Program-made: the position numbers and the translations under genes | Notes under the pieces: generated by a model | Database searches by the model: none | What the model was told of the DNA's origin: nothing | What the model saw: the letters and a program-made list of their open reading frames with translations, nothing else | NCBI RefSeq assembly: GCF_040214835.1 | Contig: NZ_CP157874.1 | Location: 1,306,001 to 1,370,000 of the forward strand | Direction: 5' to 3' | Source of the DNA: Pseudomonas asiatica | GTDB lineage: Bacteria > Pseudomonadota > Gammaproteobacteria > Pseudomonadales > Pseudomonadaceae | Length of the DNA: 64,000 bases | In this document: positions 1 to 64,000 of the stretch, piece after piece | Numbering within the stretch: position 1 is the stretch's first letter | How the letters are laid out: each line of letters opens with the position of its first letter

Positions 1-177
1 GCCGTGTGCCTGTTGGGCCTGATCGTCGAACTGTTCAATTCGGCGGTGGAAGCAGCCATCGACCGCATTTCGCTGGAGCGCCACCCGCTGTCGAAAAACG
101 CCAAGGACATGGGCAGCGCCGCGCAACTGGTGGCACTGACCATGGTGGCGCTGGTGTGGGGTGTGATCCTGCTTTAA
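1..177 (+). CDS. dgkA: Diacylglycerol kinase, C-terminal part (cut by window start)
   Basis: The first 177 bases are an open frame with no start codon in the window. They encode the last 58 residues of a DgkA-type integral membrane diacylglycerol kinase, which phosphorylates diacylglycerol to phosphatidate with ATP at the inner membrane and recycles lipid from membrane-derived oligosaccharide synthesis. The visible part holds the family signature: NSAVEAAIDR (the catalytic Glu region), the stretch SKNAKDMGSAAQ, and then the last membrane segment ending in GVILL. The stop codon at 175-177 overlaps the 3' end of the convergent finR gene by 4 bp. The N-terminal half lies outside the window. The family call is secure. 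Confidence 0.93.
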   Translation, partial: AVCLLGLIVELFNSAVEAAIDRISLERHPLSKNAKDMGSAAQLVALTMVALVWGVILL

Positions 178-1100
178 GCGATTGGTGGCAACACGATCTC
201 GTCACTGCGGGTGAAGCCCGCAGTGAAGTTGCGGCACAGTTCGAGAAATTCGCGCATGGCCGAGGTCTGGTACTTCTGTTTGTGCCAGATGAAGTAGAAC
301 TGGCGCATCAGGTCCAGCTCCGGGGTTTCTACCGCTACCAGGCTGCCGCGGCGGAAGGCGTCACGCAGGGCCAGGCGCGAGATGCAGCCGATGCCCAGGC
401 CCGACTCCACCGCGCGCTTGATCGCTTCGGTGTGTTCCAGCTCCAGGCGGATGTTGAGGTTGGTGCGGTGGTGGCGCATGGCCTGGTCGAAGGTCAGGCG
501 CGTGCCCGAGCCCTGTTCGCGCAGGATCCACGCTTCCTGGGACAAGGTCTGTACATCGGCGCGGCCCAGCTTGGCCAGCGGGTGCTGCGGCGCGCAGAAC
601 ACCACCAGTTCGTCCTCGACCCAGGGCTGCACTTCCAGGTCCGGGTGGTTGCAATCGCCTTCGATCAGACCCAGATCAATTTCGTAATGCGCCACCTGTT
701 GCACGATATGCGCAGTGTTCTGCACATGCAGCTTCACCTGGCTTTCCGGGTGCACCTGCATGAAGCTGCCGATCAGCAGGGTGGCCAGGTAGTTGCCGAT
801 GGTCAGCGTGGCGCCGACCGCCAGCGAGCCGAAACCGGACTTGCCGTTGAGCAGGTCTTCGATTTCCTTGGCCTGGTCGAGCAGGGCCACGGCCTGCGGC
901 AACAGTTGCTGGCCCAGGGCGTTGAGGCTCAGGCGCTTGCCGGCGCGGTCGAACAGCTGGCAGCTGGACTGGCGCTCAAGCTCGGTGATCGAAGTGCTGG
1001 CAGCCGACTGCGACAAGGCCAGCACACTGGCGGCGCGCGAAACGCTCTGGTGCTGGGCCACGGCAACGAAGACTTGCAGCTGACGAAGTGTAAATCGCAT
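174..1100 (-). CDS. finR: LysR-type transcriptional regulator FinR
   Basis: A 308-residue LysR-family activator with an N-terminal winged helix-turn-helix (residues 1-60, beginning MRFTLRQLQVF) and a C-terminal inducer-binding domain. I chose the ATG at 1100 because the longer frame adds 25 residues unlike any LysR N-terminus. The gene is divergent from fpr. In P. putida the LysR protein in this position is FinR, which is needed for induction of fpr by superoxide generators and also affects sulfur-assimilation genes. That assignment rests on gene order and family, not on a diagnostic motif. The 3' end overlaps dgkA by 4 bp in convergent orientation. Confidence 0.85.
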   Translation of the reverse strand: MRFTLRQLQVFVAVAQHQSVSRAASVLALSQSAASTSITELERQSSCQLFDRAGKRLSLNALGQQLLPQAVALLDQAKEIEDLLNGKSGFGSLAVGATLTIGNYLATLLIGSFMQVHPESQVKLHVQNTAHIVQQVAHYEIDLGLIEGDCNHPDLEVQPWVEDELVVFCAPQHPLAKLGRADVQTLSQEAWILREQGSGTRLTFDQAMRHHRTNLNIRLELEHTEAIKRAVESGLGIGCISRLALRDAFRRGSLVAVETPELDLMRQFYFIWHKQKYQTSAMREFLELCRNFTAGFTRSDEIVLPPIA

Positions 1101-1221
1101 ATCGATATAACCGATAACACATATCTTGATAATCCAGTTAACAGATATTGTCGCTGCCCCTAAACTATCGCGCAACTGCGCGTCTTGCGCGCGCCGCGTC
1201 TTTCTTCAGGAGCCCCATTAA
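1101..1221. promoter_or_regulatory. finR-fpr divergent regulatory region with candidate fpr promoter
   Basis: This AT-rich 121-bp gap separates the divergent finR and fpr genes. Facing fpr, a sigma70-like pair is visible: TTAACA at 1138-1143 and TAAACT at 1161-1166, spaced 17 bp. Upstream of it, 1103-1125 contains GATAT ... ATATC half-sites that could form a LysR-type binding site. A FinR operator here is inferred from the divergent arrangement typical of LysR regulators. Confidence 0.5.
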
Positions 1222-2001
1222 ATGAGCAACATGAACCACGAACGTGTCCTCAGTGTGCACCACTGGAACGACACCCTGTTCAGCTTCAAGTGCACTCGCG
1301 ACCCGGGCCTGCGCTTCGAGAACGGTCAGTTCGTGATGATCGGCCTGCAACAAGAAAGCGGCCGTCCGCTCATGCGCGCCTATTCCATCGCTTCGCCGAA
1401 CTGGGAAGAGCACCTGGAGTTCTTCAGCATCAAGGTGCCGGACGGTCCGCTGACCTCGCAGCTGCAGCACCTGAAGGAAGGCGACGAGATCATCATCAGC
1501 AAGAAGCCTACCGGTACCCTGGTACTCGACGACCTGAACCCGGGCAAGCACCTGTACCTGCTGAGCACCGGCACTGGCCTGGCACCGTTCATGAGTGTCA
1601 TCCAGGACCCGGAAACCTACGAGCGCTTCGAGAAGGTGATCCTGGTGCACGGCGTGCGCTACGTGAACGAAGTGGCCTACCGCGAGTTCATCACCGAGCA
1701 CCTGCCGCAGAACGAATTCTTCGGTGAGTCGGTTCGCGACAAGCTGATCTACTACCCGACCGTGACCCGTGAACCGTTCGAGAATCAGGGCCGCCTGACC
1801 GACCTGATGCGCAGCGGCAAGCTGTTCAGCGACATCGGCCTGCCACCGATCAACCCGCAGGACGACCGCGCGATGATCTGCGGCAGCCCGAGCATGCTCG
1901 ACGAGACCAGCGAAGTGCTGGACAGCTTCGGCCTGAAAATCTCCCCGCGCATGCGCGAGCCGGGTGATTACCTGATCGAGCGTGCCTTCGTCGAGAAGTA
2001 A
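1222..2001 (+). CDS. fpr: Ferredoxin/flavodoxin--NADP+ reductase
   Basis: This 259-residue FAD flavoprotein exchanges electrons between NADPH and ferredoxin or flavodoxin in the cytoplasm, supporting Fe-S cluster maintenance and oxidative-stress defence. It has the FAD-binding motif RAYSIASP (residues 52-59) and the NADP-binding GTGLAPF motif (117-123). It ends in AFVEK, as in the Azotobacter-type bacterial FPR, instead of the aromatic residue of plant-type enzymes. An AGGAG sequence at 1208-1212 precedes the ATG. The gene is divergent from its presumed activator finR and is followed by an intrinsic terminator, so it is probably monocistronic. Confidence 0.93.
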   Translation: MSNMNHERVLSVHHWNDTLFSFKCTRDPGLRFENGQFVMIGLQQESGRPLMRAYSIASPNWEEHLEFFSIKVPDGPLTSQLQHLKEGDEIIISKKPTGTLVLDDLNPGKHLYLLSTGTGLAPFMSVIQDPETYERFEKVILVHGVRYVNEVAYREFITEHLPQNEFFGESVRDKLIYYPTVTREPFENQGRLTDLMRSGKLFSDIGLPPINPQDDRAMICGSPSMLDETSEVLDSFGLKISPRMREPGDYLIERAFVEK

Positions 2002-2019
2002 GGCGCAGGCTGATGCAAA

Positions 2020-2046
2020 GAAGGCGACCCTTGGGTCGCCTTTCTT
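2020..2046 (+). terminator. Intrinsic terminator after fpr
   Basis: A perfect 9-bp stem (AGGCGACCC / GGGTCGCCT, 2022-2030 and 2033-2041) with a 2-nt spacer is followed by TTCTT, 19 bp downstream of the fpr stop. Confidence 0.8.
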
Positions 2047-2073
2047 GTGCCTGTGATTCATGTATCGCCTGTG

Positions 2074-2171
2074 CCGGCCCTTTCGCGGGCTTGCCCGCTT
2101 CCACAGGGATATCACAAGGCCTGAGGTCAGTGGTACCCCTGTGGGAGCGGGCAAGCCCGCGAAGAGGCCGG
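2074..2171. repeat. REP pair, class A (inverted)
   Basis: Two inverted copies (2074-2107 and 2138-2171) of the P. putida-type REP palindrome, with core TTCGCGGGC..GCCCGCT and the CCACAGG edge. They lie between fpr and the convergent sprT-like gene. Confidence 0.85.
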
Positions 2172-2188
2172 AACAGGCAATACACAAT

Positions 2189-2683
2189 CTATTCGACGCG
2201 CGTCTCGCCGCTATACACCAATATCTCCCGACACCGCTTGCACAGGTAGCGCCGCCCCTGGCGCACCAGCTTGTGCCGCTGCGCGGTAAACGGGAAGTCG
2301 CTTTGCGGGCACGGGCAGCGGTAGATGTAGCGGGTCACCACGCGCCGTTGCACTTCGTAGTTGTGGCAACGGTTGGGCGGCAGTTCATACACCCCGCGCA
2401 TGATCAGCTGCCACTCCTCGCCATGGGCCTGGATGCGGTCGCCGAACAGCTGGTGGGCCACCAGGTGCGCCACTTCATGGGCCACGGTCTGGCGCAGGAA
2501 GTCTTCCTGGTTTTCGCGGTAAAGCTGCAGGTTGAAGCGCAGCAGGTTCTCGTGCAGGTGGGCGACACCGGCTTTTTGCCCGCGCAGCTTGAAGCTGACT
2601 TCCGGGCGCGGGAAGGGGCGTTTGAAGAAGGTTTCAGCTTGCTGGTAACAGGTTTCGACGCGTTGTCTGAGCAGCTCGGGCAT
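2189..2683 (-). CDS. SprT-family zinc metalloprotease-like protein
   Basis: A 164-residue SprT-like protein. The metal-binding motif HEVAH is at residues 69-73, a further His-Gly occurs at 88-89, and the C-terminal zinc-ribbon cysteines are C123/C125 and C148/C151. Bacterial SprT relatives resemble the metalloprotease domain of eukaryotic Spartan, but the bacterial function is not settled. I start at the ATG at 2683, not the longer frame from 2743, because AGGAGAA lies about 9 nt upstream. The gene is convergent with fpr, and a REP pair lies between them. Confidence 0.82.
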   Translation of the reverse strand: MPELLRQRVETCYQQAETFFKRPFPRPEVSFKLRGQKAGVAHLHENLLRFNLQLYRENQEDFLRQTVAHEVAHLVAHQLFGDRIQAHGEEWQLIMRGVYELPPNRCHNYEVQRRVVTRYIYRCPCPQSDFPFTAQRHKLVRQGRRYLCKRCREILVYSGETRVE

Positions 2684-2757
2684 GGCGGGGTGGTTCTCCT
2701 GACCGGGCATTATGCCGCAACCCCGGGCAGGCTGCCGAGCCACCGGTCAGCGCACAG

Positions 2758-2785
2758 CCTGAGGCCGCCTTGCGGCGGCCTCAGG
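2758..2785. terminator. GC-rich hairpin between the sprT-like gene and the Yip1 gene
   Basis: A perfect 12-bp stem (CCTGAGGCCGCC / GGCGGCCTCAGG) with a TTGC loop lies 30 bp downstream of the Yip1 gene stop on the minus strand. There is no U-tract on either side, so this may be a weak or Rho-assisted terminator or an mRNA 3'-end stabiliser. Confidence 0.5.
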
Positions 2786-2814
2786 TTGATGCCCCAGTGT
2801 TGGTCGAGTCTGTT

Positions 2815-3414
2815 CTAGTTGGTGTAGACGGGCCCCACGCCCAGTCCCCAGATGATCACCGTGGCGGCCATGATCGCCACCAGTACCACAAGGCCCACCG
2901 CCAGCACCGAGCTGGAGAACAGGAAGCCTTCGTCGGACGGTATGTTCATGAACGTCGGCAAACCGACGTACAGCAGGTACACCGTGTAGCAGATGGCGGC
3001 GGTGCCAATCAGCATGCCCAGCCACAGGTGCGGGTACAGTGCCGCCAGGCCGCCGATGAACAACGGGGTGGCGGTGTAGGTGGCAAAGGCGATGCACTGT
3101 GCCATGGACGGGTTGGCATCGTAGGTGCGAGCCATCCAGTGGATGAACGCCCCCATTACCGCCACCCCGGCAAGCATCGCCAGGTACGACATGATGCTCA
3201 TCCAGATGGCGCTTTCCATGGTCAGCATCACCGCTGGCCGGTCGCCGATCACCCAGCCGACCTGGGTGGTACCGATGAACGCCGAAATGGCGGGGATCGC
3301 AGCCAGGATCAGGGTGTGCGTCAGGTACATGTGGCTGATGGTTTCTTCTTCGCCACGAATTTCCCGCCATTCCTGGTCGGGATGGGTAAACAGCCCCACA
3401 ACGTGATGAATCAT
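2815..3414 (-). CDS. Yip1-domain inner-membrane protein
   Basis: A 199-residue integral membrane protein. A short polar N-terminus (IHHVVGLFTHPDQEW) is followed by about five hydrophobic segments, consistent with the Yip1/YckA fold often annotated in Pseudomonas. Its function is unknown. The ATG at 3414 is preceded by GAGGAG at good spacing; the upstream 23 codons of the longer frame look non-coding. It stands alone, divergent from ttcA. Confidence 0.72.
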   Translation of the reverse strand: MIHHVVGLFTHPDQEWREIRGEEETISHMYLTHTLILAAIPAISAFIGTTQVGWVIGDRPAVMLTMESAIWMSIMSYLAMLAGVAVMGAFIHWMARTYDANPSMAQCIAFATYTATPLFIGGLAALYPHLWLGMLIGTAAICYTVYLLYVGLPTFMNIPSDEGFLFSSSVLAVGLVVLVAIMAATVIIWGLGVGPVYTN

Positions 3415-3580
3415 GCCGATCACTCCTCTCAATGTTGCCAAACGCCCCCCAGATGGAGCGCAAGCGGCCCTAGGCCCGAACACCGAAGCAAGCGGTAATG
3501 TGGCCTTATGTCGCAGTATAGGAAGCCGTTACCCGCATAAACCGTGCTTTTTAGAGCAAATTGCGCTGTAAGACGCGCTG

Positions 3581-3594
3581 TTGATTACAATGAA
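3581..3594. promoter_or_regulatory. ANR/FNR-like box upstream of ttcA
   Basis: TTGAT-TACA-ATGAA matches the ANR/FNR consensus TTGAT-N4-ATCAA at nine of ten defined positions. A TAAAAT hexamer at 3635-3640 could be the -10 element of ttcA, which would put the box near -60. Binding is not demonstrated. Confidence 0.4.
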
Positions 3595-3676
3595 GTCTTT
3601 ATCGGAATGCCTACAGCGCCGCCGCGTTTGTGCGTAAAATAGCCGGCTTTTGTCACACCTCGCGGATCCAAGCGCT

Positions 3677-4501
3677 ATGGGCACCCTCTCGGTCAACCAG
3701 AACAAACTGCAAAAACGCCTGCGTCGTCTCGCCGGCGAAGCCATCACCGACTACAACATGATCGAGGATGGCGACAAGGTCATGGTCTGCCTGTCCGGCG
3801 GCAAGGACAGCTACACCATGCTCGACGTTCTGTTGCACCTGCAGAAGGTGGCACCGATCAAGTTCGAGATCGTCGCGGTGAACATGGACCAGAAGCAGCC
3901 GGGTTTCCCCGAGCATGTGCTGCCGGCCTACCTCAAGGAACTGGGTGTCGAGTACCACATCGTCGAGAAGGACACCTACTCGGTGGTCAAGGAGCTGGTC
4001 CCCGAGGGCAAGACCACCTGCTCGCTGTGCTCGCGCCTGCGCCGTGGCACCCTGTACACCTTCGCCGACGAAATCGGCGCGACCAAGATGGCGCTGGGGC
4101 ACCACCGCGACGATATCGTCGAAACCTTCTTCCTCAACATGTTCTTCAACGGCGCGCTCAAGGGCATGCCGCCGAAGCTGCGCGCCGACGATGGCCGCAA
4201 CGTGGTGATCCGCCCGCTGGCCTACTGCAGCGAGAAGGATATCCAGGCCTACTCGGACATGAAGGAATTCCCGATCATCCCGTGCAACCTGTGCGGTTCG
4301 CAGGAAAACCTGCAGCGTCAGGTGGTCAAGGACATGCTGGTGGAGTGGGAGCGCAAGCACCCGGGGCGTACCGAGAGCATCTTCCGCGCCCTGCAGAACG
4401 TGGCACCGTCGCAGCTGGCTGACCGCAACCTGTTCGACTTCACCAGCCTGAAGATCGACGAGAACGCTACCCCGCGTTTCCTTGACGTGCTGAACATCTG
4501 A
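3677..4501 (+). CDS. ttcA: tRNA 2-thiocytidine(32) biosynthesis protein TtcA
   Basis: This 274-residue ATP-dependent enzyme thiolates cytidine 32 of certain tRNAs using a [4Fe-4S] cluster. It shows the PP-loop SGGKDS (residues 40-45), the CxxC pair C115/C118 (CSLC), and the downstream CNLC pair C203/C206. Length and sequence match the gamma-proteobacterial family. The ATG at 3677 ([10 protein letters not shown]) is the family start; an in-frame GTG at 3650 would add nine residues. The next gene begins 5 bp after the stop, so the two are probably co-transcribed. An ANR-like box lies upstream. Confidence 0.95.
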
Positions 4502-4505
4502 ACCC

Positions 4506-5177
4506 ATGCGCGATTACCAGTGGTTGCACGAGTACTGCCTGAACCGCTTCGGCTCGGCCCAGGCCCTGGAGGCCTTCCTGCCGCAGCCGCGCACACCGGC
4601 GCAACTGCGTGATATCAGCGACGACCGCTACCTGTCGACCTTGGCCCTGCGCGTGTTCCGCGCCGGGCTCAAGCACAGCCTGGTGGATGCCAAGTGGCCG
4701 GCGTTCGAGCAGGTGTTCTTCGGCTTCGACCCGGAGAAGGTGGTATTGATGGGCGCCGAGCACCTCGAGCGGCTGATGCACGACGAGCGCATCATCCGCC
4801 ACCTGGGCAAGCTCAAGAGCGTGCCGCGCAATGCGCAGATGGTTCTTGACGTGGCCAAGGAGAAGGGCAGTTTCGGCGCCTTCATCGCCGACTGGCCGGT
4901 GACCGACATCGTCGGTTTGTGGAAGTACCTGGCCAAGCACGGCAACCAGCTGGGCGGGTTGTCGGCACCGCGCTTCTTGCGCATGGTCGGCAAGGACACG
5001 TTCATCCCTACCGATGACATGGCTGCGGCGTTGATTGCGCAGAAGGTGATCGACAAACCGCCGACCAGCCAGCGGGACCTGGCCTTGGTGCAGCAGGCGT
5101 TCAACCAGTGGCATGCCGAGAGTGGGCGGCCGCTGTGCCAGTTGTCGGTGATGCTGGCGCATACCGTCAACCATTGA
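4506..5177 (+). CDS. DNA-3-methyladenine glycosylase I-like protein
   Basis: A 223-residue protein of the Tag/adenine-glycosylase superfamily as found in Pseudomonas; such enzymes excise 3-methyladenine from alkylated DNA in base-excision repair. The sequence is an all-helical type (MRDYQWLHEYCLNRFGS at the start, then FGAFIADWPVTDIVGLWKYL). I base the call on general resemblance, not on an identified catalytic residue. It begins 5 bp after ttcA and is likely translated from the same message, pairing tRNA modification with DNA repair. A REP pair follows. Confidence 0.68.
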   Translation: MRDYQWLHEYCLNRFGSAQALEAFLPQPRTPAQLRDISDDRYLSTLALRVFRAGLKHSLVDAKWPAFEQVFFGFDPEKVVLMGAEHLERLMHDERIIRHLGKLKSVPRNAQMVLDVAKEKGSFGAFIADWPVTDIVGLWKYLAKHGNQLGGLSAPRFLRMVGKDTFIPTDDMAAALIAQKVIDKPPTSQRDLALVQQAFNQWHAESGRPLCQLSVMLAHTVNH

Positions 5178-5187
5178 GATTTGTGTT

Positions 5188-5276
5188 GGCCCCTTCGCGG
5201 GCATGCCCGCTCCCACAGGTCAGCGCCGACCTCAAGTGTGGCGCGAACCCTGTGGGAGCGGGCAAGCCCGCGAAGA
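5188..5276. repeat. REP pair, class A (inverted)
   Basis: Two inverted REP copies (5188-5219 and 5249-5275) lie between the glycosylase gene and the convergent DUF2069 gene. The second copy ends within 4 bp of the DUF2069 stop codon. Confidence 0.85.
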
Positions 5277-5278
5277 AT

Positions 5279-6640
<1,362 letters not shown>

Positions 6641-6725
6641 GTCGGGTCGCATCCAGCAGGGTGTGGCGGCTATTCTAACCGCAGCGACTGACCAATTTGC
6701 TTTAAAACTCGAGAAGGATTGACCC

Positions 6726-7190
6726 ATGGCAAGGCGTCTGGCAGCAGTACTGGCCATCACCGCGAGCCTGTTGCTCGGTGGTTGCGGTGCCGATTATGGC
6801 GTGGACCAACACGGTAATACGGTTAAGGCCGAACAGATCGACGGGCACTGGCTGGTGCTCAACTACTGGGCCGAATGGTGCGGGCCGTGCCGTACCGAAA
6901 TCCCTGAACTGAACGCGGCAGCCAAGCAGTGGGCGGCCGACGGTATCAAGGTGGTGGGGGTGAACTTCGATGGCTTGCAGGGGCAGGAGCTGAAGCAGGC
7001 TGCCGAAACCTTGGGCATCGCTTTCACCGTGTTGGCGCAGGACCCGGCCGAGCGCTATGACCTGCCACGTAGCGAGGCATTGCCGGTGACCTACATCATC
7101 GATGACAAGGGCAAGGTGCGGGAACAGCTGATGGGCGAGCAGACCCTGGAAGGGCTGCAGGCCAAGATCAAGGCACTGAAGGGCGCCTGA
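6726..7190 (+). CDS. TlpA/ResA-like thioredoxin-fold lipoprotein
   Basis: A 154-residue envelope protein. A lipoprotein signal peptide ends in the lipobox LGGC (Cys20), and a thioredoxin-like domain follows with the redox motif WCGPC (residues 51-55) and the cis-Pro region ALPVTYII. The protein probably exchanges thiols in the periplasm while membrane-anchored. AGAAGGAT at 6713-6720 precedes the ATG. It is divergent from the arsC-like operon and followed by a class B REP pair. Confidence 0.88.
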   Translation: MARRLAAVLAITASLLLGGCGADYGVDQHGNTVKAEQIDGHWLVLNYWAEWCGPCRTEIPELNAAAKQWAADGIKVVGVNFDGLQGQELKQAAETLGIAFTVLAQDPAERYDLPRSEALPVTYIIDDKGKVREQLMGEQTLEGLQAKIKALKGA

Positions 7191-7196
7191 TGCATT

Positions 7197-7301
7197 TGGG
7201 GGCTGCTTTGCAGCCCATCGCGACACAAGGCCGCTCCTACAGGAGATCGCATCCCCCTGTAGGAGCGGCCTTGTGTCGCGATGGGCCGCAAAGCGGCCCC
7301 G
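7197..7301. repeat. REP pair, class B (inverted)
   Basis: This is an inverted pair of the second palindrome class (core GCGACACAAGGCCGCTCC TAC and its complement), flanked by GGGGCTGC..GCAGCCC and GGCCGC..GCGGCC hairpins. It starts just after the lipoprotein stop. Confidence 0.82.
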
Positions 7302-7308
7302 GCAATAT

Positions 7309-7713
7309 TCAGCCTTCCTCAGGCCAGAAGCGCAGCGGCTTGCCTTCGGCCGGCCAGAAACGCATCTGCTCGATAGGCGACACATCCCAGCGCTGCACTG
7401 TTTCCAGCGCCTGCAGGAAGCGCTTTTCCTGCTCCATCAACGCCGGTGCGCAGAGCTTGCGGGTCTTGCCGACCTTGCCGAAGCTCAGGTGCTCGCCGTC
7501 CAGTGTGTACGGCGCAAACCAGTGGTTGCAGCCGCCGTTGCCATAGGCACGGCCATCGCTGGCCAAGGTCAGGGTCAGGTGGCTGTAATCGATCAGCGGC
7601 CGTTCGCCAATCCACTCCAGCACGTAGCTGCGCTCCTGCTGCAGTTTCGAAGGTTCCGCGGCGCAGCCGAGCAGGCCGGTGGCAATCAGCACGCCGGTCA
7701 GCAGATTCTTCAC
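7309..7713 (-). CDS. META-domain (HslJ-like) lipoprotein
   Basis: A 134-residue lipoprotein whose lipobox LLGC ends at Cys17. It contains a META/HslJ-like domain with the typical NGGCNHWFAPY segment (residues 59-69) and later KLCAPALM, which holds the second conserved Cys. Such domains occur in heat-shock-related outer-membrane proteins of uncertain role. The start is GTG at 7713, overlapping the stop of the upstream gene (GTGA) with AGGAG 7 nt upstream. Translation is probably coupled to the 145-residue Cys-rich protein before it. Confidence 0.78.
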   Translation of the reverse strand: MKNLLTGVLIATGLLGCAAEPSKLQQERSYVLEWIGERPLIDYSHLTLTLASDGRAYGNGGCNHWFAPYTLDGEHLSFGKVGKTRKLCAPALMEQEKRFLQALETVQRWDVSPIEQMRFWPAEGKPLRFWPEEG

Positions 7714-8147
7714 TCGGCGCTCTCCTGGCAACGCGGGCACAGGTGTTTTTCGCCACGGCTGGCCCAGCCCAGCTCGGCAACGCGCGCGCTGGCGGCAGGC
7801 TGGCGGGCTTTCTTGCCCAGCTTGGCGTCCACCGCGAACTCGAAGTCCAGCACGGCGTCGCAGCTGTCGCACGCAACCTGCCAGGTGAGGATTTCCAGCT
7901 CGTTGAACACCGGGCCGCTGGCCACGGCAACCCACTGGCCGCGTGGGTTGATCAGGTGGCGCACGCTCTCCACTGTCAGGCGCATGGACAAGTCCTTGCT
8001 GCCCTTGAGGGTGACCAGCAGGGTGTCGCCTTTGTGCATCGAACCGCCGTTGCCGGTGACCTGATAGCGGCCCGGCACCAGGGCGCGGCACTCGATCAGG
8101 GTGTGTTGCGGGTTGAAAAGGGTGTAGCGGAAATCGTGCTCGACCAT
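7710..8147 (-). CDS. Conserved protein with CxxC...CxxC putative zinc-binding pair
   Basis: A 145-residue soluble protein that I do not recognise by name. The N-terminal two-thirds looks like a beta-rich domain (VPGRYQVTGNGGSMHKGDTL). The C-terminal third has two CxxC pairs, C93/C96 (CDSC) and C137/C140 (CPRC), well placed to hold one zinc ion. It overlaps the META lipoprotein by 4 bp, so the two form a small operon. The function is unknown. Confidence 0.72.
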   Translation of the reverse strand: MVEHDFRYTLFNPQHTLIECRALVPGRYQVTGNGGSMHKGDTLLVTLKGSKDLSMRLTVESVRHLINPRGQWVAVASGPVFNELEILTWQVACDSCDAVLDFEFAVDAKLGKKARQPAASARVAELGWASRGEKHLCPRCQESAE

Positions 8148-8178
8148 GGGTCCTCCAGAAATGCCGCGTATCCTAGCA

Positions 8179-9168
8179 CTAACCCATCACCAGATTCTGT
8201 GGATTGCCTGCCGCCCAGCGGTTGATGTTGTCCAGCGTGGTCGCGGCGATGGCATCCAGTGCCTCGCGGGTAAGGAACGCCTGGTGGGCAGTGATGATCA
8301 CGTTGGGGAAGGTCAGCAGGCGGGCCAGTACGTCGTCCTGCAGCGGCAGGTCGGAGCGGTCTTCGAAGAACAGCTGGGCTTCTTCTTCGTAGACGTCCAG
8401 GCCCAGGTAGCCGAGCTGGCCGCTCTTCAGCGCGTCGATCAGCGCCGGGGTGTCGACCAGCGCGCCGCGGCCGGTGTTGATCAGCATGGCGCCGGGCTGC
8501 AGCTGGGCCAGGCTTTGTGCATTGACAAGGTGCCGGGTGTGCTCGGTCAGCGGGCAGTGCAGGCTGATGACGCGGGCTTCGCGCAGCAGTTCGGGCAATG
8601 GCAGGTAGCGCGCGCCCAAGGCCAGCAGGTCGGGGTTGGGGTAAGGGTCATAGGCCAGCAACTGGCAGCCGAAACCGGCCATGATGCGGGCAAAGGCGGT
8701 GCCGATCTGGCCGGTACCGACCACGCCGACGGTCTTGCCGTGCAGGTCGAAGCCGGTCAGCCCGTGCAGGGTGAAGTCACCCTCGCGGGTGCGGTTGTAG
8801 GCCCGGTGCAGGCGCCGATTCAGGGCCAGGATCAGCGCCACGGCGTGTTCGGCCACGGCGTGCGGCGAGTAGGCCGGCACTCGCACTACGGTCAGGCCCA
8901 GGCGCTGGGCGGCGGCCAGGTCGACATGGTTGTAGCCGGCCGAACGCAGGGCGACCAGGCGCGTGCCGCCTGCGGCCAGGCGTTGCAGCACCTGGGCGTC
9001 GAGCTCGTCATTGATGAAGGCGCATACCACCTCGTAGCCATCGGCCAGGGCAGCGGTGTCGAGGGTCAGGCGGGCAGGCTGGAAGTGCAGGTCCAGGGTG
9101 GTGCCGCTGGCGGCACGGGTGAAGCTTTCCTGGTCGTAGTGCTGGCTGCTGAACAACAGGGCGCGCAT
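8179..9168 (-). CDS. ldhA: Fermentative D-lactate dehydrogenase
   Basis: A 329-residue D-2-hydroxyacid dehydrogenase that interconverts pyruvate and D-lactate with NADH in the cytoplasm. The nucleotide-binding GTGQIG motif is at residues 151-156. The catalytic Arg lies in the segment NTGRGALVD and the catalytic His in ITAHQAFLT. The sequence clearly resembles LdhA and not SerA or PdxB. The ATG at 9168 has AAGGA upstream. It is followed by the 145-residue gene in the same direction with a 31-bp gap, so partial co-transcription is possible. Confidence 0.88.
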   Translation of the reverse strand: MRALLFSSQHYDQESFTRAASGTTLDLHFQPARLTLDTAALADGYEVVCAFINDELDAQVLQRLAAGGTRLVALRSAGYNHVDLAAAQRLGLTVVRVPAYSPHAVAEHAVALILALNRRLHRAYNRTREGDFTLHGLTGFDLHGKTVGVVGTGQIGTAFARIMAGFGCQLLAYDPYPNPDLLALGARYLPLPELLREARVISLHCPLTEHTRHLVNAQSLAQLQPGAMLINTGRGALVDTPALIDALKSGQLGYLGLDVYEEEAQLFFEDRSDLPLQDDVLARLLTFPNVIITAHQAFLTREALDAIAATTLDNINRWAAGNPQNLVMG

Positions 9169-9223
9169 GGTGGGTTCCTTTTCCAGTGCAGGAGGTACAG
9201 CATACCTTGAATATGGCGCGGGC

Positions 9224-9313
9224 CACTGTGGGAGCGGGCGTGCCCGCGAAGAAGGCTTCGCGGTGGATGGCACGGGCTTCGCCCGTGTTCGCGGGCACGC
9301 CCGCTCCCACAGG
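9224..9313. repeat. REP pair, class A (inverted)
   Basis: Inverted REP copies (9224-9251 and 9288-9313) flank a small CACGGGC..GCCCGTG hairpin, between ldhA and the gacS stop. Confidence 0.82.
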
Positions 9314-9321
9314 GAACTGTG

Positions 9322-12078
9322 TCAGGCGCTCAATCTGGCCTGCGCCGCCAAGCGGTTGATTGCCGCATCCAGTTCGTCCAGTGCCTGCTGTGCCAGCGGG
9401 TTTTCCTGCTTGAGCAAGGTCTCGCTGCGCTGGCACGCGGCCCGCAACTGCGGCACGCCGCAATAACGCGAGGCGCCGTTCAGGCGGTGCACCTGTTCGA
9501 TCAGGCCGTTGCGGTCGTCGGCCTCGCGGGCAGCGCGTATGGCTTCGCGGTCGGCTTCCAGCGAGGTCAGCAGCATGCTCAGCATATCCGCCGCCAGGTC
9601 CGCCTTGCCGGCGGCCAGGCGCAGACCTTCCTCGGGGTCCAGCACCTTCAGGTCATCACCGTTGGCCAGTTGCTCGGCCAGGCGTTCCTGCTGTGGCGCG
9701 CCCAGGCTCAGGCCGGTCCATTTCATCACCACCTGGGCCAGCTGCCGTTCGCTGATCGGCTTGGTCAGGTAGTCGTCCATGCCACCGTGCAGCAACGCGC
9801 GTTTCTCATTGGCCATGGCGTGGGCGGTGAGGGCGACGATCGGCAGCGGGTTGCCGCTTTGGGTGTTTTCCCACAGGCGAATCTGCTCGGTGCAGGCGCG
9901 GCCGTCCATGCCGGGCATCTGCACGTCCATCAGCACCAGGTCGAACGGCTCGTCCTGCACCGCCTGCACCGCCGCATAGCCGTTGTCGACAGCCAGCACC
10001 TCGGCGCCCAGGTCTTCGAGCAGGGTCTGCACCAGCAGCAGGTTGGCGGGGTTGTCGTCGACGCAGAGGATCTTCGGCTGGCGCTGGCCGTTGACGCTGT
10101 TCACCTCGCCCTGCGGGCGGCGCGGCTGCACCAGTTCCAGCAACAGGCGGCGCAGTTTGCGCGTGCAGGTCGGCTTGGACAGCAACTGGCCATGGCCGTT
10201 GGGCAGGTACGGATGGTACAGCGCCTGCTCGGTGGTCGGGCACAGCACCACGCACTGGCAATGGTAGCGCTCGAGCTGCTGGTGGTAATGGCCCAGCTGC
10301 TCGGGCGACAGGTTGCCAAGGTTGGCCCCGAGCACGGCGAACTCGAACGGCAAGCCAGCCTGGCTGGCGGCCTGCACACCCTGCAGCAGCTGGTCGTAGG
10401 AGGCGAACAGGCTGACGCTGAGGCCGCAGTCTTCCAACTGGTGTTCCAACGCCTGGCGCGCCAGCTCGTGGCCGTCGACGATGGCTGCGCGGCGGCCCAG
10501 CAGCGGTTGCAGCGGCAACTCCTCGACACCATCGTGGGCCTTGGGCAGGTTGAGGCTGATCCAGAACTGCGAACCCTCGCCCGGGGTGCTGTCGACGCCG
10601 ATCTCGCCGCCCATCTGCTCGATCAGGCGCTTGGAAATCACCAGCCCCAGGCCGGTGCCGCCGGGCTGGCGGGCCAGCGAGTTGTCGGCCTGGCTGAAGG
10701 CCTGGAACAGCGTACGCACATCCTGTGGCGACAGGCCGATGCCGGTGTCCTGCACGCTGATGCGCAGCTGCGCACTGTCTTCGTGCTCGTCTTCGAGCAT
10801 GGCGCGCACGACGATGGTGCCTTCGCGGGTGAACTTGATGGCGTTGCTGACCAGGTTGGTAAGGATCTGCTTGAGCCGCAACGGGTCGCCGATCAGCGAC
10901 GACGGGGTATCGCGGTAGATCAGGCTGAGCAGCTCCAGCTGCTTGGCGTGGGCGGCCGGGGCGAGGATGGTCAGGGTGTCCTGGATCAGGTCGCGCAGGT
11001 TGAAGGGGATGCTGTCGAGCACCAGCTTGCCGGCCTCGATCTTGGAGAAGTCGAGGATCTCGTTGATGATCCCCAGCAGGTTGTCGGCGGATTTCTCGAT
11101 AGTGCTCAGGTAGTCCAGCTGGCGCGGTGTCAGCTCGCTTTTCTGCAGCAGGTGGGTGAAACCGAGGATGCCGTTGAGCGGGGTGCGGATTTCGTGGCTC
11201 ATGTTGGCCAGGAACTCCGACTTGATGCGGCTGGCTTCCAGGGCTTCCTTGCGCGCCATGTCCAGCTCGATGTTCTGGATCTCGATGGTTTCCAGGTTCT
11301 GGCGCACGTCCTCGGTGGCCTGGTCGATGCTGTGCTGCAGCTCTTCGTGGGCGTTGTGCAGGGTTTCGGCCATGCGGTTGATGCCGCGCGCCAGCTCGTC
11401 CAGCTCATGGCTGCCCATGGCCGGCAGGCGTTCCTCGAGGTGGCCGTCCTTGAGCTGGTTGACCGCGTGCTTGATGCGCTTGATCGGGTCGTTGATGGTG
11501 CGGCTCATGCGCAGTGCCAGCAGGCCGCTGAGCACCAGGCAGGCGAGGATCAGCAGCAGGCTGGTGAACAGGTTGCGGTAGCCGCGCAGCAGGGTGCCGT
11601 CGTGGGACAGCTCGATCTCGACCCAGCCCAGCAGGCGTTCGGATTCGGCCGGCACGGCATCGGTGGCCAGGTCGCGATGGTGGCCGAACACCGGCATCAG
11701 GTAGCGTGTGGCGTCATTGCCGCTGCGCTGCAGCAGCTGGGTGCCGGTGCCGCCGCTGGGTGGCTGGTTGAGCATGCTCGGGCCGGCGTGGGCCAGGCGC
11801 GTGCGGTCCGGGGCCAGGAAGGCGACCGCACGCACATCGGCCTGCTCCAGGGTTTGCGCGGCAATGCGCTCAAGTTGTGCCGGTGCCAGCTTGGCCATGG
11901 CGGGTGCGGCCAGTGGCGCCAGTTGCTCGGCGATCATCTTGCCGCGTTGCAGCAGCTGGGTGCGCAGGTCGTTCTGTTGCAGCCAGGTGAAGTAACTACC
12001 CAGCACCAGGGCCATCAGGCCGGCGGGCAGCAGGGCCAGCAGCAGGACCCGGCTGCGAATTCCCAAGCGATCGAGCAC
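9322..12078 (-). CDS. gacS: Hybrid sensor histidine kinase GacS
   Basis: A 918-residue inner-membrane tripartite sensor kinase of the Gac/Rsm global regulatory system, which activates GacA and thereby the RsmX/Y/Z small RNAs. The order is: N-terminal membrane segment (residues 12-32), periplasmic loop, second membrane segment (170-190), HAMP, histidine kinase with SHEIRTPLNG (His295), ATPase boxes (DTGIGLS, GGTGLGL), a degenerate receiver-like region, a receiver with VLMDVQMPG (phosphoacceptor Asp), and a C-terminal HPt domain with VHRLNGASRYCG. The start is GTG at 12078 with AGGAGG 5 nt upstream. The gene is complete, with no frameshift, although gacS mutates readily in laboratory strains. 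Confidence 0.95.
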   Translation of the reverse strand: MLDRLGIRSRVLLLALLPAGLMALVLGSYFTWLQQNDLRTQLLQRGKMIAEQLAPLAAPAMAKLAPAQLERIAAQTLEQADVRAVAFLAPDRTRLAHAGPSMLNQPPSGGTGTQLLQRSGNDATRYLMPVFGHHRDLATDAVPAESERLLGWVEIELSHDGTLLRGYRNLFTSLLLILACLVLSGLLALRMSRTINDPIKRIKHAVNQLKDGHLEERLPAMGSHELDELARGINRMAETLHNAHEELQHSIDQATEDVRQNLETIEIQNIELDMARKEALEASRIKSEFLANMSHEIRTPLNGILGFTHLLQKSELTPRQLDYLSTIEKSADNLLGIINEILDFSKIEAGKLVLDSIPFNLRDLIQDTLTILAPAAHAKQLELLSLIYRDTPSSLIGDPLRLKQILTNLVSNAIKFTREGTIVVRAMLEDEHEDSAQLRISVQDTGIGLSPQDVRTLFQAFSQADNSLARQPGGTGLGLVISKRLIEQMGGEIGVDSTPGEGSQFWISLNLPKAHDGVEELPLQPLLGRRAAIVDGHELARQALEHQLEDCGLSVSLFASYDQLLQGVQAASQAGLPFEFAVLGANLGNLSPEQLGHYHQQLERYHCQCVVLCPTTEQALYHPYLPNGHGQLLSKPTCTRKLRRLLLELVQPRRPQGEVNSVNGQRQPKILCVDDNPANLLLVQTLLEDLGAEVLAVDNGYAAVQAVQDEPFDLVLMDVQMPGMDGRACTEQIRLWENTQSGNPLPIVALTAHAMANEKRALLHGGMDDYLTKPISERQLAQVVMKWTGLSLGAPQQERLAEQLANGDDLKVLDPEEGLRLAAGKADLAADMLSMLLTSLEADREAIRAAREADDRNGLIEQVHRLNGASRYCGVPQLRAACQRSETLLKQENPLAQQALDELDAAINRLAAQARLSA

Positions 12079-12104
12079 ACTCGCCTCCTGTCATGTGCCT
12101 GGAC

Positions 12105-12123
12105 GCCGTCAAGCGATGACGGC
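12105..12123 (-). promoter_or_regulatory. Hairpin in the gacS leader
   Basis: A perfect 7-bp inverted repeat (GCCGTCA / TGACGGC) with a 5-nt loop lies 27 bp upstream of the gacS GTG. It could be an mRNA leader structure or an operator. Confidence 0.3.
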
Positions 12124-12238
12124 CAAGCCGGGAAGTTACTCCGCCTGCCGTGCTATTGCACCTCTTTAGTACGTGTTTTGCGCCCTTGCAGGGGCATTGG
12201 TCGCAGGGCGGTTGCCTGGCGGGCGCTGGATACTCAAT

Positions 12239-12250
12239 AATTGCGCAATT
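12239..12250. promoter_or_regulatory. Perfect palindrome AATTGCGCAATT before the response regulator gene
   Basis: This 12-bp perfect palindrome lies 22 bp upstream of the response-regulator start codon. An overlapping longer arrangement, CTCAAT ... ATTGAG (12233-12253), is also present. The position suits an operator, possibly autoregulatory. Confidence 0.4.
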
Positions 12251-12271
12251 GAGAATGCATGGCAGTTGCCA

Positions 12272-12991
12272 ATGAATCCTGTAGCTATTCACAACTCCAA
12301 TATCCTCGCCATCGAGGATGACCCGGTCCTCGGTGCCTACCTGCACGAAGAGCTGCAGCGCGGCGGCTTCCAGGTGACCTGGTGCCGCAATGGGCTGGAG
12401 GGCCTGGAAACGGCGGGGCGCCAGGCTTTCGATGTGGTGCTCATGGACATCCTGTTGCCCGGGCTCAACGGCCTGGATGCCCTTGCGCAGTTGCGCAAGC
12501 GCAGCGCCACGCCGGTGATCCTGATGTCGGCGCTGGGCGCCGAGGCCGACCGCATCAGCGGTTTCCAGCGCGGTGCCGACGACTACCTGCCCAAGCCGTT
12601 CAGCATGGCCGAGCTGCAGGTACGCATCGAGGCCATCCTGCGCCGCGTCGCCCTCGAGCGGCGCCATCAAGCCCCGCAGGCGCGTGCCGGCAGCGGCGAA
12701 CTGCAATACGACGAGGCACTGTGCGACGTGCGCCTGGAGGGTCGCCTGGCCGGCCTGACTCCCAGCGAATACCGCCTGCTCGACATCCTCAACCGCAACC
12801 TCGACGAAGTGCTGAGCAAGCCGTTCCTCTACCAGCAAGTGCTGCAGCGAGGCTATTCGCGGCATGACCGCAGCCTGGACATGCACGTCAGCCAGATCCG
12901 TCGCAAGCTCAAGGGCATCGGCTATCACGAACGGCAGATCCGCACCGTGTGGGGCAAAGGCTACGTACTCAGCGCCAGCGAGGCGGAGTGA
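12272..12991 (+). CDS. OmpR-family response regulator
   Basis: A 239-residue cytoplasmic response regulator. The receiver domain (residues 10-120) has the acidic pair EDD at 15-17, phosphoacceptor Asp59 (VLMDILLPG), Thr/Ser switch region VILMSA and the conserved Lys in YLPKPFS. The C-terminal winged-helix DNA-binding domain spans about 150-235. It is followed after 3 bp by its partner kinase. I chose the ATG at 12272, where homology begins; no clear Shine-Dalgarno sequence is visible. The stimulus is unknown, and the closest general class is CpxR/RstA-like. Confidence 0.85.
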   Translation: MNPVAIHNSNILAIEDDPVLGAYLHEELQRGGFQVTWCRNGLEGLETAGRQAFDVVLMDILLPGLNGLDALAQLRKRSATPVILMSALGAEADRISGFQRGADDYLPKPFSMAELQVRIEAILRRVALERRHQAPQARAGSGELQYDEALCDVRLEGRLAGLTPSEYRLLDILNRNLDEVLSKPFLYQQVLQRGYSRHDRSLDMHVSQIRRKLKGIGYHERQIRTVWGKGYVLSASEAE

Positions 12992-12994
12992 CCC

Positions 12995-14377
12995 ATGCTC
13001 GACCGCCGCTCGCTGTTCTGGAAGCTGGCGATCCTGCTGGTGGGCTTCTGCCTGCTGATGATCGGCCTCAGCTACACCTGGGGTCGGCACATGGAAACCC
13101 AGAACGCCTTCCTCTCGGAACCGGCGCGGCAGGCCTTGCGTGGCTACGCTGCCGAGGCCGAGCAGGCCTGGCGCAGCGGTGGGCGGGCAGGGCTGGACCG
13201 TTGGGTGGCGGCGATGCACCAGCGCGAACGCGGCTGGGTTGGCGTGCTCGACCTCAACCTGCGGCCGCTGGACAGCGCCAGTCTCGACCCGCAGATCATG
13301 CAGCGGCTGACCCGCCTGCGCGGTGTCGACTGGCCGATGAGCCGGCGCAGCGTCGAGCAGCCGTGGCTGCGCATACCGTTCCCGGGGGCTCCGGAGCAGG
13401 GCCTGCTGGTGATCGAACTACCGCAGCGCTTCAACCCCGGGCAGTATCGGATGCTGTGGCGCATCGTCACCAACGGCATCATCCCCGGCCTGTTCACCCT
13501 GCTGTTGTGCGTGGGCCTTTACCGCATGCTGATCGTGCCGTTGAACCAGTTGCGCGAGCAGGCCAATGCCTGGCGCGCCGACCAGTTGTCGGCTCGCCTC
13601 GACCCACGCACCATCGCCCGGCATGACGAGTTGGGCGAACTGGCCCGGGCCTTCGACCAGATGGCCGAGCGGCTGCAGGGTACGGTAGCCATGCAGCAGC
13701 AGTTGCTGCGTGACCTGTCCCACGAAATGCGTACGCCACTCAGCCGGCTGCGGGTGGCCTGCGATGGCGAAACCGACCTGCAGCGCCTGCGTGAACGCCT
13801 GACGCGGGAGGTGGACTGCATGCAGCAGCTGGTCGAGGACACCCTGCAACTGGCCTGGCAGGACGCCGAACGTGCGCCGATGAACCTGGAGCCGATCGAG
13901 GTGCAGGCGCTGTGGGAGCTGCTGGCCGAGAATGCCAGCTATGAAAGCGGCTGGTCGCTGGCGCGGCTGCGCTGCGAAGTGCCGGCCGACTGCTGGGTGC
14001 AGGGCAACCTGAACCACCTGGCCCAGGCGCTGGAGAACCTGTTGCGCAATGCCATTCGTCATTCGCCAGCCGATGGTGTGGTGCGCCTCGGTGGTCAGCG
14101 TGAAGGCGGGTATTGGTGGTTGTGGCTGGAAGACGAAGGCGGAGGCGTGGCTGAAGAAGACCTGGAGCGGATCTTTGCACCGTTCTCGCGGCTGGACGGT
14201 TCGCGGCCCGGGGATGGCGGTTTCGGCCTGGGGCTGAGCATTGCCCGCAGTGCCATCCAGCGCCAGGGTGGCACCTTGTGGGCGCAGAATGGCAAACGCG
14301 GGCTGCGGTTGTGGATGAGATTGCCGTTACATGTGCCGGCCTCACCACAGCGCTTGAATTTAACGCGGTCCCTGTAG
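12995..14377 (+). CDS. Sensor histidine kinase partner of the upstream regulator
   Basis: A 460-residue inner-membrane kinase with membrane segments near residues 9-28 and 160-180, a periplasmic domain of about 130 residues between them, a HAMP linker, the H-box LSHEMRTPLSRL (His243), an N-box NLLRNAIRHSP and a G-box (GFGLGLSIA). It is similar in layout to CpxA/PfeS kinases. It starts 3 bp after the response regulator. Its stop codon and last two residues lie inside a class B REP palindrome, so the C-terminus was probably defined by the repeat. Confidence 0.85.
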   Translation: MLDRRSLFWKLAILLVGFCLLMIGLSYTWGRHMETQNAFLSEPARQALRGYAAEAEQAWRSGGRAGLDRWVAAMHQRERGWVGVLDLNLRPLDSASLDPQIMQRLTRLRGVDWPMSRRSVEQPWLRIPFPGAPEQGLLVIELPQRFNPGQYRMLWRIVTNGIIPGLFTLLLCVGLYRMLIVPLNQLREQANAWRADQLSARLDPRTIARHDELGELARAFDQMAERLQGTVAMQQQLLRDLSHEMRTPLSRLRVACDGETDLQRLRERLTREVDCMQQLVEDTLQLAWQDAERAPMNLEPIEVQALWELLAENASYESGWSLARLRCEVPADCWVQGNLNHLAQALENLLRNAIRHSPADGVVRLGGQREGGYWWLWLEDEGGGVAEEDLERIFAPFSRLDGSRPGDGGFGLGLSIARSAIQRQGGTLWAQNGKRGLRLWMRLPLHVPASPQRLNLTRSL

Positions 14378-14487
14378 GAGCGGCCTTGTGTCGCGATGGG
14401 GCGCGCAGCGGCCCCTAGGTTTCAGCTTCGCCGCATATATTGCCGGGGCCGCTGCGCGCCCCATCGCGACACAAGGCCGCTCCTACA
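14371..14487. repeat. REP pair, class B (inverted), overlapping a gene end
   Basis: Inverted class B copies (14371-14422 and 14443-14487) with GGGGCGCGCAGCGGCCCC-type side hairpins. The left copy contains the TAG stop (14375-14377) of the histidine kinase gene. Confidence 0.82.
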
Positions 14488-14514
14488 AAGGCCGTGCACG
14501 CAATACACGCCGAT

Positions 14515-14533
14515 ATATAGCTTGTAGCTATAT
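14515..14533. promoter_or_regulatory. Perfect AT-rich inverted repeat upstream of cysM
   Basis: ATATAGCT-TGT-AGCTATAT is a perfect 8-bp inverted repeat with a 3-nt spacer, 81 bp upstream of the cysM start. It looks like a repressor operator, but I do not recognise the family. Confidence 0.45.
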
Positions 14534-14614
14534 TCACCACAGATTGCGTGATATGGCCGGGAAGGGTTTGCCGGTATGATAGGCACCCCTGCCGTCCGGA
14601 TTGTGAAATACGCC

Positions 14615-15514
14615 ATGACCTTGCAGTACCCAACCATCGCCGATTGCGTCGGCAATACGCCCCTGGTTCGCCTGCAGCGTATCGCTGGCGAAACCAGCAA
14701 CACCCTCCTGCTCAAGCTCGAAGGTAACAATCCCGCCGGCTCGGTGAAGGACCGCCCGGCACTGTCGATGATCACCCGCGCCGAACTGCGTGGCCAGATC
14801 AAACCCGGCGACACCCTGATCGAAGCCACCTCCGGCAACACCGGCATCGCTCTGGCGATGGCTGCGGCGATCAAGGGCTACAAGATGATCCTGATCATGC
14901 CCGACAACTCTACCGCCGAGCGCAAGGCCGCCATGACCGCCTACGGCGCCGAGCTGATCCTGGTGACCAAGGAGGAGGGCATGGAAGGCGCCCGTGACCT
15001 GGCCGAGAAGCTGCAGGCCGAAGGCCGCGGCCTGGTGCTGGACCAGTTCGCCAACGGCGACAACCCCATCGCCCACTACAACAGCACCGGCCCCGAGATC
15101 TGGCAGCAGACCCAGGGCACCATCACTCATTTCATCAGCTCCATGGGTACCACCGGTACCATCATGGGCTGCTCGCAGTACCTCAAGGAACAGAACCCGG
15201 CGGTGCAGATCATCGGCCTGCAACCAATGGAAGGCTCGGCCATTCCGGGCATCCGCCGCTGGCCCGAGGAATACCTGCCGAAAATCTTCGACGCCAGCCG
15301 TGTCGACCGCGTGGTCGACATGTCGCAGCAGGAAGCCGAGGAAACCACCCGTCGCCTTGCCCGTGAAGAGGGCATTTTCTGCGGCGTGTCTTCCGGTGGT
15401 GCAGTCGCGGCCATGCTGCGCCTGTCCCGCGAGGTGGAAAATGCCACGATGGTCGCGATCATCTGCGACCGCGGCGACCGTTACCTGTCCACCGGCCTGT
15501 TCGACCCGAGCTAA
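14615..15514 (+). CDS. cysM: Cysteine synthase B
   Basis: A 299-residue PLP enzyme that makes cysteine from O-acetylserine and sulfide or thiosulfate. The PLP lysine is Lys45 in NPAGSVKDRPA, the substrate loop is EATSGNTGIALA, and the phosphate-binding glycines are in the segment SSMGTTGTIMG. The Arg-rich segment IPGIRRWPEEYLP is typical of CysM as against CysK. The ATG at 14615 begins the conserved MTLQYPTIAD sequence. The stop is directly followed by the ATG of rlmD (TAAATG), indicating a coupled operon. Confidence 0.94.
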   Translation: MTLQYPTIADCVGNTPLVRLQRIAGETSNTLLLKLEGNNPAGSVKDRPALSMITRAELRGQIKPGDTLIEATSGNTGIALAMAAAIKGYKMILIMPDNSTAERKAAMTAYGAELILVTKEEGMEGARDLAEKLQAEGRGLVLDQFANGDNPIAHYNSTGPEIWQQTQGTITHFISSMGTTGTIMGCSQYLKEQNPAVQIIGLQPMEGSAIPGIRRWPEEYLPKIFDASRVDRVVDMSQQEAEETTRRLAREEGIFCGVSSGGAVAAMLRLSREVENATMVAIICDRGDRYLSTGLFDPS

Positions 15515-16873
15515 ATGTCCAAGAAGAAAAGCAACAGCGGCCTGCGCTTCCAGCCGGCCGGCGGCAACCGCAGCCCCCAGGTCCCGGTGGGCAAGAAGCA
15601 GCGCCTGGAAATAGAGCGCCTGGCCGGTGACGGCCGGGGTATTGCCTTCCACGAAGGGCGCACCTGGTTCGTCAGTGGCGCCCTGGCCGGCGAGGCCGTG
15701 GAAGCGCGGGTGCTCAATGCCCGTGGCAAAGTGGTCGAGGCCCGCCTTGAGCGCCTGCTGCAGGCCAGCCCCGAGCGCCGTCAGGCACCATGCCGGTATT
15801 ACGAGCGCTGCGGTGGCTGCAACCTGCAGCACCTGCCGCACGAAGCGCAGCTGGCGCTCAAGCAGCGCACCCTGGCCGAGCAGCTACAGCGGGTGGCCGG
15901 CGTGCAGCCCGAGGAATGGGCCGCACCGCTGAGCGGGCCGGAGTTCGGTTACCGGCGCCGCGCCCGCGTGGCCGTACGCTGGGACGCCAAGGCGCGCCAG
16001 CTGGAGGTCGGCTTCCGCGCCGAAGCCAGCCAGGACATCATTGCCATCGACGATTGCGCGGTGCTGGTACAGCCCTTGCAATCGATTCTGCGCCACTTGC
16101 CGACCGTGCTGCGCTCGCTGAGCAAGCCGCAGGCGCTGGGCCATGTGGAACTGTTCAGCGGCACTGCCGAGGCGCTGCTGGTGCGCCATGTCGCGCCGTT
16201 GCCGGCTGAAGACCTGGCCAGGTTGCAGGCATTCTGCGAGCAGGCCAATGCCCAGCTGTGGCTGCAGGGCGAAGGTGAGCCGGCGCCAGTGGACCCGGCC
16301 GCGCAACTGGGCTTTGCCCTGGCGCCCTGGCAGCTGGAGCTGGCCTGGCGCCCGGGTGACTTCGTGCAGGTGAATGCCCAGGTCAACACGGCGATGATCG
16401 AGCAGGCCCTGGCATGGCTGGCACCCCAGGCCGACGAGCGCGTGCTGGACCTGTTCTGCGGCCTGGGCAACTTCGCCCTGCCGCTGGCCCGCCAGGCGCG
16501 CGAGGTGGTTGCTGTGGAAGGTGTGCAGGCCATGGTCGATCGGGCCGCGGCAAATGCCCGGAACAACAATGTGCATAACGCACGGTTTTTTCAGGCCGAT
16601 TTATCGCAGCCTTTGGCGGGCGCCGGATGGGCCGCCGAGGGCTTTTCTGCGGTACTCTTGGATCCACCGCGCGACGGTGCTTTCGAGGTGGTGCAAGGCA
16701 TCGCCCGCCTCAAGGCCAGAAGGCTGGTCTATGTATCGTGCAACCCGGCCACGCTGGCGCGAGACGCCCAGGTGCTGGTCGGCCAGGGGTACCGGTTAAA
16801 AAGGGCCGGGATTCTCGACATGTTTCCTCAGACGGCGCATGTCGAGGCCATGGCGTTATTCGAAGCGGGCTAG
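15515..16873 (+). CDS. rlmD: 23S rRNA (uracil(1939)-C5)-methyltransferase RlmD
   Basis: A 452-residue SAM-dependent methyltransferase that modifies U1939 of 23S rRNA. It has a TRAM domain (residues about 20-85), a [4Fe-4S] cluster formed by C93, C99, C102 and C181, a SAM motif DLFCGLGNF near 312-320, LLDPPRDGA near 381-389, and the catalytic cysteine C409 in [10 protein letters not shown]. It begins one base after the cysM stop. The region after it leads to relA, an arrangement common in pseudomonads. Confidence 0.95.
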
Positions 16874-16927
16874 CTGACTGGCCCCTTGGTGCGGCTTTCA
16901 CGGAAGGGTGGCCGCACGGTGATTGCC

Positions 16928-16948
16928 AGCGCACCCGCGTGGTGCGCT
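16928..16948 (+). promoter_or_regulatory. Hairpin in the rlmD-relA gap
   Basis: A perfect 8-bp stem (AGCGCACC / GGTGCGCT) with a 5-nt loop, 21 nt before the relA start and with no U-tract after it. It could affect relA translation or mRNA processing. Confidence 0.35.
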
Positions 16949-16969
16949 GTATGGAAAGGTAAAACAAAG

Positions 16970-19210
16970 ATGGTACAGGTGAGAGTGCACCAGCCGGTCA
17001 ACACCGACGGCAGTATCAATCTCGAAGCATGGTTGGACCATGTGGTAAGCGTCGATTCGGCACTGGATCGCGCAGCGCTGAAAGAGGCCTGCGAGTTTGC
17101 CCATGAAGTCGAGAAAAAGGGCAACCCGGCCAAGCATTCCTGGGCGGACGGTACGTCCAGCTTCCAGGCGGGCCTGGAGATCGCCGAAATCCTCGCCGAC
17201 CTCAAGCTCGACCAGGATTCCCTGGTGGCGGCGGTCATCTACCGCTCGGTACGCGAGGGCAAGGTGACCCTGGCCGAGGTCAGCCAGCGCTTTGGCCCGG
17301 TGGTGTCCAAGCTGATCGACGGTGTGCTGCGCATGGCCGCCATCAGCGCCAGCCTCAGCCCGCGCCAATCGCTGGTACTGGGTTCGCAGGCGCAGGTCGA
17401 GAACCTGCGCAAGATGCTCGTGGCCATGGTCGACGACGTGCGCGTGGCGCTGATCAAGCTGGCCGAGCGTACCTGCGCGATCCGTGCGGTCAAGGCCGCC
17501 GACGACGAGAAACGCCTGCGTGTCGCGCGCGAGGTGTTCGACATCTATGCGCCGCTGGCGCACCGCCTGGGTATCGGCCACATCAAGTGGGAGCTGGAAG
17601 ACCTGTCCTTCCGCTACCTCGAACCCGACCAGTACAAACAGATTGCCAAGCTGCTGCACGAGCGCCGGCTGGACCGCGAGCGCTTCATCAGCGAGGTGAT
17701 GAACCAGCTGCAGAACGAGCTGCTGGCCACTGGCGTCAAGGCCGACATCAGCGGCCGGGCGAAACATATCTATTCGATCTGGCGCAAGATGCAGCGCAAA
17801 GGCCTGGAATTCAGCCAGATCTACGACGTGCGCGCGGTACGCGTGCTGGTGCCGGAAATCCGCGACTGCTACACCGCGCTGGGCATCGTGCACACCCTGT
17901 GGCGGCATATCCCCAAGGAGTTCGACGACTACATCGCCAACCCCAAGGAGAACGGCTATCGCTCGCTGCACACCGCGGTGATCGGCCCCGAGGGCAAGGT
18001 GCTGGAAGTGCAGATCCGTACCCACGGCATGCACGAGGAGGCCGAGCTTGGGGTTTGCGCCCACTGGCGCTACAAGGGCACCGACGTCAAGTCCAGTTCC
18101 AACCATTACGAAGAGAAGATCTCCTGGCTGCGCCAGGTGCTGGAGTGGCACGAAGAGCTGGGCGATATCGGTGGCCTGGCCGAGCAGCTGCGGGTCGACA
18201 TCGAGCCGGACCGGGTCTACGTGTTCACCCCGGACGGCCACGCCATCGACTTGCCAAAGGGTGCCACGCCGCTGGACTTCGCCTACCGCGTGCACACCGA
18301 AATCGGCCACAACTGCCGCGGCGCCAAGATCAACGGGCGCATCGTGCCGCTCAACTACAGCCTGCAGACCGGCGAGCAGGTCGAGATCATCACCAGCAAG
18401 CACGGCAACCCCAGCCGTGACTGGTTGAACTCCAACCTGGGCTACGTCACCACCTCGCGGGCGCGAGCCAAGATCGTGCACTGGTTCAAGCTGCAGGCAC
18501 GCGACCAGAACGTCGCTGCCGGCAAGACCTTGCTCGAACGCGAGCTCAGCCGCCTGGGCCTGCCGCAGGTGGATTTCGAGCGCCTGGCCGAGAAGACCAA
18601 CGTCAAGACCGCCGAGGACATGTTCGCCTCGCTCGGTGCTGGCGACCTGCGCCTGGCGCACCTGGTCAACGCCGCCCAGCAGTTGCTGGAGCCCGAGCGC
18701 ATCGAGCAGATCGAACTGGTACCGCGCAAGCCTACCGGGCCGCGTACCGGCAAGCGTGGCGACATCCAGATCCAGGGCGTCGGCAACCTGCTGACGCAGA
18801 TGGCTGGCTGCTGCCAGCCGCTGCCGGGTGACGCCATCGTCGGCTACATCACCCAGGGCCGCGGCGTGAGCATCCACCGCCAGGACTGCGCCTCGGTGCT
18901 GCAGTTGGCGGGCAAGGAGCCGGAGCGCATGATCCAGGTCAGCTGGGGGCCGATCCCGGTGCAGACCTACCCGGTCGACATCGTCATCCGTGCCTACGAT
19001 CGCCCGGGCTTGCTGCGCGATGTGTCGCAAGTGCTGCTGAACGAAAAGATCAACGTGCTGGCGGTGAACACCCGCTCGAACAAGGAAGACAACACCGCGC
19101 TGATGTCGCTGACCATCGAGATTCCAGGCCTGGATGCGCTGGGGCGCCTGCTGGGGCGGATCTCGCAGTTGCCGAACATCATCGAGACGCGGCGTAATCG
19201 TACCCCTTGA
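16970..19210 (+). CDS. relA: GTP pyrophosphokinase RelA
   Basis: A 746-residue ribosome-associated (p)ppGpp synthetase of the stringent response. The N-terminal HD-like hydrolase region is degenerate. The synthetase domain has the acidic motif EFDDYI and the segment GYRSLHTAVIGPEG. These are followed by a TGS domain (VYVFTPDGHAIDLPKGAT), a zinc-finger/helical region with GCCQPLPGD, and a C-terminal ACT domain. The acidic motif marks a monofunctional RelA, not SpoT. The ATG at 16970 matches the family start MVQVRVHQPVN. A REP pair separates it from mazG. Confidence 0.95.
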   Translation: MVQVRVHQPVNTDGSINLEAWLDHVVSVDSALDRAALKEACEFAHEVEKKGNPAKHSWADGTSSFQAGLEIAEILADLKLDQDSLVAAVIYRSVREGKVTLAEVSQRFGPVVSKLIDGVLRMAAISASLSPRQSLVLGSQAQVENLRKMLVAMVDDVRVALIKLAERTCAIRAVKAADDEKRLRVAREVFDIYAPLAHRLGIGHIKWELEDLSFRYLEPDQYKQIAKLLHERRLDRERFISEVMNQLQNELLATGVKADISGRAKHIYSIWRKMQRKGLEFSQIYDVRAVRVLVPEIRDCYTALGIVHTLWRHIPKEFDDYIANPKENGYRSLHTAVIGPEGKVLEVQIRTHGMHEEAELGVCAHWRYKGTDVKSSSNHYEEKISWLRQVLEWHEELGDIGGLAEQLRVDIEPDRVYVFTPDGHAIDLPKGATPLDFAYRVHTEIGHNCRGAKINGRIVPLNYSLQTGEQVEIITSKHGNPSRDWLNSNLGYVTTSRARAKIVHWFKLQARDQNVAAGKTLLERELSRLGLPQVDFERLAEKTNVKTAEDMFASLGAGDLRLAHLVNAAQQLLEPERIEQIELVPRKPTGPRTGKRGDIQIQGVGNLLTQMAGCCQPLPGDAIVGYITQGRGVSIHRQDCASVLQLAGKEPERMIQVSWGPIPVQTYPVDIVIRAYDRPGLLRDVSQVLLNEKINVLAVNTRSNKEDNTALMSLTIEIPGLDALGRLLGRISQLPNIIETRRNRTP

Positions 19211-19219
19211 GACCGCGGT

Positions 19220-19313
19220 GCCTGCTTCGCGGGCTTGCCCGCTCCCACAGGCAAGATGCAGATTTCGAAACCTGCATGCATCCTGTGGGAGCGGGCAAGC
19301 CCGCGAAGAAGCC
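19220..19313. repeat. REP pair, class A (inverted)
   Basis: Inverted REP copies (19220-19251 and 19282-19313) fill the relA-mazG gap. Confidence 0.85.
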
Positions 19314-19334
19314 ACCACCGAAGGACCTGCCTGA

Positions 19335-20168
19335 ATGACCTACACCCTCGAAGACCTGCTGCACCTCATGGCCCGCCTGCGCGACCCGCAGTACGGCTGC
19401 CCGTGGGACCTGAAGCAGAACTACGCGAGCATCGTCCCGCACACCATCGAAGAGGCCTACGAGGTTGCCGACACCATCGAGCGTGGCGACTTCGAACACC
19501 TGCAAGGTGAGCTGGGCGACTTGCTGTTCCAGGTGGTCTACTACAGCCAGCTGGCCCGCGAGGAAGGGCGTTTCGAGTTCGACGGCGTGGTCGACAGCAT
19601 CACCCGCAAGCTCATTCGCCGTCACCCGCATGTATTCCCCACCGGCGAGCTGTACGCGCCGGTGGACACCCCCAGCCTGAGCGAGGCCCAGGTCAAGTCA
19701 CGCTGGGAAGAAATCAAGGCTGAAGAGCGGGCGGAAAAGAGCCAGCCCGAACAGCTGTCGCTGCTCGACGACGTACCAGCGGCATTGCCGGCATTGTCGC
19801 GGGCAGCCAAACTGCAAAAGCGCGCGGCCACGGTCGGTTTCGACTGGCCTGCGGCATTGCCGGTGTTGGACAAGGTCCGCGAAGAGCTGGATGAAGTGCT
19901 GCAGGCCATGGCCGACGGCGATGCCGATGCGCTCGAGGATGAAATCGGCGACCTGCTGTTTGCCGCCGTCAACCTGGCCCGCCACCTCAAGCATGACCCG
20001 GAACACGCCCTGCGCCGTGCCAATCGCAAGTTCGAGCGGCGTTTCCGCTTCATCGAACAGGCATTGCGCGACAGTGGCCGACCCATCGAAGATTGTAACC
20101 TTGACGAACTGGATGCCCTTTGGGGTGAAGCCAAACGTCAGGAAAAGAACCTGCCCAGCTGCAGCTGA
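19335..20168 (+). CDS. mazG: Nucleoside triphosphate pyrophosphohydrolase MazG
   Basis: A 277-residue cytoplasmic enzyme with two tandem MazG helical domains that hydrolyses NTPs to NMP and pyrophosphate. The first domain carries CPWDLKQNYASI and the metal-binding EEAYEVAD plus ELGDLLFQVVYYSQ. The second repeats the pattern as EELDEVLQA and EIGDLLFAAVNLARHL. In E. coli mazG is near relA and affects ppGpp levels; the same proximity is seen here. A REP pair separates it from relA, so it may have its own promoter. Confidence 0.94.
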   Translation: MTYTLEDLLHLMARLRDPQYGCPWDLKQNYASIVPHTIEEAYEVADTIERGDFEHLQGELGDLLFQVVYYSQLAREEGRFEFDGVVDSITRKLIRRHPHVFPTGELYAPVDTPSLSEAQVKSRWEEIKAEERAEKSQPEQLSLLDDVPAALPALSRAAKLQKRAATVGFDWPAALPVLDKVREELDEVLQAMADGDADALEDEIGDLLFAAVNLARHLKHDPEHALRRANRKFERRFRFIEQALRDSGRPIEDCNLDELDALWGEAKRQEKNLPSCS

Positions 20169-20194
20169 GCTGTTGCATAAGTGAGTGAACATTC

Positions 20195-20734
20195 ATGAGC
20201 CTTTCCCTTCGCGACCAACTGCTCAAAGCCGGTCTGGTCAACCAGAAACAGGTTTCCCAGGCCAACAAGGCCGAGAAGAAACAGAAACGCCTGGAGCACA
20301 AAGGCCAGGTCGAGGTGGACGACAGCCAGCAGCGCTTGGCCAAGGAAGCCATGGCCGAGAAAGCCAAGCGTGACCAGGAGCTGAACCGCCAGCAGCAGGA
20401 AAAAGCCGAGCAGAAGGCCCGCGCCGCGCAGATCAAGCAGTTGATCGAAGCGACTCGCCTGCCGAAGCTGAGCACCGAGGACTACTACAACTTCGTCGAC
20501 GACAAGAAGGTCAAGCGCATTGCCGTCAATGCCTTGATGCGGACCAAGCTGAGCAATGGCGCGCTGGCCGTGGTGTCGTTTGCCGGCGGTTACGAGGTGA
20601 TCCCTCGGGAGGCGGCGGTGAAGATCCAGGAGCGCGACCCCAACCGTATCCTGTTGCTGAATACCCATGTCGAGGAAGCGGACGAGGACGACCCGTACGC
20701 GGCCTACAAGATCCCTGATGATCTGATGTGGTAA
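20195..20734 (+). CDS. DUF2058 (YaiL-like) protein
   Basis: A 179-residue highly charged soluble protein. The N-terminal helix SLSLRDQLLKAGLVNQKQ is followed by a long Lys/Glu/Gln-rich coiled-coil region (residues about 25-85), and a small globular C-terminal part ends DDPYAAYKIPDDLMW. This pattern is diagnostic of DUF2058/YaiL. The function is unknown; a nucleic-acid or ribosome association is plausible from composition only. It starts 26 bp after mazG and ends at a strong terminator. Confidence 0.85.
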   Translation: MSLSLRDQLLKAGLVNQKQVSQANKAEKKQKRLEHKGQVEVDDSQQRLAKEAMAEKAKRDQELNRQQQEKAEQKARAAQIKQLIEATRLPKLSTEDYYNFVDDKKVKRIAVNALMRTKLSNGALAVVSFAGGYEVIPREAAVKIQERDPNRILLLNTHVEEADEDDPYAAYKIPDDLMW

Positions 20735-20739
20735 CCACG

Positions 20740-20766
20740 AAAAACCCCGCCTTGGCGGGGTTTTTC
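20740..20766. terminator. Bidirectional intrinsic terminator
   Basis: The stem ACCCCGCC / GGCGGGGT with a TT loop has an A-run before and a T-run after it, so it can end the DUF2058 transcript (+) and the convergent 60-residue gene (-). Confidence 0.9.
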
Positions 20767-20779
20767 ATTTGAAGATGGG

Positions 20780-20962
20780 TCATTGCGTGGCGCGCTGGTT
20801 TTCCAGGTTTTCCAGCTCTGTACGGTACTGGTGTGCTTCATGTTCGTTGTGGAACATCCCCACCAGCTGGCCCTGTTGGTGCACATCCCAGATCCGCACA
20901 CCAGCGGCCAGGCCTTCGTGGGACATTTTCGATTCGTCGCGTTCGGTTACTTGGACTGTCAT
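20780..20962 (-). CDS. Small conserved hypothetical protein (60 aa)
   Basis: This 60-residue acidic soluble protein (MTVQVTERDESKMSHEGLA ...) has the central segment VRIWDVHQQGQLVGMF, predicted to be a short beta-hairpin, and a Glu-rich C-terminal helix. I recall similar short proteins in Pseudomonas genomes without a name. The gene has its own candidate promoter (TTACTT/TATAAA on the minus strand near 21038-21010) and a palindromic site at its transcript start, and shares a terminator with DUF2058. The function is unknown. Confidence 0.68.
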   Translation of the reverse strand: MTVQVTERDESKMSHEGLAAGVRIWDVHQQGQLVGMFHNEHEAHQYRTELENLENQRATQ

Positions 20963-20988
20963 CGTTAAACTCCACTGCTTCAGTTGGC

Positions 20989-21005
20989 TGCGACACTGTG
21001 TCGCA
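20989..21005. promoter_or_regulatory. Perfect palindrome at the promoter of the 60-aa gene
   Basis: TGCGACAC-T-GTGTCGCA is an 8-bp perfect inverted repeat about a single base, with further GTTG/CAAC arms outside. It sits just downstream of a TATAAA-like -10 on the minus strand, which suits a repressor operator. Confidence 0.5.
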
Positions 21006-21047
21006 CAACCTCTTTATAGAATTTGTTAGCAGGCTAAGTAAATAAAA

Positions 21048-21181
21048 CCGGCATGAAACAAGTTTCATGATCAGCCTTTGGGCCGGCAGGTGCGCTTTTG
21101 TAATCGATGGACTCGCCCCCGCCGAGGCATCACAGTGCCACGGTGGCGTTCTAAGAAGCCAACGGCAGCGAGGGCGAGACC
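21048..21181 (+). promoter_or_regulatory. Structured 5' noncoding end of the IS110 element
   Basis: Upstream of the transposase lie CCGGC/GCCGG arms (21048-21052 and 21082-21086) enclosing CATGAAAC-AA-GTTTCATG (21052-21069). A long-range stem CTCGCCC/GGGCGAG (21112-21118 and 21172-21178) ends 3 nt before the ATG and covers the ribosome-binding region. IS110-group elements encode their bridge RNA in the 5' noncoding end, and the mRNA leader of P. putida ISPpu9 is known to fold. The exact left boundary cannot be fixed by eye. Confidence 0.5.
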
Positions 21182-22285
21182 ATGAAAAAGCATAGTTCCA
21201 AGCAAGGTTCCCTGTCGTCCACTGATGTGGAGCTTTGCACAACCATCTGTGTAGACCTGGCCAAGCAGGTCTTTCAGTTAGCAGGCGAGGATGCTACCGG
21301 TCGGGTGATCTACGAAGATCGCATCAAATCCCGTCAGGCCTTTCATGATTTCCTGCTCAGGTTGCCAGCGACAGTGACCGTCTTGATGGAGTGCGGCCCA
21401 GGTGCACAAGCCTGGGCAAGGCTGCTGCAGGCCAAAGGTAATGCGGTTCGCATCCTGCCTGCGCAACGAGTCGCCGAACACCGCAGCGGCGCGAAGAACG
21501 ACCGTAACGACACCCATGCCATTTTGCGCGCCGGTCGCGATACCAGTATTGCCTCGATATCGATCAAGAGCACCACAGCACTGGCTATTCAAGCACTGCA
21601 CCGTATCCGCCGCGGCAACATCAAGCGGCATACCGCGCTGGGTAACCAGATACGTGGTTTGCTGCTTGAGCATGGCGTATCCATGCCACAGGGCGACGCT
21701 GCGATTGGTAAGCATGTGCCGCGGTCTCTTGAGGATGCCTCTTTACCTTTGCCCGACCTATTGCGTGAGTTGCTCGATGAGCTGTTGACGGACTGGCTGT
21801 CTCTGGGTGAACGCATTGCGGGGCTCAGTAGACGGCTCGAAGCGACAGCCCGGGAGGATAAAGTCGCACAGCGACTGGTCACCATTCGTGGCGTAGGCCC
21901 TATCATCGCCACGGCGATCGTGGCGAAACAGACCGAGCCCAGCCGCTTCGCCAGTGGCCGAATGTATTCCGCCTTCTTCGGTATCGTGCCCGATCAGCAC
22001 AGCAGTGGAAACAAAGTCAGATTGGGCAGGATGAGCAAGCGAGGTGACGGCTACATACGTAGCCTGATGATCCAGGGCGCACATGCTGTCTTGAGTCAGC
22101 TAAGGCCTGATTCCGATCAGCCAGACGATCGCCGCCTCTTGCGCTGGCTATCCCGCCTTGGGCGCAAGGAAGCGGCGATCAGACTGGCTAATCGAAATCT
22201 GCGCATTATCTGGGCCCTGTTACAGAACGACCAGGTCTATCAACACAAACCGAACAGCAACCCGGAGGCTGCCATGAGCCTCTGA
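21182..22285 (+). CDS. IS110-family transposase (DEDD type)
   Basis: A 367-residue intact transposase/recombinase. The N-terminal RuvC-like DEDD domain shows Asp25 (ICVDLAK), Glu70 (VLMECGPG), and Asp107/Asp110 (KNDRNDTHAI). The C-terminal Transposase_20 domain has the helix-hairpin-helix-like TIRGVGPIIATAI and the segment RLGRMSKRGDGYIRSL. IS110-family enzymes move without terminal inverted repeats using a guide (bridge) RNA, and several P. putida members target REP palindromes. Codon use is less GC-biased than in the neighbours, consistent with mobile origin. The frame has no interruption, so the element may be active. Confidence 0.93.
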   Translation: MKKHSSKQGSLSSTDVELCTTICVDLAKQVFQLAGEDATGRVIYEDRIKSRQAFHDFLLRLPATVTVLMECGPGAQAWARLLQAKGNAVRILPAQRVAEHRSGAKNDRNDTHAILRAGRDTSIASISIKSTTALAIQALHRIRRGNIKRHTALGNQIRGLLLEHGVSMPQGDAAIGKHVPRSLEDASLPLPDLLRELLDELLTDWLSLGERIAGLSRRLEATAREDKVAQRLVTIRGVGPIIATAIVAKQTEPSRFASGRMYSAFFGIVPDQHSSGNKVRLGRMSKRGDGYIRSLMIQGAHAVLSQLRPDSDQPDDRRLLRWLSRLGRKEAAIRLANRNLRIIWALLQNDQVYQHKPNSNPEAAMSL

Positions 22286-22537
22286 CTAACCGAGTAATGC
22301 CACCGGGGCGCTAAGCGCTCCAACCCCTGCTAGTGAACATTGACCCCTGGTAAGACCGTCGCAGACTGATGCCTCCGCTCCTACAGGCCCGATGCAGTGG
22401 CCTCAATGTAAACGGCACGCTGCGAGCTCACCACGATGTTGGCCAGAAGCAAAAAGCTTCCTCGAACAGGCCTGATACATAGATGCAACCGGGTTCCTAT
22501 GTTCAAAAGCAGCTAGACAGTGTGGGCGAGTCCATAC
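22286..22537. mobile_element. 3' noncoding side of the IS110 element and right flank
   Basis: No gene is visible here. After the transposase stop come a GGGGCGCT-a-AGCGCTCC hairpin (22306-22322), then TAGTGAACATTGACCCC. At 22375-22387 there is a half REP edge CCGCTCCTACAGG with no partner. Farther on, GAAGC-AAAAA-GCTTC (22447-22461) forms a short hairpin. The half REP suggests that the element, or a deletion next to it, disrupted a class B REP. The right end of the IS probably lies between 22290 and 22375. Confidence 0.45.
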
Positions 22538-22652
22538 ATAGGAGCGGCCTTGTGTCGCGATGGGGCGCGCAGCGGCCCCGGCAATCTTGCGTTGAGGCAA
22601 AGATCCTGGGGACGCTGCGCGCCCCATCGCGACACAAGGCCGCTCCTACAGG
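22538..22652. repeat. REP pair, class B (inverted)
   Basis: Inverted class B copies with GGGGCGCGCAGCGGCCCC-type inner hairpins, adjoining the terminator of the DUF3108 gene. Confidence 0.82.
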
Positions 22653-22671
22653 CGTCGGTGCAAGGCAGGCA

Positions 22672-22699
22672 GAAAAAAGCCCCGCACAAGGCGGGGCTT
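22672..22699 (-). terminator. Intrinsic terminator of the purM-purN-DUF3108 operon
   Basis: Read on the minus strand: AAGCCCCGCC-TTGT-GCGGGGCTT followed by a T-run, 24 bp after the DUF3108 stop. Confidence 0.88.
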
Positions 22700-22722
22700 C
22701 GGGTGCTGCAGGCAGCGCTGGC

Positions 22723-23433
22723 TCAGTTGCCCTTCACCGGCTTGCCATCGACCGTGCCATCCTGCAGCACGATCACGTATTCCTTGCCATCGGTCTCGAC
22801 CTGGCGCAGTTGCACCAGCAGGTAGTCCCAGTTCTTGGCGAACCAAAGCTCGGTGATGCGCTTGCTCTGGCTTGGGTCGCGCACGCGCTCGACCTTCACC
22901 GCATCGACCTGGCCGGTCTTGGTAGTGACCTTTTCGGTGCCCAGCACGCGGAAGTCGTAGGTGTCGATCTCGTCACCGTCGACCACCTGGTAGGTCATGC
23001 TCTTCTTGCCGGCGGCCACGTCATGCTGCAGGGCCAGTTGGTAGGACGACTTGTCCAGCACGCCACGGTTCAGCGGCAGGCTGATGGCATCGCCACGGTC
23101 GCTGCCGGTGACCTTCTTGCTGTTCCAGTCGAAGGTCAGGTCGACCTTCTTGGCCTTGCCCAGGCCGCCACGCTCGAAGTGATACTTCTGCGGCAGCAGC
23201 GTGTCGTTGTCCAGGCGCAGGGTGCTTTGCTCGGTCAGGCTGGCGATCATCATGGAAGCCTTGAAGTTAAGGTCCCAGGTACCGTTGGCATTCTTGACCA
23301 GGCTGCGCTCGGCGGTGCCGCTCATGGGCAGTTGCTTCCAGTCTGCGGTGTAGCTGGCCGAGAAAGGCTTCAGATCAGCTGCCTGGAGGGGCAGGGCGAG
23401 CACGGCGAGAGCCAAGAGCAGGGCGCGACGCAT
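22723..23433 (-). CDS. DUF3108 periplasmic protein
   Basis: A 236-residue exported protein with a Sec signal peptide (RRALLLALAVLALPLQAAD, cleavage after about residue 19) and a mature beta-rich DUF3108 domain (PFSASYTADWKQLPMSGTAER ... in short segments; later TYDFRVLGTEKV and ITELWFAKNW). The function is unknown; the fold class is related to lipoprotein-carrier-like beta barrels. It begins 8 bp after purN and is therefore probably the last gene of the purine operon, an association common in Pseudomonas. Confidence 0.84.
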   Translation of the reverse strand: MRRALLLALAVLALPLQAADLKPFSASYTADWKQLPMSGTAERSLVKNANGTWDLNFKASMMIASLTEQSTLRLDNDTLLPQKYHFERGGLGKAKKVDLTFDWNSKKVTGSDRGDAISLPLNRGVLDKSSYQLALQHDVAAGKKSMTYQVVDGDEIDTYDFRVLGTEKVTTKTGQVDAVKVERVRDPSQSKRITELWFAKNWDYLLVQLRQVETDGKEYVIVLQDGTVDGKPVKGN

Positions 23434-23441
23434 AAATTCTC

Positions 23442-24095
23442 CTAGGATCGAATCAAGTGACCGCTGGCCGCCAGGGGCTGGCCATCCAGTAATGCACCCA
23501 GTTCGCCAAGGCGCAAGCGCCCTTCGGCGAACCAGCGCACCGCCAGCGGGTAGATCAGGTGTTCCTGGCGGTGTACCCGCTGGGCCAGGCTTTCGACGGT
23601 GTCGTCAGACGCCACCGGTACCACAGCCTGTACGACCAGTGGGCCGCCATCGAGTTCCTCAGTCACGAAGTGTACGCTGCAGCCATGCTCGGCGTCGCCT
23701 GCCTCCAGCGCCCGGCGGTGGGTATGCAGGCCCTTGTACTTGGGCAGCAGCGACGGGTGGATGTTGAGCAGGCGGCCCTGGTAGTGGCGCACGAAGTCGC
23801 CACTGAGGATGCGCATGAAACCGGCCAGCACCACCAGGTCCGGGGCGAAAGCGTCGATGCGCGCCATCAGCGCGGCATCGAAGGCTTCACGGCCGTCGAA
23901 CTGGGTGTGCTCGAGCACGACGCTGTCGATGCCGGCCGCCGCGGCGCGTTGCAGGCCGTAGGCATCGGCGCGGTTGGAAACCACCGCACGGATGCGCACC
24001 GGGCTGTCCTGGCCTTGGCAGCTGTCGATCAGGGCTTGCAGGTTGCTGCCGGAGCCCGACAGCAGTACCACTACATTGCAGGTCTTGCTTGGCAT
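23442..24095 (-). CDS. purN: Phosphoribosylglycinamide formyltransferase PurN
   Basis: A 217-residue enzyme of de novo purine synthesis that transfers the formyl group of 10-formyl-THF to GAR. The N-terminal phosphate-binding sequence is VVLLSGSGSNLQALI. The catalytic triad region is LLNIHPSLLPKYKG (Asn and His) with the Asp in the segment ELDGGPLVVQ. The ATG at 24095 overlaps the purM stop (TGATG). The upstream part of the longer frame is a shadow of purM. Confidence 0.95.
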   Translation of the reverse strand: MPSKTCNVVVLLSGSGSNLQALIDSCQGQDSPVRIRAVVSNRADAYGLQRAAAAGIDSVVLEHTQFDGREAFDAALMARIDAFAPDLVVLAGFMRILSGDFVRHYQGRLLNIHPSLLPKYKGLHTHRRALEAGDAEHGCSVHFVTEELDGGPLVVQAVVPVASDDTVESLAQRVHRQEHLIYPLAVRWFAEGRLRLGELGALLDGQPLAASGHLIRS

Positions 24096-25153
24096 CAGTG
24101 TGCCTTGAGGTTCTGCAGCTCGACCTGGGCAGCGCCCTCGGCGGCTTCGGCGATGTGGCCGATCACCCATGGCTGCTCGCCAGCGGCGCGCAGTTCGTTC
24201 AGGGCAGCTTCTACCTGATCCTGGGCCACGCAGATGACCATGCCGACGCCGCAGTTCAGCACGCGGTGCATTTCATGCTCGTCGACGTTGCCTTTTTCCT
24301 GCAGGAAATCGAACACCGCCGGGCGCTGCCAGCTGGCCACGTCGATGACCGCCTGGGCGTTGGCCGGCAGTACGCGCGGGATGTTGTCCAGCAGGCCACC
24401 ACCGGTGATGTGGGCCATGGCCTTGACCGCGCCGGTGTTCTTGATCAGTTGCAGCAGCGGCTTGACGTAGATGCGGGTCGGCGCCATCAGCAGGTCGGTC
24501 AGTGGCTTGCCGTCGAGCTGGGTGTTCTCGATGTCGGTGGCGGACACTTCGAGGATCTTGCGGATCAGCGAGTAGCCGTTGGAGTGCGGGCCCGAGGACG
24601 GCAGGGCGATCAGTGCGTCGCCGGTGGCAACCTTGGAGCCGTCGATGATCTCGGCCTTTTCCACCACGCCGACGCAGAAGCCGGCCAGGTCGTAGTCTTC
24701 GCCTTCGTACATGCCAGGCATTTCGGCGGTTTCACCACCGACCAGCGAGCAGCCGGCCAGTTCGCAACCGGCACCGATGCCGGTGACCACGGTGGCGGCT
24801 ACGTCGACGTTAAGTTTGCCGGTGGCATAGTAGTCGAGGAAGAACAGCGGCTCGGCGCCGCACACTACCAGGTCGTTGACGCACATGGCGACCAGGTCCT
24901 GGCCGATGCTGTCGTGCTTGTTCAGGTTCAGTGCCAGGCGCAGCTTGGTGCCGACGCCGTCGGTGCCGGAGACCAGCACCGGCTGCTTGTAGCCGGCCGG
25001 GATCTCGCAGAGGGCGCCGAAGCCGCCCAGGCCACCCATGACTTCAGGGCGTGCGGTGCGTTTTGCCACGCCCTTGATGCGTTCGACCAGTGCTTCGCCG
25101 GCGTCGATGTCTACACCGGCGTCCTTGTAGCTCAGGGAGGGTTGCTTGCTCAT
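24095..25153 (-). CDS. purM: Phosphoribosylformylglycinamidine cyclo-ligase PurM
   Basis: A 352-residue AIR synthetase that closes the imidazole ring in purine synthesis using ATP. The N-terminus has [21 protein letters not shown]. The signature segments [32 protein letters not shown] and [11 protein letters not shown], and the C-terminal [16 protein letters not shown], are all present. It is the first gene of purM-purN-DUF3108, with a 1-bp overlap with purN. Confidence 0.96.
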
Positions 25154-25493
25154 TGATCCAGGCCTTTAGGAGGGAGGGATTCTTAAAAACGACCATGACG
25201 GCCAAGGCCGGCTGGTAAGCGGCGGCTGCCTGAAACGTCAGTGGTCTGTGAAGGCGCGCGATTTTATCAGGGTTGCCGGGCAGCGGCCATCCTCAGGCCG
25301 ACGGGCAGGTGCCGAAAGCATTAAAAAAACATCCTTTCACGGGCCGCGACTGGTTGCCGCGCGGGTGGCTGTATAAGGTATAGGAAAGGTGGCAGGCAGA
25401 AATACCCGGTGCCACGGAGCATTTCTTGCCCGTGGCGGTCACAGCCTGCAGGCAGCGCTCCGTCGCTCCATGTGTTCTGGACAGGAATCCTCC
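25154..25493. other. Intergenic region purM / DUF2066
   Basis: This 340-bp divergent gap has no convincing gene. It should hold the purM promoter (minus) and the DUF2066 promoter (plus). An A-rich run (25321-25328) and TATAAG/TATAGG hexamers near 25372-25384 could serve the latter. I see no repeat or clear operator. Confidence 0.5.
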
Positions 25494-26561
25494 ATGCGTC
25501 TCTTCAATATTCTGGCAGTCGGTTGCCTGGCCCTGATCTCGGCCACTGCCCAGGCTGAAAGTGTCTCCGGCCTGTACCAGGTGCGCGAACCGGTATCCGG
25601 GCAGGGCGCCGAAGCCCGTGCCGCGGCTACCATCCAGGCCCTCGATACCCTGGTAACGCGCCTGACCGGCGACCCCAAGGCAGCGCAAAGCCCGGCATTG
25701 GCCGGGCTGCGCAAGGACCCGCAGCAAATCATCAACCAGGTCGCCAGCGAAGCCGGGCCACCCGAGTCGGTGCTGGTCGAGTTCGACCCTGGCAGTACCG
25801 AACGGGCCTTGCGCAAGGCCGGCCTGGCCTTGTGGGGCAGCAACCGCCCCTCGATCCTCGGCTGGTGGCTGAACGACAGTGCGGAAGGCAGCAACCTGGT
25901 CGGTGACGGCCAGGCCAGCGCCCAACCCCTGCGCCGCGCCGCGCAGCACCGTGGCCTGCCGTTGCGCCTGCCTCTGGCCGACCTGCAGGAGCAACTGGTG
26001 GCCAATGCCGAGCAGATCGAAGGCAGTGACCCTGCGGCGCTGCGCGAAGCCTCAGGGCGCTACGGCGCCGATGCCTTGCTGGCGGTGCATGCCCGGGAAG
26101 CCGACGGCAAGTGGCAGGGCAAATGGCAGCTGTGGCTGGGCGACCAGCGTGAACAAGGCACTGCCGAAGGTGCCGACCCGGCAGCACTGGCCGATGCCGT
26201 GATGCTGGCGCTCAGCAGTCGCCTGGCGCCGCGCTACGTCACCCGCCCGGGCGCCAGCAGCCAGTTGCAGGTGCAAGTGCAGGGGATGAACCTGCAGCGC
26301 TACGCAGAGCTTGCCCGCGTGCTCGAACCCTTTGGCCCGCGCCTGCAGATGGCCGAAGGCAGCACCCTGACCTACGGCGTGACCGCCAACCGCGAACAGC
26401 TGCGCGCCCAGCTTGGCCTGGCCAAGCTGCAGGAAGTACCGGTAGAGCAGGCGCCTGCTGTGCAGCCCCCTCCAGCTCCGGCAGACGCTGCCGGCGCTGG
26501 GCAACCAGTGCCGGCCCAGCCAGCACCCAAGCCGTTCGACGGTTTGCGTTTTCGCTGGTAA
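25494..26561 (+). CDS. DUF2066 periplasmic protein
   Basis: A 355-residue exported protein. A signal peptide (MRLFNILAVGCLALISATAQAE) is followed by a DUF2066 domain with VSGLYQVREPVSGQG near the mature N-terminus and LRKAGLALWGSNRPSIL in the middle, and it ends in a Pro/Ala-rich linker and PFDGLRFRW. The role is unknown. I start at the ATG at 25494, where the signal peptide begins. The permease gene follows after 12 bp, so they form an operon, as usually seen in Pseudomonas. Confidence 0.82.
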   Translation: MRLFNILAVGCLALISATAQAESVSGLYQVREPVSGQGAEARAAATIQALDTLVTRLTGDPKAAQSPALAGLRKDPQQIINQVASEAGPPESVLVEFDPGSTERALRKAGLALWGSNRPSILGWWLNDSAEGSNLVGDGQASAQPLRRAAQHRGLPLRLPLADLQEQLVANAEQIEGSDPAALREASGRYGADALLAVHAREADGKWQGKWQLWLGDQREQGTAEGADPAALADAVMLALSSRLAPRYVTRPGASSQLQVQVQGMNLQRYAELARVLEPFGPRLQMAEGSTLTYGVTANREQLRAQLGLAKLQEVPVEQAPAVQPPPAPADAAGAGQPVPAQPAPKPFDGLRFRW

Positions 26562-26573
26562 GGGGAGCACACC

Positions 26574-27647
26574 GTGACCGACGTACGTCGTTGGATCTGG
26601 CTGGGCGTTGCCCTGCTGGTCGCCGTGCTGCTTTACAGCCTGCACAATATTCTTACCCCGTTCCTGGTCGGCATCCTGCTGGCCTACCTGGCCGACCCGC
26701 TGGTCGACCGCCTGGAGCGCCTGGGGCTGTCGCGCACCTGGGGCGTGGTGGTGGTTTTCGGCCTGTTTACCTTGCTGTTGCTGGCCTTGCTGCTGGTATT
26801 GGTGCCGCTGCTGGCCAAGCAGCTGGTGCGCCTGTACGAACTGGCGCCGCAGATGCTCGACTGGCTCGAGCACGTGGCGCTGCCCTGGGTGCAGAGCCGC
26901 CTGGGCCTGGCTGACGGCTTCTGGAAGTTCGACAAGATCAAGGCCGCCATCGGCACGCACATGGGCCAGACCACCGATATCGTCGGCGTGCTGCTGTCCC
27001 ATGCCACCGCATCGAGCCTGGCGCTGATGGCCTGGCTGGCCAACATGGTGCTGATCCCGGTGGTGGGTTTCTATCTGTTGCGTGACTGGGACCTGATGAT
27101 GGCCAAGCTGCGTGGCCTGTTGCCGCGCCAGCGTGAGCCGCAAGTGATGGGCCTGGCGGGCGAATGCCATGAAGTGCTGGGGGCGTTCGTGCGCGGGCAA
27201 TTGATGGTGATGGTGGCCCTGGGCATCATCTATTCGGCCGGGCTGATGCTGGTGGGGCTGGAACTGGGGCTGCTGATCGGCATGCTCGCCGGGCTGGCTG
27301 CCATCGTGCCGTACATGGGCTTCATCATCGGCATCGGCGCGGCCTTGGTGGCTGGCCTGTTCCAGTTCGGCGGCGACCTGTACCCGATGCTGGGGATCGT
27401 CGCGGTGTTCATGGTCGGGCAGGCGCTGGAAGGCATGGTGCTGACCCCGCTGCTGGTCGGCGACCGTATCGGCCTGCACCCGGTGGCGGTGATCTTCGCG
27501 ATCCTGGCCGGCGGTGAGCTGTTCGGCTTTACCGGGGTGTTGCTGGCGCTGCCGGTGGCGGCGGTGATCATGGTGCTGCTGCGGCATGTACATGACCTGT
27601 ACAAGGAATCGGACATGTATGCCGGGGATATCGACCCGGAGTTGTGA
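26574..27647 (+). CDS. AI-2E/PerM-family permease
   Basis: A 357-residue inner-membrane protein of the AI-2 exporter superfamily (PerM/YhhT/TqsA). About eight hydrophobic segments are visible, and the C-terminal half has the conserved stretches VPYMGFIIGIGAALV and PLLVGDRIGLHPVAVIFAIL. Members include autoinducer and Na+/H+ transporters, so the substrate is uncertain. The start is GTG at 26574 with AAGGGGAG upstream. It lies directly before hda, a neighbourhood also known in E. coli-like genomes where a perM-type gene is near hda. Confidence 0.85.
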   Translation: MTDVRRWIWLGVALLVAVLLYSLHNILTPFLVGILLAYLADPLVDRLERLGLSRTWGVVVVFGLFTLLLLALLLVLVPLLAKQLVRLYELAPQMLDWLEHVALPWVQSRLGLADGFWKFDKIKAAIGTHMGQTTDIVGVLLSHATASSLALMAWLANMVLIPVVGFYLLRDWDLMMAKLRGLLPRQREPQVMGLAGECHEVLGAFVRGQLMVMVALGIIYSAGLMLVGLELGLLIGMLAGLAAIVPYMGFIIGIGAALVAGLFQFGGDLYPMLGIVAVFMVGQALEGMVLTPLLVGDRIGLHPVAVIFAILAGGELFGFTGVLLALPVAAVIMVLLRHVHDLYKESDMYAGDIDPEL

Positions 27648-27685
27648 TCCCGGGGCCGCCTTGATGCCGGCCAGTTAAGAAATTG

Positions 27686-27801
27686 GGGCCGCGTTGCGGC
27701 CCTTCGCATGCTTGCCCGCTCCCACAGGTGTGTCGCTGAGGCCATGATTTACGCGCCCCTGTGGGAGCGGGCAAGCCCGCGAAGGGCTGCAAAGCAGCCC
27801 C
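27686..27801. repeat. REP pair, class A (inverted)
   Basis: Inverted copies (27698-27728 and 27758-27784) with outer GGGGCCGC..GCGGCCC and GGGCTGC..GCAGCCC hairpins lie between the permease and hda genes. Confidence 0.82.
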
Positions 27802-27938
27802 AAAACAGCAAAAAAACCGCAACTCGTTGATTTTACTTGTGCTATCCGCTGCCGCGATTGTGCGCCCCGCGCTGCGGGTATAGACTTTGCACATTGTTCA
27901 CCAAAGGCCCCCTGCGGTCCTGTCGACCGCCCGCGAGC

Positions 27939-28646
27939 ATGAAACCACCGATCCAGTTGCCCCTGGGTGTGCGCCTGCGCGATGACGCCACCTTCATCAA
28001 CTACTATCCGGGCGCCAATGCCGCGGCATTGGGCTACGTCGAGCGGCTATGCGAAGCCGACGCCGGCTGGACCGAGAGCCTTATCTACCTGTGGGGCAAG
28101 CAAGGTGTTGGCCGTACCCACCTGCTACAGGCCGCCACCCACCGCTTCCAGCAACGCGGCGAGCCAGCCGTCTACCTGCCACTGGCGCAATTGCTCGATC
28201 GTGGCGTAGGGCTGCTCGACTACCTGGCCCAGTACGAACTGGTGTGCATCGACGACCTGCACGTGATCGCCGGCAAGGCTGACTGGGAAGAGGCCATGTT
28301 CCACCTGTTCAACCGCCTGCGTGACAGCGGCCGGCGCCTGCTGCTGGCTGCCTCGGCGTCGCCGCGCGAACTGCCGATCAAGCTGCCCGACCTGAAGTCG
28401 CGGCTGACCCTGGCCCTGGTGTTCCAGATGCGTGGCCTGTCCGACGAAGACAAGCTGCGTGCCCTGCAACTGCGTGCTTCGCGCCGTGGCCTGCACCTTA
28501 CCGACGAAGTCGGTCACTTCATCCTCACCCGCGGCGCACGCAGCATGAGTGCGTTGTTCGACCTGCTCGAACGTCTCGACCAGGCCTCGTTGCAGGCACA
28601 ACGCAAGCTCACCATCCCGTTCCTCAAGGAAACCCTGGGTTGGTAA
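27939..28646 (+). CDS. hda: DnaA regulatory inactivator Hda
   Basis: A 235-residue AAA+ protein homologous to the ATPase domain of DnaA, which with the DNA-loaded clamp promotes hydrolysis of DnaA-bound ATP and prevents re-initiation. It starts with MKPPIQLPLGVRLRDDATF, which includes the clamp-binding-type QLPLG peptide. The Walker A-like GKQGVGRTHLLQA, Walker B-like CIDDLHVIAG and the sensor/arginine region follow. The start at 27939 is where the clamp motif begins. Confidence 0.94.
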   Translation: MKPPIQLPLGVRLRDDATFINYYPGANAAALGYVERLCEADAGWTESLIYLWGKQGVGRTHLLQAATHRFQQRGEPAVYLPLAQLLDRGVGLLDYLAQYELVCIDDLHVIAGKADWEEAMFHLFNRLRDSGRRLLLAASASPRELPIKLPDLKSRLTLALVFQMRGLSDEDKLRALQLRASRRGLHLTDEVGHFILTRGARSMSALFDLLERLDQASLQAQRKLTIPFLKETLGW

Positions 28647-28771
28647 CCCCGAAAACGCTGGGCCAGAGCGGCAAAACAAAAAAGTCACATCTTTTTCGAT
28701 AAAATTTGCAAATGGCCATGATAGAGGGCATAGTTTCACCCTTCTAAAGGATTACAGACACGGTCGTGCCC

Positions 28772-29425
28772 ATGCTGAAGCGCTTCGCACCCCTCGTGCC
28801 ACTCGCACTCGTGACCCTGCTTTTTGGCTGCGCGGCCCAAGGCCCAGCTTCTCATTCAGAGCCGCAGCCCCAGGATCACTCCCCGATCGCCGCACAATCG
28901 GCGTTCAAGGCCAAAGCCTCGTCCTCGTCGGTATTCGGCGAGCCGGAAGAGCTGGCCACCGAAGATGACCTGGAGGCTTTCTCCAGCAGCAAGCCTTACC
29001 AGTTGCCAGCTCTGGCTGACAGCATTCTCGAGCGCGGCATGTCGCTGATCGGCACCCGCTACCGCTTCGGTGGTACCTCGGAGAAGTCCGGCTTCGACTG
29101 CAGTGGTTTCATCGGCTACCTGTTCCGCGAAGAGGCGGGCGTTACCCTGCCGCGTTCCACGCGTGAAATGATCAACGTCGATGCCCCGAAAGTGGCCCGC
29201 AACAAGCTCAAGCCAGGTGACCTGCTGTTCTTCAGCACCAATGGTCGCGGCCGCGTGAGCCATGCCGGCATCTACCTGGGTGACAACCAGTTCATCCACT
29301 CCAGCAGCCGCCGCAGTGGTGGCGTGCGCATCGACAGCCTCGGTGACCGCTACTGGAGCAAGACCTTCATCGAAGCCAAGCGTGCCTTGGCCATGGCGCC
29401 GACCACCAATATCGCGCGCAACTGA
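28772..29425 (+). CDS. NlpC/P60-family cell-wall peptidase lipoprotein (first)
   Basis: A 217-residue lipoprotein with lipobox LFGC (Cys20), a Ser/Pro-rich linker of about 60 residues, and an NlpC/P60 domain with catalytic Cys110 (FDCSGFI), His164 (RVSHAGIY) and a third polar residue near His176. Such enzymes cut peptide stems in peptidoglycan. An in-frame GTG at 28766 would add two residues; the AAAGGA at 28746 fits either start only loosely. It is followed by a related gene after 139 bp. Confidence 0.88.
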   Translation: MLKRFAPLVPLALVTLLFGCAAQGPASHSEPQPQDHSPIAAQSAFKAKASSSSVFGEPEELATEDDLEAFSSSKPYQLPALADSILERGMSLIGTRYRFGGTSEKSGFDCSGFIGYLFREEAGVTLPRSTREMINVDAPKVARNKLKPGDLLFFSTNGRGRVSHAGIYLGDNQFIHSSSRRSGGVRIDSLGDRYWSKTFIEAKRALAMAPTTNIARN

Positions 29426-29448
29426 TAGCAAAATGATATATCCTGCCG

Positions 29449-29481
29449 CGGCGGCGATGCTTTGAAAAAAGCTCGCCGCCG
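29449..29481 (+). terminator. Long GC-rich hairpin between the two NlpC genes
   Basis: CGGCGGCGA pairs with TCGCCGCCG and, inside, GCTTT pairs with AAAGC around a GAAA tetraloop: 14 bp with one bulged T. There is no U-run after it, so it may act as a partial terminator or an mRNA stabiliser between the two genes. Confidence 0.55.
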
Positions 29482-29564
29482 TGCGCATTTATAGAAAGCG
29501 TCTAATCTAAATTCTCAATTCTTTTCGGCTGCGGCCCAGCGGACTCAGACAGGATGTTCTGGCC

Positions 29565-30098
29565 ATGGTAAAGATGGCGCGCTTCGCATTTCTCTCCTTG
29601 GCAGCCTTGCTTGCTGCCTGCTCCAGCCGTGCGCCTGCGCCGGCCCCTGTGGTACAGCCGCAGGTAACCTATAGCCAGGCCAGCCCTTCGCCGATTGCCG
29701 ATGACGTGCTGATGCGTGCTATCGGCCTGGTGGGCACGCCTTATCGCTGGGGCGGCAACACACCGGACTCCGGTTTCGATTGCAGTGGTCTGATCAAGTA
29801 CGTCTACCGTGATGCTGCCGGCATCAGCCTGCCGCGTTCGACGCGTGAGATGATCGTCATGCGCGCGCCAACCGTGGATGCCAAGTCGCTGCAGTCCGGT
29901 GACCTGGTGTTCTTCGCCACCAGTGGCGGCTCGCAGGTCAGCCATGCTGGCATTTATGTCGGGGAAGGGCGCTTCGTGCATGCACCTTCCAGCGGTGGCA
30001 CGGTGCGCCTGGACTACCTGTCCAACAGCTACTGGGCCAAGGCTTACCTGCAGGCCAAACGCGTCATTCCGCAAGGGCATCTGGCGCAGAACCCCTGA
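29565..30098 (+). CDS. NlpC/P60-family cell-wall peptidase lipoprotein (second)
   Basis: A 177-residue lipoprotein with lipobox LAAC (Cys19), a short Pro/Ala linker, and an NlpC/P60 domain with catalytic Cys73 (FDCSGLI), His127 (QVSHAGIY) and His near 139. It resembles the previous gene throughout the domain (shared GxxYRxGG, LPRSTREMI), which suggests tandem duplication. The ATG at 29565 has AGGAT about 9 nt upstream. Its 3' end overlaps the convergent dehydrogenase gene by 35 bp. Confidence 0.88.
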   Translation: MVKMARFAFLSLAALLAACSSRAPAPAPVVQPQVTYSQASPSPIADDVLMRAIGLVGTPYRWGGNTPDSGFDCSGLIKYVYRDAAGISLPRSTREMIVMRAPTVDAKSLQSGDLVFFATSGGSQVSHAGIYVGEGRFVHAPSSGGTVRLDYLSNSYWAKAYLQAKRVIPQGHLAQNP

Positions 30099-31410
30099 GG
30101 ACAGGCGGGGCTTTGCTCACCCGCCAGACCACATTGCCGACATCATCGGCTACCAGCACGCCGCCACGCCCGTCGGTGATCACGCCGACCGGGCGCCCTT
30201 GGGCCTTGCCATGCTCATCCAGAAAACCGGTAAGCAGGTCCACAGGCTTGCCCGAAGGTTTTCCTGAAGGGTCGAACGGCACGAAAATCACCTTGTAGCC
30301 ACTGTGCGGCTTGCGGTTCCACGACCCGTGCTGGCCCACGAATGCCCCTTCTTCGAAGGGCGGTGGTAGCCCATTCGGTTGGGCGAATGCCAGCCCCAGC
30401 GATGCCGTGTGTGGGCCCACGGCGTAGTCGGGCACTAGCGCCTGGGCTACTTTTTCAGGCGCTGGCGGTTGCATGCGCTCGTCCACGTGGCGGCCGTAGT
30501 AGCTGTAGGGCCAACCATAGAAACCGCCGTCCTTCACGGAAGTGATGTAGTCCGGTACCAGATCGCTACCGATCTCGTCACGCTCGTTGACTGCCGTCCA
30601 CAACGCGCCGCTGTGCGGCTCCCAGGCCAGGCCGTTAGGGTTGCGCAGGCCGGTGGCGAACAGGCGGTGCTGGCCGCTGGCGGGGTCCACTTCCCAGACC
30701 GCGGCGCGTCCCTGTTCCTTGTCCATACCGTTTTCGCCTACGTTGCTGTTGGAGCCGACCGTCACGAAAAGCTTCTTGCCATCGGGGCTGGCGATGACGT
30801 TCTTGGTCCAGTGGTGGTTGAGCGGCCCGCCTGGCAACTCGACTACCGGCTGGCCTTCATTGCGAATTTGCATGGCACCGGGCTCGTAGTGAAAGCGCAG
30901 CAGCCTGTCGGTGTTGGCGACGTAGAGGTCCTTGCCGACCAGGGCCATGCCGAACGGTGAGTTGAGCTCTTCGATGAAGGTCGTGCGGATTTCAGCCACG
31001 CCGTCGTGGTCGGCATCCCGTAGCAGGGTAATGCGGTTGGCGCTGGGCACGCCTGCACCTGCCCGCTTCATCACCTTCTTCATGACCCAACCGCGCAGGC
31101 CCTTGCCATCTTCGGGTTTGGGCGGGGCATTGGTTTCAGCTACCAGCACGTCGCCGTTGGGCAGCAGGTATAGCCAGCGAGGGTGGTCGAGTCCGCTGGC
31201 GAACGCTTTCACCTGAGTGCCTGGTGCTGCTTCGGGCTTGGCGTCCTTGGGCCAGCCCACTGCCGGGGCGATATTCACGGTGGGGAGGGTGGTCTTGACC
31301 GGAGCAGGCAGCTGGGGGGTTGGGCCACTGCCGTCGAGTACATTCAGCAGGGCGGTTTCGCCGCAGGCAGTCAGGCTGGCGGCCAATAGCCAAGGCATCA
31401 GGTGTTTCAT
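30064..31410 (-). CDS. PQQ-dependent sorbosone dehydrogenase-like lipoprotein
   Basis: A 448-residue exported protein with a lipobox-like LTAC near residue 16 and a six-bladed beta-propeller of the glucose/sorbosone dehydrogenase family. Typical segments are ASGLDHPRWLYLLPNGDVLV, NSPFGMALVGKDLYVANTD, LNHHWTKNVIASPDGKKLFV and GLRNPNGLAWEP. Family members oxidise sugars with PQQ in the periplasm, but substrate and PQQ binding are not proven here. The ATG at 31410 is preceded by AGGAGG. The convergent overlap with the NlpC gene is 35 bp. The long palindromic element lies just upstream. Confidence 0.82.
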   Translation of the reverse strand: MKHLMPWLLAASLTACGETALLNVLDGSGPTPQLPAPVKTTLPTVNIAPAVGWPKDAKPEAAPGTQVKAFASGLDHPRWLYLLPNGDVLVAETNAPPKPEDGKGLRGWVMKKVMKRAGAGVPSANRITLLRDADHDGVAEIRTTFIEELNSPFGMALVGKDLYVANTDRLLRFHYEPGAMQIRNEGQPVVELPGGPLNHHWTKNVIASPDGKKLFVTVGSNSNVGENGMDKEQGRAAVWEVDPASGQHRLFATGLRNPNGLAWEPHSGALWTAVNERDEIGSDLVPDYITSVKDGGFYGWPYSYYGRHVDERMQPPAPEKVAQALVPDYAVGPHTASLGLAFAQPNGLPPPFEEGAFVGQHGSWNRKPHSGYKVIFVPFDPSGKPSGKPVDLLTGFLDEHGKAQGRPVGVITDGRGGVLVADDVGNVVWRVSKAPPVLRGSAPDALAE

Positions 31411-31485
31411 GGGCGGCATCCTCCTAAGAAGGCCTATGGAACTGAGAGGTCGGCGACGTTCGCCGGGTTCCCGGGAACCATCCAA

Positions 31486-31570
<85 letters not shown>

Positions 31571-31601
31571 TAAGCGCGCGATAGTTCAGGCACCGCCGAT
31601 T

Positions 31602-32192
31602 GCGACTTCAGGAGGCCGAGCGAAGGGACTGCGGAGGGAGGTGACGGGCATGGATGCCCGTCAAGCGCTGAGGCCCCATGGATGGGGCCTGCAGCGCGTA
31701 CTCCCGGGAGCAGGCCCGTAGCGAGGGGACCCCGGAGCGAAGCGTAGGGGCCGGATGATAGGAGCCAGCGTTTTTTGGTTACTTTTTGTCGCGTTTGACA
31801 AAAAGTGACCCGCCGTAAGGGCGGAAAGGTGATTAAGCGCCACCTTCGAAAATGAATGTTGACCTTGTTGTTGATGCCCACGCTTGAAAGCGAAGAGCGA
31901 AGAGCGGAAAAGTACCGGTCTTGATCTCGCGCATAGTCCATTTACGATGGCGACGCTTACTCACCTTTTCGCCCTTACGGCGAGTCACTTTTTGCCAAAC
32001 GCGGCAAAAAGTAACCAAAAAACGCTGCGCTCCCATCATCCGGCCCCTCCGCTACGCTACGGGGTTCCCTCGCGCCGGTCTTGCTCCCGGGAGTACGCGC
32101 TGCAGGCCCCATCCATGGGGCCTCAGCGCTTGACGGGCATCCATGCCCGTCACCTCCCTCCGCAAGCCCTCTGCTCGGCCTCCTGAAGTCGC
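31602..32192. repeat. Long imperfect palindrome, copy 1
   Basis: The left arm 31602-31843 (242 bp) and right arm 31947-32192 (246 bp) are imperfect reverse complements around a centre of about 103 bp. The arms contain nested perfect hairpins such as TGACGGGCAT-GG-ATGCCCGTCA (31642-31663), AGGCCCCAT-GG-ATGGGGCCT (31671-31690) and a TTTTTG..CAAAAA stem. No gene of credible composition fits. The centre holds two units of the heptamer GAAGAGC (31892-31905). A nearly identical copy lies at 47237-47855. The class is unknown to me by name. Confidence 0.9.
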
Positions 32193-32193
32193 G

Positions 32194-32265
32194 AAGATCA
32201 AGATCAAGATCAAGATCAAGAGCAAGAGCAAGAGCAAGAGCAAGAGCAAGAGCAAGAGCAAGAGC
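32194..32265. repeat. Right hexanucleotide tandem tract of long palindrome copy 1
   Basis: Four copies of AAGATC followed by eight of AAGAGC, in register. The unit is the reverse complement of the GCTCTT unit found on the left side of copy 2. Confidence 0.95.
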
Positions 32266-32462
32266 AAGCAAGTCGGGTGGTGGCTCAATGTGCCAGTGAG
32301 ATGCGCCGCTGCTGTTGCAAAGGTGGCGTGGGGGCGAGACCAAGAATCAGATTTAACACCTTTCTTGTAGGCCGTTTCCCAAAGATACTCTTAACACCTA
32401 TTCTCCGTTGCGCGCGCCAAATGCGGTCTCTAGTCTCGGCATGTCGTTGACCTTCAATGACC

Positions 32463-32593
32463 GGGTTAGCCGCCCGAAATCGTCAGACACCGCAGCTGAG
32501 CAATACCGAGTAATCGGCATTGGCGCCTTATGGCGGCTGTGCGTGGGGCACCTGCGGGTGCGCCGGGTGCCTGACGTCCCGGTCGGCTAACCC
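32463..32593 (+). ncRNA. Candidate structured leader RNA before the DUF3077 gene
   Basis: A multi-stem fold is visible by eye. The closing stem is GGGTTAGCCG/CGGCTAACCC (32463-32472 with 32584-32593). The second stem is CGTCAG-a-CACC/GGTG-c-CTGACG (32481-32491 with 32566-32576). Inside are CAGC/GCTG (32493-32496 with 32536-32539), CCGA-GTAA-TCGG with a GNRA loop (32506-32517), CGCC-TTAT-GGCG (32524-32535), and GGGCACC-type/GGTGC with a TGCG loop (32546-32564). It ends 66 nt before the DUF3077 start. I recall similar sequence before other DUF3077 genes in Pseudomonas. Function is unknown. Confidence 0.65.
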
Positions 32594-32659
32594 ACGTACA
32601 GCTGCCACCATACTGTTTAGCCGCGGTTGGTGGTCGCTTCACTACGACAGGAGCCTTAA

Positions 32660-32923
32660 ATGACCACCGAAGACACGAAATGCACAGTCGGCAAAACCAT
32701 ATTCTTTCAAGGTGAAAACCAGACCCACCCCCTGTTCCGCATCGAACCCGGTATCTCCTGCCAGAACGCCCGCGAACAAGCCTCGGAATTGATCGGCTAT
32801 GCACGGGACCTGACCATCGACGGCCTGATGGAAGACAAGCCAAAGCTGATCTGGGCCGCGCACTACCTTTGCGCCTTGGGCAAAGCGCTGCTGGATGATG
32901 CCGAACTCGGCATGATGCGTTAG
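32660..32923 (+). CDS. DUF3077 protein
   Basis: An 87-residue soluble acidic protein with the DUF3077 pattern: a Thr/Lys-rich N-terminus, THPLFRIEPGISCQNAREQA in the middle and WAAHYLCALGKALLDDAE near the end. DUF3077 genes are present in several copies in P. putida-group genomes, and none has a settled function. CAGGAG lies 8 nt before the ATG. The upstream 66 nt after the structured RNA include CCACC/GGTGG arms (32605-32609 and 32628-32632), so translation may be controlled by mRNA folding. Confidence 0.82.
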   Translation: MTTEDTKCTVGKTIFFQGENQTHPLFRIEPGISCQNAREQASELIGYARDLTIDGLMEDKPKLIWAAHYLCALGKALLDDAELGMMR

Positions 32924-33002
32924 GACCTGAAAGGCGCGCAGGCCATTCGCGGCACGGGCCGCGCTCTCATGGAGCCGCATATAACTGAAAGGTTTAGCAG
33001 GG

Positions 33003-33091
33003 GCTCTGTGGGAGCGGGCGCGCCCGCGAACACCGGCGCAGCCGGTGCCAGCCACCGCGTTGGATTCTTCGCGGGCACGCCCGCTCCCACA
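33003..33091. repeat. REP pair, class A (inverted)
   Basis: Inverted copies (33003-33029 and 33064-33091) around an ACCGGCG-cag-CCGGT hairpin, between the DUF3077 gene and the convergent 192-residue gene. Confidence 0.82.
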
Positions 33092-33146
33092 GAAACCACG
33101 TCGCGCTTGCTAACGCGTTCCGGTCCCGCCCCGAGCCGAAGTTGCT

Positions 33147-33725
33147 TCAAGCCTGCTTGAGCAACAACGCCACCCCCGGGAAATACTGCCCCAGTTCGTT
33201 GTGCAACTTGCGGTAGGCATACGGGAAGTACCAGGCGATGGCACAGGCGGTATGTTTCTGCAGATCGTCGACCAGGTCCTGCAGTTCCTCGGGGCTGGCA
33301 TGCTGGCCAGCCTTCCACGGGCTGATGAACAGCGCACCAGCTTTCAACTGGCTGGGGTAGGCCACCTGGCGCGCGAGGGCAGCGGTCTGCTGCAGGGCGT
33401 CGGCCATGTCCAGCCGGGCAACTTTTGGCCAGCGCTGGCTGACACTGAGGTACAGCGCTTCATCGGCACTACTGATCGACAGGTCGCAGCGCCCTTCGTG
33501 TTCGCCTTCGTCGCGCTGCTTCTTGCCGGCAAACTGCTGCAGCGCCGCCAGTTCGGCCTGCCACGCCGCTGCGGCAAGCAGCCCGGTATTGGCCGCGGCG
33601 CCATGCCAGTAAGGTGCTTCGGCATCGCCGGCAAACTGGTTGAAGCGGTCGATGCAATCGCCCCAGCGCTCCAGCACCGGGGCGAGAAACTCCAGGCGCG
33701 GGTTGTTGATGATCTGGCCTCGCAT
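33147..33725 (-). CDS. Conserved hypothetical protein (192 aa)
   Basis: I do not recognise this 192-residue soluble protein. It begins MRGQIINNPRLEFLAPVLER and is predicted mainly helical in the first two-thirds, with a Trp/Tyr-rich end (IAWYFPYAYRKLHNELGQYF). No metal or nucleotide motif is seen. The ATG at 33725 is preceded by AGGAG at 8 nt; the longer frame upstream crosses the cobalamin riboswitch promoter and is a shadow. A perfect GTGATATCAC palindrome lies in its promoter region (33779-33788). It is divergent from the cob operon. Confidence 0.7.
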   Translation of the reverse strand: MRGQIINNPRLEFLAPVLERWGDCIDRFNQFAGDAEAPYWHGAAANTGLLAAAAWQAELAALQQFAGKKQRDEGEHEGRCDLSISSADEALYLSVSQRWPKVARLDMADALQQTAALARQVAYPSQLKAGALFISPWKAGQHASPEELQDLVDDLQKHTACAIAWYFPYAYRKLHNELGQYFPGVALLLKQA

Positions 33726-33867
33726 GCTGCGCTCTCCTGTTATCGTTGTGATCGCGTTCAGCTGAAAGTGATGGCTATGTGATATCACTGTATTCAGTGT
33801 GGCACAACCAGGTGAATTGGCCATTACCCGGGCGGTGCCTGTTCGACTGCAAAGCGGCCCACTTCGA

Positions 33868-33896
33868 TTGACGCTCCCGGTGCAACCCTCTAACCT
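33868..33896 (+). promoter_or_regulatory. Candidate promoter of the cob operon
   Basis: TTGACG (33868-33873) and TAACCT (33891-33896) are separated by exactly 17 bp, placing a transcript start near 33903, which is where the riboswitch sequence begins. Confidence 0.6.
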
Positions 33897-33903
33897 TCGC
33901 GCG

Positions 33904-34105
33904 TGTTTCAGGTGCCCTGCCAGCCCCGACTGGGCAGGGTGAAACTGGGAAGCCGGTGGGTGCCAGCATGGCGCGATTCCGGCGCTGCCCCCGCAACGGT
34001 AGGTGAGTCGCGGCCGCGCAGGGCCACTGGGTGCCAGCACCCGGGAAGGCGCGCAGGCCTGGGCCAAGGCCCGCTCACAAGCCCGGAGACCGGCCTGATA
34101 CTGCC
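33904..34105 (+). ncRNA. Cobalamin riboswitch
   Basis: The region reads as a standard adenosylcobalamin-type riboswitch: GTTTCAGGTGCC at the 5' side, AAGCCGGTGGGTGCCAGC, CCCCCGCAACGGTAGGTGAG, a GCCACTGGGTGCC stem, and the B12-box-like GCCCGGAGACCGGCCTGATA near 34081-34100. Downstream, GCATCAC-ggaggGTGATGC (34110-34128) could act as the expression platform. It precedes the cobO gene by about 130 nt and should turn off the operon when B12 is sufficient. Confidence 0.93.
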
Positions 34106-34232
34106 AACGGCATCACGGAGGGTGATGCGCGGTGCACCGTGGCGTACGGCCACGGCCCCTGCGCGTTCTCCGTCTGCCCGCCTTTTACCTGTCGCCGCGC
34201 GTTGCCGTGGCGCCAGCCAGCGGAGAACCCTG

Positions 34233-34844
34233 ATGAGCGAATCCACCGAACGCGACGAACGCCACCTGGCGCGCATGCAGCGCAAGAAGGCGATCATCGA
34301 CGAACGCATCGCCAATTCCCCCAACGAATGCGGCCTGCTGCTGGTGCTGACCGGCAATGGCAAAGGCAAGAGCAGCTCGGCCTTCGGTATGCTCGCGCGC
34401 GCCCTGGGCCATGGCATGCAGTGCGGTGTGGTGCAGTTCATCAAGGGCCGCAACAGCACCGGCGAAGAGCTGTTCTTCCGCCGCTTCCCCGAGCAGGTGC
34501 GCTACCACGTGATGGGCGAGGGCTTTACCTGGGAAACCCAGGACCGCCAGCGCGACATTGCCGCCGCCGAAGCGGCCTGGGCTGTGTCGCGCCAGTTGCT
34601 GCAAGACCCTAGCGTGCAGTTCGTGGTGCTCGATGAACTGAACATCGCCCTCAAGCACGGCTACCTCGACCTTGACCAGGTGCTGTCCGACATCCAGGCC
34701 CGCCCACCGATGCAGCATGTGATCGTCACTGGCCGTGCCGCGAAACCCGAGATGATCGAACTGGCCGACACCGTGACCGAGATGGGCATGCTCAAGCACG
34801 CCTTCCAGGCCGGCATCCGTGCACAGAAGGGCGTGGAACTGTGA
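34233..34844 (+). CDS. cobO: Cob(I)yrinic acid a,c-diamide adenosyltransferase
   Basis: A 203-residue CobA/CobO-type ATP:corrinoid adenosyltransferase that attaches the 5'-deoxyadenosyl ligand to reduced corrinoid. The P-loop GNGKGKSS is at residues 41-48, followed by HGMQCGVVQFIKG and VLDELNIALKHGYL. The ATG at 34233 follows GGAGAA; the longer frame runs through the riboswitch and is not coding. It is the first gene of the cob operon and overlaps cobB by 4 bp (GTGA). Confidence 0.95.
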   Translation: MSESTERDERHLARMQRKKAIIDERIANSPNECGLLLVLTGNGKGKSSSAFGMLARALGHGMQCGVVQFIKGRNSTGEELFFRRFPEQVRYHVMGEGFTWETQDRQRDIAAAEAAWAVSRQLLQDPSVQFVVLDELNIALKHGYLDLDQVLSDIQARPPMQHVIVTGRAAKPEMIELADTVTEMGMLKHAFQAGIRAQKGVEL

Positions 34845-36136
34845 GCCAGCCGCGCCATTGCCCCGCCGTGCTGATCGCGGCACCGGCCTCTGGCCAGGGC
34901 AAGACCACCGTCACCGCCGCCCTGGCCCGCCTGCACCGCAACCTTGGGCGCAAGGTGCGGGTGTTCAAGTGCGGGCCCGACTTTCTCGACCCGATGATCC
35001 TCGAGCGGGCCAGCGGCGCGCCGGTGTACCAACTCGACCTGTGGATGATCGGCGCCGAGGAAAGCCGCCGCCTGCTGTGGGAAGCCGCCGGCGAGGCCGA
35101 CCTGATCCTGATCGAAGGGGTGATGGGGCTGTTCGACGGCACGCCGTCCAGCGCCGATCTGGCGCGCCACTTCGGCGTGCCGGTGCTGGCGGTGATCGAC
35201 GGCACGGCCATGGCCCAGACCTTCGGCGCCCTGGCCCTGGGCCTGGCACGCTACCAGGCGGACCTGCCGTTTGCCGGTGTGTTGGCCAACCGGGTCGGCA
35301 GCCTGCGCCACGCGCAACTGCTGGAAGGTAGCCTGACCGAGGGCCTGCGCTGGTATGGCGGCTTGTCCCGCGAGCGCGGTATCGAGCTGCCCAGCCGCCA
35401 CCTGGGGCTGGTCCAGGCCAGCGAGCTGAACGACCTGGACGCGCGCCTGGATGCCGCTGCCGAGGCGCTTGGCGCCAGTTGCGATGCGGCCTTGCCGCCG
35501 CCAGTGACCTTTGCCGAACCCGAGCCGCAAACCAGTGCTGCCTCGTTGGCCGGTGTACGCATTGGCGTGGCGCGAGACGAGGCCTTCGCCTTCACCTATG
35601 GCGCCAACCTCGACCTGCTGCGCAACCTGGGCGCACAGCTGGAGTTCTTCTCGCCGCTGCATGACCGCGAACTGCCGGCAGTAGACAGCCTGTACCTGCC
35701 GGGCGGTTATCCCGAACTGCACCACCACGCCCTGGCCGGCAATGCGCCGATGAGCGAGGCAATACGCGCCCATCACGCCCAGGGCAAACCGTTGCTGGCC
35801 GAGTGCGGTGGCATGCTGTATCTGCTCGATGCCCTGACCGACGTGGCCGGCGAGCGTGCCGAGCTGCTCGGCCTGCTGCCGGGCGAAGCGACCATGCAGA
35901 AGCGCTTGGCTGCCTTGGCCTTGCAGGCGGTGGAACTGCCGGAAGGCACCCTGCGCGGGCACACCTATCACCATTCGCTGACCAGTACCGCACTGGAGCC
36001 GATCGCACGTGGCCTGAGCCCCAATGGCGGGCGTGGCAACGAAGCGGTGTACCGCCTGGGTCGGCTGACGGCTTCCTACGTGCACTTCTACTTCCCCTCC
36101 AACCCGGATGCGGCGGCGGCGCTGTTGCGACCATGA
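34841..36136 (+). CDS. cobB: Cobyrinic acid a,c-diamide synthase
   Basis: A 431-residue two-domain amidotransferase that amidates the a and c side chains of hydrogenobyrinate or cobyrinate using glutamine and ATP. The N-terminal ATPase has the P-loop APASGQGKTT. The C-terminal glutaminase has the segment LYLPGGYPELHHH, the catalytic Cys in LAECGGMLYLL (near residue 326), and the His in GHTYHHS. The start is GTG overlapping the cobO stop, and the stop overlaps bluB (ATGA). Confidence 0.95.
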   Translation: MSQPRHCPAVLIAAPASGQGKTTVTAALARLHRNLGRKVRVFKCGPDFLDPMILERASGAPVYQLDLWMIGAEESRRLLWEAAGEADLILIEGVMGLFDGTPSSADLARHFGVPVLAVIDGTAMAQTFGALALGLARYQADLPFAGVLANRVGSLRHAQLLEGSLTEGLRWYGGLSRERGIELPSRHLGLVQASELNDLDARLDAAAEALGASCDAALPPPVTFAEPEPQTSAASLAGVRIGVARDEAFAFTYGANLDLLRNLGAQLEFFSPLHDRELPAVDSLYLPGGYPELHHHALAGNAPMSEAIRAHHAQGKPLLAECGGMLYLLDALTDVAGERAELLGLLPGEATMQKRLAALALQAVELPEGTLRGHTYHHSLTSTALEPIARGLSPNGGRGNEAVYRLGRLTASYVHFYFPSNPDAAAALLRP

Positions 36137-36783
36137 GCGAACACGCCTACAGCGACGCCGAGCGCGCCGCGATCTACCGGGCCATCGGCGAACGCCGTGA
36201 CATGCGCCATTTCGCCGGCGGCGAGGTAGCCCCGGAACTGCTGGGCCGCCTGTTGGCTGCCGCGCACCAGGCGCCAAGCGTCGGGCTGATGCAGCCCTGG
36301 CGTTTCATCCGCATCACCCAGCGCGACCTGCGTGCGCGCATCCAGGCCTTGGTGGAAGCAGAGCGGGTGCGTACCGCCGAAGCGTTGGGCGAACGCTCCG
36401 ACGCCTTCATGAAACTGAAGGTGGAGGGCATCAATGACTGCGCCGAGTTGCTGGTGGCCGCCCTGATGGACAACCGCGAGCCGCATATCTTCGGCCGTCG
36501 CACCCTGCCGGAAATGGACCTGGCCTCGCTGGCCTGCGCCATCCAGAACCTGTGGCTGGCAGCCCGTGGCGAAGGCCTGGGCATGGGCTGGGTGTCGCTG
36601 TTCGACCCGCAGGCGCTGGCGGCGCTGCTGGGCATGCCGGCCGGGGCCAAGCCGGTCGCGGTGCTGTGCCTGGGGCCGGTAACCGAGTTCTACCCGGCAC
36701 CGATGCTGGTGCTGGAAAACTGGGCCGAGGAACGGCCCTTGAGTGAAATGCTCTTTGAGAATCAATGGGGAGAGCGCCAATGA
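36133..36783 (+). CDS. bluB: 5,6-Dimethylbenzimidazole synthase BluB
   Basis: A 216-residue flavin-destructase of the nitroreductase fold that makes the lower ligand DMB from reduced FMN and oxygen. The N-terminal flavin-binding [12 protein letters not shown] and the segment [15 protein letters not shown] are visible, with the later motif [16 protein letters not shown]. Presence of bluB means B12 synthesis here can be aerobic and self-sufficient in DMB. The ATG at 36133 overlaps cobB; its stop overlaps cobD. Confidence 0.94.
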
Positions 36784-37688
36784 GCGTCGCCTTGCTGACT
36801 GTGGCCGGGGTGGCCCTGGATGCCTTGCTGGGCGAACCGCAGCGGCGCCATCCGCTGGTAGCCTTCGGCAACATGGCCAGTAACCTCGAGCGCCGCCTGA
36901 ATGCCGGTGGGCGCGGCTGGCGCAGCCACGGGGTGAGCGCATGGTTCCTGGCCGTGGTGCCGCTTACCCTGGTGGCACTGATCCTCTCCTGGCTGCCGTA
37001 CATCGGCTGGCTGGTCGACGTGCTGGCGCTGTACTGCGCCGTCGGGCTGCGCAGCCTGGGCGAACACGTGTTGCCGGTGGCCAGTGCCTTGCGCCAGGGT
37101 GACCTGCAAGAAGCGCGGCGCCGTGTGGGCTACCTGGTCAGCCGCGAAACCCGTGAACTGGACGAACCTGCGGTTGCCCGGGCGGCCACCGAATCGGTAC
37201 TGGAGAATGGCAGCGATGCGGTATTCGCCGCGCTGTTCTGGTTCGTGGTCGCCGGCGCGCCGGGCGTGGTGCTGTACCGCCTGAGCAACACCCTGGACGC
37301 GATGTGGGGCTACCGCAACGAGCGCTTCGAACGCTTCGGCTGGTGCGCGGCGCGCGTCGACGATGTGCTCAACTATATTCCCGCCAGGCTGGTGGCGTTG
37401 ACCTACGCGCTGCTGGGCAAGACCCGCCTGGCCCTGGCCTGCTGGCGCAAGCAGGGCCCGCTGTGGGACAGCCCCAATGCCGGGCCGGTGATGGCCGCCG
37501 GTGCTGGTGCGTTAGGTGTGGAACTCGGTGGCCCGGCGGTGTACCACGGCGAGCTGCATGAGCGGCCACGCCTGGGTGACGGGCCAATGGCCGACGCCGA
37601 CGCCATCGAGCGCGGCTGGGGCCTGGTGCAGCGCGGCGTATGGCTGTGGCTGCTGGTGATCTGCCTGGGGGCCTATATCAATGCTTGA
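36780..37688 (+). CDS. cobD: Adenosylcobinamide-phosphate synthase
   Basis: A 302-residue integral membrane protein (CbiB/CobD) that joins aminopropanol phosphate to adenosylcobyric acid. It shows [19 protein letters not shown], the segment [24 protein letters not shown] (in parts), and [21 protein letters not shown], all typical. Several membrane segments are predicted. The start ATG at 36780 overlaps the bluB stop; the 3' end overlaps cobC by 8 bp. Confidence 0.94.
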
Positions 37689-38673
37689 ACACGGAGGCCG
37701 CCTGCTGCGGGCGGTACGGCAATACGGCATCGCCCGTGAGCAGTGGCTCGACCTGTCCAGCGGCATTGCGCCATGGCCTTTCCCGATTCCACCGATTCCC
37801 GTGGAGGCCTGGGCTCGCCTGCCGGAGACCGAGGATGGCCTGGAGGACGCCGCGCGTGCGTATTACGGCGCACGCCAATTGCTGGCGGTGGCCGGTTCCC
37901 AGGCCGCGATCCAGGCCTTGCCGCTGTTGCGCGCAGCCGGCCAGGTAGGGGTGTTGACGCCTTGCTATGCCGAGCACCCATACGCCTGGGAACGGGCGGG
38001 GCACCAGTTGCTGGAGCTGGACGAAGCGCAGGTCGAGGCGACGCTCGACAGCCTTGACGTACTGGTGCTGGTCAACCCCAACAACCCCACCGGCCGCCGG
38101 GTGCCGCGTGAACGCCTGCTGGATTGGCATGCGCGCCTGGCTGCCCGCGGTGGTTGGCTGCTGGTCGATGAAGCGTTCATGGACAACACCCCGGCGCAAA
38201 GCGTGGTCGATTGTGCCGAGCGCCCGGGGCTGATCGTGCTGCGCTCGTTCGGCAAGTTCTTCGGCCTGGCCGGCGTGCGCCTGGGGTTCGTTGCCGCCGA
38301 ACTCAGCCTGCTGCTGCGCCTGGCCGAGTTGCTTGGGCCGTGGACCGTCAATGGCCCGACCCGGGTGCTGGCCCAGGCCAGCCTGGCCGACCACGCCGCC
38401 CAGCGTGTGCAGGTCGAACGCTGCGCTGCCGCCAGCCAGCGGCTGGCTATGCTGTTGCGCAGTGCCGGCCTGGCGCCCAGCGGTGGTTGCGACCTGTTCC
38501 AGTACGTACGCAGCGAGCACGCTGCGCAACTGCATGACTTTCTTGCCCGCCGCGGCATCCTGGTGCGGCTGTTCGAGCACCCGCCGGCGGTACGCCTTGG
38601 GCTGCCTGCCCATGCGGTGGACGAACAGCGCCTGGCCCAGGCCCTGGCGGCCTATCAGAAGGAAACGGCATGA
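37681..38673 (+). CDS. cobC: Threonine-phosphate decarboxylase
   Basis: A 330-residue class-I aminotransferase-fold PLP enzyme that makes (R)-1-amino-2-propanol phosphate. The substrate-binding [11 protein letters not shown] segment is at residues 129-139, the PLP Asp is in LLVDEAFMD, and the PLP lysine is Lys192 in [11 protein letters not shown]. The operon position between cobD and cobQ fixes the function among close relatives such as HisC. It overlaps cobD by 8 bp and cobQ by 4 bp. Confidence 0.93.
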
Positions 38674-40124
38674 CCACCCTCATGGTGCAAGGCACCACCT
38701 CCGACGCCGGCAAGAGCACGCTGGTGACTGCACTGTGCCGCTGGCTGTTGCGCCAGGGCGTCGGCGTGGTGCCGTTCAAGCCACAGAACATGGCGCTGAA
38801 CAGCGCGGTGACCGCCGACGGCGGTGAAATCGGCCGGGCCCAGGCGGTGCAGGCCCAGGCCTGCCGGCTGCAGCCGCATACCGACATGAACCCGGTGCTG
38901 CTCAAGCCCAACAGCGACACCGGCGCCCAGGTGATCATCCATGGCCGTGCCGTCACCAGCATGAACGCGGTGGCCTACCACGACTACAAGGCTATCGCCA
39001 TGCAGGCGGTGCTGGCTTCGCACCAGCGCCTGAGTGCTGCCTGGCCGGTGGTCATGGTCGAAGGTGCGGGCTCGCCAGCGGAGATCAACCTGCGTGCCGG
39101 TGACATTGCCAACATGGGCTTTGCCGAAGCGGTGGACTGCCCGGTGATCCTGGTTGCCGACATCAATCGTGGTGGTGTGTTCGCCCATCTGGTCGGCACC
39201 CTGGAACTGCTGTCGCCCAGTGAGCAGGCGCGGGTAAAGGGCTTTGTCATCAACCGCTTCCGCGGCGACATCGCCTTGCTGCAGCCGGGGCTGGACTGGC
39301 TGGAGCAACGCACTGGCAAGCCGGTACTGGGCGTGCTGCCGTATGTCACCGATCTGCATCTGGAAGCCGAAGACGGCATCGATATGCGCCAGGGGACGAA
39401 GACCGAGCGCGTGCTCAAGGTGATCGTCCCGGTGCTGCCGCGTATCAGTAACCACACAGACTTCGACCCACTGCGCCTGCACCCCCAGGTGGACCTGCAG
39501 TTCATCGGCCCGGGCCAGCCGATCCCGGCTGCCGACCTGATCATCCTGCCGGGTTCCAAGAGTGTGCGCGGCGACCTGGCGCAATTGCGTGAGCGCGGTT
39601 GGGACAAGGCCATCGACCGGCACCTGCGCTATGGCGGCAAGCTGATCGGGATCTGCGGTGGCCTGCAGATGCTGGGCCGCGAAGTGCATGACCCGCTTGG
39701 TCTCGAAGGTGCCGCCGGCTCCAGCCCGGGGCTTGGCCTGCTCGATTACGCCACGGTGCTCGAAGCCGAGAAGCAACTGCGCAACGTTGCCGGCACGCTG
39801 AACCTGGAAGCAGTCCCGGTTGCCGGTTATGAAATTCATGCCGGCGTCACCACGGGGCCTGCCCTGGAGCAGCCAGCCGTGCAACTTGCCGATGGCCGTT
39901 GCGATGGTGCTGTCAGCGCTGATGGCCAGATACTTGCCACCTACCTGCACGGCCTTTTCGAAGGCAGCCAGTCGTGCGCGGCGCTGCTGCGCTGGGCTGG
40001 GCTGGATGATGTGCAGGCCGTCGATTACCAGGCCCTGCGCGAACGCGATATCGAGCGCCTGGCCGACCTGGTGGAAAAGCACCTGGACACCGCGCGCCTG
40101 CGCGAGCTCTGTGGGGTGGCCTGA
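38670..40124 (+). CDS. cobQ: Cobyric acid synthase
   Basis: A 484-residue amidotransferase that adds four amides (b, d, e, g) to adenosylcobyrinate a,c-diamide. The P-loop is GTTSDAGKS (8-16), the next motif [13 protein letters not shown] is diagnostic of CobQ, and the glutaminase domain has the catalytic Cys in [10 protein letters not shown] (near residue 330) and a His in the segment YEIHAGVT. Its ATG overlaps the cobC stop; cobP begins 1 bp after its stop. Confidence 0.95.
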
Positions 40125-40125
40125 C

Positions 40126-40647
40126 ATGCTCAACCTGATCCTCGGCGGCGCCCGTTCGGGCAAGAGCCGCCTGGCCGAACAGCTGGCCAGCGCCAGTGGC
40201 CTGCCGGTGACCTATATCGCCACCAGCCAGCCGCTGGATGGTGAAATGAACCAACGCGTGCTGCTGCACCGCCAGCGTCGCCCCGATGACTGGGGGTTGA
40301 TCGAAGAGCCCCTGGCCCTGGCCGCGGTACTGCGCGCCGAAGCGGCCGAAGGGCGCTGCCTGCTGGTGGATTGCCTGACCCTGTGGTTGACCAACCTGCT
40401 GATGCTCGAAGACGACCAGCGCCTGGCCGAGGAGCGTGATGCGCTGCTGGCCTGCCTGGAAAAGTTGCCGGGCACGGTCATCCTGGTCAGTAACGAAACC
40501 GGCCTGGGCGTCGTGCCCATGGGCGAGCTGACCCGACGCTATGTCGACCTGGCCGGCTGGCTGCACCAGGCCGTGGCCGAACGCTGTCAGCGCGTGGTGC
40601 TGACCGTGGCCGGCCTGCCCCTAATGCTCAAAGGACCTGCACTATGA
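40126..40647 (+). CDS. cobP: Adenosylcobinamide kinase / guanylyltransferase
   Basis: A 173-residue bifunctional CobU/CobP enzyme that phosphorylates adenosylcobinamide and transfers GMP from GTP. The P-loop GGARSGKS is at residues 6-13. Further signatures are [37 protein letters not shown] and [11 protein letters not shown]. The start at 40126 is one base after the cobQ stop; the stop overlaps the cobT start. Confidence 0.95.
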
Positions 40648-41699
40648 CCCAAGCCTGGTGGCGTGACGCCTGCCAACCCCTCGACAACGCCGCCATGGAC
40701 CAGGCCCGCGCCCGTCAGCAGCAGCTGACCAAACCTGCCGGTTCGCTCGGCCAACTGGAAGGATTGGCCATTCAGCTGGCCGGCCTGCAGGGGTGTGAAC
40801 GGCCGACCTTGGATCACGCCGCAATCAGCATTTTTGCCGGTGACCACGGCGTGGTCGAGGAAGGCATCTCGGCCTACCCGCAAGCGGTGACCGGGCAGAT
40901 GCTGCGCAACTTCGTCGGTGGTGGCGCGGCAATCAGCGTGCTGGCGCGCCAGCTGCAGGCAAGCCTGGAAGTGGTCGACCTGGGCACCATCGACCCGCAC
41001 CTGGAACTGCCTGGCGTGCGCCATCTGCGCCTGGGCGCCGGTACCGCCAACTTCGCCCGCCAGCCAGCGATGACCGAGGGCCAGCTGCAGGCCGCCCTGC
41101 AGGCTGGCCGCGATAGTGCCCTGCGCGCCGCCGAACAGGGCGCGCAGCTGTTCATCGGTGGCGAGATGGGTATTGGCAACACCACGGCTGCCGCTGCCTT
41201 GGCCAGCGTCTTGCTGGGTTGCCCGCCGGCTGAGTTGAGTGGCCCGGGTACCGGCCTGGACCACGCCGGGGTGCGGCACAAGGCCGAGGTCATCGAACGG
41301 GCGCTGAGCCTGCATGGCCTGAGCGCCAACGATCCATTGCAGGCACTGGGTTGTGTCGGTGGTTTCGAGATCGCGGCCCTGGCCGGTGCCTACATCGGCT
41401 GTGCGCAGGCGGGTATCGCGGTGCTGGTAGACGGCTTCATCTGCAGCGTCGCCGCGCTGCTGGCGGTGCGCCTCAACCCGCAGTGCCGGGCCTGGTTGCT
41501 GTTCGCCCACCAAGGCGCAGAGCCTGGGCACAAAGGCTTGCTCGACGCGTTGCAGGCCGAGCCGTTGCTGGCCCTGGGACTGCGCCTGGGCGAGGGCAGT
41601 GGAGCTGCCCTGGCCGTACCGCTGTTGCGCCTGGCCTGTGCGTTGCACGGGCAGATGGCTACCTTCGCCGAGGCTGCGGTGGCGGACCGCCCGGCATGA
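40644..41699 (+). CDS. cobT: Nicotinate-nucleotide--dimethylbenzimidazole phosphoribosyltransferase
   Basis: A 351-residue enzyme that makes alpha-ribazole phosphate from DMB and nicotinate mononucleotide. Typical segments are [51 protein letters not shown] and the C-terminal [14 protein letters not shown], which carries the catalytic Glu. It directly uses the product of BluB. Overlaps of 4 bp at both ends continue the coupled operon. Confidence 0.95.
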
Positions 41700-42262
41700 T
41701 CCTCGACCTGCTGCGCCATGGCGAAACGGAACAGGGCGGCCTGCGTGGCAGCCTTGATGATGCCTTGACCGACAAGGGCTGGGCGCAGATGCGTCACGCC
41801 GTGGCCGAAGCCGGCCCGTGGGAGGTGCTGGTCAGTTCGCCGCTGCAGCGCTGTGCGCGTTTTGCCGAGGAACTGGGCGAGCGGCTGAACCTGCCGGTAC
41901 AGCGCGAAGCGGCGTTGCAGGAACTGCATTTTGGCGACTGGGAAGGCCTTAGTGCGGCGCAGATCATGGAAGACCAGGCGGACGCGCTGGGGCGCTTCTG
42001 GGCGGACCCTTACGCGTTTACACCGCCCAATGGCGAGCCGGTCGAGGCGTTCGCCGAGCGTGTGCTGGCGGCTGTCGAGCGCCTGAGCCATCAGCATGCT
42101 GGCAAGCGTGTGCTGCTGGTCACCCATGGCGGCGTGATACGGCTGCTGCTGGCCCGTGCCCGTGGTTTGCCGAGGGCGCAGTTGCTGCAGGTCGAAGTCG
42201 GCCACGCTGCGCTGATGCGATTGGTGCCGGGTGACGACGGCCAGTTGGTCGAGGGGCGCTGA
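41696..42262 (+). CDS. cobC: Alpha-ribazole phosphatase (histidine phosphatase family)
   Basis: A 188-residue phosphoglycerate-mutase-fold phosphatase with the catalytic LRHGET motif (residues 6-11), the segment [15 protein letters not shown], and the second His in [11 protein letters not shown]. In this operon it should remove phosphate from alpha-ribazole 5'-phosphate or adenosylcobalamin 5'-phosphate. The ATG at 41696 overlaps the cobT stop. The gene name duplicates that of the decarboxylase above because two naming systems coexist. Confidence 0.9.
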
Positions 42263-42263
42263 A

Positions 42264-42986
42264 ATGTTGCCGTTGTGGATTGCCTTGCAGTTTCTCAGCA
42301 GCCTGCCGGTGAGTCTGCCGGGCATGCCGGCGCCGCGCGAGGTGGGGCGCTCGCTGCTCTGCTACCCGCTGGTCGGGTTGCTGTTCGGCCTGTTGCTGTG
42401 GCTGGCCAGCCACTTGCTGGAGGGTACACCGGCGCCGTTGCACGCGGCCCTGCTGCTGACGTTGTGGGTGTTGCTCAGTGGCGCCTTGCATCTGGATGGC
42501 CTGGCGGACAGCGCCGACGCTTGGCTGGGTGGTTTCGGTGACCGCGAACGCACCCTGCTGATCATGAAAGACCCGCGTAGCGGGCCGATTGCCGTGGTCA
42601 CCCTGGTGCTGGTGCTGTTGTTGAAGTTCTGCGCGTTGTGGGTGCTGGTCGAGCAGGGCATTGGCGTGCAGTTGCTACTGGCACCGTTGATCGGGCGGGC
42701 GGCGATGCTCGGATTGTTCCTGAGTACGCCTTATGTACGGCAGGGTGGTTTGGGGCAAGCGCTGGCCGAGCACCTGCCCCGGCATGCGGCCGGCTGGGTG
42801 CTGCTGGGCTGTGTGCTTTTTTGCGTGGTCCTGGGCGGGTGGGTCGTGGTACTGGCGTTGGCGGTGTTTGCCTGGTTGCGACAACTGATGTGCCGGCGCC
42901 TGGGCGGGACTACCGGTGATACCGCTGGTGCAATGCTGGAGTTGCTCGAACTGGCCGTGGTGCTGGGGTTGGCGTTGGGCCTCTGA
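42264..42986 (+). CDS. cobS: Adenosylcobinamide-GDP ribazoletransferase
   Basis: A 240-residue integral membrane protein (CobS/CobV) that joins adenosylcobinamide-GDP to alpha-ribazole, the last assembly step. The metal-binding signature LHLDGLADSADAWLGGF and the following MKDPRSGPIAVV are present, with about six membrane segments and the C-terminal GGTTGDTAGAMLEL. It starts 1 bp after the phosphatase stop and is the last gene of the operon, followed by a class B REP pair. Confidence 0.95.
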   Translation: MLPLWIALQFLSSLPVSLPGMPAPREVGRSLLCYPLVGLLFGLLLWLASHLLEGTPAPLHAALLLTLWVLLSGALHLDGLADSADAWLGGFGDRERTLLIMKDPRSGPIAVVTLVLVLLLKFCALWVLVEQGIGVQLLLAPLIGRAAMLGLFLSTPYVRQGGLGQALAEHLPRHAAGWVLLGCVLFCVVLGGWVVVLALAVFAWLRQLMCRRLGGTTGDTAGAMLELLELAVVLGLALGL

Positions 42987-43000
42987 GCCTTGCTCTGGAC

Positions 43001-43119
43001 CCTGTAGGAGCGGCCTTGTGTCGCGAAGGGCTGCAAAGCAGCCCCGGCAATTTATGCACTAACGCTGAAATCGTGGGGCTGCTTTGCAGCCCTTTCGCGA
43101 CACAAGGCCGCTCCTACAA
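43001..43119. repeat. REP pair, class B (inverted)
   Basis: Inverted class B copies with GGGCTGC..GCAGCCC side hairpins, ending the cob operon region. The remaining bases up to 43262 hold the upstream region of the GH5 gene. Confidence 0.82.
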
Positions 43120-43262
43120 GTGGCCGCGCAAGCAGGATGTTTCTGTAGGGCGTTTCTGAGCCTAACGTGTCGGTAAATTCCTGAAAAAACTCAGCAAGAA
43201 CCGGCATCTTTTCACTGGCGTATGCTTGCTCCTCCCGCGAACTGTCGAGGAGTGTCGGCACC

Positions 43263-44447
43263 ATGCGTCATGTCATTCTCGCTGCGTTTTTGTTGGCCAT
43301 GGGGCCTGCTGTCATCGCAGCCGATCTCATGGATTTCTGGAACACCCCCCGCCACGGTGGCAACAGCTTCAACCGGCTGCCGCCTGATCAAGCCTACTTC
43401 GACGCCTTGAGCGGTTATGGCGCGACCTGGGTGCGGCTGTCCTACGACAAATGGCAGCCGGCGGAACGCGACTTCCTCCTCGGCGATGCCGATGCCTACC
43501 AAGGCCTGCCTGCGGCCGACCTGGCCACGCTGCGAGCCACCCTCGACCGCGCCCATCAGGCCGACCTCAAGGTGGTCATCGCACCGCTCTCGCTACCCGG
43601 CATGCGCTGGTCGCAAAACAACCAGGGCCAGTTCGACGACCGCCTCTGGCAGGAGAAACGCTACTGGTTGCAGGCTGAGGCCTTCTGGCGGGATCTGGCG
43701 CGTGAGCTGAAAGGTCACCCGGCCATCGCCGCCTACAACCTGGTCAACGAGCCCGCCCCGGAGAAGCAAGGTGGCCTGGCCGAGCATGCCGACCCTGGGC
43801 AAATGCAGCAGTGGTATGCACGGCAGCAGGGCAGTGCGCGTGATCTGCCGGCCCTGTATCGGCGGTTGATAGCGGCCATTCGCGAGGAGGACGCGGACAC
43901 GCCGGTCATGCTCGATGCCGGCTGGTTCGCCGCCGCTGACGCCTTCGGTTACTGGCCGTCACCTCTGGAAGACCAGCGAGTGCTGTACAGCGTGCACATG
44001 TACGAGCCCTATCTGGTGACCAGTGCACCGAACATGACGCGCAAGCAACCCATCGCCTATCCCGGCCCGGCACCATTCGCGGGGCAGACGCAGCAGTGGG
44101 ATGGCCAGCGTGTGGCGCAATACCTGCGCCGGCCGCTGGACTGGGCCGCGGCCATGAACGTGCCCCGCTCGCGGTTGGTAGTGGGCGAGTTCGGCTGTAT
44201 GCGCAGGCTGCCGGGCTGCCGGCAATACCTGGAAGACGTGCTCAGCGTGCTGGATCGCCACCAGTTGCATTGGGCCTTCTACAGCTTCCGTGAAGATAAC
44301 TGGGACGGCATGGACTACGAACTGGGCTCGGCCAAGGTGCCGTGGCGCTATTGGCAGGCAATCGAGCAGGGCGTTCCAGACCCGCTGGCGCGCAAGGCTA
44401 CAGTAGAGTTCGAGCCGATTCGCCGGCGCTTGAACCTGGTTAAGTAA
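43263..44447 (+). CDS. GH5-like secreted glycoside hydrolase (cellulase superfamily)
   Basis: A 394-residue exported protein: signal peptide (RHVILAAFLLAMGPAVIAAD), then a (beta/alpha)8 cellulase-like domain with the acid/base Glu in YNLVNEPAP and the probable nucleophile Glu in VVGEFGC. Substrate is unknown; beta-1,3/1,4-glucan or a self-made exopolysaccharide are possibilities. GAGGAG lies 9 nt before the ATG. No exopolysaccharide gene is adjacent. It is flanked by REP arrays on both sides and appears monocistronic. Confidence 0.82.
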   Translation: MRHVILAAFLLAMGPAVIAADLMDFWNTPRHGGNSFNRLPPDQAYFDALSGYGATWVRLSYDKWQPAERDFLLGDADAYQGLPAADLATLRATLDRAHQADLKVVIAPLSLPGMRWSQNNQGQFDDRLWQEKRYWLQAEAFWRDLARELKGHPAIAAYNLVNEPAPEKQGGLAEHADPGQMQQWYARQQGSARDLPALYRRLIAAIREEDADTPVMLDAGWFAAADAFGYWPSPLEDQRVLYSVHMYEPYLVTSAPNMTRKQPIAYPGPAPFAGQTQQWDGQRVAQYLRRPLDWAAAMNVPRSRLVVGEFGCMRRLPGCRQYLEDVLSVLDRHQLHWAFYSFREDNWDGMDYELGSAKVPWRYWQAIEQGVPDPLARKATVEFEPIRRRLNLVK

Positions 44448-44450
44448 TTG

Positions 44451-44613
44451 GGGGCCGCTTTGCGGCCCATCGCCGGCAAGCCAGCTCCCACAGAACAACA
44501 CATAAATCATGGATTTAGCAGGGCTCTGTGGGAGCGGGCATGCCCGCGAAGCAGGCGACGTGGTGTATGGCACCGGCTTCGCCGGTGTTCGCGGGCACAC
44601 CCGCTCCCACAGA
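44451..44613. repeat. REP cluster: one single copy plus a class A pair
   Basis: A single copy of a third variant (44451-44493, GCCCATCGCCGGCAAGCC..) precedes an inverted class A pair (44523-44613) that encloses CACCGGC-ttc-GCCGGTG. Confidence 0.8.
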
Positions 44614-44691
44614 GTCCCGTTAACGCTATCTGACAGGCATCAGGGCTGAGGGGCGTCGGTAATCGTGAAATCTCTTGCAACACACATGACG

Positions 44692-44705
44692 CGGGTATAT
44701 ACACG
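44692..44705. promoter_or_regulatory. Palindromic operator at the marR start
   Basis: CGGGTATATACACG differs at one base from the perfect palindrome CGGGTATATACCCG found before the MFS gene. It ends 5 bp before the marR ATG, so binding should block marR transcription or translation initiation. Confidence 0.7.
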
Positions 44706-44710
44706 TATCC

Positions 44711-45115
44711 ATGTTGACCAGTGAATGCATCTGCACCCATCTGCGTCGTGCCGCCCGTGGGGTGAGCCGGCATTACGACGAGGCCCTTGCCGGCTTCGGG
44801 GTCAATGTCGCCCAGTTTTCCCTGTTGCGTCATCTGCAGCGGCTCGATCGCCCCAGTATCACCACCCTGGCGGAGGCCATGGGCCTGGAGCGCAGTACCC
44901 TGGGCCGCAACCTGCGGGTGCTGGAGGCTGAAGGGCTGGTGGCCTTGGCCGATGGTGACGATCAGCGCAACCGCGTGGTGCTGCTGACCGAGGCCGGTAC
45001 CCAGCTGCTGCACGCTGCCCATCCAGCCTGGGAACAGGCTCAGGCCGAACTGGTGGAGCGGCTGGGGGCAGGGCAGCGGGATGAACTGGTGCGTTTGCTG
45101 AACCAGCTGGCTTGA
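44711..45115 (+). CDS. MarR-family transcriptional regulator
   Basis: A 134-residue dimeric winged-helix repressor with the recognition region SITTLAEAMGLERSTLGRNL and the wing DGDDQRNRVVLLTEAG. There is no convincing Shine-Dalgarno sequence; the operator lies where one would be expected, so the message may be leaderless or nearly so. It is followed after 63 bp by an MFS exporter gene with the same operator. This is a typical self-regulated MarR/efflux arrangement, and the ligand is unknown. Confidence 0.88.
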   Translation: MLTSECICTHLRRAARGVSRHYDEALAGFGVNVAQFSLLRHLQRLDRPSITTLAEAMGLERSTLGRNLRVLEAEGLVALADGDDQRNRVVLLTEAGTQLLHAAHPAWEQAQAELVERLGAGQRDELVRLLNQLA

Positions 45116-45132
45116 ATTGATACGACTATAAG

Positions 45133-45146
45133 CGGGTATATACCCG
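45133..45146. promoter_or_regulatory. Palindromic operator before the MFS gene
   Basis: CGGGTATATACCCG is a perfect 14-bp palindrome, nearly identical to the site at 44692-44705 and 33 bp before the MFS start codon. Confidence 0.75.
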
Positions 45147-45178
45147 TAAAACCTTGCGATGTGCTGGAGATAACGACA

Positions 45179-46381
45179 ATGACTTCGGTGTGGCGAACCA
45201 GCGGGTGGGTATTGGTGGGGGCAGCGCTGATCCTGGCGCTATCCCTGGGTGTGCGGCACGGCTTCGGCCTGTTCCTGGCGCCGATGAGCGCGGACTTTGG
45301 CTGGGGGCGTGAGGTGTTCGCCTTCGCCATTGCCTTGCAGAACCTGATCTGGGGGCTGGCGCAACCGTTCGCCGGCGCCCTGGCCGACCGCATGGGCGCG
45401 GCGCGGGTGGTGATCATTGGCGGTATTCTCTACGCTGCCGGGTTGGTGCTGATGGGCATGGCCGACTCGGCCTGGTCGTTGTCGCTGAGTGCCGGCTTGC
45501 TGATCGGCATCGGCCTGTCCGGCACCTCGTTCTCGGTCATCCTCGGCGTGGTCGGGCGTGCCGTGCCGGCGGAGAAGCGCAGCATGGCCATGGGCATTGC
45601 CAGCGCTGCCGGTTCTTTCGGCCAGTTCGCCATGTTGCCGGGCACCCTCGGCCTGATCCAGTGGCTGGGCTGGTCCGCAGCGTTGCTGGTGCTGGGCCTG
45701 ATGGTGGCGCTGATCGTGCCCTTCGTCGGCCTGCTGCGCGACCGGCCGCTGCCCACCCATGGTGCCGAACAGACCCTGGGCCAGGCCCTGCGCGAGGCGT
45801 GCTCGCACTCCGGCTTCTGGTTGTTGGCGCTGGGCTTTTTCGTTTGTGGTTTCCAGGTGGTGTTCATTGGCGTGCACCTGCCGGCCTACCTGGTCGACCA
45901 GCACCTGGCCGCGACCACCGGCACAACGGTGCTGGCGCTGGTAGGCCTGTTCAATATTGTCGGTACCTTCACCGCGGGCTGGCTGGGCGGGCGCATGTCC
46001 AAGCCGCGCCTGCTGACCGGGTTGTACCTGCTGCGTGCGGTAGTGATCGTGCTGTTCCTCTGGGCGCCGGTGACTGAAGTCAGCGCTTACCTGTTCGGCA
46101 TCGCCATGGGCCTGCTGTGGTTGTCCACGGTGCCGTTGACCAACGGCACGGTGGCCACTGTGTTCGGCGTGCGCAACCTGTCCATGCTTGGCGGTATCGT
46201 CTTCCTGTTCCACCAGCTGGGCGCCTTCCTGGGCGGCTGGTTGGGCGGGGTGGTGTATGACCGCACTGGCAGCTACGACATGGTCTGGCAGATATCCATC
46301 CTGCTCAGCCTGCTGGCTGCCGCCCTCAACTGGCCCGTGCGCGAACGCCCGGTCGCCCGCCTGCAGGCCCAGGCCGCATGA
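45179..46381 (+). CDS. MFS transporter
   Basis: A 400-residue major facilitator with about twelve membrane segments. The loop 2/3 signature is GALADRMGAARVV and the second half has GWLGGRMSKPRLL. Fold and length fit the MFS_1 class. The substrate is unknown, and control by the adjacent MarR suggests a toxic small molecule or an aromatic compound. I start at the ATG at 45179 with GGAGA 10 nt upstream; an in-frame GTG at 45161 would remove that site. The stop overlaps the start of a 40-residue gene. Confidence 0.88.
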   Translation: MTSVWRTSGWVLVGAALILALSLGVRHGFGLFLAPMSADFGWGREVFAFAIALQNLIWGLAQPFAGALADRMGAARVVIIGGILYAAGLVLMGMADSAWSLSLSAGLLIGIGLSGTSFSVILGVVGRAVPAEKRSMAMGIASAAGSFGQFAMLPGTLGLIQWLGWSAALLVLGLMVALIVPFVGLLRDRPLPTHGAEQTLGQALREACSHSGFWLLALGFFVCGFQVVFIGVHLPAYLVDQHLAATTGTTVLALVGLFNIVGTFTAGWLGGRMSKPRLLTGLYLLRAVVIVLFLWAPVTEVSAYLFGIAMGLLWLSTVPLTNGTVATVFGVRNLSMLGGIVFLFHQLGAFLGGWLGGVVYDRTGSYDMVWQISILLSLLAAALNWPVRERPVARLQAQAA

Positions 46382-46500
46382 ACCGCTACCTGGCTCGAGG
46401 GCTACTGGCCGTCGCTGCCCTGTTGCTGCTGGCGCTGGTGTGGTGGGGCTGGCACAAGGGTGGGATGGCGCTGATGCAGCTGGGCATGAGTGTTTGTTAG
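46378..46500 (+). CDS. Small single-span membrane protein (40 aa)
   Basis: A 40-residue peptide starting MNRYLARGLLAVAALLL and ending GMSVC, with one strong membrane helix (residues 8-25). Its ATG overlaps the MFS stop (ATGA), which argues for coupled translation with the transporter. It could be a small accessory subunit of the transporter; no function is known. It is short, so the gene is inferred from the overlap, the composition and the codon use. Confidence 0.55.
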   Translation: MNRYLARGLLAVAALLLLALVWWGWHKGGMALMQLGMSVC

Positions 46501-46545
46501 GCGCTACCCTGCAAGTTCAGGGATTGTCTTGCGGGAGAACGAGTC

Positions 46546-47097
46546 ATGCGTGCACATTGGTTGACGGTGCCGGTGCTGGCCTTGCTTGCCGGCGCATCGA
46601 GCTGGGCTGCCGATTGCCCGGCGTTGTTGCAGGGTAGCCTGCCAGAGTTGCGGGGCAAGGGGCAGGTGGACCTGTGCCAGCGCTTTGCCGGCAAGCCGCT
46701 GGTGGTGGTCAACACGGCCAGTTACTGCGGTTTTGCGCCGCAGTTCGAGGGGCTTGAAGCGACATACAAGGAATATCACGAGCAAGGCCTGGAAATGCTT
46801 GGTGTGCCTTCCAATGACTTCAAGCAGGAGGACGCCGACAGCGAGAAGACTGCCAAGGTTTGTTATGCCAACTATGGCGTCACCTTTACCATGACCAAGA
46901 CACAGGCGGTTCGGGGCGCGGATGCGATACCGCTGTTCGCGGAGCTGGCCAGCCAGAGCAGTGCGCCGAAGTGGAATTTCTACAAGTATGTGGTAGACCG
47001 CAAGGGCAAGGTGATTGGTAACTTTTCCAGCCTGACCAAGCCGGATGATCCAGCGTTCCGGGCAGCCATCGAAAAGGCCATTGCTTCTCAGCCATAA
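46546..47097 (+). CDS. Periplasmic glutathione peroxidase-like protein
   Basis: A 183-residue thiol peroxidase of the GPx family with an N-terminal signal peptide ([18 protein letters not shown]). The catalytic cysteine replaces selenocysteine in [16 protein letters not shown]. The Gln/Asn region is [11 protein letters not shown] and the Trp motif is [10 protein letters not shown]. As an exported protein it probably detoxifies peroxides in the periplasm with a thioredoxin-like donor. It is separated by 45 bp from the small membrane peptide. The stop is followed after 7 bp by the hexamer tract of the second long palindrome. Confidence 0.88.
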
Positions 47098-47104
47098 CCT
47101 GGCT

Positions 47105-47206
47105 GCTCTTGCTCTTGCTCTTGCTCTTGCTCTTGCTCTTGCTCTTGCTCTTGCTCTTGCTCTTGCTCTTGCTCTTGCTTTTGCTCTTGCTTCGGCTTTT
47201 GCTTCT
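47105..47206. repeat. Left hexanucleotide tandem tract of long palindrome copy 2
   Basis: Seventeen hexamers in register: twelve GCTCTT (47105-47176), then GCTTTT, GCTCTT, GCTTCG, GCTTTT and GCTTCT. They end at the common boundary AAGCGCGCGATAGTTCAGG. Confidence 0.95.
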
Positions 47207-47236
47207 AAGCGCGCGATAGTTCAGGCGCCGCCGATT

Positions 47237-47855
47237 GCGACTTCAGGAGGCCGAGCGAAGGGACTGCGGAGGGAGGTGACGGGCATGGATGCCCGTCAAG
47301 CGCTGAGGCCCCATGGATGGGGCCTGCAGCGCGTACTCCCGGGAGCAGGCCCGTAGCGAGGGAACCCCGGAGCGAAGCGTAGGGGCCGGATGATAGGAGC
47401 CAGCGTTTTTTGGTTACTTTTTGTCGCGTTTGACAAAAAGTGACCCGCCGTAAGGGCGGAAAGGTGATTAAGCGCCACCTTCGAAAATGAATGTTGACCT
47501 TGTTGTTGATGCCCACGCTTGAAAGCGAAGAGCGAAGAGCGAAGAGCGAAGAGCGAAGAGCGAAGAGCGGAAAAGTACTGGTATTGATCTCGCGCATAGT
47601 CCATTTACGATGGCGACGCTTACTCACCTTTTCGCCCTTACGGCGAGTCACTTTTTGTCAAACGCGACAAAAAGTAACCAAAAAACGCTGCGCTCCCATC
47701 ATCCGGCCCCTCCGCTACGCTACGGGGTTCCCTCGCGCCGGTCTTGCTCCCGGGAGTACGCGCTGCAGGCCCCATCCATGGGGCCTCAGCGCTTGACGGG
47801 CATCCATGCCCGTCACCTCCCTCCGCAAGACCTCTGCTCGGCCTCCTGAAGTCGC
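47237..47855. repeat. Long imperfect palindrome, copy 2
   Basis: Left arm 47237-47478 and right arm 47610-47855 match copy 1 (31602-32192) almost base for base and in the same orientation. The centre has six heptamers GAAGAGC (47527-47568) against two in copy 1. In the right arm the hairpin TTTTTGTC..GACAAAAA replaces TTTTTGCC..GGCAAAAA of copy 1, a paired substitution. The overlapping open frames in the arms are palindrome by-products. Confidence 0.9.
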
Positions 47856-47856
47856 G

Positions 47857-47946
47857 AAGATCAAGATCAAGATCAAGATCAAGATCAAGATCAAGATCAA
47901 GAGCAAGAGCAAGAGCAAGAGCAAGAGCAAGAGCAAGAGCAAGAGC
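47857..47946. repeat. Right hexanucleotide tandem tract of long palindrome copy 2
   Basis: Seven AAGATC and eight AAGAGC units, against four and eight in copy 1. Confidence 0.95.
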
Positions 47947-47974
47947 AGGGGACTTGTCTGGGTTTCAGGTTACT

Positions 47975-48235
47975 TCACTTTGAATGCACAGTAATCGCCA
48001 CCAACCGCATAACCACCGGCCTGACCATCAATACACAAACGAACGCCACAGGCATCGCCAACTGGTAAGCCTTCAGCACGTTGCCAAGGTATTCAGGGTT
48101 AATCCCCCCATTCGCTGCCGTGATCACGAAACACATCAATAGCGCCATGATCGACGACATGTAGAAGGCAAAAACGTAGGGCGTGGCGCCCGGGTGCAAT
48201 TTGCGTCGGCTGCGTGCCTGGGACAGGTTGCTCAT
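47975..48235 (-). CDS. DUF2798 small membrane protein
   Basis: An 86-residue protein with a basic N-terminus (SNLSQARSRRKLHPG) and two membrane helices, the first containing YVFAFYMSSIMALLMCFVIT and the second AMPVAFVCVLMVRPVVMRLV, which is the DUF2798 layout. Its function is unknown. AGGAG lies 7 nt before the ATG at 48235. It is probably monocistronic, flanked by the tandem tract and a LysR remnant that points the other way. Confidence 0.78.
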   Translation of the reverse strand: MSNLSQARSRRKLHPGATPYVFAFYMSSIMALLMCFVITAANGGINPEYLGNVLKAYQLAMPVAFVCVLMVRPVVMRLVAITVHSK

Positions 48236-48239
48236 GCGA

Positions 48240-48714
48240 ACTCCTGAAAAGTAAGTAGAGGCGCAGGTTAGCAACGCATCCGGCAGCAGCTGTAGACCTG
48301 CAAAGCGCCGGCGTGCCGGCCACGCCAGAGGCCTTGCGTGACCACCGCTGCCTGGTGTTCCGCTACCCGGTGGATGGGCGCTTCCTGCGTTGGGGGTTCA
48401 TGCGCGACGGGCTGCGGTTCGAGCCAGAGTTCGGCAGTGTCCTGATCAGCGACGACATCGATGCCCTGACCCAGATGGCACTGCACGATGGCGGCATCAC
48501 CCGCCTGGCCGAGTTCATCGTCCGGCCGCATCTGGCCGCCGGGGCGCTGGTATCGTTGTTCGAATACAGCGATAGCGGTCAGGCCTATGCCCAGACCGAA
48601 CCGATGGATATCTACCTGTGCCTGGCCGACCGCTTCGCCATGACCGCAAAAGTGCGTGTGTTCATGGACTACTTGCGCGAATGCCTGGGTGACAGCTGGC
48701 AGGTGCAGGCCTGA
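48240..48714 (+). pseudogene. LysR-type regulator remnant (C-terminal part only)
   Basis: From about 48271 an open frame encodes only the second half of a LysR substrate-binding domain: VPATPEALRDHRCLVFRYP, later DDIDALTQMALHDGGITRLA and PMDIYLCLADRFAMTAKVRV, ending with the typical RECLGDSW. The helix-turn-helix and the first half of the effector domain are missing, and DUF2798 begins where they should be. The first usable start is a GTG at 48313, but a fragment with no DNA-binding domain is unlikely to work as a regulator. A deletion joined the two regions. Confidence 0.78.
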
Positions 48715-48723
48715 AAAGATATT

Positions 48724-48849
48724 GGGGCTGCTTGCAGCTCATCGCGACACAAGGCCGCTCCAGCAGCGTCCGCATGAACCCGTAGAATCGGTTTTGTGCG
48801 GTCGTTGCAGGAGCGGCCTTGTGTCGCGATGGGCCGCAAAGCGGCCCCG
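48724..48849. repeat. REP pair, class B (inverted, one copy degraded)
   Basis: An inverted class B pair in which the left copy has CTCCAGCAGC in place of the usual CTCCTACAGG edge. It lies between the LysR remnant and fadL. Confidence 0.78.
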
Positions 48850-48864
48850 ACTTACTTGAAGCTA

Positions 48865-50145
48865 TCAGAAGCGGTAGGTAAGGGACGCACCGATACCGTG
48901 AGCGCTGTTCTCGTACTTGGCCTGGTAGCTGCCTTTCAACAAGCCTTCTGTCTGCGAGCTCGGCAGATTGTTGACCTTGGTGTCCTCTTCCCACAGGTAG
49001 GAGTAGGCAACATCGATGGTCATGTCATCGTTCGGGCTCCAGCCGGCACCAAAGCTGACCGCTTTACGGTCGCCGGTAGGAATGCGCGGCGAGCGATCGT
49101 GGTTGTTGGTGGGCGACTGGTCAACGGAGAAGCCTGCACGCAGGGTCCACTCCTTGTTGACCTTGTAGGCAGCACCAATGGCGTGTGCCCAGGTGTCATG
49201 CCAGTTCTGCTCTTCGGTGATGGTCTGCAGTGGGTAGCCCGCCGGTGCTTCGTTCTTGACAACGATGCTCTCCAGGCGGCTCCAGCGAGTCCACGTGCTG
49301 CCCGCATACAGGGTCCAGTGGTCATCCAGTTCATGGGTGACCGAGAAGTCCACCGACTCTGGCGTCTTGATTTTCAGGCTGGCGTCGAACTTGCCGTTCA
49401 GGCCGAGGGCCGCAATCGGGTAGGAAACACGGGTATCGCCTTCAAGCTTGTAGTCGACCATCGAGTGATAGGTCAGGCCCAGACGGGTACGGTCTGTGGC
49501 TTGTACGAGAACGCCGATGTTGTAACCGATCGCGGTGTCGTCGCCCTTGATCTTGACTTCGCCATCCGGGCCGTTGGGGCCCAGCAGGGCCTTGCTGCCC
49601 AGGTTCGAGCCCAGCTCACCCTTGATACGGTTGATAGTCGGGCCAAAACCGATCGACACCTTGTCGTTGAAGGCATAGCTGATGGTTGGCTGGAAGGTGA
49701 CAACCTCGACCTTGCTCTTCTTGCCCCAGTAGCGTGCCGCGTCATCGCTACCGTAGTCGGTGATCAGGCCGTATGGCACGTAAACACCGAAACCGACGCT
49801 CCAATGATCATCGATCGGCTTGACGTAGTAACCCATGGGCACGCCTACGACCGGGACCATGTCGCCATCGGTTTCCCCCCCGAAATTGCTACCACGACCC
49901 GAAATATCAGACTTGGCAATGACGGCTGCGCCACCCACGGTGACCTGTTCGCGCTTCAGGCGCGACATGCCTGCAGGGTTGCCATACACAGTGCTGGCAT
50001 CTTCGGCAGAAGACGAACGTCCCGCAAAACCGGTTCCCATGCCGCTGATGCTTTGCTCGTTCAGCGCGAAACCTGCAGCAAGCAGTTGGCTGGAAGCAAG
50101 AGCAACGGCAATGCCGAGGGAGGTTTTGAGCATTACTTTTTTCAT
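48865..50145 (-). CDS. fadL: FadL/OmpP1/TodX-family outer-membrane transporter
   Basis: A 426-residue outer-membrane beta-barrel with signal peptide (KTSLGIAVALASSQLLAAG). The mature N-terminal hatch is FALNEQSISGMGTGFAGRSS, with the family NPAGM motif (VYGNPAGMSRL) and alternating aromatic strands, ending in LTYRF as is usual for outer-membrane proteins. It imports long-chain fatty acids or other hydrophobic substrates. The start at 50145 (MKKVMLKTS) has AAGGAG upstream. It is the single gene of its unit. Confidence 0.9.
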   Translation of the reverse strand: MKKVMLKTSLGIAVALASSQLLAAGFALNEQSISGMGTGFAGRSSSAEDASTVYGNPAGMSRLKREQVTVGGAAVIAKSDISGRGSNFGGETDGDMVPVVGVPMGYYVKPIDDHWSVGFGVYVPYGLITDYGSDDAARYWGKKSKVEVVTFQPTISYAFNDKVSIGFGPTINRIKGELGSNLGSKALLGPNGPDGEVKIKGDDTAIGYNIGVLVQATDRTRLGLTYHSMVDYKLEGDTRVSYPIAALGLNGKFDASLKIKTPESVDFSVTHELDDHWTLYAGSTWTRWSRLESIVVKNEAPAGYPLQTITEEQNWHDTWAHAIGAAYKVNKEWTLRAGFSVDQSPTNNHDRSPRIPTGDRKAVSFGAGWSPNDDMTIDVAYSYLWEEDTKVNNLPSSQTEGLLKGSYQAKYENSAHGIGASLTYRF

Positions 50146-50292
50146 TATTAGAAAACTCCTTGGGATCTCCGGGGCGAAAAGCTACCAACAAATCACGCGC
50201 CGCGCTATAGCCTCAATCGCAGGAGATAGAGCGGTTTTGTAGGACAATCCGACCAAAATTCCCTTTTTTCCGGGTGCGTTGTAGGACGCGTC

Positions 50293-50775
50293 TTAAGATG
50301 CCTGCGGCAACCTCTGATCTATGCAGGTATGCCAGGCGTGGGTGAAGTCGCGCAGGCGACCTTGTGGGTTGAAAATCTGTCGCCAGATCCGCGCCAGCGC
50401 GAGAAGGTCATCGGCGGCAGGCAGTGGCGTGGCCTGCTCTTCGACGAGCATCCAGGCAATGGCGGTGGAATAGCGCAGGTTGACGGTGAGTTCCAGGTGC
50501 GGGCCACCGAGGAAGGCGTGCTGGCTGGCCAGGCCGCGGACCAGGCTGGCCAGGTCGGGGTCACGGGCAAGGTAGTCGTCCCAGATCGCCTGGTGACGGT
50601 GTTCGCCGATACGGTAAAGGCCATGCCCACGACGGTCGTGCAAGGCCGACCCCAGGGCCGACTGGCTGGCGGCGATGCCCAGCAACAAGGCTTCGGCGCT
50701 GGCGCAGTGACGGTTCAGGTAGACCAGGGTGGGTCGGATCACATACTGACACAATTCATTCGCCGCGATACCCAT
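50293..50775 (-). CDS. Conserved hypothetical protein resembling a phage protein family
   Basis: A 160-residue soluble helical protein. Segments such as RHQAIWDDYLARDPDLASLV, LELTVNLRYSTAIAWMLV and LPAADDLLALARIWRQIFN follow a pattern I associate with a family of unannotated tailed-phage proteins. If so, this is a domesticated phage gene in a chromosomal setting, with no other phage gene around it. The role is unknown. The ATG at 50775 seems the only good start. A GC-poor gap follows upstream. Confidence 0.6.
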   Translation of the reverse strand: MGIAANELCQYVIRPTLVYLNRHCASAEALLLGIAASQSALGSALHDRRGHGLYRIGEHRHQAIWDDYLARDPDLASLVRGLASQHAFLGGPHLELTVNLRYSTAIAWMLVEEQATPLPAADDLLALARIWRQIFNPQGRLRDFTHAWHTCIDQRLPQAS

Positions 50776-50941
50776 GATGCCCTCGAGCAGTTAAGGGCCG
50801 GACGGGCGCTGGAGCTTGGCAGCTGGTGAGTGATCAGGCCCGCCGGAAGCGGCAAGCACCGCTCGAGTTGAAGTGTAGTGTGATAATCGTGGTGTAAAGG
50901 GCTGTTTTTAAATCGATTGCTGCCTGACGTAACGGGCTATA

Positions 50942-50953
50942 TGCCTTAAGGCA
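50942..50953. promoter_or_regulatory. Perfect palindrome TGCCTTAAGGCA
   Basis: A 12-bp perfect palindrome in the 249-bp gap between the 160-residue gene and the 74-residue gene. The gap itself holds no gene that I can support. Confidence 0.3.
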
Positions 50954-51024
50954 ATTACGCCGCGAACGTTCAGGCAGGCTTGCGATGGGATGATTCAGCG
51001 CTTGAATACCGCAGTATTCGCCGC

Positions 51025-51249
51025 TCACGCGGTGAGCGACTGGCGGGTTCGGGCGATGACCGCCTGCAGCGGTTCACTGCGGCTGTACTGTTCGGGGTAC
51101 AGGCGCTCGGTGTGGCAGGCGACGCCGTGTTCGTCTACCAGGGTGAAGCTGAAGCTGCCCTTGCGAGGGGCAACGATAAGGCACTTCAACGGCGAGAAGG
51201 CCTGGGAGAGGGTGCCAATGGCGGCCTGAATCTGATGATGAGTTTGCAT
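51025..51249 (-). CDS. Small conserved hypothetical protein (74 aa, possibly DUF3509)
   Basis: A 74-residue basic protein with an N-terminal helix (QTHHQIQAAIGTLSQAF), a strand pair (CLIVAPRKGSFSFTLVDEHG) and a C-terminal helix. The pattern resembles DUF3509, a Pseudomonas-specific family of unknown function. I start at the ATG at 51249, 7 nt after AACCTCC-type sequence with a weak AGGAA farther upstream; the longer frame from 51372 has non-coding composition. Confidence 0.5.
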   Translation of the reverse strand: MQTHHQIQAAIGTLSQAFSPLKCLIVAPRKGSFSFTLVDEHGVACHTERLYPEQYSRSEPLQAVIARTRQSLTA

Positions 51250-52201
51250 ATTGTTGGAGGTTCCTGCTTTAAACACGGGGTTATGATCCGTGCATGATAG
51301 AAACGTTCCAGTGACGCCTTTATTAAGGGACGAACGAACCTGACTGGAACAGGGCAGCCAGAGGGAGCGCAATCAAATGTGGGCGCATGGGCTGACTGGT
51401 AGGTACTTCAGAAGGCAGGCAGCACGCCGGGGCCAAGGTTCTAGGCCGTCGGTGTGGGATCCTGATCAATCTGTCACGTGATTCGTGCTTGAACAGCGCG
51501 TGGCTGGCGAGTGAATCATCGAATGGGCCGGTCCTGGTTTCAGCAGCGCCACCCTTGGGAGGAGCGGGTCTGCAAGGACGCTTGAGGCCAGAATTGACTT
51601 TCAGCTTGGTACTAACGAGGCGCACCTTAGCGGAAATACAGGCGCTTGGCAAGCATTTCATGTTTGTTCAGGTGAGCCGAGCAGTATGGCGCGTATTTGC
51701 CCTGCTGGGAAGAGGGGGCAAAAGGCCCGCATCCGGGCTGATGTACCGATTTCGTGCACTCAAATGAAGGTTTATGGTGCACTTGTTCACATTCGGAGCA
51801 TCGCTTGCAACTGCCTGGCAACACGCCACGACAGCCTCGCCAATGCCTTGACTGGGCGGTTAAGTCAATGAAAAAAAACACTATTTTTAGCTGGTGAAAA
51901 AATCGTCAGTTTGAGCGAAAGCCCCAATTCATGGGGGTTTGCGGGGGATGGGAGGGGGTTGTCCACCGAGTTATCCACAGGAACTGTGGATTGTCCCGAG
52001 CGCTTGCTCTAGGACGGGCGTGCCAGCAATACATTGAACTGTCCGACAATCGACATGCTCCGGGAGACCTGTTGGTCATCCACTTGAAAACGTCAAGAAA
52101 AGATCATTGAAAATTTTTTTCAATCCTCCGGAAATCGAAAGGCCAAGGCGCAAGAAAAAGGGTAGAGTGGCGCGCCTTTCGAGTTGCCAAACCTGTTGCT
52201 C
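51250..52201. other. Long intergenic region without a convincing gene
   Basis: This is about 950 bp of mixed composition, with AT-richer segments (51760-51930 and 52080-52130). Short frames at 51489-51767 (+) and 51627-51881 (-) lack coding bias, start signals and family features. A CCCC-aattcat-GGGG hairpin (51922-51936) and a DnaA-box pair (51971-51993) are the visible landmarks. The last 100 bp should hold the promoter of the Sel1-like gene. Confidence 0.55.
51971..51993. promoter_or_regulatory. Inverted pair of DnaA boxes
   Basis: TTATCCACA (51971-51979) is a perfect DnaA box, and TGTGGATTG (51985-51993) is the reverse complement of the near-match CAATCCACA. Together they give the palindrome ATCCACAG-gaa-CTGTGGAT. 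A weaker match, TTGTCCACC, precedes them at 51959-51967. No origin gene (dnaA, dnaN) is near. Confidence 0.55.
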
Positions 52202-52621
52202 ATGAAGTTTCGCGGTAAACCCCTCGCCAGCCCCGCTGCATCGACGCCTGCGCCTCCCCCCAAACGTTTCTCTCTCAAAGTGGCCTTGTGGCTGCTCGAC
52301 AACCCGCACCTGGGTGACAAGCCGCAGGTCAAGCACCTGGCCGGGCGCCTGTTGAAACAGCCGGCGCGCCAGGGCGTGGTCGTGGCGCAAAGCCGCCTGG
52401 GGCAGATGTTGTGCCGCGATTGCGGCAATGCCCGTGACCGTCGTATTGGCCATGAACTGCTGCGCCAGGCAGCCCGCGCCGGTGATCGGCGGGCGCAGCT
52501 GGAGTATGCGCGGCTGTGCCAGCACAGCGAGCCGGAGCAGGCGCGGTACTGGCTGGAGCTGGCGGCGGGGCAGGGGTCGCAGGAAGCGCGGCGGCTTTTG
52601 AGGCAGTGGTTCCATGCCTGA
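52202..52621 (+). CDS. Sel1-like repeat protein
   Basis: A 139-residue protein. A basic, Pro-rich N-terminus (residues 1-22) is followed by a helical region with two or three Sel1/TPR-like repeats: VAQSRLGQMLCRDCGN, IGHELLRQAARAGDRRAQLEYARL, and ARYWLELAAGQGSQEARRLL (each under 25 residues). Such proteins serve as interaction scaffolds, and the partner is unknown. The ATG at 52202 lacks a clear Shine-Dalgarno sequence; an in-frame TTG at 52184 is an alternative. A REP pair follows. Confidence 0.7.
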   Translation: MKFRGKPLASPAASTPAPPPKRFSLKVALWLLDNPHLGDKPQVKHLAGRLLKQPARQGVVVAQSRLGQMLCRDCGNARDRRIGHELLRQAARAGDRRAQLEYARLCQHSEPEQARYWLELAAGQGSQEARRLLRQWFHA

Positions 52622-52638
52622 GGTGTGTTGCCAGCACT

Positions 52639-52732
52639 GGCCTCTTCGCGGGTAAACCCGCTCCCACAGGAATAGCTATACCTCGGATACTGTGCAATCC
52701 CTGTGGGAGCGGGTTTACCCGCGAAGAGGCCG
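52639..52732. repeat. REP pair, class A (inverted)
   Basis: Inverted copies (52639-52670 and 52700-52732) with the GGGTAAACCCG core, the form nearest to the REP consensus I remember from P. putida KT2440. Confidence 0.87.
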
Positions 52733-52799
52733 GAACAGGCAACACACCGCTCAGGCTGATAAGCTGCGATGCATTCATCCAGGATCATTCGGGGTAAGC

Positions 52800-54287
52800 A
52801 TGACAGTGGATCTGGCCAGCATTCTGCTGGGCTTGGTGGCAGGTGCATTACCTTGCCTGGGTTGGCTCATGCAGGTGCAGCGCCGCCAGGGCGCGCGGCA
52901 AGGCGAGCAGGCCTTGCTCGAAGAGCGCCTCAATGCTGCCCAGCTGGCCCTGGCCGGCCTGCAGGCGCAACTGGACGCCAGCCGCGACGAGGTCAGCGAC
53001 CTCAGCGAAGCCAACACCGTCAAGCAGACCCAGCTGGCCGCCCAGGGCCGTGAGCTGGAACTGCTGCAGATCGACCGCGACAACGCCCGTGACGCCGCCC
53101 ACGCCTGGAACCTCGAGCGTGCCAACCGCGAAGCCGAACTGCGCCGCCTGGAGGCCCAGACCGCACGCCTGGACGCCGAACTGCGCGAGCAGCAGGAAAG
53201 CCACCAGCAGCGCCTGGAAGACCTGCAGGAAGCCCGCGACACCCTGCGCGCCCAGTTCGCCGACATGGCTACCAAGATCTTCGACGAGCGCGAGCAGCGC
53301 TTCGCCCAGACCAGCCAGCAGCATCTCGGCCAGTTGCTCGACCCGCTCAAGGAGCGCATCCAGGCCTTCGAAAAACGTGTGGAGGAAAGCTACCAGCAGG
53401 AAGCCCGCGAGCGCTTCTCGCTGGGCAAGGAGCTGGAGCGCCTGCAGCAACTGAACCTGCGCCTGTCCGACGAAGCCACCAACCTGACCCAGGCGCTGAA
53501 GGGCCAGAAAACCCAGGGCAACTGGGGTGAGCTGATCCTCGAACGGGTACTGGAGCATGCCGGCCTGGAAAAGGGTCGCGAATACCAGACCCAGGTCAGC
53601 CTCAAGAGCGCCGATGGCGAGCGCTTCCAGCCTGATGTGCTGATCATGCTGCCCGGCGACAAGCAGGTAGTGGTGGATGCCAAGGTCAGCCTCACCGCCT
53701 ACCAGCAGTTCGTCGCCGGCAACGACGAGGCCGCGCTCAAGCAGCATGTGCAGTCGCTGCGCAGCCATGTCAAAGGCCTGTCGAGCAAGGACTACAACCG
53801 CCTCGAAGGCCTGCACAGCCTGGATTTCGTGCTGCTGTTCGTGCCGATCGAGGCCGCCTTTTCGGCAGCCCTGCAGGCGGAGCCGAACCTGTTCCAGGAG
53901 GCCTTCGATCGGCAGATCGTGATCGTCAGCCCGACCACCTTGCTGGCCACCTTGCGGGTGATCGACAGCCTGTGGAAGCAGGAACGCCAGGGCCAGAACG
54001 CCCGCGAGATCGCCGAGCGCGCCGGCTGGCTGTACGACAAGTTCGTGCTGTTCATCCAGGACCTGGACGAGCTGGGCAGCCGCCTGCAGCAGGTGGACAA
54101 GGCCTATGCCGCCGCGCGCAACAAGCTGTGCGAAGGGCGCGGCAACCTGGTCAGCCGCAGCGAACAGCTGAAGCTGCTGGGCGCCCGCGCCAGCAAGAGC
54201 CTGCCGGCCGACCTGCTGGAGCGGGCGCTGTCCGACGAGGCGTTGCCGGACGAAGCGCTTACTGAACCAGGCTCAGATGGCGATTGA
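52800..54287 (+). CDS. rmuC: DNA recombination protein RmuC
   Basis: A 495-residue protein with one N-terminal membrane helix (DLASILLGLVAGALPCLGWL), a long coiled coil (residues about 25-215), and the RmuC nuclease-like domain with GNWGELILERVLEHAGL, QPDVLIMLPGDKQVVVDAKV and LDFVLLFVPIEAAF. The Asp-(x)-Asp-x-Lys pattern in the second segment resembles a PD-(D/E)xK core. It limits short inverted-repeat rearrangement in E. coli, which is of interest in a genome rich in palindromes. The 3' end overlaps the convergent kinase gene by 29 bp. Confidence 0.93.
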   Translation: MTVDLASILLGLVAGALPCLGWLMQVQRRQGARQGEQALLEERLNAAQLALAGLQAQLDASRDEVSDLSEANTVKQTQLAAQGRELELLQIDRDNARDAAHAWNLERANREAELRRLEAQTARLDAELREQQESHQQRLEDLQEARDTLRAQFADMATKIFDEREQRFAQTSQQHLGQLLDPLKERIQAFEKRVEESYQQEARERFSLGKELERLQQLNLRLSDEATNLTQALKGQKTQGNWGELILERVLEHAGLEKGREYQTQVSLKSADGERFQPDVLIMLPGDKQVVVDAKVSLTAYQQFVAGNDEAALKQHVQSLRSHVKGLSSKDYNRLEGLHSLDFVLLFVPIEAAFSAALQAEPNLFQEAFDRQIVIVSPTTLLATLRVIDSLWKQERQGQNAREIAERAGWLYDKFVLFIQDLDELGSRLQQVDKAYAAARNKLCEGRGNLVSRSEQLKLLGARASKSLPADLLERALSDEALPDEALTEPGSDGD

Positions 54288-57200
54288 GCATGGCGCGCAG
54301 GGCCGCCGGCTTGACCGGCTTGGCCAGGTAGTCCAGGCCAGAGGCATGCACCATGGCGATGGTTTCCTTGCTGCCGTCGGCGCTGATCACCACGCCCGGC
54401 ACCGGCTCGCCCAGGCGCGCGCGTAGCCAGCCCATCAGCCCGGTACCGGTCTCGCCGTCGTCCAGGTGGTAGTCCACCAGCGCCAGGTGCGGGCGCATGC
54501 CCCTGGCCAGCAGGGCTTCGCATTCGGCGCGGTTGCGCGCGGTCCACACCTGGCAACCCCAGCGGCTGAGCAGGCTGTTCATGCCGATCAGGATGCTGTC
54601 TTCGTTGTCCACGCACAGTACCTGCAGCCCGGCCAGTGGCTGGCCGCCCTGTTCCACCGGGGCGGTGGGCGCTGGGGCGGCCTGGCGGGCAATCGGTACG
54701 CTGACGCGGAACACCGTGCCCTTGCCCGGCCACGAGCGCACTTCCAGCTTGTGCCCCAGCACCCGGCACAGGCCGTCGGCGATCGCCAGGCCCAGGCCCA
54801 GGCCCTTCTCGGCGCGGGTCTGGTGGCTGTCCAGGCGCTTGAACTCCTGGAAAATCACCTGCAGCTTGTCGTCGGCGATGCCCGGGCCGCGGTCCCACAC
54901 CTCAAGCCACAACTGTTCACCCTGGCGCCGTGCGCCCAGCAGGATCGGGCTCTTGCCATAGCGCAGGGCATTGGTCAGGAAGTTCTGCAGCACCCGGCGC
55001 AGCAGCTTCATGTCGCTGTCCACCCGCAGGCGGCTGCCGCGCAGGCGGAACTCCAGGCCCTTCTCGGCGGCCAGTACCTTGAATTCGGCGCCCAGGGTGT
55101 CGAATAGCTCGTTGAGGGCAAAGGGCTTGGCATCCGGGGTGATCTTGCCGTTTTCCAGGCGCGAGATGTCCAGCAGGTCGCTGATCAGCTCTTCGGCCGA
55201 GCGCAGCGAGCTGTCCATGTGCTGCACCAGTTGCCGGGCCTCTTCATTCATGCCCTCGGCCTGCTGCGACAAGGCGGCGGAGAACAGCCGGGCGGCGTTC
55301 AGCGGCTGCATCAGGTCATGGCTGACCGCAGCCAGGAAACGGGTCTTGGACTGGCTCACCGCTTCGGCACGGCTCTTGGCTTCGGACAACGCCTGGTTCA
55401 GTTGCGACAGCTCTTGGGTGCGTTCCGCCACCCGTTGTTCCAAGCCTTCGTTGGCATCGCGCAGGGCCTGCTCGGCCTCGCGGAACGGGGTGATGTCGGT
55501 GAAGCTCATGACGAAACCGCCGCCCGGCATCGGGTTGCCGATCAGTTCGATCACCCGGCCATTGGGGAACAAGCGCTCGGAGGAGTGCGCACGGCCCTGG
55601 CGCATCCAGTGCAGGCGCCGCGCCACGTGCACCTGCGCCTCGCCCGGGCCGCACAGGCCACGCTCGGCGTTGTAGCGGATGATGTCGGCGATCGGCCGGC
55701 CCACGCTGATCAGCCCGTCGGGGTAGTTGAACAGTTCCAGGTAACGGCGGTTCCAGGCCACCAGGTGCAGGTTCTGGTCGACCACGCTGATGCCCTGGTT
55801 GATGTTCTCGATGGCCCCTTGCAGCAGGGCGCGGTTGAACTGCAGCACCTCGCTGGCTTCGTCGGCGATACGCACCACGTCTTCCAGCTGCATGTCGCGG
55901 CCTTCGATGGCGGCCTTGACCACGGCGCGGGTCGACGAGGTGCCGAGCACGCCGGCCAGCAGGCGTTCGGTGTGTTCGATCCAGTCGCCGTCGGCGTTCT
56001 GGTTGGGGTTGAAGCCCTTGCCCTGGCGGTAGGCGAAGCGGATGAAGCTCTGCCGGGCGCGTTCTTCGCCGACAAAGCGCGAGGCCAGGGTCAGCAGGTC
56101 GTCGATCTGCACCGCTAGCAGCGGCTTGCTGCTGGGCCTGGCGCTGGTCTGCTGGCCGATGAAGCGGCCGGCTTGCCAATGCTCGGAAACCCGCGTGCGC
56201 GACAGCACCGAGACCCAGGCGAACAGGGTGAAGTTGCCCGCCAGCGACAGCACCACGCCCTGGGTCAGCGGGCTGATCGGCAGGTTAAGCGGGTTGCCGT
56301 GCAGCCACGCCAATCCTGGGAACAGCTGCAGCGACCAGCCCACGCTGTGCGCGGCAATCGGCAGCACCAGGGTGTAGAACCACAGGAAAATACCTGCGGC
56401 CAGGCCAGCGAACACGCCGCGGCGGTTGGCCTGCTTCCAGTACAGCGCGCCGAGCATGGCCGGGGTCAGCTGGGTCACGGCGGCGAAGGCGATCTGGCCG
56501 ATGGTCGCCAGGCTGGCGGTGGAGCCCAGCAGGCGGTAGCTGACATACGCCAGCAGCAGGATCACCACGATGGTCACCCGGCGTACCGAGAGCATCCAGT
56601 GGCGGAACGCCTCGAACGGCCGCTCGGCGTTGGTACGGCGCAGCAGCCAGGGCAGCAGCATGTCGTTGGAGACCATGGTCGACAGCGCCACGGCCTCGAC
56701 GATGACCATGCCGGTGGCCGCCGAGGCACCACCGATGAATGCCAGCAGGGCCAGGCTCGGGTGTGCTTCGGCCAGCGGCAGGCTGATGACGAACGAATCG
56801 GAGATCACCGTGCCCGGCAGCAGCATCTGCCCGGCCAAAGCGATCGGCACCACGAACAGCGCGGCCAGCGCCAGGTACATCGGGAATACCCAGCGCGCCA
56901 GGCGCATGTCCTGGGGTTCGATGTTCTCCACCACGGTGACGTGGAACTGCCGTGGCAGGCAGATGATCGCCATCATCGCCACGGCGGTCTGCACCACCAT
57001 CGACGGCCAGTTGATGGTTTCCTGCCAATAATCCTGCAGGTGGATCGACTGGCGGGCCTGGCTGAACAGGTCGTCGAAGCCGTCATACAGGTTGAAGACG
57101 ATGAAGATGCCCACGGCGAGGAAGGCCAGCAGCTTGATCAGCGATTCGAAGGCAATCGCCAGGACCATGCCACGGTGGTGTTCGGTCACGTCCAGGCTGC

Positions 57201-57735
57201 GGGTACCGAAGACGATGGCGAACAGCGCCAGTACCAGCGACACCACCAGCGCGGTGTCCTGCACGCGGGTGCCGGTGGCGTCGGCATTGGCGCCGATCAG
57301 AAGGTTCACGCCCAGCACGATGCCCTTGAGCTGCAAGGCGATGTACGGCAGCACGCCGACCAGGCAGATCAGCGCCACGACCACCGCCAGGGACTGCGAC
57401 TTGCCGTAGCGCGCGGCGATGAAGTCGGCGATCGAGGTGATGTTCTGTTGCTTGCTGATCAGCACCATCTTCTGCAGCACCCAGGGCGCGAAGATCAGCA
57501 GCAGCACCGGGCCCAGGTAGATCGGCAGGAATGCCCAGAGCTGTTCGGCGGCCTGGCCGACCGCGCCGAAGAAGGTCCAGCTGGTGCAGTACACGGCCAG
57601 CGACAGGCTGTACACCCAGGCACGCAGCTTCGGCGGCAATGGCGTGCTGCGGCGGTCGCCGTAGAAGGCGATGGCGAACATGATGGCCATATAGGCCAGG
57701 GCGACCACGGCGATCAGCCCGCTGGACAACGACAT
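54259..57735 (-). CDS. mxtR: Na+/solute symporter-like sensor hybrid histidine kinase (MxtR/CrbS type)
   Basis: An 1158-residue membrane kinase. An SSS-type symporter domain with about 13 membrane helices (residues 1-500) is followed by a PAS domain (SVVDQNLHLVAWNRRYLELF), a histidine kinase with FLAAVSHDLMQPLNAAR (His phosphoacceptor) and GLGLGLAIADGL, and a C-terminal receiver with LALVDYHLDD (Asp). This matches the MxtR/CrbS proteins that, with the response regulator ErdR/CrbR, control acetate (acs) use. The response regulator is not in this window. I start at the ATG at 57735 with CGGAG upstream. Confidence 0.88.
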   Translation of the reverse strand: MSLSSGLIAVVALAYMAIMFAIAFYGDRRSTPLPPKLRAWVYSLSLAVYCTSWTFFGAVGQAAEQLWAFLPIYLGPVLLLIFAPWVLQKMVLISKQQNITSIADFIAARYGKSQSLAVVVALICLVGVLPYIALQLKGIVLGVNLLIGANADATGTRVQDTALVVSLVLALFAIVFGTRSLDVTEHHRGMVLAIAFESLIKLLAFLAVGIFIVFNLYDGFDDLFSQARQSIHLQDYWQETINWPSMVVQTAVAMMAIICLPRQFHVTVVENIEPQDMRLARWVFPMYLALAALFVVPIALAGQMLLPGTVISDSFVISLPLAEAHPSLALLAFIGGASAATGMVIVEAVALSTMVSNDMLLPWLLRRTNAERPFEAFRHWMLSVRRVTIVVILLLAYVSYRLLGSTASLATIGQIAFAAVTQLTPAMLGALYWKQANRRGVFAGLAAGIFLWFYTLVLPIAAHSVGWSLQLFPGLAWLHGNPLNLPISPLTQGVVLSLAGNFTLFAWVSVLSRTRVSEHWQAGRFIGQQTSARPSSKPLLAVQIDDLLTLASRFVGEERARQSFIRFAYRQGKGFNPNQNADGDWIEHTERLLAGVLGTSSTRAVVKAAIEGRDMQLEDVVRIADEASEVLQFNRALLQGAIENINQGISVVDQNLHLVAWNRRYLELFNYPDGLISVGRPIADIIRYNAERGLCGPGEAQVHVARRLHWMRQGRAHSSERLFPNGRVIELIGNPMPGGGFVMSFTDITPFREAEQALRDANEGLEQRVAERTQELSQLNQALSEAKSRAEAVSQSKTRFLAAVSHDLMQPLNAARLFSAALSQQAEGMNEEARQLVQHMDSSLRSAEELISDLLDISRLENGKITPDAKPFALNELFDTLGAEFKVLAAEKGLEFRLRGSRLRVDSDMKLLRRVLQNFLTNALRYGKSPILLGARRQGEQLWLEVWDRGPGIADDKLQVIFQEFKRLDSHQTRAEKGLGLGLAIADGLCRVLGHKLEVRSWPGKGTVFRVSVPIARQAAPAPTAPVEQGGQPLAGLQVLCVDNEDSILIGMNSLLSRWGCQVWTARNRAECEALLARGMRPHLALVDYHLDDGETGTGLMGWLRARLGEPVPGVVISADGSKETIAMVHASGLDYLAKPVKPAALRAMLNRHLSLVQ

Positions 57736-57856
57736 GAAGACTCCGAAGCAAAAAGATAACGCGGTCCCGATCAATCAGTCTGGCACGCAGGTGCCGCTTC
57801 GTCAGCGCAGACGATGGTCGCAGTGGCAGGTGGTCGCAGGGTTCTCTTTAACCTGT

Positions 57857-57953
57857 GCCGGCCCTTTCGCGGGTGAACCCGCTCCCACAGGTACTGAACA
57901 GGCTTCGAAAGCGGCGCTGCCCCTGTGGGAGCGGGTTCACCCGCGAAGAGGCC
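57857..57953. repeat. REP pair, class A (inverted)
   Basis: Inverted copies (57857-57891 and 57922-57953) with the GGGTGAACCCG core, between two minus-strand genes. Confidence 0.87.
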
Positions 57954-57966
57954 AGCAGAGCAGACA

Positions 57967-59145
57967 TCATCCTTTGCGGGTACCCAGCCAATAAAACACC
58001 CCCGCCAGTATCACCGACAACACCAGCAGATAGAAGATCGCCCCCGGCCACAGATGCACCAGGGCAAACCCCACCATCACCGGCCCCAGCGCCGCTCCGA
58101 GGTTGGACAGGTTCTGCGCACCGTAATACACCCCACGCAAGTGCTCCGGCGCGATCAGGTCGATGAACATGTACTCGGCCGGGATCACGATGATCTCGCC
58201 CAGGGTGAACACCAGCATCGCCAGGCACCACGCCAGCGCCGAACCGGCCAGGGCAAAGCCCAGCAGCCCGGCGATGAACAGGCCCATGCCGGCCAGCAGC
58301 CAGGGCATCAGGCGCTGGCGGCTGATGCGGCGGCCGATCAGGTACTGCAGGGCAATCACCGTCACCGCGTTGGTGGTCACCAGGTAACCGATCAGGCGCG
58401 CCGCCTCGGCCGGGCTGCTGGTCACCACCAGGTACTGTGACAGGTAGGCGGTGAACTGGCCGAACACCACCGCGCTCAGCACCCCGCCCAAGGTGAAGCA
58501 TACCAGCCGCCGGTCACGGGCCAGCCCCAGCGCCACCTGGCCAAAGCCGGCCCCGGGCTTGTCCGGCGCACTGGCCTGCAGGCTGCGGTCACCCAGGCGC
58601 CAGTAGGCCAGGCACATGGCCAGGCCGAGCAGGGCAGAGGCGCTGAACGGCATATGGTCGTTCAGCTCCAGCATGGCCACGCCCAGCAGCGGGCCGGCGG
58701 CGTAGCCGACGTTGCTGAGGGTGTACTTGATGGCGAACACTTCGGCCCGTTCCTCCACCGGCAGCAACGCGCAGAAGCCCGCCTTGGCGGCGATGTCGAC
58801 CACTGCCAGGGCCAGGTTGATCATTACCAGGCAGAGAAAGAACAGCAGCGCCGAGTTGCTGGCGACCGCGCCGACGAAGGCCAGGGCAAACAGCAGGGTG
58901 CTGGCGCTGACCAGTGTGTGGTTGCGCAAGGTATCCACCAGGTGGCCGCCATACAGGCTCAGCAGCGAGGCGATGATCAGCGCGCCACCGATCAGCAGGC
59001 CGATCTGGCTGATCGGCAGCTGGAAGTTGTCGGCCAGGTACACCACCAGGTAGGGCAGGGTAAGGGCACGGGCGACGGTGAGGGTGAAGGTGGTGGTGAG
59101 CAGCAGGCGCACAGTGTGCGGGTAGCGTTTGATGGCGGCGAGCAT
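57967..59145 (-). CDS. MFS transporter
   Basis: A 392-residue major facilitator with twelve predicted membrane helices, including the N-terminal MLAAIKRYPHTVRLLL and the loop LYGGHLVDTLRNHTLVS. The second half has GRRISRQRLMPWLLAGM and PAEYMFIDLIAPEHLRGVYY, the latter typical of the drug-exporter (MdtH-like) group. The substrate is unknown. The start at 59145 has AAGGA 8 nt upstream. It is divergent from the fused acyltransferase gene. Confidence 0.85.
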   Translation of the reverse strand: MLAAIKRYPHTVRLLLTTTFTLTVARALTLPYLVVYLADNFQLPISQIGLLIGGALIIASLLSLYGGHLVDTLRNHTLVSASTLLFALAFVGAVASNSALLFFLCLVMINLALAVVDIAAKAGFCALLPVEERAEVFAIKYTLSNVGYAAGPLLGVAMLELNDHMPFSASALLGLAMCLAYWRLGDRSLQASAPDKPGAGFGQVALGLARDRRLVCFTLGGVLSAVVFGQFTAYLSQYLVVTSSPAEAARLIGYLVTTNAVTVIALQYLIGRRISRQRLMPWLLAGMGLFIAGLLGFALAGSALAWCLAMLVFTLGEIIVIPAEYMFIDLIAPEHLRGVYYGAQNLSNLGAALGPVMVGFALVHLWPGAIFYLLVLSVILAGVFYWLGTRKG

Positions 59146-59193
59146 TGCCACGTCCTTGTTGTGGAATAGCCGAATCGGAGCATATGACAAATG

Positions 59194-59240
59194 GGGGCTG
59201 CTCTGCAGCCCATCGCCGGCAAGCCGGCGATGGGGCCGGG
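59194..59240. repeat. Third-class REP-like palindrome
   Basis: CCCATCGCCGGC-aa-GCCGGCGATGGG (59209-59234) is a perfect 12-bp inverted repeat with a small GGGCTGCTCTGCAGCCC hairpin beside it, in the divergent promoter region between two transporter genes. Confidence 0.7.
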
Positions 59241-59352
59241 ACAGGCTTGCTATAGAATCACCGCGCTTGCCAGTCAGTGCATTTCCCATGCAGATTTGTG
59301 GCTTGTCGCGCCCGGCGCACCTCCAATTGAAAAGCCCTCAGGACCAAGGACG

Positions 59353-61230
59353 ATGAGTCACTCCTCGCAATTCACCTTGCTCGGCAAGCGGCGTTTCCTG
59401 CCGTTTTTCATCACCCAGTCGCTGGGTGCCTTCAACGACAACCTGTTCAAGCAGTCGCTGATCCTGGCGATCCTGTTCAAGCTCAGCCTGGGCGACGGCG
59501 ACCGTTCGATCTGGGTCAACCTGTGCGCCCTGCTGTTCATCCTGCCGTTCTTCCTGTTCTCTGCGCTGGGTGGGCAGTTTGGCGAGAAGTTCGCCAAGGA
59601 TGCGCTGATCCGGGCCATCAAGCTGGCCGAGATCGCGATCATGGCGGTAGGCGCGCTCGGTTTCATCACCAACCACCTGGCGCTGATGCTGGTGGCGCTG
59701 TTCGGCATGGGAACCCACTCGGCGCTGTTCGGCCCGGTGAAGTACTCGATCCTGCCGCAGGCCCTGCGCGAGGAAGAACTGGTCGGCGGCAACGGGCTGG
59801 TGGAAACCGGTACCTTCCTGGCCATCCTCGCCGGCACGATCGGCGCCGGGGTGATGATGTCGGCCGACAGCTATGCCACCGTGGTGGCTGGTGGCGTGGT
59901 CGGCACCGCCGTGCTCGGTTACCTGGCCAGCCGCTGGATCCCGCGGGCCGCTGCCGCTTCACCGCAAATGCCGCTGGACTGGAACATCTTCAGGCAGTCG
60001 TGGGCGATCCTGCGCATGGGCCTGGGGCAGCCGCCGGCGGTGTCGCGCTCGATCGTCGGCAACTCGTGGTTCTGGTTCGTCGGTGCCATCTACCTCACGC
60101 AGATCCCGGCCTACGCCAAGGACTGGCTGCACGGTGATGGCACGGTGGTGACACTGGTGCTGACCCTGTTCTCGGTGGGGATCGCCCTGGGTTCACTGCT
60201 GTGCGAACGGCTGAGCGGGCGCAAGGTGGAAATCGGCCTGGTGCCGTTCGGCTCGTTCGGCCTGAGCCTGTTCGGCCTGCTTTGGTGGTGGCACTCCGGC
60301 GATGTACCGGCTGCGGCGGCACCGCACGACTGGCTGGCGCTGTTGGGCATGGGCCAGGCCTGGTGGATCCTGCTGTCGATCGTCGGCCTTGGGGTGTTCG
60401 GCGGCTTCTACATCGTACCGCTGTATGCGCTGATCCAGGCCCGCACCGCCGAAGACCAGCGCGCCCGGGTGATCGCTGCCAACAACATCCTCAATGCCCT
60501 GTTCATGGTGGTGTCGGCAGTGCTCACCATCATCCTGCTGGGCCTGGCCGAGCTGACCATCCCGCAACTGTTCCTGGTGGTGTCTCTGCTCAACATCGCG
60601 GTCAACGCCTATATCTTCAGGATCGTGCCCGAGTTCACCATGCGCTTCCTGATCTGGCTGCTCAGCCATTCGATGTACCGTGTGCAGCACCGCGACCTCG
60701 AGCGCATCCCCGACGAAGGCGCAGCGCTGCTGGTGTGCAACCACGTGTCGTTCGTCGATGCGCTGCTGCTGGGCGGGGCGATCCGCCGGCCGATCCGCTT
60801 CGTCATGTACTACAAGATCTACAACCTGCCGGTACTCAACTTCGTGTTCCGCACCGCAGGCGCCATCCCGATTGCCGGGCGCAACGAAGACCTGGCTATC
60901 TACGAACGTGCTTTCGCGCGCATTGCCGAATACCTGGCCGATGGCGAGCTGGTATGCATCTTCCCTGAAGGCAAGCTGACCGGGGATGGCGAGATCGATG
61001 TGTTCAAGGGCGGCGTCAACCGCATCCTCGAAGAAACCCCGGTGCCGGTCATTCCGTTGGCCTTGCAGGGGCTGTGGGGCAGCTTCTTCAGCCGTGACCC
61101 GGCCAAGGGCTTTTTCAAGCGCCTGTGGTCGCGGGTGACCATCGTGGCAGGCGCCGCCATCCCGGTGGAGGCGGCGCAGCCAGAAGCCTTGCGTGAGCAG
61201 GTCAGCCGCCTGCGCGGCAACCTGCGCTAG
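59353..61230 (+). CDS. LplT-like MFS / PlsC-like acyltransferase fusion
   Basis: A 625-residue membrane protein joining two domains. Residues about 1-420 are an MFS lysophospholipid-flippase-like domain (FITQSLGAFNDNLFKQSL at the start). Residues about 430-620 are a 1-acyl-glycerol-3-phosphate acyltransferase with the catalytic NHVSFVD (H-x4-D) and the FPEGKLTGDG motif. It is the equivalent of E. coli LplT plus the acyltransferase part of Aas, without the AMP-ligase. It should re-acylate lysophospholipids at the inner membrane. The ATG at 59353 follows AAGGACG. Confidence 0.88.
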   Translation: MSHSSQFTLLGKRRFLPFFITQSLGAFNDNLFKQSLILAILFKLSLGDGDRSIWVNLCALLFILPFFLFSALGGQFGEKFAKDALIRAIKLAEIAIMAVGALGFITNHLALMLVALFGMGTHSALFGPVKYSILPQALREEELVGGNGLVETGTFLAILAGTIGAGVMMSADSYATVVAGGVVGTAVLGYLASRWIPRAAAASPQMPLDWNIFRQSWAILRMGLGQPPAVSRSIVGNSWFWFVGAIYLTQIPAYAKDWLHGDGTVVTLVLTLFSVGIALGSLLCERLSGRKVEIGLVPFGSFGLSLFGLLWWWHSGDVPAAAAPHDWLALLGMGQAWWILLSIVGLGVFGGFYIVPLYALIQARTAEDQRARVIAANNILNALFMVVSAVLTIILLGLAELTIPQLFLVVSLLNIAVNAYIFRIVPEFTMRFLIWLLSHSMYRVQHRDLERIPDEGAALLVCNHVSFVDALLLGGAIRRPIRFVMYYKIYNLPVLNFVFRTAGAIPIAGRNEDLAIYERAFARIAEYLADGELVCIFPEGKLTGDGEIDVFKGGVNRILEETPVPVIPLALQGLWGSFFSRDPAKGFFKRLWSRVTIVAGAAIPVEAAQPEALREQVSRLRGNLR

Positions 61231-61239
61231 GGGAGGGCG

Positions 61240-61557
61240 TCAGCTGGCGCTGACTTTCAGGCCGACCAGGCCGGTAATGATCAGCGCCACGCTGACCAGG
61301 CGTACCAGGGCCATGGACTCGCCGAACAGGATGATGCCGGCGATCACCGTGCCGACGGCGCCGACGCCAGTCCAGATGGCATAGGCGGTACCCAGCGGCA
61401 GCTCTTTCATGGCCAGGCCCAGCAGGCCCAGGCTGATGGCCATGGCGGCGACGGTGAGGACGGTGGGCAGAGGCTTGCTGAAGCCGTCGGTGTATTTCAG
61501 GCCGACGGCCCAGCCGACCTCGAACAGGCCGGCGAAGAACAGGATGATCCAGGACAT
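61240..61557 (-). CDS. gdx: Guanidinium exporter Gdx (SugE, SMR family)
   Basis: A 105-residue four-helix membrane protein of the small multidrug resistance family. The conserved Glu is in [19 protein letters not shown] (near residue 13), and the [13 protein letters not shown] segment is of the Gdx type, not the EmrE type. The 49 bp upstream contain two ACGR-loop hairpins of a guanidine-II riboswitch, which strongly supports guanidinium export over general drug resistance. The acyltransferase gene ends 9 bp after its stop, convergent. Confidence 0.93.
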
Positions 61558-61583
61558 GGTGCGTCTCCATCGTTGTGAATGAT

Positions 61584-61632
61584 GGGGCCGTCCCCGGAAT
61601 GGTCACGCGGTGCGTCGTGAGGTCGTCCTCAC
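61584..61632 (-). ncRNA. Guanidine-II (mini-ykkC) riboswitch
   Basis: On the minus strand two hairpins are separated by 21 nt: GTGAGG-ACGA-CCTCAC (61632-61617) and GGGG-ACGG-CCCC (61595-61584). The paired ACGR tetraloops are the defining feature of the guanidine-II class. The second hairpin ends 26 nt before the gdx ATG, a position suited to control of translation. Confidence 0.9.
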
Positions 61633-61680
61633 AGTGGGTGCCATGGTGCACATATGCAGCCCTCTGGGCAAGCCTGTGCA

Positions 61681-61774
61681 GGCCTCTTCGCGGGTAAACC
61701 CGCTCCCACAGGGATCTCCACAATTTTCAGACCTGTGCAGTACCTGTGGGAGCGGGTTTACCCGCGAAAGGGCC
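61681..61774. repeat. REP pair, class A (inverted)
   Basis: Inverted copies (61681-61712 and 61743-61774) with the GGGTAAACCCG core, between the guanidine-II riboswitch and the BASS-family gene. Confidence 0.87.
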
Positions 61775-61787
61775 CGCACAGGCAACA

Positions 61788-62753
61788 TCAATGCCTGGCC
61801 GGCTCCCCACCTTCTGCTTCTGCCACAGGTTCCCCCATGCGCCGGAACCAGGTCGACAGCAGCGCCCCGGAAATATTGTGCCAAACGCTGAACAACGCAC
61901 TCGGCACCGCAGCCAGTGGCGAAAAATGCGCCGCCGCCAGTGCCGCACCCAGCCCGGAGTTCTGCATGCCCACCTCCAGCGCCAGCGACTTGCGCTGTGC
62001 CAGTGGCAGCTTGCACAGCCTGCCGGTCAGGTACCCCAGCAAGTAGCCGAAGCTGTTGTGCAATATCACCACCGCCATGATCAGCAGCCCCGACTCGGCG
62101 ATCTTCGCCTGGCTGGCCGCCACCACCGCGCACACGATCATCACGATACTCACCACCGATACCAGCGGCAGCACCTGCACCGCCGCCTGCACCCGCGCGC
62201 CAAGCAGCCGCTGGGCCAGTACGCCGAGCACGATCGGCAGCATCACCAGCTGCAGGATCGACCAGAACATGTCCATGAAGGACACCGGCAGCCAGGCCGA
62301 GGCCAGGAACCAGATCAGCGCCGGGGTCAGCAGCGGGGCGAGCAGGGTGGTCACCGCTGCGATCGCCACCGCCAGCGCCAGGTCGCCACGGGACAGCCAG
62401 ACCATCACGTTCGACGCCGTGCCGCTCGGGCAGCAGCCAACCAGGATCACGCCCACGGCGATTTCCGGCGGCAGGTGGAACAGCTGGCACAGCAGCCAGG
62501 CCATGCCCGGCATGATCACGAAGTGCGCGACCACACCCAGCATCACCCGCCAGGGCTGGCGGGCGAGGGCGGCGAAGTCATCGAGCTTGAGGGTGAGGCC
62601 CATGCCGAACATCACCAGGCCCAGCAGCGGCACGATGGCCACCTTCAGGGCGATGAACCATTGCGGTTGCAGGAAGGCCAGTACGGCGAACACCAGCACC
62701 CACAGGGCGAAGGTATTGCCGACGAAGCGGCTGAGAGTGGCGAGGGCACGCAT
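61788..62753 (-). CDS. Bile acid:sodium symporter (BASS) family transporter
   Basis: A 321-residue membrane protein with about nine to ten hydrophobic segments. Family landmarks are FGMGLTLKLDDFAALARQP, LVGCCPSGTASNVMVWLS (the crossover region with the conserved Ser-Gly-Thr) and ALEVGMQNSGLGAALAAAHF. Bacterial members move organic anions with Na+; the true substrate is unknown. The start at 62753 (MRALATLSRF) is the only plausible one. It is flanked by REP pairs on both sides. Confidence 0.87.
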   Translation of the reverse strand: MRALATLSRFVGNTFALWVLVFAVLAFLQPQWFIALKVAIVPLLGLVMFGMGLTLKLDDFAALARQPWRVMLGVVAHFVIMPGMAWLLCQLFHLPPEIAVGVILVGCCPSGTASNVMVWLSRGDLALAVAIAAVTTLLAPLLTPALIWFLASAWLPVSFMDMFWSILQLVMLPIVLGVLAQRLLGARVQAAVQVLPLVSVVSIVMIVCAVVAASQAKIAESGLLIMAVVILHNSFGYLLGYLTGRLCKLPLAQRKSLALEVGMQNSGLGAALAAAHFSPLAAVPSALFSVWHNISGALLSTWFRRMGEPVAEAEGGEPARH

Positions 62754-62793
62754 GGGGCAAGTCCTTTTCTGCTTATAGCGTTATTGATTTCAC

Positions 62794-62905
62794 TGGCCCT
62801 TTCGCGGGTGAACCCGCTCCCACAGGTACTGCACAAGATTCGAAGCCTGTGCGGTTCCTGTGGGAGCGGGTTCATCGAGGCGTCGAACCGCCGCGAAAGG
62901 GCCGG
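62794..62905. repeat. REP pair, class A, with a 16-nt insert in one copy
   Basis: The left copy (62794-62826) is regular. In the right copy the core GGGTTCACCCGCG is split: 62875-62890 hold TCGAGGCGTCGAACCG in place of the single C expected at that point, so the arm is 15 bp longer than in the other class A pairs. Confidence 0.8.
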
Positions 62906-62952
62906 CACTGCCAAAAATCACTTCAAGGCCAGCACCGGCATTTCAAAACCAG

Positions 62953-63873
62953 TCAGACCCCTTGCGGAATCTCTTCCCCACCCAGCGCCTCGAACAGCAC
63001 CGGCAGGAATTCGGCAAAGGTCATCATCATCAGCTGGAAGCTGGCATCGAACTGCTGCGCAGCCTCATCGCCACCATCCTGTTCGGCCTGCTCCTGCAGA
63101 AGCTCTTCGAACTTCAGGCGCTTGATCACCATCTTGTCATCCAGAATGAACGACAGCTTGTCCTGCCAGGCCAGGGCCAGCTGGGTAACCACCTTGCCAG
63201 TGCTCAGGTGCAGCTGGATTTCCTCGCCGGTCAGGTCCTGGCGCTTGCAGCGCACGATACCGCCATCTTCGGCGGTGTCGCGCAGTTCGCACTCGTCCAG
63301 CACATAGAAGCCTTCGGCAGCTTCCTGCGACTTGACCCACTCGGTCATGGTGGCAACCGGTGCGATTTTCACGGTGGCCGGGCGTACCGGCAGCGAGCCC
63401 ATCACTTCACGCAGGGTCGACAGCAGGTCTTCGGCACGCTTGGCGCTGGCCGAGTTGACCAGGATCACGCCCAGGCGCGGGGCAATGGCCGCGAAGATCA
63501 TCGAGCGGCGGATGAACGCGCGCGGCAGGAAGGCCTGGATGATCTCGTCCTTGATCTGGTCGCGTTCCTTTTTATAGACCTTGCGCATCTGCTCGGTCTC
63601 GATCTCTTCGACCTTTTCCTTCACCGCATCGTTGACCACGCTGCTGGGCAGGATGCGTTCTTCCTTGCGCGCGGCAATCAGCAGGTACTCGCCGCTGACA
63701 TGCACCAGGGGAGCGTCTTCGCCCTTGCCGAATGGCGCGACGAAACCATAGGTGGTCAGCTCCTGGCTGGCGCAGGGGCGGGCCGGCTTGCTGGCCAGGG
63801 CCGCTTCCAGCGCTTCAGGCTCGAACGGGACTTCCTGGGTCAGGCGGTAGGTCAGCAGGTTCTTGAACCACAT
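62953..63873 (-). CDS. rdgC: Recombination-associated protein RdgC
   Basis: A 306-residue DNA-binding protein that forms a ring around double-stranded DNA and inhibits RecA. Family landmarks: [19 protein letters not shown] at the start, [35 protein letters not shown] and [19 protein letters not shown]. The ATG at 63873 has AAGGAGA 11 nt upstream; the longer frame adds 36 residues with no family match. The rest of the window (63874-64000) shows no feature I can support. Confidence 0.94.
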
Positions 63874-64000
63874 GAGGGGCAATCTCTCCTTAATGCATAA
63901 GGCGGGCATTATTCTCCGAGCGGTGCTCTCAGGCCAACCCTGTCGGAGTGCCAGTAGCTGTAGCTGAATGTAAAGATGCACGTGGCAACGCTAGGTCTTT

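Follow-up and report, generated by a model that had tools for sequence, protein, structure and literature searches.

A probable chromosomal C4 antisense-RNA module upstream of a DUF3077 gene in Pseudomonas asiatica

We report that a 131-nt segment (32463-32593) of a 64,000-nt stretch of the Pseudomonas asiatica chromosome (the whole stretch analysed, hereafter the window) is, judging from its family matches and complementarity, a known kind of RNA: a C4 antisense RNA, a type known first from phage P1, together with its own target sites. The segment begins within the target region and ends within C4, before the 3' arm of the main stem is complete. In our estimate there is a probability of about 85% that the locus is a chromosomal C4 antisense-RNA module controlling the DUF3077 gene that follows it, which would give a gene family of unknown function a likely control mechanism. 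While the RNA class is known, the interesting part is its expansion with matched codes: C4 appears to have multiplied in many Pseudomonas species, to dozens per genome in some, and most copies seem to correspond in their code to the beginning of a small gene next to them. Such genus-wide matched C4-gene pairs merit follow-up.

Identity and layout of the RNA

Family membership is established by an Rfam 15 scan of the window, in which C4 antisense RNA (RF01695) matched 32526-32612 over the full model (1-87) with 79.6 bits against a curated cut-off of 45 (E 5.7e-14). The antisense segments a' and b' of this match are complementary to target sites on either side, and one b site lies at the ribosome-binding site. 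A permissive scan of 32400-32700 added c4-a1b1 (RF03163, 'a1, b1 targets of C4 antisense RNA') at 32430-32480, in register upstream of C4; its 34.3 bits (E 3e-7) lie under the gathering score of 46.7, but the segment carries sites complementary to a' and b' of C4. The elements are as follows.

32408-32436, + strand: weak candidate promoter TTGCGC-17-TAGTCT, proposed from the sequence and by analogy with the P1c4 promoter of phage P1
32430-32480, + strand: c4-a1b1, comprising a 5' hairpin (32443-32461, present in the fold) and the a1 target; RF03163 match
32463-32472, + strand: target site a1, GGGTTAGCCG, with core TTAGCCG at 32466-32472; 5' arm of the 10-bp stem
32481-32491, + strand: target site b1, CGTCAGACACC (CGTCAG-A-CACC); 5' arm of the 6+4 stem
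32506-32517, + strand: hairpin CCGA-GTAA-TCGG in the linker, covered by neither Rfam match
32526-32612, + strand: C4 antisense RNA; RF01695 match, 79.6 bits
about 32532-32609, + strand: predicted mature C4 RNA of ~78 nt, by analogy with P1
32548-32561, + strand: hairpin GCACC-TGCG-GGTGC, from the sequence
32566-32576, + strand: antisense segment b' (GGTG-C-CTGACG), in an arm and the loop of C4 hairpin P3; 3' arm of the 6+4 stem
32584-32593, + strand: antisense segment a' (CGGCTAACCC), with CGGCTAA in the C4 linker and pairing that extends to 32593; 3' arm of the 10-bp stem
32616-32623, + strand: target site a2, TTTAGCCG, core TTAGCCG, from its complementarity to a'
32645-32655, + strand: target site b2, CGACAGGAGCC, covering the Shine-Dalgarno sequence AGGAG (32649-32653)
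32660-32923, + strand: DUF3077 gene (87 aa), presumably the one under regulation; Pfam PF11275, 58.6 bits against a cut-off of 21
33005-33093, no strand assigned: inverted repeat 3' of the DUF3077 gene with 26-nt arms (96%), from the sequence

The inverted repeat, which we take to be REP-like, is a possible end of the C4-DUF3077 unit.

The multi-stem structure first described in a sequence-only reading of this DNA is real, and each of its elements is present. Its 10-bp closing stem (32463-32472/32584-32593) is a1 paired with a', and its 6+4 stem (32481-32491/32566-32576; 10 pairs with one A-C mismatch) is b1 paired with b'. The inner hairpins with GTAA and TGCG loops are likewise there, and the 66 nt between 32593 and the ATG at 32660 were counted correctly. 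The assignment is where that reading erred: it took the RNA to belong to no described class, whereas RF01695 and, below its threshold, RF03163 describe the segment, and it had itself said that its idea would fall if an Rfam family of known role matched. A small RNA and a cis-regulatory RNA, both among its suggestions, were apt. Its third suggestion, a riboswitch, found no support, as C4 and c4-a1b1 were the only matches in 32400-32700 at E <= 0.1 and no known aptamer family was among them; riboswitch and new RNA class were both rejected, because the two halves of the segment fall in Rfam antisense and target families.

The window copy has an exact 7-mer complement of a' at both a1 and a2. Its b2 site is imperfect (8 Watson-Crick pairs, one G-U and two mismatches with b'; score 17.5), and the pairing contains no unbroken 7-mer. 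A generic consensus scan returned 0 promoters and 0 terminators. Of the 27 C4 copies of the host genome, 10 had as their top-scoring site a TTGnnn-17-TAnnnT motif that precedes C4 by 84-106 nt; for the window copy the promoter scan preferred TTCCCA-17-TATTCT at 32376-32404.

The same layout is found in phage P1, whose record annotates promoters, a1, b1, c4 (77 nt), a2, b2, icd and ant, and which scored 68.8 bits for C4, 51.0 bits for c4-a1b1 and 35.1 bits, under the cut-off of 50, for isrK in Rfam. Its sites (a1 and a2, both TTGACAG; b1, GTTAGTGC; b2, GTTAGTGA) were all recovered by the complementarity score that we used for the window. Both loci have the order promoter (a candidate in the window), a1b1, c4, a2b2 and gene, and they share the C4 fold, an a-site 7-mer common to a1 and a2, and a b2 at the ribosome-binding site. 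In the model alignment, GG at 32532-32533 and the 3' GCCACC correspond to the ends of P1 C4. If C4 ends at 32609, as predicted, the start codon lies at +51 from the C4 end in the window as in P1, but this exact equality means little because the spacing varies by several nt either way among host-genome copies. The two differ in that the module in the window is chromosomal, is one of 27 copies in its genome and precedes DUF3077 rather than icd, and BLASTP found no similarity between the DUF3077 protein and P1 Icd.

The data show the family of the RNA, its layout, its complementarity with a cognate bias over 92 copies, and its association with DUF3077/DUF6124 genes. Transcription, cleavage by RNase P, repression of translation, a part played by a1b1 and any function of DUF3077 are inferred, the repression mechanism by analogy with P1. 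A C4 RNA released by RNase P and blocking DUF3077 translation would be the most likely mechanism. Transcription from the upstream promoter would yield a leader, a1b1-C4-a2b2, and then the DUF3077 message; C4 would take its three-stem shape, and RNase P would cut its 5' end to give the ~78-nt RNA. This RNA would bind a2 and b2, mask the Shine-Dalgarno sequence of DUF3077 and keep the gene off. The a1 and b1 sites would pair with the same antisense segments and compete with the C4 fold in the precursor, so that a1b1 pairing may tune the amount of C4 released.

Matched codes and association with small genes

All 27 C4 matches in the host genome (5.85 Mb) are above cut-off, and c4-a1b1 matched 31 times at E <= 10, with E < 0.1 in 26 cases and a score above cut-off in 12. 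DUF3077 matched 19 times, 17 of them within 700 nt 3' of a same-strand C4. The two DUF3077 matches at 2193814-2194023 and 5345843-5346022 have no C4 within 700 nt upstream. In many host-genome copies the C4 match is followed after ~42-58 nt by a small ORF, which often begins with a VPDPP-like sequence, and DUF3077 comes second, unlike in the window, where DUF3077 is first after C4. Such VPDPP-like ORFs occur, for example, at loci L013, L016 and L025. Seven small ORFs, six of them of the VPDPP type, were compared with Pfam: four had no match, two matched DUF6124/DUF3077 weakly and one LRV_2 weakly, in each case below cut-off.

Each C4 was scored against every upstream and every downstream region within its own genome, in the host (n=27) and in two genomes picked as single-contig and rich in copies, G010 (n=35) and G018 (n=30); a partial G010 C4 of 45 nt that scored below cut-off was set aside, so that 65 of the 66 in these two genomes were used. 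A coarse matrix of whole-core duplex energies put the cognate region first in 3 of 27 host copies for either target and ranked the window copy's own downstream region 12th of 27; it was replaced by separate ungapped scores for a' and b', and then by a count of exact 7-mers. In 83 of 92 cognate combinations (26/27 in the host, 33/35 in G010 and 24/30 in G018) a 7-mer exactly complementary to a' stood upstream and again no more than 20 nt downstream, against 231 of 2762 non-cognate ones (70/702, 61/1190 and 100/870, respectively). For exact 7-mer complements of b' in the ribosome-binding region the figures were 56/92 (18/27, 24/35, 14/30) against 106/2762 (27/702, 53/1190, 26/870).

The cognate site was best or tied for b':b2 in 18/27 host, 24/35 G010 and 14/30 G018 copies, for a':a1 in 14/27, 12/35 and 9/30, for a':a2 in 6/27, 3/35 and 11/30, and for b':b1 in 5/27, 14/35 and 15/30. 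None of 10000 permutations attained the cognate mean of b':b2, a':a1 or a':a2 in any of the three genomes, or that of b':b1 in G010 and G018, although permutation does not remove kinship and related C4 copies are not independent. The b':b1 pairing is weak in many host-genome copies, and there the cognate mean was reached by 4 and 8 of 10000 permutations in two runs. The codes are not fully private, because some copies share an a' code; the P1 site TTGACAG is common to five host-genome copies. Within a single genome, antisense segments and their targets have repeatedly diverged in concert, which provides a natural data set on RNA-RNA codes.

Across 99 same-genus genomes, drawn from a larger group and including the host, the number of C4 matches follows that of DUF3077 plus DUF6124 (Spearman 0.94, with a p-value that we do not take at face value because the species are related). 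C4 occurs in 92 of them (91 above cut-off), DUF3077 in 76 and DUF6124 in 78, and the seven genomes that lack a C4 match also lack matches to both families. The median is 13 C4s; 39 genomes have at least 20, and for eight genomes the count is a lower bound (at least 39). Among 185 genomes of the class, again including the host, C4 was found in seven and DUF3077 only in the host genome. At closer range we considered the host and four genomes picked as single-contig and C4-rich (G010, G018, G029 and G098): DUF3077 lies within 700 nt 3' of C4 in 24 of 29 cases over all five, and DUF6124 in 88 of 98 over the four, with four genes in both lists. In total 110 of 146 C4s are followed by a match to either family (the host genome being scored for DUF3077 only), compared with a random expectation of ~0.1-0.2% per C4.

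The remark in the sequence-only reading that similar text precedes other DUF3077 genes was borne out as well. A genome-contig scan with the window protein gave 135 relatives, and among the best 80 loci C4 precedes the gene in 73; the exceptions are L138, L171, L180, L185, L186, L187 and L212, and in L138, L185, L186 and L187 less than 240 nt of upstream sequence was examined. Within these 73, C4 and the gene are at least 126 nt apart in 71 and less than 60 nt apart in two (L135 and L181).

It is also conceivable, although we rather doubt it, that a phage immunity RNA has been recast in Pseudomonas as a genome-wide array of antisense locks, largely private and up to dozens in number, each keeping down one member of a diversifying small-protein family (DUF3077, DUF6124 and the 'VPDPP' ORFs), and that a common cue could open many of the locks at once. 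If so, that cue could be phage attack or altered RNase P processing.

Competing folds and alternative readings

At -74 kcal/mol (z -4.79) the 131-nt fold is so stable that 0 of 200 shuffles equalled it. C4 alone (32526-32612; -54.3 kcal/mol) has the three-stem P1/P2/P3 structure of Rfam as its centroid; its minimum free energy (MFE) structure has the same stems and, within the P3 loop, a minor additional pairing. Its P1 stem is paired to 93% over the 92 copies, and at most positions several types of pair occur. The MFE structure of 32440-32612 is the 131-nt fold, whereas that of 32440-32700 is the C4 fold, and in the model the C4 main stem has a probability of 0.08 if the RNA (90 nt upstream plus C4) ends at 32612 but 0.90 with 62 nt more 3' sequence. 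The fold as first drawn is therefore one of two competing folds, since the cut at 32593 drops most of the 3' arm of the main stem. What it depicts is mainly the antisense-target duplex formed in cis, and it may be that other striking predicted folds are likewise antisense duplexes caught in cis. A proposed pairing of CCACC with GGTGG near the start codon, which might have coupled folding to translation, is absent from the longest fold. There the partner of GGTGG (32629-32633) is 32664-32668, within the first codons, and 32605-32607 of CCACC close the C4 main stem.

The duplex of a1b1 with C4 could have a use of its own, as an alternative precursor fold, a decoy or switch, that delays C4 maturation until C4 made from other transcripts occupies a1b1. 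This idea, which is compatible with C4 control of DUF3077, we hold to be a serious but tentative one. The cognate a':a1 pairing that beats all permutations speaks for it, as does the near balance of the two folds, the main-stem probability exceeding 0.5 in 46 of 92 cut precursors (19+14+13 in the three genomes) and in 36 of 92 longer ones (12+15+9). Yet with counts so divided over the 92 copies the competition has no common direction, pairing at b1 is weak in many of them, and thermodynamic models cannot decide the matter.

Action mainly in trans, with the C4 copies conferring immunity against phages or prophages that carry related a and b sites and DUF3077 being incidental, seems improbable to us. 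C4-like DNA does occur in 10 Pseudomonas phage and nine plasmid records (eight from Pseudomonas, one from Azotobacter), and the five host-genome copies with the a site of P1 would fit such a role. However, the code of each copy is matched to the adjacent gene, C4 number tracks DUF3077 plus DUF6124, and both families are missing from the seven C4-less genomes.

Nor is it at all probable that the locus is what is left of a prophage immunity region, decayed and unexpressed. The imperfect b2 is in keeping with decay, and because DUF3077 follows C4 directly here, unlike in the 71 related loci with the long gap, a first ORF may have been lost. Against this, the C4 structure, the a and b sites and the ORF are intact, and they are unchanged in the ortholog from Pseudomonas inefficax (L135) while the linkers differ. 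An ungapped comparison with that locus over 32360-32659 shows nine differing sites, none in a1, b1, C4, a2 or b2 and five between them or just after b2, including a C for T at 32511 that gives the linker hairpin a GCAA loop; this conservation is weak evidence because the pair is highly identical. Finally, a 131-nt fold that itself acts on DUF3077 as a cis-regulatory RNA or riboswitch, sensing a ligand or temperature, is very unlikely despite its stability and its being the MFE structure of 32440-32612, as Rfam describes its halves as antisense RNA and target, the C4 fold wins in the longer leader, b1 pairing is not constant among copies, and 83 of 92 copies repeat the a-site 7-mer at a2, for which a fold confined to one molecule has no need.

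Related systems, the DUF3077 protein and the surrounding window

The C4 antisense RNA family has been reported from Proteobacteria and phages, and c4-a1b1 from gamma-Proteobacteria and phages (Weinberg et al. 2010, PMC2864571). Summaries are available for the C4 mechanism of P1 and P7 (PMC5320573) and for the P1 operon (PMC8198154), and RNase P substrates are covered in PMC12710915. The weak resemblance of the P1 a1b1 region to isrK (RF01394) is not shared by our locus, as isrK matched neither in the window nor in the scan of 32400-32700. In Acinetobacter baumannii, 21 'Group 1' C4-like sRNAs with differing target loops have been described, for which RNA-seq suggests processing at a GG motif (PMC5320573). 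Many chromosomal C4-like copies in one genome are common to A. baumannii and Pseudomonas. The passages of that account drawn on here propose varied targets, name no adjacent gene family and find very limited similarity to P1/P7 in the upstream region (PMC5320573), whereas the Pseudomonas copies have cognate a1, a2 and b2 sites and an adjacent small gene. A literature search, with subscription journals mostly outside its reach, found no paper linking C4 with DUF3077 or DUF6124.

The best of five AlphaFold2 models of the DUF3077 protein (pLDDT 91.7; 75.4 to 90.4 for the other four) consists of a short beta hairpin and two long helices. Foldseek returned nothing for it at E <= 0.001 in PDB or BFVD, and the protein had no match in NCBIfam or PADLOC and no solved relative by profile. 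It matches PHROG 36471 (E 3e-51), a PHROG without function. A DUF3077 pseudogene mutation is mentioned in a report on evolved P. putida (PMC9630843).

A phage origin of DUF3077 was considered and rejected, since tblastn against the phage records gave no match and the 14 IMG/VR loci that contain the family, 12 of which have the gene no more than about 320 nt from the end of their contig and four of which hold a C4, read as host DNA at prophage borders. In 13 of the 80 loci taken as best of the 135 relatives (L136, L139-L142, L160, L162, L165, L166, L168, L188, L193 and L208), the C4-DUF3077 unit lies ~225-260 nt downstream of a tmRNA gene, and eight further loci contain a tRNA on the other strand. 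Given this proximity and the position of DUF3077 near IMG/VR contig ends, some of the units may lie beside prophage attachment sites.

Upstream of the module the window contains a large imperfect palindrome (31602-32192; arms 31602-31765/32029-32192, 92%, and 31766-31854/31939-32027, 90%), flanked on its outside by hexamer tandem arrays of TGCCGT (x10.5, 100% matches, 31487-31549) and AAGAGC (x12.5, 98%, 32194-32268). Rfam TwoAYGGAY matches within its arms (31638-31703 on the + strand, 32091-32156 on the - strand) appear to mark a repeated element and not to be RNAs in their own right, because of this placement and because a similar pair occurs at 47273-47338/47754-47819. Downstream of the module lies a Cobalamin riboswitch (33893-34112, 92.7 bits), and a guanidine-II riboswitch was matched at 61583-61634 on the minus strand (44.5 bits).
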